From an uncultured Saprospiraceae bacterium (lineage in GTDB: Bacteria; Bacteroidota; Bacteroidia; Chitinophagales; Saprospiraceae), in contig CALJIQ010000214.1 in assembly GCA_937973995.1 (NCBI GenBank), forward strand, positions 1 through 34,751: a DNA stretch of 34,751 nt. Reading direction: 5' to 3'. Shown here in pieces: positions 1-34,751 of this stretch; the stretch's first letter is position 1, and each line of letters begins with the position of its first letter. The notes beneath the pieces were generated by a model. It was not told the origin of the DNA, did no database searches, and was given only the letters and a program-made list of their open reading frames with translations. A program made the translations under genes and the position numbers.

Positions 1-9
1 GTATTTTCT

Positions 10-56
<47 letters not shown>

Positions 57-209
57 AAAATAAAAAAAGGATACCCCGGAGTTTAACAATTGGCTGATTA
101 TGATTAATTCCGTATTCAAATTGTTTATAAGTCAGCTAAAGATGTACCGAAGGTATCCTAGATTTTGGAATGTCATGCGCTCTTGAGCAGTCTTTATGTC
201 AGTGAGGAA

Positions 210-291
210 ATAAGAGTGTGGAGTGAAGAGTTAAGAATGTAGAGTGAATAGTGTGCTTAACTCTTCATTCTTCACTTAACACTCTTCCCTA
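210..291. repeat. Imperfect inverted repeat built from GAGTGAAGAGTTAAG-type words
   Basis: GAGTGAAGAGTTAAGAATG... is partly complementary to ...CTTAACTCTTCATTCTTCACT; it overlaps the 3' end of the aminotransferase gene. Confidence 0.7.
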
Positions 292-1210
292 TTTTCACTA
301 CTTCCGATTTCACTAATTCTTGATATAATTTGCTTATTTTTTTTGCTATTGGACCATATTTTCCTTCTCCTATCACCCTTCCATCTATTTTGGTTACGGG
401 TGTTACCCCGCCAAAAGTACCTGTCACAAAGGCTTCATCTGCCCCATATACATCAAATAAAGAAAAGTTTTTTTCTTTACAAACAAGGCCATTTTCGTGG
501 CAGACTTGAATGATATTCCCCCTGGTGATTCCATTCATACAATACTGACCTGTAGAGGTCCACACTTCCCCATTTTTTATCATAAAGAAGTTGGTCGCAT
601 TACAAGTGGAAACGAAGCCGTGTATATCCAACATCAACGCCTCATCTGCCCCCGCTTCAATGGCTTGTACCAGTGCCATGACCTCATGTAATTTGCTATG
701 GCAATTTAAACGAGGATCCAAATAATCTGGCGAACCTCTACGAATCGTACTAGTAAAAAGGGTAATTCCTTTCTCTTTACTTTCGTTGGAGGCCTTCTTA
801 TGTTCTGCGATTATAACTAGGTTGGGTCCGCTAATCGTTAAGCGGGGATCTTGAGAGGGCGTTTTTTTGATACCACGGGTTACCATGAAACGGATATAGG
901 CATTACCATGCATCTTATTGGTTTTCAAAGTTAACCATAATTTTTCAACTAACTCTTGTTTGGTCATTTTTAAATCCATTCCAATCGTAGCCGCCGCCTG
1001 CCATAAGCGCTCTAAATGCAAATCCAAAAAAACCAATACCCCATCATACATCCGTACTGCTTCCCAGATGCCATCCCCCACCAAATAACCGCTATCAAAG
1101 ACTGATATTTTAGCTTCAGATCGAGGCAGTAATTCTCCATTTACATAGATCAAAACCGATTCATTCCTATCATCTGGAAGGGCATTGTGCGTGCCATGTA
1201 CTTCTTTCAT
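272..1210 (-). CDS. Class IV PLP-dependent aminotransferase (BCAT / D-amino-acid aminotransferase fold)
   Basis: YVNGELLPRSEAKISVFDSGYLVGDGIWEAVRMYDG, SKLHEVMALVQAIEAGADEALMLD and TCNATNFF are family-typical. The start is moved from 1264 to the ATG at 1210 because the first 18 aa of the ORF read through a GGTGTTRTGG-type repeat. Confidence 0.9.
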   Translation of the reverse strand: MKEVHGTHNALPDDRNESVLIYVNGELLPRSEAKISVFDSGYLVGDGIWEAVRMYDGVLVFLDLHLERLWQAAATIGMDLKMTKQELVEKLWLTLKTNKMHGNAYIRFMVTRGIKKTPSQDPRLTISGPNLVIIAEHKKASNESKEKGITLFTSTIRRGSPDYLDPRLNCHSKLHEVMALVQAIEAGADEALMLDIHGFVSTCNATNFFMIKNGEVWTSTGQYCMNGITRGNIIQVCHENGLVCKEKNFSLFDVYGADEAFVTGTFGGVTPVTKIDGRVIGEGKYGPIAKKISKLYQELVKSEVVKIGKSVK

Positions 1211-1448
1211 ACTTTTTAGTTGGTGTTGTGGTTTTGTGGTGTTATGGCATTTTGGAAAAATCATCAGATTCTTTGCAGTGCCGAATATAGGAAAAAGCTG
1301 AGTCGAATTAGTATTTGATTTAATATTTTTCCATACCTATCTGCTCTTGTAAATTGGTATTTTCTTGAAATAGTTGCTATAAAATCTTGAAATATTTCTT
1401 TATTGCAGTATTTTTTTCCTTCATTTACTTTTTATGTTTTGGTGTAAA

Positions 1449-1552
1449 TTTAACCACATAAAGGCACATTAGTTATATCACATAAGGGCACATCAGCAAG
1501 TCTATCTAATGTGTCCTGATGTGACCCAACTTTGTGAACTAATGTGGTTAAA
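1449..1552. repeat. Inverted repeat TTTAACCACAT...ATGTGGTTAAA with internal CACATAAGGGCACAT words
   Basis: 11-bp perfect terminal arms (1449-1459 / 1542-1552) in a divergent intergenic region. Confidence 0.85.
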
Positions 1553-1565
1553 ACTAAACTAACAG

Positions 1566-2291
1566 ATGCAAAAAAGAATCAACGTCTGGTCCAGCCCAAG
1601 AAATATTTCCACCGCTTTTATGTACGCTTTTGCGCAGCGAGCAGACATGACCGTAGTAGATGAACCCTTATATGCCCATTATCTACTCAATACCCATACA
1701 CAAGCTACCCACCCTGGCACCCAAGAGATATTGGATACGATGGAAAATGATGGAGCAAAAGTAGTAGATCAGATGCTGCATCATACCTATACAACCCCCC
1801 ATGTATTATTCAAACAAATGACCCATCATTTGATTGAATTAGAGGAGGACTTCTTATTTGAAATGGACAATATATTACTAATAAGAGATCCCAAACGTAT
1901 CCTATCTTCTTATGTCAAGATCGTGGACAATCCAGCCATGCACGATGTGGGGATCAAAATGCAATTTGATTTATTTAAAAAACTGGAAGCAGCAGGGAAA
2001 GTGGCTGCGGTGGTGGATGCCAAACAATTATTATTAAACCCTCAAAAAGTCTTAACCCAACTCTGTCAGAAGTTGGGTCTTGCTTTCGATAAAAAAATGC
2101 TGCACTGGAAACAAGGACCTAGGCCAGAAGATGGCTGTTGGGCAAAATATTGGTATGCTAATGTGCATCAGTCTACCCATTTTCAACCCTATGTAGAGAA
2201 AAAAATACAACTTTTTGGTAATTTAGCAGCACTAGCCTCAAAATGCCAACCTTATTATGAGTATTTATTTCAATATGCGATCAAAGCATAA
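1566..2291 (+). CDS. Sulfotransferase-like P-loop protein
   Basis: N-terminal WSSPRNISTAFMYAFAQR (5'-PSB-like loop) and ILLIRDPKRILSSYVKI (3'-PB-like motif). Confidence 0.8.
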   Translation: MQKRINVWSSPRNISTAFMYAFAQRADMTVVDEPLYAHYLLNTHTQATHPGTQEILDTMENDGAKVVDQMLHHTYTTPHVLFKQMTHHLIELEEDFLFEMDNILLIRDPKRILSSYVKIVDNPAMHDVGIKMQFDLFKKLEAAGKVAAVVDAKQLLLNPQKVLTQLCQKLGLAFDKKMLHWKQGPRPEDGCWAKYWYANVHQSTHFQPYVEKKIQLFGNLAALASKCQPYYEYLFQYAIKA

Positions 2292-2317
2292 AATAACACC
2301 AAATAATATCTAACATA

Positions 2318-3052
2318 ATGAAATTAAGACTATTCTTTCTAATCCTATGTTCTCTTTGTGCCTACTTATACTTAGAAGCACAAATCGAAGACCCCAAAGC
2401 AACAGAAGTTTGGGAGCCCGAACCAAGAGTCGTAAGCCCAGGCACAGGCACTGCCCCACCCTCTGACGCCATTATTTTATTCGATGGAACTAGTCTGGAT
2501 GGATGGACCAATGGAAAAGGAGAAGCTGCTGGTTGGAAAATAGCAGATGGTGCTATGACCGTCGTAAAGGGAACAGGAGATGTAAAGACAAAACGAAAGT
2601 TTGGTAGCTGTCAATTACACCTAGAATGGAGAACACCAAAAGAAATCGAGGGAAAGGGGCAAGGACGAGGTAATAGCGGTGTGTTTTTAAGTGACACCTA
2701 TGAAGTGCAGGTATTAGACAGCTATAAAAATCGCACTTATTCTAATGGACAAGCCGCTTCTATTTATAAGCAATACTTGCCCTTGGTCAATGCCTGCCGC
2801 GCTCCAGGAGAATGGCAAACCTATGATATTATTTATATGGCTCCAGTCTTTAATGATGATGGAATGAAGGTTCGATCAGGCACTTTGACCGTCATTCAAA
2901 ATGGAATTCTAGTCCAAAATAATGTAGAAATAAAAGGAACGACGCCTTATATCGGCTTGCCTAAAAATCCGCCGCATGGAAAGGGATCTTTGCGATTGCA
3001 AGATCATGGTAATCCGGTGAGTTATCGAAATATTTGGGTTCGGGAGCTGTAA
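2318..3052 (+). CDS. Secreted DUF1080 (3-keto-disaccharide hydrolase-like) protein
   Basis: Signal peptide, then [48 protein letters not shown] and [22 protein letters not shown]. Confidence 0.9.
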
Positions 3053-3087
3053 GAGGGAGATTACTTCGTGTTATTGAGGGTTATTGT

Positions 3088-3142
3088 AAGTTATTAAAGG
3101 TTATTGAGAGCTTTAATAACTCTCAATAACCTTTAATAACTT
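3088..3142. terminator. Long perfect hairpin between convergent genes (23-bp stem, 9-nt loop)
   Basis: AAGTTATTAAAGGTTATTGAGAG / CTCTCAATAACCTTTAATAACTT between the DUF1080 and typA stop codons. Confidence 0.75.
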
Positions 3143-3149
3143 TAACTTC

Positions 3150-4961
3150 TTACACAACACTCAAGGCTTTATTGTTAGCACGCTTGCGCTCATGATCTTT
3201 CAGCAATACTTTTCTGAGACGAATAGAAGTTGGCGTCACTTCCACATATTCATCTGCTTGAATATATTCCAATGCCTCCTCTAAGGAGAATACCACAGGT
3301 GGCACCAAACGCATCTTCGCATCTGCCCCAGAGGAACGCATATTACTTAGCTTCTTCGTTTTAGTCAAATTAATCACCAAGTCACCTGGACGGCTATTCT
3401 CTCCTACCACTTGTCCTTCGTAAATCTCCTCATTAGGTTTGATAAAAAACTTACCTCTTTCTTGAAGATTATTGATACTATAAGGAATAGATTTTCCTTT
3501 CTCCATACTAATTAAAGAGCCATTAATTCTACCTGGAATTTCTCCTTTGAAGGGTTGAAATTCTTTAAAACGGTGGGTCATAATAGCTTCTCCAGCAGAA
3601 GAAGTCATCAAGTTACTTCTCAATCCGATAATCCCTCTGGAGGGAATCTCAAATTGTAATAAGACCCGATCCGCTTTTGGCTCCATAGCCAACATCATCC
3701 CTTTTCGCTTCGTCACCATTTCTATCGCTTTTCCAGAAGTAGCCTCCGGAATGTCAATGGTTAATTCTTCAATAGGTTCGCTCTTAATACCATCCATTTG
3801 TTTGATGATAACTTGTGGCTGACCTATTTGTAATTCATATCCTTCTCTTCGCATCGTCTCAATCAACACCGACAAGTGAAGCACCCCTCTCCCATATACC
3901 TTGAAAGAATCCGCTGATTCAGTCTGCTCTACTCGAAGTGCCAAGTTCTTTTCTAATTCCTTTTCCAAACGCTCCTTGATATGTCGAGAAGTAACAAATT
4001 TTCCTTCCTGCCCAAAGAATGGAGAATCATTAATGGTAAAAAGCATAGACATGGTAGGTTCATCAATAGCGATGGTGGCCAATGCTTCTGGATTTTCAGG
4101 GTCCGCTATCGTATCTCCGATCTCAAAATTCTCTACTCCTTGAATGGCACAAATATCTCCTGCTTGTACTTCTTCTACCTTCTTTTTACCTAGCCCCTCA
4201 AAAGTAAACATACCTTTAATTCGATGCTTTTTGATCTCTCCCTCCTTATTGATCAATGCCACATCCGTATTCGTCTTCAAGGTTCCTCTATTCAGTCTGC
4301 CGATAGCCATTCGACCCGTATATTTAGAATAGTCTAAGGAAGTAACTAACATTTGGACCGTTCCTTCTTCAACCGTTGGCGGAGGTATATGCTCAATAAT
4401 GGCATCCAATAGTGGCGTAATATTATCCGTAGGTTGTTGCCAATCATCACTCATCCAGCCATACTTAGCAGAGCCATATAAGGTATTAAAATCCAATTGT
4501 TCTTCTGTAGCATCCAGATTGATCATTAGATCAAAAACCGCTTCATTTACTTCTTCTGGCGTACAGTTCTCTTTATCTACCTTATTAACGACCACCATTG
4601 GCTTCAAACCCAATTCAATTGCCTTTTGCAATACAAATCTAGTCTGCGGCATAGGTCCTTCAAAGGCATCTACTAATAGAATCACCCCATCTGCCATATT
4701 CAGTACACGTTCTACTTCTCCTCCAAAATCGCTGTGACCAGGGGTATCAATAATATTAATCTTAACCCCTTTGTAGGTAATAGATACATTTTTTGAAACG
4801 ATGGTAATTCCACGCTCTCGTTCCAAATCATTATTATCCATAATTAACTCTCCTGGCTTTTCGTGATCGCCAAAGAGTTTACCCGCAAAAATCATTTTAT
4901 CCACTAGCGTCGTTTTCCCGTGGTCAACGTGTGCTATAATGGCAATATTTCTAATGTCCAT
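3150..4961 (-). CDS. typA: Ribosome-associated translational GTPase TypA/BipA
   Basis: IAIIAHVDHGKTTLVDKM, RERGITI, DTPGHSDFGGEVERVL, NKVDKE; full-length TypA architecture. The start is corrected to the ATG at 4961 (MDIRNIAIIAHVDHGKTT). Confidence 0.97.
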   Translation of the reverse strand: MDIRNIAIIAHVDHGKTTLVDKMIFAGKLFGDHEKPGELIMDNNDLERERGITIVSKNVSITYKGVKINIIDTPGHSDFGGEVERVLNMADGVILLVDAFEGPMPQTRFVLQKAIELGLKPMVVVNKVDKENCTPEEVNEAVFDLMINLDATEEQLDFNTLYGSAKYGWMSDDWQQPTDNITPLLDAIIEHIPPPTVEEGTVQMLVTSLDYSKYTGRMAIGRLNRGTLKTNTDVALINKEGEIKKHRIKGMFTFEGLGKKKVEEVQAGDICAIQGVENFEIGDTIADPENPEALATIAIDEPTMSMLFTINDSPFFGQEGKFVTSRHIKERLEKELEKNLALRVEQTESADSFKVYGRGVLHLSVLIETMRREGYELQIGQPQVIIKQMDGIKSEPIEELTIDIPEATSGKAIEMVTKRKGMMLAMEPKADRVLLQFEIPSRGIIGLRSNLMTSSAGEAIMTHRFKEFQPFKGEIPGRINGSLISMEKGKSIPYSINNLQERGKFFIKPNEEIYEGQVVGENSRPGDLVINLTKTKKLSNMRSSGADAKMRLVPPVVFSLEEALEYIQADEYVEVTPTSIRLRKVLLKDHERKRANNKALSVV

Positions 4962-5249
4962 AATCTGGTTGAAATTCCAAATCCCAAAACCCAAATTCCA
5001 ATCTATATATTTTATAGAATCAAATCTAGTAATCGGATTTTCAAAAAGGCTGCAAAGTTAACTCTTTTATTAGTCTATTGCTCAAAATTTAATTCTCTCT
5101 TAACATGTGAAAAGGTAATTTTGTCTCCAACTATTTTGTCAATTGCTCGTTAGTCCAAATGATATTTTTTTACAAAAGACACTATTTTTATCTAATTATA
5201 GATTTTTTCAAAATAACTAACGTTTATTTTTAATTCTAATTAATTCTAT

Positions 5250-6161
5250 ATGAAACCAACTCTTTTAGTTTTAGCAGCCGGCATGGGTAGTCGTTATGGT
5301 GGTTTAAAACAACTAGACGGTGTAGGACCACAAGAGGAAACCATCATGGAATTCTCTATCTACGATGCCATCAAAGCTGGCTTCGGAAAAGTGGTATTTG
5401 TTATAAGAGAAAGCTTTGAAACTGCTTTTAAAGAACGCTTCAATGATCTTTTTGAAGATCAAATTGAAGTAGGCTATGCTTTCCAACAAATTAATGTTGC
5501 CATCGACGGTATAGCTGACCTACCCGAAAGAACTAAACCATGGGGAACGGCCCATGCAGTGTTAGCAGCTAAAGACCAAATCAATGAACCTTTTGCCGTT
5601 ATCAATGCAGATGATTACTATGGTATAGAAGCGTATCAATTGATGGCCGATTTTTTAAGAGACCAAGCTGCGCCTGACTTATATTCAATGGTAGGTTATA
5701 AACTAGGTAAAACCGTTTCCGATCATGGGTCTGTGAACAGAGGCGTTTGCAATATGGATGCCGATAGCTTTCTAACAGGTATGACGGAAAGAATCGGAAT
5801 TGAGCGATTTCATCAATACATCGTTTATAAGGATGGGGAAAAGAGAATTAGTCTATCTCCAGATACCCTAGTTTCTATGAATTTTTTCGGCTTCCATCAT
5901 AGCATATTTGAAAAGCTTGAAACGGGCTTCGAAAACTTTGTCCGTGAAAATTATACCAACCCAAAAGCAGAATACTATATTCCATTAATCGCTAATGAGT
6001 TGATTAATAATGGAACGGTAAAAATGGCGGTCATTCCAACTGGTGCTATGTGGTATGGCGTTACTTATCAAGAGGACCGACCAACGGTAGTGGCTGCGCT
6101 ACAAGCTCTTACAAGCGAAGGGCATTATGCGAGTCCGCTATGGGAAAAGGTGACTATTTGA
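5250..6161 (+). CDS. Sugar-phosphate nucleotidyltransferase family protein
   Basis: LLVLAAGMGSRYGGLKQLDGVGP NTP-transferase signature; AVINADDYYG metal-binding motif. Confidence 0.9.
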   Translation: MKPTLLVLAAGMGSRYGGLKQLDGVGPQEETIMEFSIYDAIKAGFGKVVFVIRESFETAFKERFNDLFEDQIEVGYAFQQINVAIDGIADLPERTKPWGTAHAVLAAKDQINEPFAVINADDYYGIEAYQLMADFLRDQAAPDLYSMVGYKLGKTVSDHGSVNRGVCNMDADSFLTGMTERIGIERFHQYIVYKDGEKRISLSPDTLVSMNFFGFHHSIFEKLETGFENFVRENYTNPKAEYYIPLIANELINNGTVKMAVIPTGAMWYGVTYQEDRPTVVAALQALTSEGHYASPLWEKVTI

Positions 6162-6543
6162 TTGGATGAATGGCAATAGGAATGGCATCCCATTTAGGAA
6201 ACGTCATCCCTATTGCTACTTGATAACTCCAAAGAAGCCAAAAAGTAAAAATCAGTTTTGATAAGTATTTACTTTTCCTTAATTTTAAAGTAACTTAAAA
6301 GCTGTAAAGCACGTTATACTTTAATCTTACCCTTTGAGTAGGTAAACCTGAAACAGTTTAGAAGGATGAAGCTGACTCGATAGATACAGAGAAAAAACAC
6401 TCCCGTACAACACAATTCCCTTTTATCATAGCATTGATCAAATGCTCTTACATGCCCAGTTAAAAATCGGAAAATATTCTCCTAAAGATTACATCTATAC
6501 ATCTGACAATTTATTTGAAACACTATAAAAAATTACATCATCC

Positions 6544-7830
6544 ATGGCAAAAGTTTTAATCGTTGATGACGAACCGAGCATTAGAAGAACGCTACGTGAA
6601 ATACTGGAATTTGAAAAATATGAAGTAGATGAAGCTTGTGATGGATTGGAATGCCTTGTCAAGCTAAAGCGAGATCAATATGACGTAGTCGTCATGGACA
6701 TTAAAATGCCTAAGATGGATGGCATGGATGCCCTAGAGCGACTTCAATTATTGGTGCCAGATACCCCTGTGGTTATGATCTCTGGTCATGCAAATATTGA
6801 TACCGCTGTAGATGCGGTTAAAAGAGGGGCGTTTGATTTTATCTCCAAGCCACCAGATTTAAACAGGATGCTCATCACATTGCGAAATGCAATGGATAAA
6901 TCCAGTTTAATTGTAGAAGCAAAAGTTCTAAGAAAGAAAGTATCTAGAACTAAAACACAAGAAATAATAGGAGAATCTTCTGCTATCCACAAGGTGAAAG
7001 AAGATATTGAAAAAGTAGGACCAACCGATGCTAGAGTATTGGTAACAGGGCCTAACGGGTCTGGAAAAGAATTGGTAGCAAGATGGATACATACTAAGAG
7101 TCATCGTAACCAAGCTCCAATTGTAGAGGTGAATTGTGCAGCCATCCCTTCTGAACTCATCGAAAGTGAGTTGTTTGGTCACGAGAAAGGTTCCTTTACA
7201 GGAGCACACAAAAATAGAACAGGTAAATTCGAGCAAGCCAATGGAGGTTCTATTTTCCTCGATGAAATTGGCGATATGAGCTTGAAAGCACAAGCAAAAG
7301 TGCTTCGAGCTTTGCAGGAAAGCCGAATCACCAGGGTTGGTGGAGATAAGGAAATAAAAGTGGATGTAAGAGTCATTGCCGCTACCAACAAAGATCTCCG
7401 AAGAGAAATATCAGAAGGTCGTTTTAGAGAGGATTTATATCACCGATTAGCCGTTATTATTATTGATGTTCCTCCTTTAAATGATCGTCGAGAAGATATT
7501 CCATTATTAGTAGAGCATTTTATTAATACTATTTGTAATGAGTATGGCATTGCTCAGAAGAAAATTACCAAAGAAGCCGTTATAGCTTTACAAAATGTCA
7601 ATTGGACAGGTAATATCAGAGAGCTTCGCAATGTGGTAGAACGCTTAATTATTCTCAGTGGGGAGGAAATAAGGGATGAAGATGTCTTTAACTATGTATT
7701 ACCTTCTAGTGGAGGGAATAACCAGCAAAAAAAAAATAATAAATTCAAAGAAATCTTCGAGCAGTTCAACAATGTAGATGAACTCGAACAATATTTGAAA
7801 AAGGAATTTGCGAATTTTAAAGATAATTGA
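6544..7830 (+). CDS. Sigma-54-dependent response regulator (NtrC-type REC-AAA+), apparently without a C-terminal HTH
   Basis: REC domain (VDDEPSIRRTL, VVMDIKMPKMDG), AAA+ with GSFTGA loop (ELFGHEKGSFTGAHKNRTGKFEQA), GGSIFLDEIGDM, WTGNIRELRNVVER. The C-terminal ~40 aa have no Fis-like HTH. Confidence 0.93.
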   Translation: MAKVLIVDDEPSIRRTLREILEFEKYEVDEACDGLECLVKLKRDQYDVVVMDIKMPKMDGMDALERLQLLVPDTPVVMISGHANIDTAVDAVKRGAFDFISKPPDLNRMLITLRNAMDKSSLIVEAKVLRKKVSRTKTQEIIGESSAIHKVKEDIEKVGPTDARVLVTGPNGSGKELVARWIHTKSHRNQAPIVEVNCAAIPSELIESELFGHEKGSFTGAHKNRTGKFEQANGGSIFLDEIGDMSLKAQAKVLRALQESRITRVGGDKEIKVDVRVIAATNKDLRREISEGRFREDLYHRLAVIIIDVPPLNDRREDIPLLVEHFINTICNEYGIAQKKITKEAVIALQNVNWTGNIRELRNVVERLIILSGEEIRDEDVFNYVLPSSGGNNQQKKNNKFKEIFEQFNNVDELEQYLKKEFANFKDN

Positions 7831-7840
7831 TTCGTTAAAA

Positions 7841-7875
7841 AAGCCTTTCAACTAGGTTTGAAAGGCTTTTTTTAT
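7841..7875 (+). terminator. Rho-independent terminator
   Basis: AAGCCTTTCAA-ctaggt-TTGAAAGGCTTTTTTT directly after the sigma-54 regulator. Confidence 0.93.
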
Positions 7876-7897
7876 TTTTGCCCCCATTCATTTTTTT

Positions 7898-8029
7898 GGT
7901 TCTTTGACATATCCCGTGAAAAATCAACTCGTCCGATGACTAGCGTCGTCGGATGAGCTGATTTTAGCCATCCGACGACGAAGTCATCGGACGGTTAAAA
8001 TCTTATTCCACGGGATTTGTCAGAGAACC
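7898..8029. repeat. 132-bp REP/MITE-like palindromic element (family A, copy 1)
   Basis: Terminal arms GGTTCTTTGACATATCCCGTG / CACGGGATTTGTCAGAGAACC (19/21 complementary) and internal arms CGTCCGATGACT...AGTCATCGGACGG and CGTCGTCGGATG...CATCCGACGACG. Confidence 0.9.
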
Positions 8030-8076
8030 TGATTTTTGACTGTTAGGTAATTCCGAAGACCATTGGTGTATTCATC

Positions 8077-8145
8077 AATCAGATCACTTTGAGTGATCAG
8101 ATTGAACGAAAACGTCTAATCTGATGACTTTCAGTTCATCTGATT
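8077..8145. repeat. Double-hairpin intergenic repeat (family B, copy 1, divergent)
   Basis: AATCAGATCACTTTGAGTGATCAGATT, then AACGTCT, then AATCTGATGACTTTCAGTTCATCTGATT. Same layout as 12629-12763 and 31464-31598. Confidence 0.8.
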
Positions 8146-8176
8146 AGTTGGCTGAATGACCGTTCACTCGCAACAA

Positions 8177-8214
8177 AAAAAAGCCCAACTAGCATAGCTA
8201 GTTGGGCTTTTAAT
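8177..8214 (-). terminator. Rho-independent terminator (rpoD)
   Basis: AAAAGCCCAACTAGC-at-AGCTAGTTGGGCTTTT just downstream of the rpoD stop codon. Confidence 0.93.
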
Positions 8215-8235
8215 TTCCTTAGTGTTTACGTTAGC

Positions 8236-9102
8236 TTAGTTTAAGCTAAATTCTAGTGAACTTCGTTTAGAGGCTTTTCTTAAGATGTCTAAACCTCTAT
8301 CCTTGATTTGTCGGACACGCTCTCGGCTAATGCCCATTGTTTCACTGATTTCTCCTAAGTTCATTGGATATTTTCTGTCGATACCGAAGAATAACTTCAA
8401 AACAGAAGCCTCTCTAGGAGGAAGAATATCTAATAATTGTTGGGCTTGAATGTGGATGGATTCGTTGTACGCCAAATCATAATCTGGTCGCTCCACCTCT
8501 TTGTCTTCCATCAATCCGCTTAAAGAAGTATCGCTGTCTTCGTCAACAGGTGCATCCAAAGAACGACATTTCTTGTAAGATTCTAGGCTCTTGCGAACTA
8601 CTTCTTCAGAGAAACCAGTCTCTTCTGCTAATTCCTCCATAGTTGGCTCCCTTTCCATCTTTTGGAGTAATTCTGTTCGTTTCGCAATAATCTTAGAAAC
8701 GTTAGATTGGTGGTTTAAAGGCAATCTGATTTTTCTAGATTTTTCATTTAGAGCTTGTAAGATAGATTGACGGATCCACCAAACTGCATAAGAAATGAAT
8801 TTGAAACCTTTGGTCTCATCAAAACGAGTTGCCGCTTTGATTAACCCCAAATTGCCTTCATTAATCAAATCGCCTAAAGATAATCCCAAACCTTGGTATT
8901 GCTTCGATACAGAAACAACGAAACGTAGGTTGTGATTAACAATCTTCTGTAAAGCGTCCTCGTCGTTGTTTTTGATTCGCTTGAACATGTCAAGCTCCTC
9001 TTCTGGACTGAGAACCCCGTACCTGGAGATTTCATTGAAATACTTTTCCAGAGATTTTTCATCTCTCCTGGTAATAGTGTTGGTAATTACTAATGCACGC
9101 AT
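8236..9102 (-). CDS. rpoD: Primary RNA polymerase sigma factor (short Bacteroidota type)
   Basis: LEKYFNEISRYGVLSPEEE, GDLINEGNLGLIKAATRFDETKGFKFISYAVWWIRQSILQAL, GISRERVRQIKDRGLDILRK; 288 aa, typical of Bacteroidota RpoD/SigA. Confidence 0.95.
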   Translation of the reverse strand: MRALVITNTITRRDEKSLEKYFNEISRYGVLSPEEELDMFKRIKNNDEDALQKIVNHNLRFVVSVSKQYQGLGLSLGDLINEGNLGLIKAATRFDETKGFKFISYAVWWIRQSILQALNEKSRKIRLPLNHQSNVSKIIAKRTELLQKMEREPTMEELAEETGFSEEVVRKSLESYKKCRSLDAPVDEDSDTSLSGLMEDKEVERPDYDLAYNESIHIQAQQLLDILPPREASVLKLFFGIDRKYPMNLGEISETMGISRERVRQIKDRGLDILRKASKRSSLEFSLN

Positions 9103-9661
9103 AAATTGTGGATGAAATTGGTATGTTAAAAAAACGAGTCTTCTAAATTAGTTGGAATAAGTATGACCAATATTTAGTATATGAAGTCACAACTTATTCA
9201 AAACAAACGGCTTATTATAAGGATATATTCTGGAAATAAGAAATAAGTTTGTCCTTTTTTTAGCAAATTGATTTTTGTCTATTAAGTGTTTTGTAAATAT
9301 GTTGTTAAGACAAATATAACTTTGATTTCAAGGTGCTAAGACAAAGTATGTTCTGTTTAAGATAGTGGTGAAAATCGAGAATAAGTGCCGTCACCTGTTG
9401 AAAACAATTTGCAATTTGAATAAGTTCTTTTTAAAGCCAAAATGATTCTGCTCTAATCAAGTATGCGTTTGTTTAATCTTAGGTGTTTGGTGAGTCAATG
9501 TACGCAGGATTATATACTTATATAACTAGGGTTCTAGCAAAAAAGTTTGCGAAGGTATGATTTTTTTTATTTAAAAGTCAAATTTTTTTTCAGCTATCCA
9601 ACATTTTTCTACTCTTTTCCTGCAAAAAAAGAGAAAATACCGCATTTATGGCAGGGGTAAA

Positions 9662-9695
9662 CTGCAAATATTTTCTAGAACGTATATATTTGCAG
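9662..9695. promoter_or_regulatory. Spaced 9-bp inverted repeat CTGCAAATA...TATTTGCAG, overlapping a TANNTTTG-like sequence
   Basis: Perfect 9-bp arms. TATATTTG resembles the Bacteroidota -7 box. Located about 225 bp upstream of gap. Confidence 0.35.
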
Positions 9696-9754
9696 CCTTA
9701 AAAAATAATTATTGTAAATTTTACACTAAGTCGAACGGTTAACCTAAGTGGTGG

Positions 9755-9846
9755 GACATTGTTAATTACTGATTATTAATTATTTGCTAAGCGTAATGAA
9801 AACGTGTAACTAGCTAATAACCAATGATTAGTACTCAATAATCAAA
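9755..9846. repeat. AT-rich intergenic element, copy 1 (GACATTGTTAATTACTGATTATTAATTATTT ... TAGCTAATAACCA)
   Basis: Shares about 30 bp of left end and the TAGCTAATAA segment with 22749-22842; self-complementary ends. Confidence 0.8.
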
Positions 9847-9919
9847 ATAATTTATTAGGAAGTTATTTTATCCACTCCCTTACTATTTTCTATAACCCGA
9901 CTTCAAATCTCATTATAAC

Positions 9920-10924
9920 ATGGCAATAAAAAAAGTTGCAATCAATGGCTTCGGTCGAATTGGAAGACTCACCTTTAGAAATTTATTAAAAAGGAAAGGC
10001 ATAAAAGTAGTTGCAATCAATGACTTAACAGATAATGCAACTTTAGCACATTTATTAAAATATGATTCTGCGCAAGGTACTTTTGATGGTGCTGTGTCTT
10101 CTACAGAGGATACCTTAATTGTAAAAGGAAAGAAAATAAAGGCATTTTCTGAACGCAATCCTGAAAATCTACCTTGGAAAAAATTGGGAGTGGATTTAGT
10201 TTTAGAGTGTACGGGTGTATTCAGAACGAAAGAGAAAGCAGGGTTGCATTTAACGGCAGGTGCTAAAGATGTAATCATTTCCGCTCCAGCAAAGAGTGAA
10301 GGGGTACAGACAATTGTACTAGGGGTAAATGATAATAAATTAGATAGAAGAAAGAACGTTTTTTCTAATGCATCTTGTACGACCAATTGCTTAGCGCCAG
10401 TTGCAAAAATTATCAATGATAAATGGGGCTTGAAAGTGGGGTCAATGACTACTACACACGCCTATACTTCCGATCAGCGCATCCAAGATGCTCCTCACAG
10501 CGATTTAAGAAGAGCAAGAGCAGCTGCCTATAATATTGTTCCTACTTCAACAGGAGCGGCTATAGCAGTAGGTAAAGTAGTACCAGAAGTAGCTGGCAAA
10601 TTATCTGCCATTGCTTTACGAGTACCTACCGTTACTGGATCGTTGATAGAGGTGAATGCTTTAGTAAAGAAAAAAACGACCGTCAAAGAAATAAATGCTA
10701 CTTTCAAAAAAATGGCGGAAGGTAAAATGAAAGGGATTTTAGAATATCAGACAGATCCTATTGTATCAAGTGATATTGTTAGAAACCCACACTCTTCCAT
10801 ATTTGATTCTTTGATGACCGATGTTATTGGTGGTAACTTCATCAAAGTAGTGAGCTGGTATGATAATGAGGCAGGCTATTCAGCAAGATTAGCAGACTTA
10901 GCTGCTTTGATTTTGAAAGTCTGA
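9920..10924 (+). CDS. gap: Glyceraldehyde-3-phosphate dehydrogenase, type I
   Basis: KVAINGFGRIGRLTFRNLL, SNASCTTNCLAPVAKII, SWYDNEAGYSARL. Confidence 0.97.
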   Translation: MAIKKVAINGFGRIGRLTFRNLLKRKGIKVVAINDLTDNATLAHLLKYDSAQGTFDGAVSSTEDTLIVKGKKIKAFSERNPENLPWKKLGVDLVLECTGVFRTKEKAGLHLTAGAKDVIISAPAKSEGVQTIVLGVNDNKLDRRKNVFSNASCTTNCLAPVAKIINDKWGLKVGSMTTTHAYTSDQRIQDAPHSDLRRARAAAYNIVPTSTGAAIAVGKVVPEVAGKLSAIALRVPTVTGSLIEVNALVKKKTTVKEINATFKKMAEGKMKGILEYQTDPIVSSDIVRNPHSSIFDSLMTDVIGGNFIKVVSWYDNEAGYSARLADLAALILKV

Positions 10925-10929
10925 CAATA

Positions 10930-11010
10930 GGCGTTTTGGCATTGTGGCAGGATGGCTTTATGGCCATAAAGCCGCAATGCCATAACACCACAATGCCATA
11001 ATGCCAAAAT
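10930..11010. repeat. Palindromic GGCATTGTGG-word repeat between convergent genes
   Basis: 20-bp perfect palindrome GGCTTTATGGCCATAAAGCC (10954-10973) flanked by TTTTGGCATTGTGGC / TGCCATAATGCCAAAA. Confidence 0.9.
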
Positions 11011-11022
11011 TTTTCCCACCAC

Positions 11023-12564
11023 TTACAAAGGAATATTTCCATGTTTTTTCTTAGGCAAGCTCACCGCTTTATTTTCCAGCATTGCAAAGGCTTTAATCAA
11101 TTTTCTTCTGGTATCTTTTGGATAAATCACCTCGTCTATAAATCCTCTTTTGGCAGCGGAATAGGGGTTCGCAAATTTTTGTGCGTACTCTGCCTCTTTT
11201 TCAGCTAATTTTGAAATAGGGTCTTCTGCCGCTTTTATTTCTTTTCGGAATATAATTTCACTTGCCCCCTTTGCTCCCATTACCGCGATTTCAGCCGTAG
11301 GCCAAGCAAAATTTAGATCTGCGCCGATGTGTTTGCTATTCATCACATCATACGCACCTCCATAAGCTTTTCTAGTTATCACAGAAACTCTTGGAACAGT
11401 AGCTTCGCTTAAGGCATATAATAACTTCGCTCCATTGACGATAATTCCATTCCATTCTTGATCGGTACCAGGCAAAAACCCAGGCACATCGACTAAGACC
11501 AATAAGGGAATATTAAAACAATCACAACATCGAGTAAAACGAGCTGCTTTTCTAGAACTATTTACATCCAAACAGCCAGCTAGACTGGTCGGCTGGTTCG
11601 CTACGATACCGATGCTTCTGCCTGCTAATCTGGCAAAGCCTACCACGATATTTTCTGCAAAATCTTTGTGTATTTCAAAGAAAGAGTCCTCATCCGTGAT
11701 ACCCTCAATCACCTCCCGCATATCATACGGCTGATTGGCAGATTCAGGAACAATGCTTTCTAATATTTCTCTTGTTTCTTCTCCTAGTTCATAAGGTAGA
11801 ATCGCAGGGGTTTCTTCACAATTTTGTGGCATATAACTCAGCAATTGCTTGATTTGTTCGATACAGTCCATATCATTGCTTGCCGTTAAATGCGTAACGC
11901 CAGATTTTGTAGAATGGGCACTGGCCCCTCCTAATTCCTCAGAAGTTACCTCTTCATTCGTTACGGTCTTTACCACATTGGGTCCAGTAACAAACATATA
12001 ACTGGAGTTTTCTACCATGATCGTAAAATCGGTCATCGCAGGGGAATAAACCGCCCCTCCAGCACAGGGTCCCATAATAGCAGAAATCTGAGGCACCACT
12101 CCCGATGCCATTACATTCCGATAGAAAATATCTGCATACCCACCTAGAGATCGAACCCCTTCTTGGATTCTTGCCCCGCCGCTGTCATTTAGTCCTATGA
12201 CAGGGGCCCCTGTTTTCATGGCTAAATCCATAATCTTACAAATCTTTTCTGCATGGGTTTCTGATAAGGCCCCTCCAAATACCGTAAAGTCCTGTGCAAA
12301 TACATAGACCAAACGACCATTGATGGTTCCATACCCTGTTACCACACCATCTCCATAAAACTGTTGTTTTTCCATCTCAAAGTCCGTAGTACGATGGGTA
12401 ACCAAAATTCCTATTTCTTCAAATGATCCTTCATCCAATAAAAAGTGGACTCGCTCTCTTGCTGTTAATTTTCCTTTTTGGTGTTGTTTGTCTATTCTAG
12501 TCTGACCACCGCCTAGTCGAGCAGCCGCCACTTTCTGATCGAGTATCTCTGTTATTTTTGTCAT
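11023..12564 (-). CDS. Acyl-CoA (propionyl/methylmalonyl-type) carboxylase, carboxyltransferase beta subunit
   Basis: [93 protein letters not shown]. Confidence 0.95.
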
Positions 12565-12628
12565 AATAATTTATTACGAGAATGGAACTGATTAATATGA
12601 GGTGTAAAAATAGGGAATATGTCAATTG

Positions 12629-12763
12629 AGTGTAAACCATCTAGAGGTCGCAAAATTATCAATCAGCTCACTTTGAGTGAGCTGATTGAATGATAGCGTC
12701 TCGTCTGCTCACTTTGAGTGAGCGGAAGAGTTATTCTTTAAGCTCTCAAATTATTACGCACTT
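12629..12763. mobile_element. MITE-like double-hairpin element (family B, copy 2), 135 bp, flanked by 10-bp direct repeats ATGTCAATTG (12619-12628 / 12764-12773)
   Basis: Hairpins TCAATCAGCTCACTTTGAGTGAGCTGATTGA (12659-12689) and TCTGCTCACTTTGAGTGAGCGGA (12704-12726); perfect 10-bp flanking direct repeats. Confidence 0.75.
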
Positions 12764-12766
12764 ATG

Positions 12767-14236
12767 TCAATTGTATTGTCCCAAAGGTCTCACTTCCGTC
12801 CCTTGGATTCCAGTTATTTTATCTCCTAAAATAATACGAATGCTATCTGCTTTTGCTTGTAATTGCTGGACCACCTCTGGATGGTTCGCAATCCTATTTT
12901 TCGTTTCAAAAGGATCATTAATTAGGTTATAGAGGGCGAGGTCGGTGCCTATTTCCTCATAAGGGACCAAAGCACCATCTTGTCCACCTGGCCTGCCATT
13001 TAAAGAATTAAAGGAATGCGGTAAGACTAATTTCCATTCTTGGGTCATCACTGCTTCTAACTGATTTTTATTCATGTAAAAATAGTAAGCCTCATGCGCC
13101 ATTAGTTCAGACGTTCCTTGCAACTGAGCTAATACATTTTTACCATCAATTTTTTTGCTAGGTAGAGGAGCGTCTGCTAAGTGGGCGAAGGTAGGTAAAA
13201 GATCAATTCCATTAATAGGCGTATCAATAGTTTTTCCAGCAGGTATTTTATTTGGATAGCGAATTATTAAAGGAGAACGAATACCGCCTTCAAAAGAAGT
13301 TTCTTTTCCTTCTTTTAATCCACCAGTTGAACCCCCATGATCTCCGTAGGCAATCCAAGGACCATTATCCGACATAAAAAGCACCATTGTGTGTTGGTCG
13401 ATATGTAGGTCTTTGAGCGTTTTCATAATCTCCCCTGTGGACCAGTCTAATTCCATCATGACATCGCCATACAAACCTCTTTTTGATTTTCCTTTAAATT
13501 CGTCAGATACATATAAAGGGACATGCGGCATAGGATGTGAAAGCACGGCAAAAAAAGGCTTTTCCTGATGTTGTTTGATAAAAGCAATGGTTTTCTCCGT
13601 CAACAAACGAGTCATATTTTTTTGAAGGACTTCATCAACTGTATCAATCGTAGTTGTATTTTTTATCAGTGGTAGGGGAGGAAAGGTATAGTCTTTTCGA
13701 GGGTTTAGCGGCCACATATCGTTAGAGTAAGGGATACCAAAATATTCATCAAACCCCTGGTTAGTGGGAAGAAATGCTGGATGATGCCCCAAGTGCCATT
13801 TGCCATAATAAGCGGAAGTATAGCCTACTGTTTGCAGGAGGTCGGCAATGGTTTCTTCTTCTGGGTTAAGTCCTGTTTTGGAATGCGGCAAAAATACCCA
13901 ATCAACGCCTACTCGATTTGGATAACAACCCGTAAGTATTCCTGCTCTTGAGGGCGTGCATTGAGATTGAGGAACATAAAAACGAGTGTACTTCGTCCCT
14001 TCTTTTCCTAGCAAATCAATATTAGGTGTGGCTATATCTTTCGCCCCAAAGGCAGACAAATCTCCATAGCCTTGATCGTCGGTTAAGATTAAAAGGAAAT
14101 TGGGCAGTTCTTGTTTAGTAGGAGAAGTTGCTTCTGTTTTGTTTGGCGTACAGCTACCTAATAAAATACATAGACAGAGAAAGGTGTAGTTCAAAATTAG
14201 GACACTATCTAAAATTGATTTTTTATGAAGCTCCAT
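12767..14236 (-). CDS. Sulfatase (type I, Cys-type formylglycine signature), probable lipoprotein
   Basis: QSQCTPSRAGILTGCYPNR sulfatase signature; NFLLILTDDQGYGDLSAFG; LLGSC lipobox. The start is corrected to 14236 (MELHKK) because the longer ORF runs into a terminator hairpin. Confidence 0.93.
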   Translation of the reverse strand: MELHKKSILDSVLILNYTFLCLCILLGSCTPNKTEATSPTKQELPNFLLILTDDQGYGDLSAFGAKDIATPNIDLLGKEGTKYTRFYVPQSQCTPSRAGILTGCYPNRVGVDWVFLPHSKTGLNPEEETIADLLQTVGYTSAYYGKWHLGHHPAFLPTNQGFDEYFGIPYSNDMWPLNPRKDYTFPPLPLIKNTTTIDTVDEVLQKNMTRLLTEKTIAFIKQHQEKPFFAVLSHPMPHVPLYVSDEFKGKSKRGLYGDVMMELDWSTGEIMKTLKDLHIDQHTMVLFMSDNGPWIAYGDHGGSTGGLKEGKETSFEGGIRSPLIIRYPNKIPAGKTIDTPINGIDLLPTFAHLADAPLPSKKIDGKNVLAQLQGTSELMAHEAYYFYMNKNQLEAVMTQEWKLVLPHSFNSLNGRPGGQDGALVPYEEIGTDLALYNLINDPFETKNRIANHPEVVQQLQAKADSIRIILGDKITGIQGTEVRPLGQYN

Positions 14237-14263
14237 TGTAATATAGCATAAGTATGAAAAAAC

Positions 14264-14300
14264 AGAAAGGCTCATCAACAGTCTGTTTATGAGCCTTTCT
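14264..14300 (-). terminator. Rho-independent terminator after the TonB-dependent receptor
   Basis: Minus strand: AGAAAGGCTCAT / ATGAGCCTTTCT followed by GTTTTTTC. Confidence 0.85.
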
Positions 14301-14326
14301 ATCGGAAAACTTATCGTTTTCTTTTC

Positions 14327-17071
14327 TTATAATTTAATCGTAGCACCAAATTTAAACAGCCCCCCCATAAATCCAAATTGATTTACGTGCCAAGGATATC
14401 TGAATCGACCGCCGAGATTAACATTAAAATCAGCGTCACCATTACTTAATTCATCTGGATAAACATCAAATAAATTATTGGCTGTAAAATTAACATTGAT
14501 TTTATCATTGATATCGTAACCAACCACTAAATCCGTAATTACTTTTCCTGAATATTCTTGATCAAGCGATGGGTCAGTAGGATGTATTTCTGATACGCCT
14601 CCAAAGTAAGTATTATTGAAGTTGAATCGTAGTCCGCCCGTTTTATAAGACACGCCTACAGATGCTTTTAAATTTGGTCTTCCCGTTTCTATTCGACCAA
14701 TTTCTTCTCTACCAAAAATATCAATATTATTGTCTGAAAAGACAGGAGGTACCGTAATACCATCTGCATCCACCTCAATATCATTCCAGTTTAAGGCTGC
14801 GGTAAATCCTAGTGAACCATTCCCACCAGCTCGAACATTGTCTAAATTTAGAACCAAATCAATTCCCTGTGTTTTGGTATCTGCGGCATTGGTGAAAAAT
14901 ACGAAACTTTCTACACCATCTCCTTCCAGTCCAGTTCGAACAGAATTTCCTTCAGGTAATGCACCAGTACTAATTTGATTGGTCAATAATACTCTGTCAT
15001 CTACGGAGATATTATAGTAATCAAAAGTAGCGGATAGATTATCGGTTAATCTATAAGTTAAACCAGCCGTGAAGTTAAGGGAAGTCTCCACATCCAATTG
15101 AGGCACTTGTAATAAATTTCTAGTGACATCACTTACATTATTAAACGTACCCTGTTGAGCCACTTCATTTCCAACTAATAAAGTTTGGATATTACTCAAA
15201 TAAATTTGGTGTAGAGAGGGTGCTCTAAATCCAGTACTTACAGATGCTCGAATAGCGCCTTTATTATCGCCTAAAATTTGTCGGGCATTTACTTTCCAAG
15301 ATAAATTGCTTCTGCTATCTCCATCGCCAATTTTTGAAAAGCTTTCATATCGTAAAGCACCACCTACTAGAAAAGACTCGCTGACGTCCATATCTAGTCC
15401 TGCATAAATACCAATATTTGTTCTACTTTCATCTAAAGCATTAGAAGGTTGTAAGCCAGGAAAAGACTGTACGCCTCCTTCTATGTAAGACGCTTCTTCT
15501 CCTGCTCTTGATTCAAAACTTTCACTTCTAATTTCTGCACCAGCAGAAAAAGATAAATCACCAAATTGTCTAGACAGATCTATATTACCCAAAGTATTGG
15601 CAAAATTATATCCACCTGGATCCACCTCGGTTGGACTATTAGCCCCCAACCCTACATTTACAGAATTTGATACTAAATATTGTACATCGTTAGAACCATT
15701 CGTTAAACTTACATCTGCTGTCCAATCATTAAAAAAGAATTTATTACCGATGGTGAAGGTAATATCTTTGATGTCACTTTCGAAGGTAGGTTGGAATCCT
15801 TGGAATGGTTGAGATCTATCCGTCCATAAAGGATTATTATCTCTATTGGCGCCTACACCTGGCCAGTAAGGTGCTCTATATAGTGCAAAGGATTTTCCGT
15901 ATCTAAAAGTATAGCCTCCGTTCACATAAAATTCCCCATTCGCATAGGGTAAACCTAAATTCGCAAATAAGGAATACCTATCCTGTTCAGGAATACCTAC
16001 ATTCATTCCTAAATCGGGATTTTCTCTTTGCCAATCGGTATCTCCATCTCTAATTTGTTCAGCAGTCGCCAAAACACCAGGGGTAGCTTCTTGAGGTCCA
16101 GCTGCTCCTAAAGGAATGGCATCAATAGCGTATAAAAAGCCAAATAACCCATCTCCTTGTGGAGTTCCTGCTCTATTTGTTCTATCCGTATGGAATATAT
16201 CTCCTGTTAAATTTAAAAAGCCTTTGTCCCCCAATTTAAATCCGTGGTTGATATCAGCAGCGTAATTAAATCCATCTCCTTGATAGGTAACACCCGTCTC
16301 TAAATTAATGGTCGTTTCATTGACCCGTTCCTTTAGAATAATATTTATTACTCCTGCCACTGCATCGGACCCATACTGGGCACTTGCCCCATCTCTTAAT
16401 ACTTCGATTCGCTCTATTGCTCCAGCAGGAAATGATTTAAAATCCGTTCCAACTTCCCCTCTTCCGGGGGTTCTATTCAAATACACCTGTGCACTTTGGT
16501 TTTTTCGTTTTCCGTTGATTAATACCAACGTTCTGGAAGGTCCTAAATTTCTCAATTCAGAAGGATCGAAATGTGCAGAAGCATCTGAAATAGTTTGAGG
16601 TGTAGAGTTAAAAGAAGGTACTTTATAGTTAATCATCTGATTAACCGATTTTTGCCCACTTGCTTTTAATTCTGCCGCATTGATATTATCAATCGGTACG
16701 GGTGAAGTAAGAATGGTACGTGGCTTACCACGAGAACCTGTAACGACCACTTCATCTAATTTTAGACCTGCGGCTAACCTAATAGCAAGTGCATTAGCCG
16801 CTGAATTTACTGATACCGTTTGGGTTGTATAGCCAGTGTAAGTGACTAATAAATCCACAGGTATAGCTCCAACCGTTAAAGAAAAATCTCCATCTAAATC
16901 TGTCACCGTACCCGTTGTGGTGCCTTTAACTATAATGCTAGCCCCAATTAAGGGGTCATTCGTATCGGCATCTACGATAGTACCAGTAATAGTTTGTGCC
17001 TGAATTTGGAAAGCACAGAAGAAAAAACATAATAAACCCAAGATGTGTTTACTTAATTTTTGTTTATGCAT
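14327..17071 (-). CDS. TonB-dependent receptor with N-terminal carboxypeptidase-regulatory-like domain
   Basis: TITGTIVDADTNDPLIGASIIVKGTTTGTVTDLDGDFSL, DEVVVTGSR TonB box, plug domain RNLGPSRTLVLINGKRKNQSA, C-terminal beta-barrel. Confidence 0.95.
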   Translation of the reverse strand: MHKQKLSKHILGLLCFFFCAFQIQAQTITGTIVDADTNDPLIGASIIVKGTTTGTVTDLDGDFSLTVGAIPVDLLVTYTGYTTQTVSVNSAANALAIRLAAGLKLDEVVVTGSRGKPRTILTSPVPIDNINAAELKASGQKSVNQMINYKVPSFNSTPQTISDASAHFDPSELRNLGPSRTLVLINGKRKNQSAQVYLNRTPGRGEVGTDFKSFPAGAIERIEVLRDGASAQYGSDAVAGVINIILKERVNETTINLETGVTYQGDGFNYAADINHGFKLGDKGFLNLTGDIFHTDRTNRAGTPQGDGLFGFLYAIDAIPLGAAGPQEATPGVLATAEQIRDGDTDWQRENPDLGMNVGIPEQDRYSLFANLGLPYANGEFYVNGGYTFRYGKSFALYRAPYWPGVGANRDNNPLWTDRSQPFQGFQPTFESDIKDITFTIGNKFFFNDWTADVSLTNGSNDVQYLVSNSVNVGLGANSPTEVDPGGYNFANTLGNIDLSRQFGDLSFSAGAEIRSESFESRAGEEASYIEGGVQSFPGLQPSNALDESRTNIGIYAGLDMDVSESFLVGGALRYESFSKIGDGDSRSNLSWKVNARQILGDNKGAIRASVSTGFRAPSLHQIYLSNIQTLLVGNEVAQQGTFNNVSDVTRNLLQVPQLDVETSLNFTAGLTYRLTDNLSATFDYYNISVDDRVLLTNQISTGALPEGNSVRTGLEGDGVESFVFFTNAADTKTQGIDLVLNLDNVRAGGNGSLGFTAALNWNDIEVDADGITVPPVFSDNNIDIFGREEIGRIETGRPNLKASVGVSYKTGGLRFNFNNTYFGGVSEIHPTDPSLDQEYSGKVITDLVVGYDINDKINVNFTANNLFDVYPDELSNGDADFNVNLGGRFRYPWHVNQFGFMGGLFKFGATIKL

Positions 17072-17314
17072 ATCACTTTTTATTTTTAAAATACTAGTGA
17101 AAAGTTATAATAAAAGTAGGGAGTACTTTCATTAAAAACACTAAGGTAATTTTTTCAGTGATATTACACTATATATTATAATGGTTTTTTAATCATATAC
17201 CTACTGCATATCAAGTAGTAAGGTCAACAAACCGTAAGTACTCCATTTTAAATGAAAAATTTTGAATGGACTATTTTCTTAAATCTTAGTGTTTTCGCCT
17301 TATTGCGGCTCGTA

Positions 17315-17355
17315 TTATTCAAAATTCAATCATTCAAAATTCATCATTGAAAATT
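17315..17355. repeat. ATTCAAAATTCAATC word repeat
   Basis: ATTCAAAATTCAATCATTCAAAATTCATCATTGAAAATTT; related to the words at 34485-34751. Confidence 0.75.
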
Positions 17356-17431
17356 TACTACAAACTTGGATAGCAATAGTCAGACAGGTTAGGTTGCCTT
17401 AGAGGGGGAGTAATTGGGGGAGCATAAAAAA

Positions 17432-17469
17432 AAATGGCTCGTTTCAATTAAGAAACGAGCCATTTTTTT
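17432..17469 (-). terminator. Rho-independent terminator
   Basis: AAATGGCTCGTTTC-aatta-(A)GAAACGAGCCATTT with A/T tracts on both sides, downstream of the thioredoxin-SPOR gene. Confidence 0.93.
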
Positions 17470-17490
17470 GTTTGAAAACTTGCCAGGTAT

Positions 17491-18558
17491 TTACATACTA
17501 GACAAATCCTTTACAAAACAATCCAAACCCCGTTCTTTCAAAAAAGCTTTATGTTGGGTAGCGCTATCATGCGTACCGAAATGACCCATTAATACCTTGT
17601 AGCAATTGGATCCATTCATTTTAGAAATTTGAACGAAAACCACATCGAGATATTCCTTTTGAAAAGCTGCCACTTCTCGTAACACATTGCCATATTCGTA
17701 ATAGGCTCCTACTTGTACACTATATCCATTTCTTGGAGCCGGTTTTACACTAAATTCATAAGTTCCTGTCGCACTATAATCTACCATTGAAGGCGTGGAC
17801 ACCAAGGTTTCTCCTGCTGAACTACTAGAGGAAGAGGGCGTAAAGGTACTGCTAACGGTAGCACTAGGACTAGATGCAACACTAGGACTAGATGCAACAC
17901 TAGGACTAGAGGCAACACTAGGACTAGCAACCATATACTCATTGGTGGTGACCGAAGTCGTTTCTTCGTACTTGGGGGTAGGTGGTCTAGATGGTGTTTC
18001 ATTTGGAGCCACTGATGGTGAACTCGGAAAATCGCTAGTAAGCGCAGGACGGTATTGTGGCGCATCTTGCACTTCTGCTTGAACAGGATTAGCAGGCTGA
18101 TAGGTAGCTGTAGAGGCAGTAGAATAATAATGCGGATTATGTCCTCCTTTGTTATGATCTTTTAAAATGGTCAATAATTTAGAAGGGGCAAAAGACTCTT
18201 CATATTTTTTTATTAATTGTCCTTGTTCGTTTAAGATTAATAAAGTCGGTAAGTATCGTATTTGATATTCCTCTTTATAGGCATATCCTTCTAAATTATC
18301 TATATCCACTCTGACAGAAATATAATTATCATTTAGATAATTGCTCAGGTCTTTGTTATTAAAGGTATGTTCGTCCATCCAAGTACAAGGGCTGCACCAA
18401 TGCGCCCAAAAATCTACTAAGATTAATTTTCCTTCGGAGGCTGCTTGCTGTTTGGCAAGCTCCAGGTTATTCTGAATAAAGTTAATACTGTTGGCCCGTA
18501 GAAGAATCGTGCAGCAACAGATTGCTAATAATAAGGTTAGTTTTTGGATATGCTTCAT
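17491..18558 (-). CDS. Secreted thioredoxin-fold protein fused to a C-terminal SPOR domain
   Basis: Signal peptide; LILVDFWAHWCSPCTWMDEHTF thioredoxin active site; Ser/Pro-rich linker; C-terminal YSVQVGAYYEYGNVLREVAAFQ...YKVLMGHFGTHDSATQHKAFLKERGLDCFVK (SPOR-like). Confidence 0.85.
   Translation of the reverse strand: MKHIQKLTLLLAICCCTILLRANSINFIQNNLELAKQQAASEGKLILVDFWAHWCSPCTWMDEHTFNNKDLSNYLNDNYISVRVDIDNLEGYAYKEEYQIRYLPTLLILNEQGQLIKKYEESFAPSKLLTILKDHNKGGHNPHYYSTASTATYQPANPVQAEVQDAPQYRPALTSDFPSSPSVAPNETPSRPPTPKYEETTSVTTNEYMVASPSVASSPSVASSPSVASSPSATVSSTFTPSSSSSSAGETLVSTPSMVDYSATGTYEFSVKPAPRNGYSVQVGAYYEYGNVLREVAAFQKEYLDVVFVQISKMNGSNCYKVLMGHFGTHDSATQHKAFLKERGLDCFVKDLSSM
17863..17930. repeat. 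18-bp tandem repeat (3.7 copies) within the coding linker
   Basis: ACTAGGACTAGATGCAAC repeated; encodes SPSVAS repeats. Confidence 0.95.
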
Positions 18559-18682
18559 AGCCGTAATTGAAATGTTAAGAACTAATTAATCATAAGCATA
18601 TTGGGGCAGTCAGTGGTAGTCAACAAAGGCTTAGGGAAGGATGTGAATTAGATAAAGGTTTTCCTACAACCAAGCTACGAGA

Positions 18683-18714
18683 TACCAAAGACTAAAGACC
18701 AAATGCTAAAGTCA
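18683..18714. repeat. ACCAAAGACTAAAGACCAAATGCTAAAG word repeat
   Basis: Direct reading; degenerate short-period repeat in an intergenic region. Confidence 0.65.
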
Positions 18715-18929
18715 ATATAAATAAGTGTGTGTGGCTTAGAGGTGAGATAAAGTAGATGAGGTTTTCTCAAGGTTTTCTCACAATTATATTATGATATTTC
18801 AAATATTATACCATTTTATAATCTGTTTAGTGCCTATTGCAATAAAAAATAGAATGTCAAAAGTCCAGTAAATTCCATAAGATACCTATCTTCGCCTCTT
18901 ATTTTAAAAAATAACCAGCGATTGTTTAT

Positions 18930-19919
18930 ATGGCAAACCTTAAAGCAGCAATAACAGGCGTCGGAGGCTATGTTCCTGATTATATTCTGACGAATGCAGA
19001 GTTAGAGAAAATGGTGGACACCAATGACGAGTGGATTCGAACAAGAACAGGGATTGAAGAAAGAAGAATATTAAAGGGAAAAGATAAAGGAACATCGGAC
19101 TTAGCGGTAGGGGCTATTCAAGACCTATTATCAAAAACCAATACGGCTCCCGATGAAATAGATCTACTAATTTGTGCCACTACTACCCCTGATCGGATCG
19201 TACCTGATACAGGTAGTACGATTTGCCACAAAGCGGGGCTATCCAATGCGACGGCATTTCAAATGAATGCGGCTTGTTCGGGTTTTATATTCTCCTTAAC
19301 AACAGCCGCTAAATTCATAGAATCTGGCTCCCATAAAAAGGTGATAGTGGTGGGGGCTGATAAGATGTCTTCGATTATTAATTACAAAGATAGAGCGACT
19401 TGTATCATATTTGGCGATGGTGCTGGGGCGGTTCTGTTAGAGCCAAGTGAAGAAGGATTGGGCGTTCAAGACGCTCTATTGAAAAATGATGGGGCAGGGG
19501 TAGAACATTTACATATAAAATCGGGCGGTTCCGTTCGTCCTGCTACGGCAGTTACCGTAATGAATGATGAACACTATGTTTACCAAAATGGAAAACCTGT
19601 GTTTAAAGCTGCCGTTTCGGGAATGTCTAAAGTTGTCCAAACCGTCATGCGTAGAAATAATCTAAGTACTCCTGACGTTAACTGGTTAGTGCCTCATCAA
19701 GCCAATAAACGCATTATCGAATCCGTCGCCAAAATGGCTGATTTTCCAATAGAACGAGTGATGATGAATATTCAGCGCTATGGAAATACCACCGCTGGCA
19801 CGATTCCCCTTTGTTTATGGGATTATGAAGAACAATTAAAAAAAGGTGATAATCTCATTTTAACTGCCTTTGGTGGTGGTTATACCTGGGGGGCAGTATA
19901 TCTTAAATGGGCTTACTAA
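18930..19919 (+). CDS. fabH: Beta-ketoacyl-ACP synthase III (first copy in window)
   Basis: DTNDEWIRTRTGIEERR, NAACSGFIFSL (Cys), PHQANKRII (His), QRYGNTTAGTIPL (Asn), LTAFGGGYTWGAVYLKW. Confidence 0.95.
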   Translation: MANLKAAITGVGGYVPDYILTNAELEKMVDTNDEWIRTRTGIEERRILKGKDKGTSDLAVGAIQDLLSKTNTAPDEIDLLICATTTPDRIVPDTGSTICHKAGLSNATAFQMNAACSGFIFSLTTAAKFIESGSHKKVIVVGADKMSSIINYKDRATCIIFGDGAGAVLLEPSEEGLGVQDALLKNDGAGVEHLHIKSGGSVRPATAVTVMNDEHYVYQNGKPVFKAAVSGMSKVVQTVMRRNNLSTPDVNWLVPHQANKRIIESVAKMADFPIERVMMNIQRYGNTTAGTIPLCLWDYEEQLKKGDNLILTAFGGGYTWGAVYLKWAY

Positions 19920-21691
19920 AACAACTGTTTTTTTCTACAGAGATGCAGGGTATGAAAGTTCAAGATCAAGTATCAAGATCAAGTTCAATATTTGATGTTG
20001 ACTTGGACGATGTAGGCTTTGCAACGTTTAAAAAAATTATTTATGCCAATCGCCAGTTGAATAAAAAGTATACCTATTCGATAGATAACCCACCCCAACC
20101 CTGTCAGCACTCTTTTTGCCTCTTGGCAAAAGCAGATGCTAATCTTCAAAGGGAGGGAGTCTCCTCCGACACGGAAATATTGGTAACGGAGGAAACTCCC
20201 CCTTTTTTAACAGGGGGCAGGGGGGAGTTCACTGTTCAACAGGCTTTCCGAATTATTAATGACCTTCTTTATTATCTACCTTTCTGCCTCTCTGCATTTT
20301 TAATTACTTCCACCCAAACGCTGGTAGCCCAACAGGAATTGAGCCTACCTCATTTATGGCATATAGGACAACAGAATTCCATTAATCCTGCTGCTCATTA
20401 TGATTCCACCTATTATATCAATATCCCAGATATAGCGGTTCAATTTGGGTATTCTGAACCGAGTCTTCGAGAAGTATTGTCCTCTTCTGGTGCTGTGGAC
20501 ATCGTTAATGTAGATAGAGCGGTGCAGTTGTTACATCCAACGGATAATGAGGTAACGATTAACTTTAGTGCGCAAAGCTATCGGGCGATGTATAATACCT
20601 CCAAATGGTCCATTCAGCAATTTCAAAAGACTCGGTTCCAAGCAGATACAAAATATCCTAAAGCATTGGCTGAATTAGGATGGCAAGGCAATGCCCCTTT
20701 TATTGGGCAAACGCTAGACATTGGTCCCTCTTTTGAAATGTTCTCTTACCAAGAGACGGGGATAGGAGGTTCTTATCAGTTGGGAAAATGGCGTTTAGGG
20801 GCAAGTCTTAAATTATTGTCTGGTATCGGAGTGGCTACTTCTACGAGATCGAAGGCTTCCCTGAGAACCGACGAAGACATTTATCAGCTTGAATTAGATA
20901 CGGATTATGAAGTGCTAACAGCTGATTTTGATGCCAACGATAGCTTTGTTAATTTCGGAGTTGCTAGTCTAGATTTCTCAGATATCACCCTCCTAAATTT
21001 TAGATTACCTGAATTAGATTTTGATGTACTAGGTTCCCTTTTCAATTTTCGAGGGGGCGGCAGAAATAGAGGTATTGCTTTTGATATTGGAGCGGTGTAT
21101 CAGTTTAATGAGCAATGGCGGTTTGGCTTGAGTGTATTAGACTTGGGGCGGATCAAATGGCGAGACAATGCCTTTCGATATGCTTCCTCAGAAAAAGTAT
21201 CTTTTAATGGGGTCAACTTAGGACGACTCGATTTTGCTAGTTCGGAAGAAATATTTTCTTTCGATAATTTAAAGGACACCTTAGAACAAGTAATTGACTT
21301 TTCTAAAACTAGTACGGAATTCAAAACCTCTTTAGCTGCCCAAACTTACCTACACGCTCAGTATCAACACAATGCCAACTGGGCATTTGGTTTAGCACTG
21401 TATGGTAGATTTGGAGAAAACGATCAATGGGGTGGTTCCGTATCTGCCAACTATGAATGGAAGCTGTTGAATGTCGGGATAATCTATGCGGCGGAGCCAG
21501 ATGACTTGGCCCAGTTAGGAATGAACCTATCCCTTCGATTAGGTCCGCTTCAACTGTATGGAATGACTAATAATATTCTTACGGTCTTTCAACCTCAGCA
21601 AATTGCTAGTCAGAATGCTCGGATTGGGATGGCGTTTATTTTTGGGGGAGGAGCGAGTGGACCAGTTGTGGGTGAGCGAGTTTCTAACTAG
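19907..21691 (+). CDS. DUF5723-like outer-membrane beta-barrel protein; true start uncertain
   Basis: Body from LVAQQELSLPHLWHIGQQNSINPAAHYDSTYYINIPDI onward resembles DUF5723 proteins. A probable signal peptide (LLYYLPFCLSAFLITSTQTLVAQQ) begins about 115 aa into the ORF, after repeat-derived sequence. Confidence 0.65.
   Translation: MGLLKQLFFSTEMQGMKVQDQVSRSSSIFDVDLDDVGFATFKKIIYANRQLNKKYTYSIDNPPQPCQHSFCLLAKADANLQREGVSSDTEILVTEETPPFLTGGRGEFTVQQAFRIINDLLYYLPFCLSAFLITSTQTLVAQQELSLPHLWHIGQQNSINPAAHYDSTYYINIPDIAVQFGYSEPSLREVLSSSGAVDIVNVDRAVQLLHPTDNEVTINFSAQSYRAMYNTSKWSIQQFQKTRFQADTKYPKALAELGWQGNAPFIGQTLDIGPSFEMFSYQETGIGGSYQLGKWRLGASLKLLSGIGVATSTRSKASLRTDEDIYQLELDTDYEVLTADFDANDSFVNFGVASLDFSDITLLNFRLPELDFDVLGSLFNFRGGGRNRGIAFDIGAVYQFNEQWRFGLSVLDLGRIKWRDNAFRYASSEKVSFNGVNLGRLDFASSEEIFSFDNLKDTLEQVIDFSKTSTEFKTSLAAQTYLHAQYQHNANWAFGLALYGRFGENDQWGGSVSANYEWKLLNVGIIYAAEPDDLAQLGMNLSLRLGPLQLYGMTNNILTVFQPQQIASQNARIGMAFIFGGGASGPVVGERVSN
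20155..20229. repeat. GGGAGTCTCCTCCG...CGGAGGAAACTCCC hairpin followed by an AACTCCCCC...GGGGGAGTT inverted repeat
   Basis: Two mutually exclusive hairpins read directly; lies within the 5' extension of the DUF5723 ORF. Confidence 0.85.
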
Positions 21692-22586
21692 TTGTAATTA
21701 TGGTATCACTTTTCTTTTTTTGAAAAGGAAAATATAGGTAGAGTAGAACCGCCAGCGGGATCAAAAAATGTGGAAAACGCATAACCGACTCATGTAGCCA
21801 TTGCTCTAAAATAGCGCCTAACCATTCCCAATTAAAATAAGCCCAAACCCTTGCTACTGTGGTGGCTAATCCCCAAAACACTGCATATCCTAGGCAATAT
21901 TTAGCCCAACGCCACGGCAGAAAAATACCGAAACTAATTATTAAGTCCAGAACGCCAGCCGCATTTAAAAATAGAATCGCACTTTCTTCGCCAACGCCCA
22001 AAATATTCATGGTCATTTCCATAAAGTGGACAGGTCTTGGGTAATACCCTAATGCATATAACCCATGAGCCGTGAAGGTGGCAGCTATAGCTAATTTTAC
22101 TGCCAATAGCAGATTTTTGGAAGGGCTAGCTTTTTTGGATAAATAGATTAATAACAAAGGACTACCGCATTGCAAGCTGTATTCAAAGAATTGCCCCACA
22201 CTAAAAAATCGTTCTTTGCAATATAGCAAGGCCAACAATATCAAGCTAAAAGCTCCCATCCAAAGTACTATTCTAGAAATTCTAGGAAGCTTTTTGATAC
22301 CTAATGCAGCTAGAGCGCAAAGGAAATAGAGTACACCTACCCCTCGAATACTACCTTGAATAAATTGATCTACAGCGGGATTCTGGATATATTCTATCCA
22401 ATTCCACCCAAATAAGCCAGAAATGATAGGGCTCATCCATTGCTCATCCCATAGTAGGGTCCTGAAAGGAGCGTCCCACCGCCAATGTTGCCAAGCTCTT
22501 CCTAGGAATACGGAGACCGTTGCTAATTGGATAATCAAAAAGAATCGCTTCGAGTTGGGAATAGAATTTGTCAAAATATTTAACAA
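21684..22586 (-). CDS. Multi-pass membrane protein, unknown function
   Basis: Many hydrophobic segments; convergent with and overlapping the upstream gene by 8 bp at their 3' ends. Confidence 0.75.
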   Translation of the reverse strand: MLNILTNSIPNSKRFFLIIQLATVSVFLGRAWQHWRWDAPFRTLLWDEQWMSPIISGLFGWNWIEYIQNPAVDQFIQGSIRGVGVLYFLCALAALGIKKLPRISRIVLWMGAFSLILLALLYCKERFFSVGQFFEYSLQCGSPLLLIYLSKKASPSKNLLLAVKLAIAATFTAHGLYALGYYPRPVHFMEMTMNILGVGEESAILFLNAAGVLDLIISFGIFLPWRWAKYCLGYAVFWGLATTVARVWAYFNWEWLGAILEQWLHESVMRFPHFLIPLAVLLYLYFPFQKKKSDTIITTS

Positions 22587-22748
22587 TTGGGAATAATTAC
22601 AATAAGATATTGTTAAAGCAAGTTTTAACTATGATGGTTAGTAGGTAGTTTTGCCCTCTTTAATAGGAAAGAAATTACCTTTATTAGAGCTAAAAGACAA
22701 GAATTAGATTAGGGTTATAAGGGATCATTCCCTACCTCTAAGTAGTGT

Positions 22749-22842
22749 GACATTATTAATTATTGATTATTAATTATTTTCCAGACGCTACTGAATACGC
22801 CTAATTAGCTAATAATCAGTAATTAATAATCAATCAACTGAA
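22749..22842. repeat. AT-rich intergenic element, copy 2
   Basis: GACATTATTAATTATTGATTATTAATTATTT ... TAGCTAATAATCAGTAATTAATAATCAAT; ends are self-complementary; matches 9755-9846. Confidence 0.8.
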
Positions 22843-22917
22843 AAGCAAAGTTGTTAACTTATTTTTGTCAGACTACTTAATCCGCTGATTCCTGACTTTT
22901 AAAAATGTAAAAGTACT

Positions 22918-23472
22918 ATGAAAAGAATAACTTATTTTTTGTTTGCGCTAGTGATGCTATTCGGAGCCTGTGGGGACGATGATCGAACTTCCCAATTTTC
23001 ATTAAACCATGATAGTGATAACGCTAATTCTCCGAATTTACCAGAAGATATATACGAGGCAGCCGCTCAATTTTCCACTAGCCAAGTGGCCGCTTATGCT
23101 GGATTACCCTTGATGGAAGTAGAAGTATATATGTACGACAGCCCATTAAGTACCACCCTGAAAATTTATGGACCTGGTGATGGTAATAGACCTGGCGATT
23201 TACTGTATGAAGGAGATATGACTGGCAATATCAATAACAATGGTTGGACCAGACATGTTTTATCTGAACCTTTGATCCTGACAGGCGAAGAATTATGGAT
23301 TAGTGTACGATTGCGTCATGGAAGAACGCTTCAAACCATTGGTTGTGATGCGGGTCCTTCTGCTGCAGGAGGAGACTGGCTATTCCAAGAATCTGATGGT
23401 GTTTGGCGACCGTTTGATGTACGGTATGGAGAGGATATTAATTGGAATATTCGAGGTATTGTGCAGGAGTGA
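22918..23472 (+). CDS. Small lipoprotein consisting of a domain usually found in larger secreted Bacteroidota proteins
   Basis: Lipobox FGAC; AAAQFSTSQVAAYAGLPLMEVEVYMYD...LKIYGPGDGNRPGDLLYE...WTRHVLSEPLILTGEELWISV...DINWNIRGIV. Confidence 0.75.
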   Translation: MKRITYFLFALVMLFGACGDDDRTSQFSLNHDSDNANSPNLPEDIYEAAAQFSTSQVAAYAGLPLMEVEVYMYDSPLSTTLKIYGPGDGNRPGDLLYEGDMTGNINNNGWTRHVLSEPLILTGEELWISVRLRHGRTLQTIGCDAGPSAAGGDWLFQESDGVWRPFDVRYGEDINWNIRGIVQE

Positions 23473-23477
23473 AGTCT

Positions 23478-23517
23478 ATTGTTTCATTGACCCATTGTTT
23501 CATTGACCCATTGTTAG
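23478..23517. repeat. CATTGTTTCATTGACC word repeat (left outer arm of a nested inverted repeat)
   Basis: Complementary in wording to CAATGGAACAATGAAGCAATG at 23731-23792. Confidence 0.75.
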
Positions 23518-23540
23518 TTCTCATTGTTCTCTATAGCGTA

Positions 23541-23580
23541 TTCCCTGAAATGGACATCGATTCCATTTTAGGGAATTTTT
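23541..23580 (+). terminator. Rho-independent terminator
   Basis: TTCCCTGAAATGG-acatcgatt-CCATTTTAGGGAA followed by TTTTT. Confidence 0.85.
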
Positions 23581-23600
23581 AAGTCTTATCAAACAATAGA

Positions 23601-23721
23601 AAGTACTTTGACAGAAAGGAAGAAATCCCGTCCGATGGCTAACGCCGTAGGATGGGAAGGCTCATCGGACGGCGCAGCCATCCGACGAGTAAATCAACTG
23701 TTTTTATTCTGTCTAACTACT
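23601..23721. mobile_element. REP/MITE-like palindromic element (family A, copy 2), flanked by 9-bp direct repeats AACAATAGA
   Basis: Ends AAGTACTTTGACAGAA / TTCTGTCTAACTACT; internal arms CGTCCGATGGCT...AGCCATCCGACG and CGCCGTAGGATG...CATCGGACGGCG; AACAATAGA at 23592-23600 and 23722-23730. Confidence 0.7.
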
Positions 23722-23730
23722 AACAATAGA

Positions 23731-23792
23731 TCAATGGAACAATAGAACAATGAAGCAATGGAACAATGAAGCAATGAAGCAATGAAGCAATG
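23731..23792. repeat. CAATGGAACAATGAAGCAATGAA word repeat (right outer arm)
   Basis: Direct reading of about 8-bp degenerate tandem words. Confidence 0.9.
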
Positions 23793-23802
23793 AATTTACC
23801 CC

Positions 23803-24603
23803 TCAATCATACTGATACAACCGCAACACCTCAATTATTTTAATCAACTTGTCAGCATATTTCTTATCCGTTGCATAGCCCGCCTTTTTTAGCCCGTGTG
23901 CCCACTTTTCGTAATTATTCCCATACTCCTTCAAGTGTTTATACCTAGATCCTCCTAACAAAATAGAATGCTCTCGGTAGCTTTGCCAAGGATTGTCAAA
24001 GACTCTAAACATATCGTAATAATCATCATCGTGGTAATTTCTGCAAGTACAACCTTTACACTTGGATCTGCATTTGATGCCAAAGTGATTATTAGATTCT
24101 TTAGACAATCGACTATCCCCTGCATTAGATTCTAATAAACCTTGGGCTAAGGTGATGCTAACGGGAATTTTGTAAATCGCTTTTTCTTCTCTAGCTGTTT
24201 TTAAATAAGTATCTATATAATTTTGGACGACCTGTTTCTTTTCTTGCACGATATGCAGAGGAATCCCTTTTCGTTCTGCGTAGTCAGGGCTTAGAATAAA
24301 TGTCAAGTTGTAAAAGCTTTGTGCTTTTGGAGTCGTAGAGGAAGTATTGGCAACTGTTTTGGTAGCATCCCAAGTCTCGAATAAAGCCGTCTGTTGAGCT
24401 TTAGGAGGAGGAGCTGCTAAGGCAATTGGTGCTTTTTCTTTGAATTGAAAAGATATTTTGACATCTTTGGCTAATAAGAGATGGACGAATACCAAACCGA
24501 TCAGCACTTCAAACCAATGCTGGTGTAGCCATTTATAATAGAAGGAGAGGGTATGCAGCTGAATGGAAATAGAAGGACGGTGTAGCGGTTCTGGTCGCTT
24601 CAT
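23803..24603 (-). CDS. Membrane-anchored glucosaminidase-domain (peptidoglycan hydrolase) protein
   Basis: IPVSITLAQGLLESNAGDSRLSKESNNHFGIKC...YHDDDYYDMFRVFDNPWQSYREHSILL...YEKWAHGLKKAGYATDKKYADKLIKIIE; N-terminal TM segment. Confidence 0.9.
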   Translation of the reverse strand: MKRPEPLHRPSISIQLHTLSFYYKWLHQHWFEVLIGLVFVHLLLAKDVKISFQFKEKAPIALAAPPPKAQQTALFETWDATKTVANTSSTTPKAQSFYNLTFILSPDYAERKGIPLHIVQEKKQVVQNYIDTYLKTAREEKAIYKIPVSITLAQGLLESNAGDSRLSKESNNHFGIKCRSKCKGCTCRNYHDDDYYDMFRVFDNPWQSYREHSILLGGSRYKHLKEYGNNYEKWAHGLKKAGYATDKKYADKLIKIIEVLRLYQYD

Positions 24604-24754
24604 ATACTGTTAATTTTAAATTGTTTTAAGTTTTGTAAAAATAAAACAAAAAATTTAAAATTAAGACAATTTGTTTTAATTATATTAGACCTTTATCGGG
24701 AAAAGGCTAATGGCAAAAGGTCATTCATAACAATTCTTTTCGTATAATATGAAT

Positions 24755-24842
24755 CTGGCAAAGCCAGTACTATTTATATTTGACCTCGTTGGCTGTCACC
24801 AACTCGGTCAATAAGGTTCTTTTGAGACAGCGACAAGCTGTC
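24755..24842. repeat. Cluster of three short hairpins
   Basis: CTGGC-aaa-GCCAG (24755-24767); GACCtcGTTGG-ctgtca-CCAACtcGGTC (24782-24809); GACAGC-gacaa-GCTGTC (24826-24842). Confidence 0.75.
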
Positions 24843-24930
24843 TAGCAAGTAAATAAAAGCGTTCTGGGAAATTCTCTACACGAAGGCCGCAGAAAATAAT
24901 TTTTAAGGAAAAAATTAGACTTTTTAGTAC

Positions 24931-25137
24931 ATGGAACAAGATTGGGTAAAAGTTTTAACAACAACGGAGCTTTACAAAGCGAAAGTAGTAGAAGTTCTTT
25001 TAAAGGAACGGAATATAGCCTGTCATATATTAAACAAACAAGATTCTGCCTATGTTATGATAGGAGAAATTGAAATATATGTGCAACAAGTTGATCAGGA
25101 ACAGGTATTGGAGATTATTCAAGAAATAGATGACTAA
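24931..25137 (+). CDS. DUF2007-family small protein
   Basis: WVKVLTTTELYKAKVVEVLLKERNIACHILNKQDSAY...EIEIYVQQVDQEQVLEIIQE. Confidence 0.8.
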   Translation: MEQDWVKVLTTTELYKAKVVEVLLKERNIACHILNKQDSAYVMIGEIEIYVQQVDQEQVLEIIQEIDD

Positions 25138-25195
25138 AAATCAGATTTGACTTGAGTAATTTGCTATTTCAAACCAATTATAATAAGAGAAGACC

Positions 25196-25744
25196 ATGTC
25201 AGACAAAAGATATGAAACCATTGTTTTAGGAGCAGGATGCTTTTGGTGTGTAGAAGCCGTCTTTCAAGAATTGGAGGGCGTCATCTCTGTCATCAGTGGA
25301 TATACGGGAGGGCAGCAACCCAATCCTACCTATAAAGAAGTTTGTTCGGGGACAACCGGACATAATGAAGTAGCTAAAGTGACCTTTGATCCAGCGATCA
25401 TTTCACTAGCGGATATCCTAAATGTTTTTTGGGCGACCCATGATCCTACTACCTTAAATAGGCAAGGATATGATGTGGGGACTCAATATAGGTCAGGGAT
25501 TTACTACACTTCGGATGACCAAAAGGAAATTGCCATGCAATCAAAAGCAGAAGTTGCGCCAAAGGCTTGGGATGGACCGATCGTAACGGAAATTTTGCCC
25601 TTAGGTGATTTTTACAACGCAGAGGATTACCATCAGAATTATTATTTATTAAATCCAAACTATGGGTACTGCCGAGCGATCATTTCGCCGAAGCTCAGTA
25701 AATTCAGAAAACAGTTTAAAGATCGTTTGAAAAAGAAAGTATGA
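25196..25744 (+). CDS. msrA: Peptide-methionine (S)-S-oxide reductase MsrA
   Basis: [19 protein letters not shown] catalytic GCFWC; YHQNYY. Confidence 0.97.
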
Positions 25745-26106
25745 AAAAGTATAATGACCTAACACCAGAAGAAGCGTATGTCATCCTAAATAAGGGAACG
25801 GAGCGACCTTTCACTGGTGAGTATAATAACCACAAAGCTGCGGGTACTTATATTTGCCGCCAATGCGAAACCCCTTTGTATCAATCGGAAGACAAATTCG
25901 ACTCTGGTTGTGGTTGGCCTAGCTTTGATGATGAAATAGCAGGTGCGGTAAGGAGGGAAACAGATGCTGATGGAAGACGAACGGAAATCCTTTGTGCTAC
26001 CTGTGATGGACACTTAGGGCATGTCTTTATTGGCGAGCGATTAACTCCTAAAAATACTCGGCATTGTGTGAATTCCCTTTCTATGAAATTTATAGCTAAA
26101 GAGTAG
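25741..26106 (+). CDS. msrB: Peptide-methionine (R)-S-oxide reductase MsrB
   Basis: CRQC / CATC zinc-site Cys pairs; [26 protein letters not shown] catalytic Cys; 4-bp ATGA overlap with msrA. Confidence 0.97.
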
Positions 26107-26143
26107 ATCTTTCTTCGATAAAGAAATTCGAAACTTCTTTGAT

Positions 26144-26241
26144 TTCCCGCAAAGTCTCGCAAAGGACTCGCAGAGTAACGCTAAGTAAATTCAAGTCTAG
26201 CTTTGCGGTACTTTGCGAAACCTTAGCGTTACTTAGCGGGA
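26144..26241. repeat. CGCAAAG-word palindromic element
   Basis: TCCCGCAAAGTCTCGCAAAGGACTCGCAGAGTAACGCTAAG versus the reverse complement of the right arm, TCCCGCTAAGTAACGCTAAGGTTTCGCAAAGTACCGCAAAG. Confidence 0.9.
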
Positions 26242-26268
26242 AAAACTATGCTCACCATAAAGAAAAAA

Positions 26269-26302
26269 AAACGAAGCAGTATGGACTTTACTACTTCGTT
26301 TG
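26269..26302. terminator. Hairpin terminator
   Basis: AAACGAAGcAGTA-tggact-TTACTaCTTCGTTT with a preceding A-tract. Confidence 0.75.
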
Positions 26303-26524
26303 AGTTATTGTTTCTTATTATTCTTTAGGGCTTTTTAATCAGAATAAATATAGGACAAAAAAATAAAAAGCTATTTGAATAGTACAGCAATGTAATTGTC
26401 TAGACAATATCGCTACACTTCTTTAAATATAAAATATTAGGGGAAGTTATTAATGTATTATAGGCTACAAAAGTACTAATCTTATTATAAAAAGTGCAAT
26501 ATATTGAATAGAATAAAGCAATTC

Positions 26525-28000
26525 TTATAAGAAATACAAAACCCCTAATAAACCTACCCCTCCAAGAACAATGGTATAAGGCAATGCCATCCAAACCATC
26601 TTTAAATAAGAAAGCCGAATCGCAGGTGCTAAGGCAGAGGTAAGTAAAAATAAAAAGGCAGCCTGCCCGTTAGGTGTCGCAACACTTGGCAGGTTGGTAC
26701 CTGTATTAATTGCAATAGCTAAATTCTCAAATTCTTCTCTTGAAATCCTGCCACTATCAAAAGCTGCTTTCACTTCATTAATATAAACGGTCGCAACGAA
26801 AACATTATCACTAATGGCAGATAAAAGACCATTCGCTACATAGAACATAGCAGGTTGTACGGCTTTATCCATTTCCAACACATAGTTGATAATGGGCGTA
26901 AAGAGATGTAAATCGTGAATCATTCCCACGATCACAAAGAAGACAGCTAATAAAGCAGTAAAGGGCAAAGCCTCTTCAAAAGCATGCCCAATTTTATGCT
27001 CAGAAATGATTCCAGTGAATGCTGTTTGTATCACAATAATTGCTAAACCAATCAGACCAACAGGTGCTAAGTGAAAAGCCAATGCAACGATTAGAAATAA
27101 AGCAGAGACTGCCTGTACCTTCAAAGCGTATTTCTGCTTATCGGTTCGTTTAGCGTCTTCTGCCTCTACGAAACCACAGATAATATCTCTTACTTGATCG
27201 GGTAATTTTGCGCCGAAGCTAAACCAGCCAGTTACCTCTAATAAGACCACAGTCATTAATCCTGCCACTAACACAGGCATGGTAATTGGTGCCATCGCAT
27301 AGAAGAAGTCCATGAAATTCCAACCTAGGCGTTCTCCAATCAGTAAATTTTGTGGCTCCCCAACAATGGTACAAACCCCACCAAGCGCAGTACCCACTGC
27401 ACCATGCATGACCAAACTGCGCAAAAAGCTTCTAAACTGCTCCAGCGTGTCACCACCCAGCTCTTTTCGGTCAGCCACTCCACTTTGATCATAATCCGTA
27501 TTACTTGAATGAACTTTGTGATAGACTTCGTAAAAACCAACGAAAACACTGATTAAAACAGCGGTAACAGTAAGGGCATCGAGAAAGGCACTCAAAAAGG
27601 CTGCTATAAAACAAAATAAGAGGGAAAGAACAACCTTCGATTCAATTTTGATAAATAGCCGTCCAAAGATAAACATTAACAATGGCTTCATAAAATAAAT
27701 ACCAGCCACCATAAAAACTAACAATAAAATAACCTCTAAATTACTTTCTATTTCGTGATACACCGTGTGAGGGGAGGTTAATCCTAAAAAAACAATTTCT
27801 AAAGCTATTAGGCCTCCTGCTTGTAAGGGATAGCATTTCAATGCCATCGCAAGCGTCAGAATGAATTCTCCAATGACAACCCAACCAGTAACAGTTGGTC
27901 CCAGCGTATATAAGAGTAAAGGGTTTATTAATAAAAAGCCCAATATCGTATATTTATACCAAGTAGGAGAATTTCCTAAAAAAGACTTAAATGCTTCCAT
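26525..28000 (-). CDS. nhaB: Na+/H+ antiporter NhaB
   Basis: [51 protein letters not shown] and [15 protein letters not shown]...[23 protein letters not shown] match remembered E. coli NhaB segments. Confidence 0.93.
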
Positions 28001-28105
28001 AAATTAAGAAAAATTCACAAAAGCACGCAAAATAAGAAAACTATACATAGATAACTCGGATTGTTTCGTTTTCTTTTAGTAAATTTTTTCTGAGAAAATA
28101 CTTAA

Positions 28106-28254
28106 TTGACTAGGTCTTGTGGTTCTATGGTGTTTTGGTAGTATGGTTAAGTATTCAATATCAAAAATAGAGTTCAAAGCCAATAAAATTTTCAGAAAGG
28201 TGGGCTTTACCACAATACCATAAAACCAAAATATCACAACACCTAGTCAATTAC
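28106..28254. mobile_element. MITE-like element (family C), 149 bp, flanked by 12-bp direct repeats GAAAATACTTAA (28094-28105 / 28255-28266)
   Basis: Inverted ends TTGACTAGGTCTTGTG / CACAACACCTAGTCAA (one mismatch) and perfect 12-bp flanking direct repeats. Confidence 0.8.
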
Positions 28255-28269
28255 GAAAATACTTAAAAT

Positions 28270-28893
28270 ATGAAGAAATTATTCTTAGGGTTTGGCTTAC
28301 CTGTTTTCTTTGCTTGTGCGATCTCTGGTCCTGCCAAAGAAACAACTAGCATAAACGAGGATCAAAAAAAAGCAATAGAAGCATATCAGCAGGGATTAAA
28401 TGATAAATATACAAATCCCATTACTTCTCCCTTGAAAGAAAAAGCCAGTGAATTTGAAGCTCATTCCTTTTTTCCAATTGATTTAAATTATCGAGTAGAA
28501 GCCACTTTTACCAAACTTGAAGATGAACCATTCTTTAATATAGAAACATCAGGTCCTAAGAATCCCGCTTATCGGAAATATGGTTATTTGGATTTCACCT
28601 TACAAGGAAAGCCCTATCAACTAGTTTTGCTCCAAAATCAAATGAATATGCGAAACCCTCTTTACAGAGATCATTTATTTCTAGCTTTCACAGACTTAAC
28701 CAGTGGCGTATCTACTTATGGAGGCGGTCGGTATATCGATATGAAAATTCCTACTTCTAATACCATGCTGCTAGATTTCAATATGAGTTATAATCCATAT
28801 TGTGCCTATACGACCGGCTATTCTTGTCCTGTTCCACCAGAAGAAAATTTTTTAGAAATTGCTATTGAGGCGGGGATAAAATTGGAGCAATGA
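28270..28893 (+). CDS. DUF1684-family lipoprotein
   Basis: FFACAIS lipobox-like; FFPIDLNYRVEATFTKL...LDFTLQGKPYQLVLLQ...DHLFLAFTDLTSGVSTYGGGRYIDMKIP...LDFNMSYNPYCAYTTGYSCPVPPEENFLEIAIEAGIK. Confidence 0.9.
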   Translation: MKKLFLGFGLPVFFACAISGPAKETTSINEDQKKAIEAYQQGLNDKYTNPITSPLKEKASEFEAHSFFPIDLNYRVEATFTKLEDEPFFNIETSGPKNPAYRKYGYLDFTLQGKPYQLVLLQNQMNMRNPLYRDHLFLAFTDLTSGVSTYGGGRYIDMKIPTSNTMLLDFNMSYNPYCAYTTGYSCPVPPEENFLEIAIEAGIKLEQ

Positions 28894-28899
28894 TTTTTT

Positions 28900-28968
28900 G
28901 GCGTTATGGCGTTGTGGCGTTGTGGCATTACGGCTTTTTGGGCCATAAAACCACAATGCCATAACGCC
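28900..28968. repeat. GGCGTTATGGCGTTGTGG inverted repeat between convergent genes
   Basis: Arms 28900-28917 / 28951-28968, 17/18 complementary; overlaps the methyltransferase stop codon. Confidence 0.9.
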
Positions 28969-30164
28969 TATATTTCTTTCTTAATCAACGCCATATAAAA
29001 TCCATCAAAGCCTGCTTGTGGGAGGAGTTGTTGTTCTTCCAATAACGTAAATGCCCCTTTCTGTTCTGCTAAGAAACTTTGAACTTGTTCTTGATTTTCA
29101 GAAGGTAGAATACTGCAGGTAGCATAGACCATTTGTCCATTGGGTTTGAGCATAGCAGAGTAGGTGGCTAAGATTTTTTTTTGTAGCGCTGTTACTCTTT
29201 CTAAGAAAGCGGCATCCAGTTTCCATTTAGCATCTGGATTTCTTTTTAAAACCCCTAAACCAGAACAAGGCACATCTATTAACAAACGGTCTGCTTTTCC
29301 TTTTAAGCGTTTGATTACTTTTTGATTGATGATAGGACGGGTTTCTATAATATCGACCCCTGCCCGTTTTGCTCTTCTTCGTAATTCTTTTAATTTCCAC
29401 TCATGGGTATCCAAAGCTAGTACTCTTCCTTTGTTTTTCATTAAGGCCGCTAAATGTAAGGTTTTACCACCAGCCCCTGCACAAGCATCAACGACCACCA
29501 TTCCGGGTGCTACCTGAAGGAAGGGGGCAATTAGTTGGGAACCTCCGTCTTGTACTTCAAAAAATCCTTGTTTAAAAGCGGCTTGTTGAAAAAGATTGGT
29601 TCTTTTAGATATAATGAGCGCATCTTCGCTGTACTTCTTGGAAGTAATTTCATTGGATTGTAGCAGCCGTTGTAGGTCGGTTCGGTTGGTTTTTAAGGTA
29701 TTCGTTCTTATGACTAAAGGAGCAGATTTATTGAGAGCGGATAGGGTAGGAGGCCATTGTTCTTTTAATGCTTTTTCTCCTAATTCATCCAGCCAATCGG
29801 GAATAGATTCTTTAATGGCTCGACGGTTTTTAAGGTTAGCATAGGCCGTTTGGATAGCGGTTGGTTGTAGAGGCTTAAATTCCTTCCAGTCAGGTAAGGT
29901 ATTGTTATTAATAATAAACCAAGTACCAATCATTTCCCACCAAGCCTGTGAAGTTTTAGGTCGTTTACCTCTAATTTCATACAGTAAGCGATACCAACGA
30001 ACGACATCATAGGTGGTCTCTGCAATAAATTTTCGGTCTCTTGAGCCCCAACGCTTATCCAGTTTTAGCGTTTTTTCTATCACCTTGTCCGCATATCTTT
30101 TTTCTTGAAAAATCTGCTGGAGTGCGGTCACCACAGCCCTTACTAAATTTGGATATAATTTCAT
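28968..30164 (-). CDS. rsmB: RsmB/NOP-type rRNA (cytosine-C5) methyltransferase
   Basis: FEVQDGGSQLIAPFLQVAPGMVVVDACAGAGGKTLHLA, RLLIDVPCSGLGVLKRNPDAKWKL, YATCSILPSENQEQV. Start corrected to 30164 (MKLYPNLV). Confidence 0.9.
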   Translation of the reverse strand: MKLYPNLVRAVVTALQQIFQEKRYADKVIEKTLKLDKRWGSRDRKFIAETTYDVVRWYRLLYEIRGKRPKTSQAWWEMIGTWFIINNNTLPDWKEFKPLQPTAIQTAYANLKNRRAIKESIPDWLDELGEKALKEQWPPTLSALNKSAPLVIRTNTLKTNRTDLQRLLQSNEITSKKYSEDALIISKRTNLFQQAAFKQGFFEVQDGGSQLIAPFLQVAPGMVVVDACAGAGGKTLHLAALMKNKGRVLALDTHEWKLKELRRRAKRAGVDIIETRPIINQKVIKRLKGKADRLLIDVPCSGLGVLKRNPDAKWKLDAAFLERVTALQKKILATYSAMLKPNGQMVYATCSILPSENQEQVQSFLAEQKGAFTLLEEQQLLPQAGFDGFYMALIKKEI

Positions 30165-30171
30165 ATATTTT

Positions 30172-31248
30172 TTACCAGCGCAATAAGGCACTACCCCAAG
30201 TAAACCCACTGCCAAAAGCGGCCAAACAAACCAAGTCTCCCTTTTTTACTTTTCCTTCATCTATGGCTTCACACAAGGCTATGGGGATAGAAGCAGCAGT
30301 AGTGTTACCGTACTTCATGATATTATTGTGCACCTGGTGATCTTCTAAGCCTAGTCGTCTTTGTACAAATTGGCTAATTCTTAAATTGGCTTGATGAGGG
30401 ATGAGCATATCAATATCGGAAGTTTTTAAGCCTACATCGTCCAATGCTTCGTTGATGACTTCCGGGAATTTGGTAACCGCTAATTTAAATACAAATTGCC
30501 CTTCCATTTGTGGATAAAGCTGTCTTTCATCCATCATTTTTTGGGTAGTGAAGATTTCACCAAATTCAATCTCTTTATCAAAGCCAAAATCCTCTTCTGT
30601 CCCTAAGCCCAATTTTTTGGCATGATATCCTCCGTGTGAGCCAGGACTAATGAAGGCCAATTTCTCTGCATAAGTGCCGTCAGAATGGAGTTTGGTGGTA
30701 AGTATCCCTTCCTCTTCATTTTCTGTTGGTTGTACCACCACCGCACCAGCACCATCCCCAAAAATCACCGTCACATTTCTACCAGGGGTACTATAATCCA
30801 ATCCCATGGAATGCATTTCTGATCCGACTAGCAGCACATTTTTATACATGCCCGTTCTAACAAACTGATCCGCAATGGATAAGCCATAAATAAATCCAGA
30901 ACATTGATTACGAATATCCAATGCGCCTATTTCGGTCTTAGTAATTCCTAATTCTCTTTGTAGTAGCACCCCACTGCCTGGGAAGTAATAATCTGGGCTT
31001 AAGGTAGCAAATATGATGAAGTCTATCTCATTTGGAGTAATTCCTGCTCGTTCAATCGCGATTCTAGCTGCAGCTGTGCCCATCGTAGCAGTTGTTTCAT
31101 CGTGTTTCTTTCCGTACCGCCTTTCTTTTATCCCAGTTCTTTCTTGTATCCACTCATCCGAAGTATCCATTAGCTTTGTTAGGTCATCATTGGTGGCTAT
31201 CTGCTCGGGTACATAATATCCAATACCTCCTATTTTTGAACGCAACAT
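30172..31248 (-). CDS. FabH-like beta-ketoacyl-ACP synthase III (second, divergent copy)
   Basis: DTSDEWIQERTGIKERRY, RNQCSGFIYGL (Cys), IPHQANLRIS (His), MKYGNTTAASIPIAL (Asn), FGSGFTWGSALLRW. Confidence 0.93.
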   Translation of the reverse strand: MLRSKIGGIGYYVPEQIATNDDLTKLMDTSDEWIQERTGIKERRYGKKHDETTATMGTAAARIAIERAGITPNEIDFIIFATLSPDYYFPGSGVLLQRELGITKTEIGALDIRNQCSGFIYGLSIADQFVRTGMYKNVLLVGSEMHSMGLDYSTPGRNVTVIFGDGAGAVVVQPTENEEEGILTTKLHSDGTYAEKLAFISPGSHGGYHAKKLGLGTEEDFGFDKEIEFGEIFTTQKMMDERQLYPQMEGQFVFKLAVTKFPEVINEALDDVGLKTSDIDMLIPHQANLRISQFVQRRLGLEDHQVHNNIMKYGNTTAASIPIALCEAIDEGKVKKGDLVCLAAFGSGFTWGSALLRW

Positions 31249-31340
31249 ATCTCCTTGTTTAGTTGATTTTCAATAAAGATGGCAAAATCGTTAATTAGAT
31301 TTGTTTTTCAAAATATTATACATTTTTTCGTAATAAGATA

Positions 31341-31453
31341 GGTGTTATGGCATTGTGGTGTTATGGCATTGTGGTGGAGCTAACTGTTGCGAAAATTTTA
31401 TCAATTTTCACCCCTATTTTGTTATTGATAAATCAACCATACAACCACAAAAC
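31341..31453. repeat. GGTGTTATGGCATTGTGG tandem repeat with weakly complementary right arm
   Basis: TGTTATGGCATTGTGG occurs twice in tandem from 31343; ACAACCACAAAACCTAATC near 31441-31459 resembles the right end of family C. Confidence 0.65.
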
Positions 31454-31463
31454 CTAATCAATT

Positions 31464-31598
31464 GAGTGTAAAACAATCTGGGGGCATCAAATTTATTCAT
31501 CAGCTCACTTTGGAGTGAGCAGATGAAACGATAACGTCTCATCTGATGACTCCAAAGTCATCTGATGAGTTGCTCTTTTGCCCCGTTCTGTTATAACT
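31464..31598. mobile_element. MITE-like double-hairpin element (family B, copy 3), 135 bp, flanked by 10-bp direct repeats CTAATCAATT (31454-31463 / 31599-31608)
   Basis: TCATCAGCTCACTTTGGAGTGAGCAGATGA and CATCTGATGACTCCAAAGTCATCTGATG hairpins; same internal length as copy 2. Confidence 0.78.
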
Positions 31599-31634
31599 CT
31601 AATCAATTACATTTCTTCAATAAATCAAAAAAAA

Positions 31635-31663
31635 ACGGCTGTATCAGGAACAGATACAGCCGT
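31635..31663 (-). terminator. Rho-independent terminator of the OmpA-family gene
   Basis: ACGGCTGTATC-aggaaca-GATACAGCCGT with a T9 tract on the minus strand. Confidence 0.93.
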
Positions 31664-31697
31664 TAAGCCAAATTTATAATTGTATGAAACTTATTAT

Positions 31698-32570
31698 CTA
31701 ATAGTGAAGATTGAATTCTACTCGCCTATTGCGTTTTCTTCCTTGTGCGGTATCGTTAGAATCCAAAGGCTTATTGGCACCAAATCCTCGGAAGGAAATA
31801 CGGTTTTTAGCAATCCCCGCATTCAACAGATAATTGTAACAAGCTTGTGCTCGGCTTTGTGATAATTGGAGATTCATAGCAGCATCTCCTCTGTTATCTG
31901 TATGACCATCAATGTCCAATTTATAAGAACGGTACTTCGTCATTAAATTGGCTATTTGATTTAAGACCGCTTGGGAAGTTGGTTTTAAATCCGCACTACC
32001 CGTAACGAACTCTACATTTTGCATAGCTGTTGCTAATAGTGTTCGTTCTGCTTCTTCCAGTTTAATTTCTGGGCAGCCATCATTCTCAGCTTTCCCTGCC
32101 TTTTCTGGACATTTATCATTTACATCATATACGCCATCCCCATCTGCATCAGGTGGACAACCGTTATTCTCAGCCACACCCATTAACTCAGGGCATGCAT
32201 CTTCTTTATCAAAAATGCCATCGTCATCTCCATCTAGTGGACAGCCGTCATTGCTAAGTGGACCTACTAAATTGGGACATTTGTCCTCGCCATCATAAAT
32301 GCCATCTGCATCCGCATCTGCTGGACATCCCTCATTTAAAACAATGCCTGCTAGATCTGGACATTTATCTGTTTTATCAGGTATCCCATCTTCATCCCTA
32401 TCATCTGGAATAACAGGAGCAACCACCGCTGCTACTTCCTCTGGAATGATTGTATCTCCATCACAACTTAAAAAGCCATAGAAGAAGCTAAAGAAAAGCC
32501 CAATTACAGCCAAAGCTATCAAGAAATCGTCTCGGTCTTTTTTAGTCTTAAAGTCTAATAAATCCCTCAT
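31698..32570 (-). CDS. OmpA-family protein with N-terminal TM anchor and thrombospondin type-3 Ca-binding repeats
   Basis: DRDEDGIPDKTDKCPDLAG and further DxDxDG repeats; OmpA C-terminus LDIDGHTDNRGDAAMNLQLSQSRAQACYNYLLNAGIAKNRISFRGFGANKP. Confidence 0.95.
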   Translation of the reverse strand: MRDLLDFKTKKDRDDFLIALAVIGLFFSFFYGFLSCDGDTIIPEEVAAVVAPVIPDDRDEDGIPDKTDKCPDLAGIVLNEGCPADADADGIYDGEDKCPNLVGPLSNDGCPLDGDDDGIFDKEDACPELMGVAENNGCPPDADGDGVYDVNDKCPEKAGKAENDGCPEIKLEEAERTLLATAMQNVEFVTGSADLKPTSQAVLNQIANLMTKYRSYKLDIDGHTDNRGDAAMNLQLSQSRAQACYNYLLNAGIAKNRISFRGFGANKPLDSNDTAQGRKRNRRVEFNLHY

Positions 32571-32852
32571 GATTGGTTTCGGTGTAGTTTTTTTTAAGAA
32601 ATAATTAAGAACTCTTTACCCTTATAGAGACAGGATTATTGGGATTTGTCACGTATTCAAAAGAGAACTTTTTCCACAAATTGATAAGATGGTAGGTAGG
32701 TAGAAGTGGTAAAATGGAGTTGAATTGAATTTGGATTAAAAATTATGTGAATTTATTTGACAATCAATTAATTACTTAATAATAAGACCTTTTATGATTG
32801 TAAATTATATATGAGGACATCAGTATCTGGAGGTGATAAACTTTTCCAAATT

Positions 32853-32938
32853 AGGTGTCGGACACTTGCTATCTCTTCATGTAGGTACGCTAAGAATTAA
32901 CGATTATGACTTCAACTGAACCGAAGTGTCCGACACCT
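32853..32938. repeat. 86-bp element with 15-bp perfect inverted ends AGGTGTCGGACACTT / AAGTGTCCGACACCT
   Basis: Direct reading; arms 32853-32867 and 32924-32938; abuts the 3' end of the EEP gene. Confidence 0.92.
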
Positions 32939-32939
32939 T

Positions 32940-33626
32940 TTATCCTGAAAATTCCAAAAACATAGGAGAATGATCGCTCAATTTCTCTTCCCTTGCTTTA
33001 TGGATATAATCACAATTTTTAATCACAGGAAGCAATTCCGTTGCCGCATATATATGATCATAGCGATAACCATTCCCTTGATGGCTGAACCAAGAATAAG
33101 CTTCTACCTCTCCATGAACATACCGAAAGGCATCCTGCATGCCTGATTGTTCTAATTGTGCTAATTCTTTGGTGTACCAAAAACTATCGCCCTTTTGATC
33201 AATGAAATTTTTACCTGTATTAAAATCTCCCATAATAAGGGCAGGGGTGTGGGTCTTAATTTCTTTATTTAGGAGTGGAAATAATTGATGCTTTTTCTTA
33301 TGCGGCAAATACACGCCATACAAATGAAAGGCCTCAAAATCTACCGCCACTACAGAATGTGCATGGTCCATACCCGTAAACAATCTAGAGGAGCAAGGAA
33401 GCTGACTAGCGATTAAAACCGAATTGGTATCGGAGACAGGTAGAGAGGTAAACTGGAAAAGATATTTTTGTTCTAATAATTTATGTCGTAGAAAGATCCC
33501 CGTATCGTTATTGCGGAATTCAGATAAGACCACAATATGGGGCGCCTGTTTGGCAATGAAACGCAAAATGCCTCTTGCTCTAGAACCACCCCCTTGTTGT
33601 ATATTCCAGCTTAGGAATTTTAGCAT
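32940..33626 (-). CDS. Endonuclease/exonuclease/phosphatase (EEP) family protein
   Basis: FLSWNIQQGG, VVLSEFRNN, LIMGDFNTGKNF, YRYDHIYAA, LSDHSPMFLEF. Start corrected to 33626 (MLKFLSWN); the longer ORF reads into a palindromic repeat. Confidence 0.9.
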   Translation of the reverse strand: MLKFLSWNIQQGGGSRARGILRFIAKQAPHIVVLSEFRNNDTGIFLRHKLLEQKYLFQFTSLPVSDTNSVLIASQLPCSSRLFTGMDHAHSVVAVDFEAFHLYGVYLPHKKKHQLFPLLNKEIKTHTPALIMGDFNTGKNFIDQKGDSFWYTKELAQLEQSGMQDAFRYVHGEVEAYSWFSHQGNGYRYDHIYAATELLPVIKNCDYIHKAREEKLSDHSPMFLEFSG

Positions 33627-33635
33627 GGTTGGTAT

Positions 33636-33667
33636 TTGGTAATTGGTGACTAGTAACCAGTTACCAA
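33636..33667. repeat. 32-bp near-perfect palindrome TTGGTAATTGGTGACTAGTAACCAGTTACCAA
   Basis: Self-complementary at all but two base-pair positions; between the Ku and EEP genes. Confidence 0.88.
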
Positions 33668-33690
33668 TCACCAATCACTAAATCACTAAA

Positions 33691-34479
33691 TCAAGCCGAC
33701 TTCTTCTTAGCCGCCTCAATACTCTTTTTCAAAGCCACCATAATATCCACCACTGGCTTATCCTCTTCATTCTCTTCCATATTGACAATTTGTTTACCTT
33801 GAACTTTTTTCTCCACTAAATCTAATAAAGCATCTCTATAACGATCCTCAAAATCTACTTCACTAAAAGGGATGGACAAGGATTCAACTAGTTGCTTGGC
33901 TAACTTTAGTTGTCCTTCATCCGCTACCTCTTGTTGTTTAATATCTGGCACTTTTTCAATGGACCGCAATTCATATGGGAATCTCAGTTTATACATGATT
34001 AAGGCATTTTGATGAGGCGTTATTAATACCACATCCTCTCGGTCTCTTAATATAATTCGACCGATACCCGCTTTTCCTGTATCTTGTAACGTTTTGCAAA
34101 ATAGCGCAAAGGCATTTTTAGAAACTTCTCCCTCCGGCCCTACATAATAGACATTTTCAAATCGAGTAGGGTGCACCTCTTCCATATCTACAAATGCTTC
34201 AATGTCAATCGCTTTGGTACTTTCTAGCTTAATGCTATTTAATTCTTCTTGTTGGAAAATAGCATATTGGTCTGGCTCATACTCAAAGCCTTTCATGATA
34301 TCCTCTCGATTGACGGTCTCTTCACAAGACTTGCAATATTTCTTATACCCAATAGGTCCATTATCCTTATTGTGCAGTTGTCTAAAAGAGACATTCCCTT
34401 TGGTCTCCACTGCATTAAAAATTTGAATGGGAATGGTCACCAACGAAAAACGGATGTGTCCTTTCCAGATAGATCGCAT
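33691..34479 (-). CDS. ku: Bacterial Ku (NHEJ DNA-end-binding) protein
   Basis: MRSIWKGHIRFSLVTIPIQIFNAVETKGNVSFRQLHNKDNGPIGYKKYCKSC...EVDFEDRYRDALLDLVEKKVQGK. Start corrected to 34479. Confidence 0.96.
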   Translation of the reverse strand: MRSIWKGHIRFSLVTIPIQIFNAVETKGNVSFRQLHNKDNGPIGYKKYCKSCEETVNREDIMKGFEYEPDQYAIFQQEELNSIKLESTKAIDIEAFVDMEEVHPTRFENVYYVGPEGEVSKNAFALFCKTLQDTGKAGIGRIILRDREDVVLITPHQNALIMYKLRFPYELRSIEKVPDIKQQEVADEGQLKLAKQLVESLSIPFSEVDFEDRYRDALLDLVEKKVQGKQIVNMEENEEDKPVVDIMVALKKSIEAAKKKSA

Positions 34480-34500
34480 ATTGTATAATTTTGAATGATT

Positions 34501-34751
34501 GAATTTTGAATGATTGAATGTACGCCACATTCAAAATTTATCATTCAAAATTCAAAATTAATATTAGTCCTTCTGCCAGAGCTTAACAAAAACAGGCTCT
34601 CTAAGTGTATCATTACTGCTAAAGGAAGCATAAGGAATTTTGAATGATTGAATGTACGCCACATTCAAAATTTATCATTCAAAATTCAAAATTAATATTA
34701 GTCCTTCTGCCAGAGCTTAACAAATACAGGCTCTCTAAGTGTATCATTACT
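34501..34751. repeat. 134-bp-period direct duplication (second copy cut by the window edge)
   Basis: 34501-34617 and 34635-34751 are identical except aacaaaaacagg versus aacaaatacagg; each copy contains an inner GAATGT-acgcc-ACATTC palindrome. Confidence 0.97.

Follow-up and report, generated by a model that had tools for sequence, protein, structure and literature searches.

A probable MITE family with a 9-bp palindromic target and a double-hairpin cargo in Saprospiraceae

Two stretches of the window, that is, of the whole of contig 214 (34,751 nucleotides) from a 5.4-Mb Saprospiraceae draft in 562 contigs, are very probably copies of one non-autonomous DNA transposon (MITE) that is mobilised in trans. 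An earlier note on this DNA had described two 135-bp elements with 10-bp direct repeats. The sites were recovered as described (CTAATCAATT at 31454-31463 and 31599-31608; ATGTCAATTG at 12619-12628 and 12764-12773; 135 bp enclosed by each pair), but the family register replaces these lengths with 136 bp for the element and 9 bp for the duplication. The last element base of copy B is the C at 31599, which the C at 31454 matches by accident; copy A begins with the G at 12628, and the G at 12773 is its accidental match. The features of the window are listed here, with the ends of copy B and the register of its duplications set by the family.

8074-8135 (+): third double-hairpin core, without GAGTGTAAAACA ends (repeat family D5)
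12619-12627 (no strand): left 9-bp duplication of copy A, ATGTCAATT
12628-12763 (+): copy A of the MITE, 136 bp, from alignment with copy B and the family
12659-12689 (+): hairpin 1 of copy A, from the fold
12701-12729 (+): hairpin 2 of copy A, from the fold
12764-12772 (no strand): right 9-bp duplication of copy A, ATGTCAATT, overlapping the 3' end of the sulfatase gene
12767-14278 (-): sulfatase gene (Pfam), its 3' end under the right duplication of copy A
31455-31463 (no strand): left 9-bp target-site duplication of copy B, TAATCAATT
31464-31599 (+): copy B of the MITE, 136 bp
31496-31527 (+): hairpin 1 of copy B, CATCAGCTCACT/AGTGAGCAGATG with one A.A mismatch, from folds and covariation over 30 copies
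31528-31537 (+): spacer between the hairpins of copy B, ACGATAACGT region, with different letters in congeners
31538-31569 (+): hairpin 2 of copy B, CATCTGATGACT/AGTCATCTGATG with one T.T mismatch, from folds and covariation
31600-31608 (no strand): right 9-bp target-site duplication of copy B, TAATCAATT

Alignment and folding reproduced the left end, two-hairpin layout and GCGTCT/ACGTCT spacer that had been reported as common to copies A and B. Their identical length is real but partly luck; intact members of the family span 136-139 bp, with a mode near 138 bp. In the family alignment the element starts GAGTG, finishes CACTC and has no coding capacity. Intact copies carry the terminal inverted repeats expected of a MITE, GAGTGTAAAACA...TGTTTTACACTC, in which GAGTGTAWAACA(A) is followed on the inside by G-rich GGGGC. 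Copy B retains the left end GAGTGTAAAACA, has a worn right end (TGTTATAACTC in place of TGTTTTACACTC) and is 91-97% identical to 12 other copies in its own genome. Copy A, more diverged in the family alignment and with its right end worn to ACGCACTT, is the older of the two. A nucleotide search returned at least 12 further copies in the same genome, 91-97% identical along the whole element or most of it, with one truncated copy among them, together with many partial matches. These numbers are lower bounds, and they give about 13 young, dispersed copies of a short, non-coding sequence, as befits a MITE. Chance similarity is ruled out by about 13 near-identical copies and by RNA and DNA fold z-scores well below those of shuffles.

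All end-like pairs (≤2 and ≤3 mismatches) lying 70-700 bp apart were scanned in every fetched locus, and the offset of any flank repeat was scored. Among 122 candidate end pairs, 30 had perfect 9-bp flank repeats and 6 more had one mismatch; the 122 include chance or mismatched pairings, and 36/122 is not to be read as a failure rate. Repeats of 5-8 bp gave one perfect pair, and none of the 122 pairs had a flank repeat of 10, 11, 12 or 13 bp, perfect or with one mismatch. The target-site duplication is thus fixed at 9 bp, again as in a MITE, and the tenth base was rejected as part of it and is put down to coincidence. The 36 targets yield a palindromic, AT-rich consensus, AAWTNAWTT, in which positions 4 (T) and 6 (A) each reach 94% and the ends are A/T, a symmetry that arises by construction because both strands were pooled. 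TCAATT, shared by the two window duplications and proposed earlier to reflect a target preference, corresponds to positions 4-9, the right half of this consensus. The alignment of genome copies that had been suggested as a check accordingly yielded ends that agree between copies, a duplication of constant length and a target logo that contains TCAATT.

The family extends to relatives of the source genome, the congeners in the public collection being Saprospiraceae MAGs in the form of fragmented drafts. Counts of GAGTGTAWAACA on the two strands were 41/40 in G002, 24/19 in G008 and 9/13 in the window's genome, against 1/0, 0/0 and 0/0 for a reversed-pattern control; the pattern is rare in G003 (0/3) and near zero in five other congeners. 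Dozens of further copies are present in G002 and G008, and at least three congeneric species hold many copies. A longer end pattern was found in 3 of 248 genomes of the family Saprospiraceae, one of the three having a lone end, and a scan of 84,980 species returned the end pattern mainly from these MAGs, along with a small number of chance sites. The same ends, with perfect 9-bp duplications, were also seen in a Calditrichota MAG (L281, AATTGAATA) and a Flammeovirgaceae MAG (L378, TATTGAATT), where a binning error is possible; the interiors of both differ from the double hairpin and are palindromic and rich in CCCCC/GGGGG. Viral contigs, plasmids and phages gave no match to the element.

Twenty-two of the 23 classifiable copies lie between ORFs, 17 of these between co-directional genes, and the remaining copy lies inside a ~100-codon open frame beside longer ORFs. 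The C213 copy, in the window's genome, occupies nearly the whole gap between two genes. Seven congeners (G001-G006 and G008), those where both genes were readable together, keep the gene pair, lack the element and have unrelated DNA in between. This comparison, one of presence or absence at the locus and not of a base-exact empty site, shows a species-specific insertion. In congeners the same gap holds another palindrome, AGAACAGAGAGCAGAGAATAGAG...CTCTATTCTCTGCTCT (L381, L382 and L383), which suggests fast turnover of intergenic repeats. At 12628 an empty-site comparison gave no result, only one flanking gene being conserved.

Judged from sequence comparison, transposition of the element is well supported. 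A DDE-type transposase supplied in trans would probably recognise the two ends and act by cut and paste, cutting the target with a 9-bp stagger and inserting the element, and host repair would fill the stagger to leave the 9-bp duplication. A DDE enzyme is proposed because such a duplication at a fixed palindromic target is its signature, although the class is a guess made solely from the duplication. IS10 uses a 9-bp target, NGCTNAGCN, with a T-N-A core, and the similar core here makes an IS4-superfamily enzyme the first guess. The search for a DDE parent covered PF00872 and PF01609. None of the 23 PF01609 (IS4/IS5) loci in the genus has these ends, and flanking inverted repeats of any kind gave no match. 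An IS256 origin was rejected, as PF00872 is absent from the two MITE-richest relatives, G002 and G008; the single IS256-type (PF00872) copy in the window's genome has ends with CTGTTCANTGAACTGTGTCA, unlike the MITE. The fetched loci contained no autonomous or coding element with these ends, and a search for a transposase between end copies separated by no more than 5 kb gave a single, unconvincing candidate with a poor left end (L314, 1200 bp). This is weak counter-evidence, because multi-copy IS often go missing from fragmented drafts, and all the congeners are such drafts.

Between its ends the element carries two hairpins, and in copy B hairpin 2 is a near inverted copy of hairpin 1. On both strands the window copies are far more stably folded than shuffles (RNA z -5.2 to -8.2; DNA z -7.7 for copy B). 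Across 30 full-length copies the two-hairpin fold pairs 92.7% of cells, with 11 pairs changed on both sides compared with 7.0 in shuffles and 0-4 in slid controls, counts that are not independent events since the copies are related. The alternative, a single long hairpin, pairs 85.8% with 6 double changes, no better than shuffles in this last respect. Position pairs 79-107, 87-99 and 41-56 favour the local hairpins, and 39-103, 58-83 and 55-86 are better paired across hairpins, as an origin of hairpin 2 by inverted copying of hairpin 1 would predict. Judging from these alignments, the two stems are maintained by compensatory changes. A 92-bp version with one hairpin, flanked by a perfect 9-bp duplication (ATTTAAAAT), occurs on contig 40 of the window's genome (L054:1501-1592). 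Its neighbour there is the left end of a different MITE-like palindrome, which in the window occupies 7898-8029, with 21-bp ends GGTTCTTTGACATATCCCGTG / CACGGGATTTGTCAGAGAACC and a double hairpin of its own (CGTCCGATGACT..., CGTCGTCGGATG...).

The double hairpin is a REP-like palindromic cargo that is also present outside these ends. Pooled nucleotide matches place its core at roughly 55 sites in the window's genome, about 15 of which have recognisable ends and duplications; at about 40 the MITE ends are lacking or not shown. As a refinement of the MITE reading, and not an exclusive alternative to it, one transposon system may have picked up palindromes lying between two copies of its ends, the double hairpin being an older, independent REP-like repeat. 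We consider this a serious possibility, if somewhat short of an even chance. It would account for the many cores without these ends, for the same ends around other interiors within the genus (L285 with a perfect duplication; L222 and L224 with the left end only) and for the unrelated palindromes between these ends in Calditrichota and Flammeovirgaceae. Against capture, the worn outer parts of other core copies can be aligned by eye, in part, with the MITE interior, and some of the end-less cores may be MITEs in decay or members of a sister family whose ends were lost or changed. The role of the cargo is most likely that of a structured spacer, a 3'-UTR hairpin or simply an older captured palindrome. 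A broader model, which we put forward tentatively and think rather doubtful, has one end set (GAGTGTAWAACA, 9-bp T-N-A target) common to Saprospiraceae, Flammeovirgaceae and Calditrichota with exchangeable palindromic REP-like cargoes. The cargo in the window's genus would then be a double hairpin with two alternative folds, in which local pairing predominates and the cross-hairpin pair is usually kept where the local one is mismatched, and the whole would combine a DDE-mobilised MITE with a REPIN-like repeat.

Several other repeats were met beside these elements. Core-bearing elements with other outer repeats, roughly AGTNNTTNGACANNAT..., and no clear duplication (L088, L089, L074, L076 and L079) may represent a sister family of MITEs. 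The window has intergenic tandem arrays of 8-bp period (GTGTTATGGCATTGTGG and CAATGGAA types) at 1214-1263, 10930-11012, 23724-23795, 28105-28245, 28884-28975 and 31341-31374, and several core-only double hairpins of other contigs sit inside such arrays. At the contig end (34501-34751) a 117-bp direct repeat with 99% identity, 134 bp from start to start, is a real duplication or an assembly artefact. A second MITE, with ends AATGTCGTCAACTTAAG, occupies the tip of hairpin 1 or 2 at L112, L115, L223, L285, L292, L342, L129 and others (G002, G008 and G003). It is nearly always inserted between ...CACTTNNAGTGG and AATGTCG, and some copies have a 12-bp duplication, such as CACTTCTAGTGG in L115; these loci were fetched via the host MITE, and target specificity is accordingly not proven by them. 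A further element, CAGGCTGACCG...CGGTCAGCCTG, is also found in hairpin tips. Insertion of IS elements into REP palindromes is known (PMC1525189). The more unusual features, namely the shared palindromic cargo, the occurrence of these ends in other lineages and hairpin tips serving as insertion sites, are treated as leads.

A family of structured non-coding RNAs or transcription terminators would also show strong folds, maintained pairing and a preference for sites between co-directional genes, but we judge it very improbable as an explanation. An Rfam search of the element returned no family, with chance matches to eukaryotic hairpins only, and copies within one species lie in unrelated contexts and in both orientations. 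Copy B, moreover, lies beyond a terminator-like hairpin that is already present (31627-31667). An RNA or terminator role could be a secondary effect and not the origin of the element.

Slightly less credible still is a REPIN/BIME-like element, in which two inverted REP palindromes are moved by a RAYT (TnpA_REP, an HUH Y1 enzyme). The two near-inverted hairpins with a short spacer, the intergenic location, the high copy number and the core copies for which MITE ends are missing or not shown all resemble such elements, and Y1_Tnp genes, including at least two RAYT-like ones, are present in the window's genome. Y1 elements, however, make no target duplications, whereas 9-bp duplications are found here, and the neighbourhoods of all four Y1 genes, where repeats flanking a RAYT would be expected, are free of core copies. 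The RAYT-like gene on contig 226 (L241, around 2602-3162) has on both sides several copies of its own, different REP-like palindrome, ATCGAAGTTGCAAACTTCGA. There is also no GTAG tag, and the spacer CGTC becomes CGTGC in G008, so that no tag is conserved.

Local slippage or recombination between the short direct repeats that bracket each window copy is of negligible probability and was rejected, as far as sequence can do so, by the test on 122 end pairs: flanks are unrelated between copies, yet the ends and the duplication length are constant across loci and species, and with the absence of the element at the C213 locus in the readable congeners this upholds the earlier preference for transposition.

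On the reading of a non-autonomous, trans-mobilised transposon, a marine lineage that has been little studied gains a clean insertion marker with a well-defined target rule. The element is also suited to asking how MITEs gain palindromic cargo and whether mobility, or the structure of RNA or DNA, is what preserves the hairpins. Should the ends truly span phyla, there would be a concrete target to search for, the missing transposase. Elements of this general kind are well known. The present family, with its palindromic target and double-hairpin cargo, appears not to have been described before, the open-licence papers and databases searched having yielded no account of it.

Among known systems, the IS10/IS50 group of the IS4 family has a 9-bp palindromic target with a T-N-A core, as here, but the ends of the element are unlike those of IS10 and no PF01609 gene was found with them. 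REPINs with a RAYT (PMC3116915) are alike in their two inverted palindromes, intergenic position and high copy number; the element differs in its terminal repeats and 9-bp duplication and is unlinked to the Y1 genes present. CGTC-tagged REPs (PMC3733652) resemble the copies in the window's genome in having inverted palindrome pairs with CGTC between them. They have stems of 8-9 bp and no dedicated transposase, whereas the stems here are about 14 pairs, CGTC is lost in congeners and MITE ends and a target duplication are present, which sets the element apart from them. Bacterial MITEs such as QMITE2 of Coxiella burnetii (reviewed in PMC10969869) share terminal inverted repeats, direct repeats of 7-9 bp and a palindromic core that is short and non-coding; in QMITE2 a REP is used as an IS target, as are the hairpin tips here. 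The element differs from these in its sequence, its fixed 9-bp duplication, its palindromic AAWTNAWTT target and a double-hairpin cargo that also occurs outside the ends.
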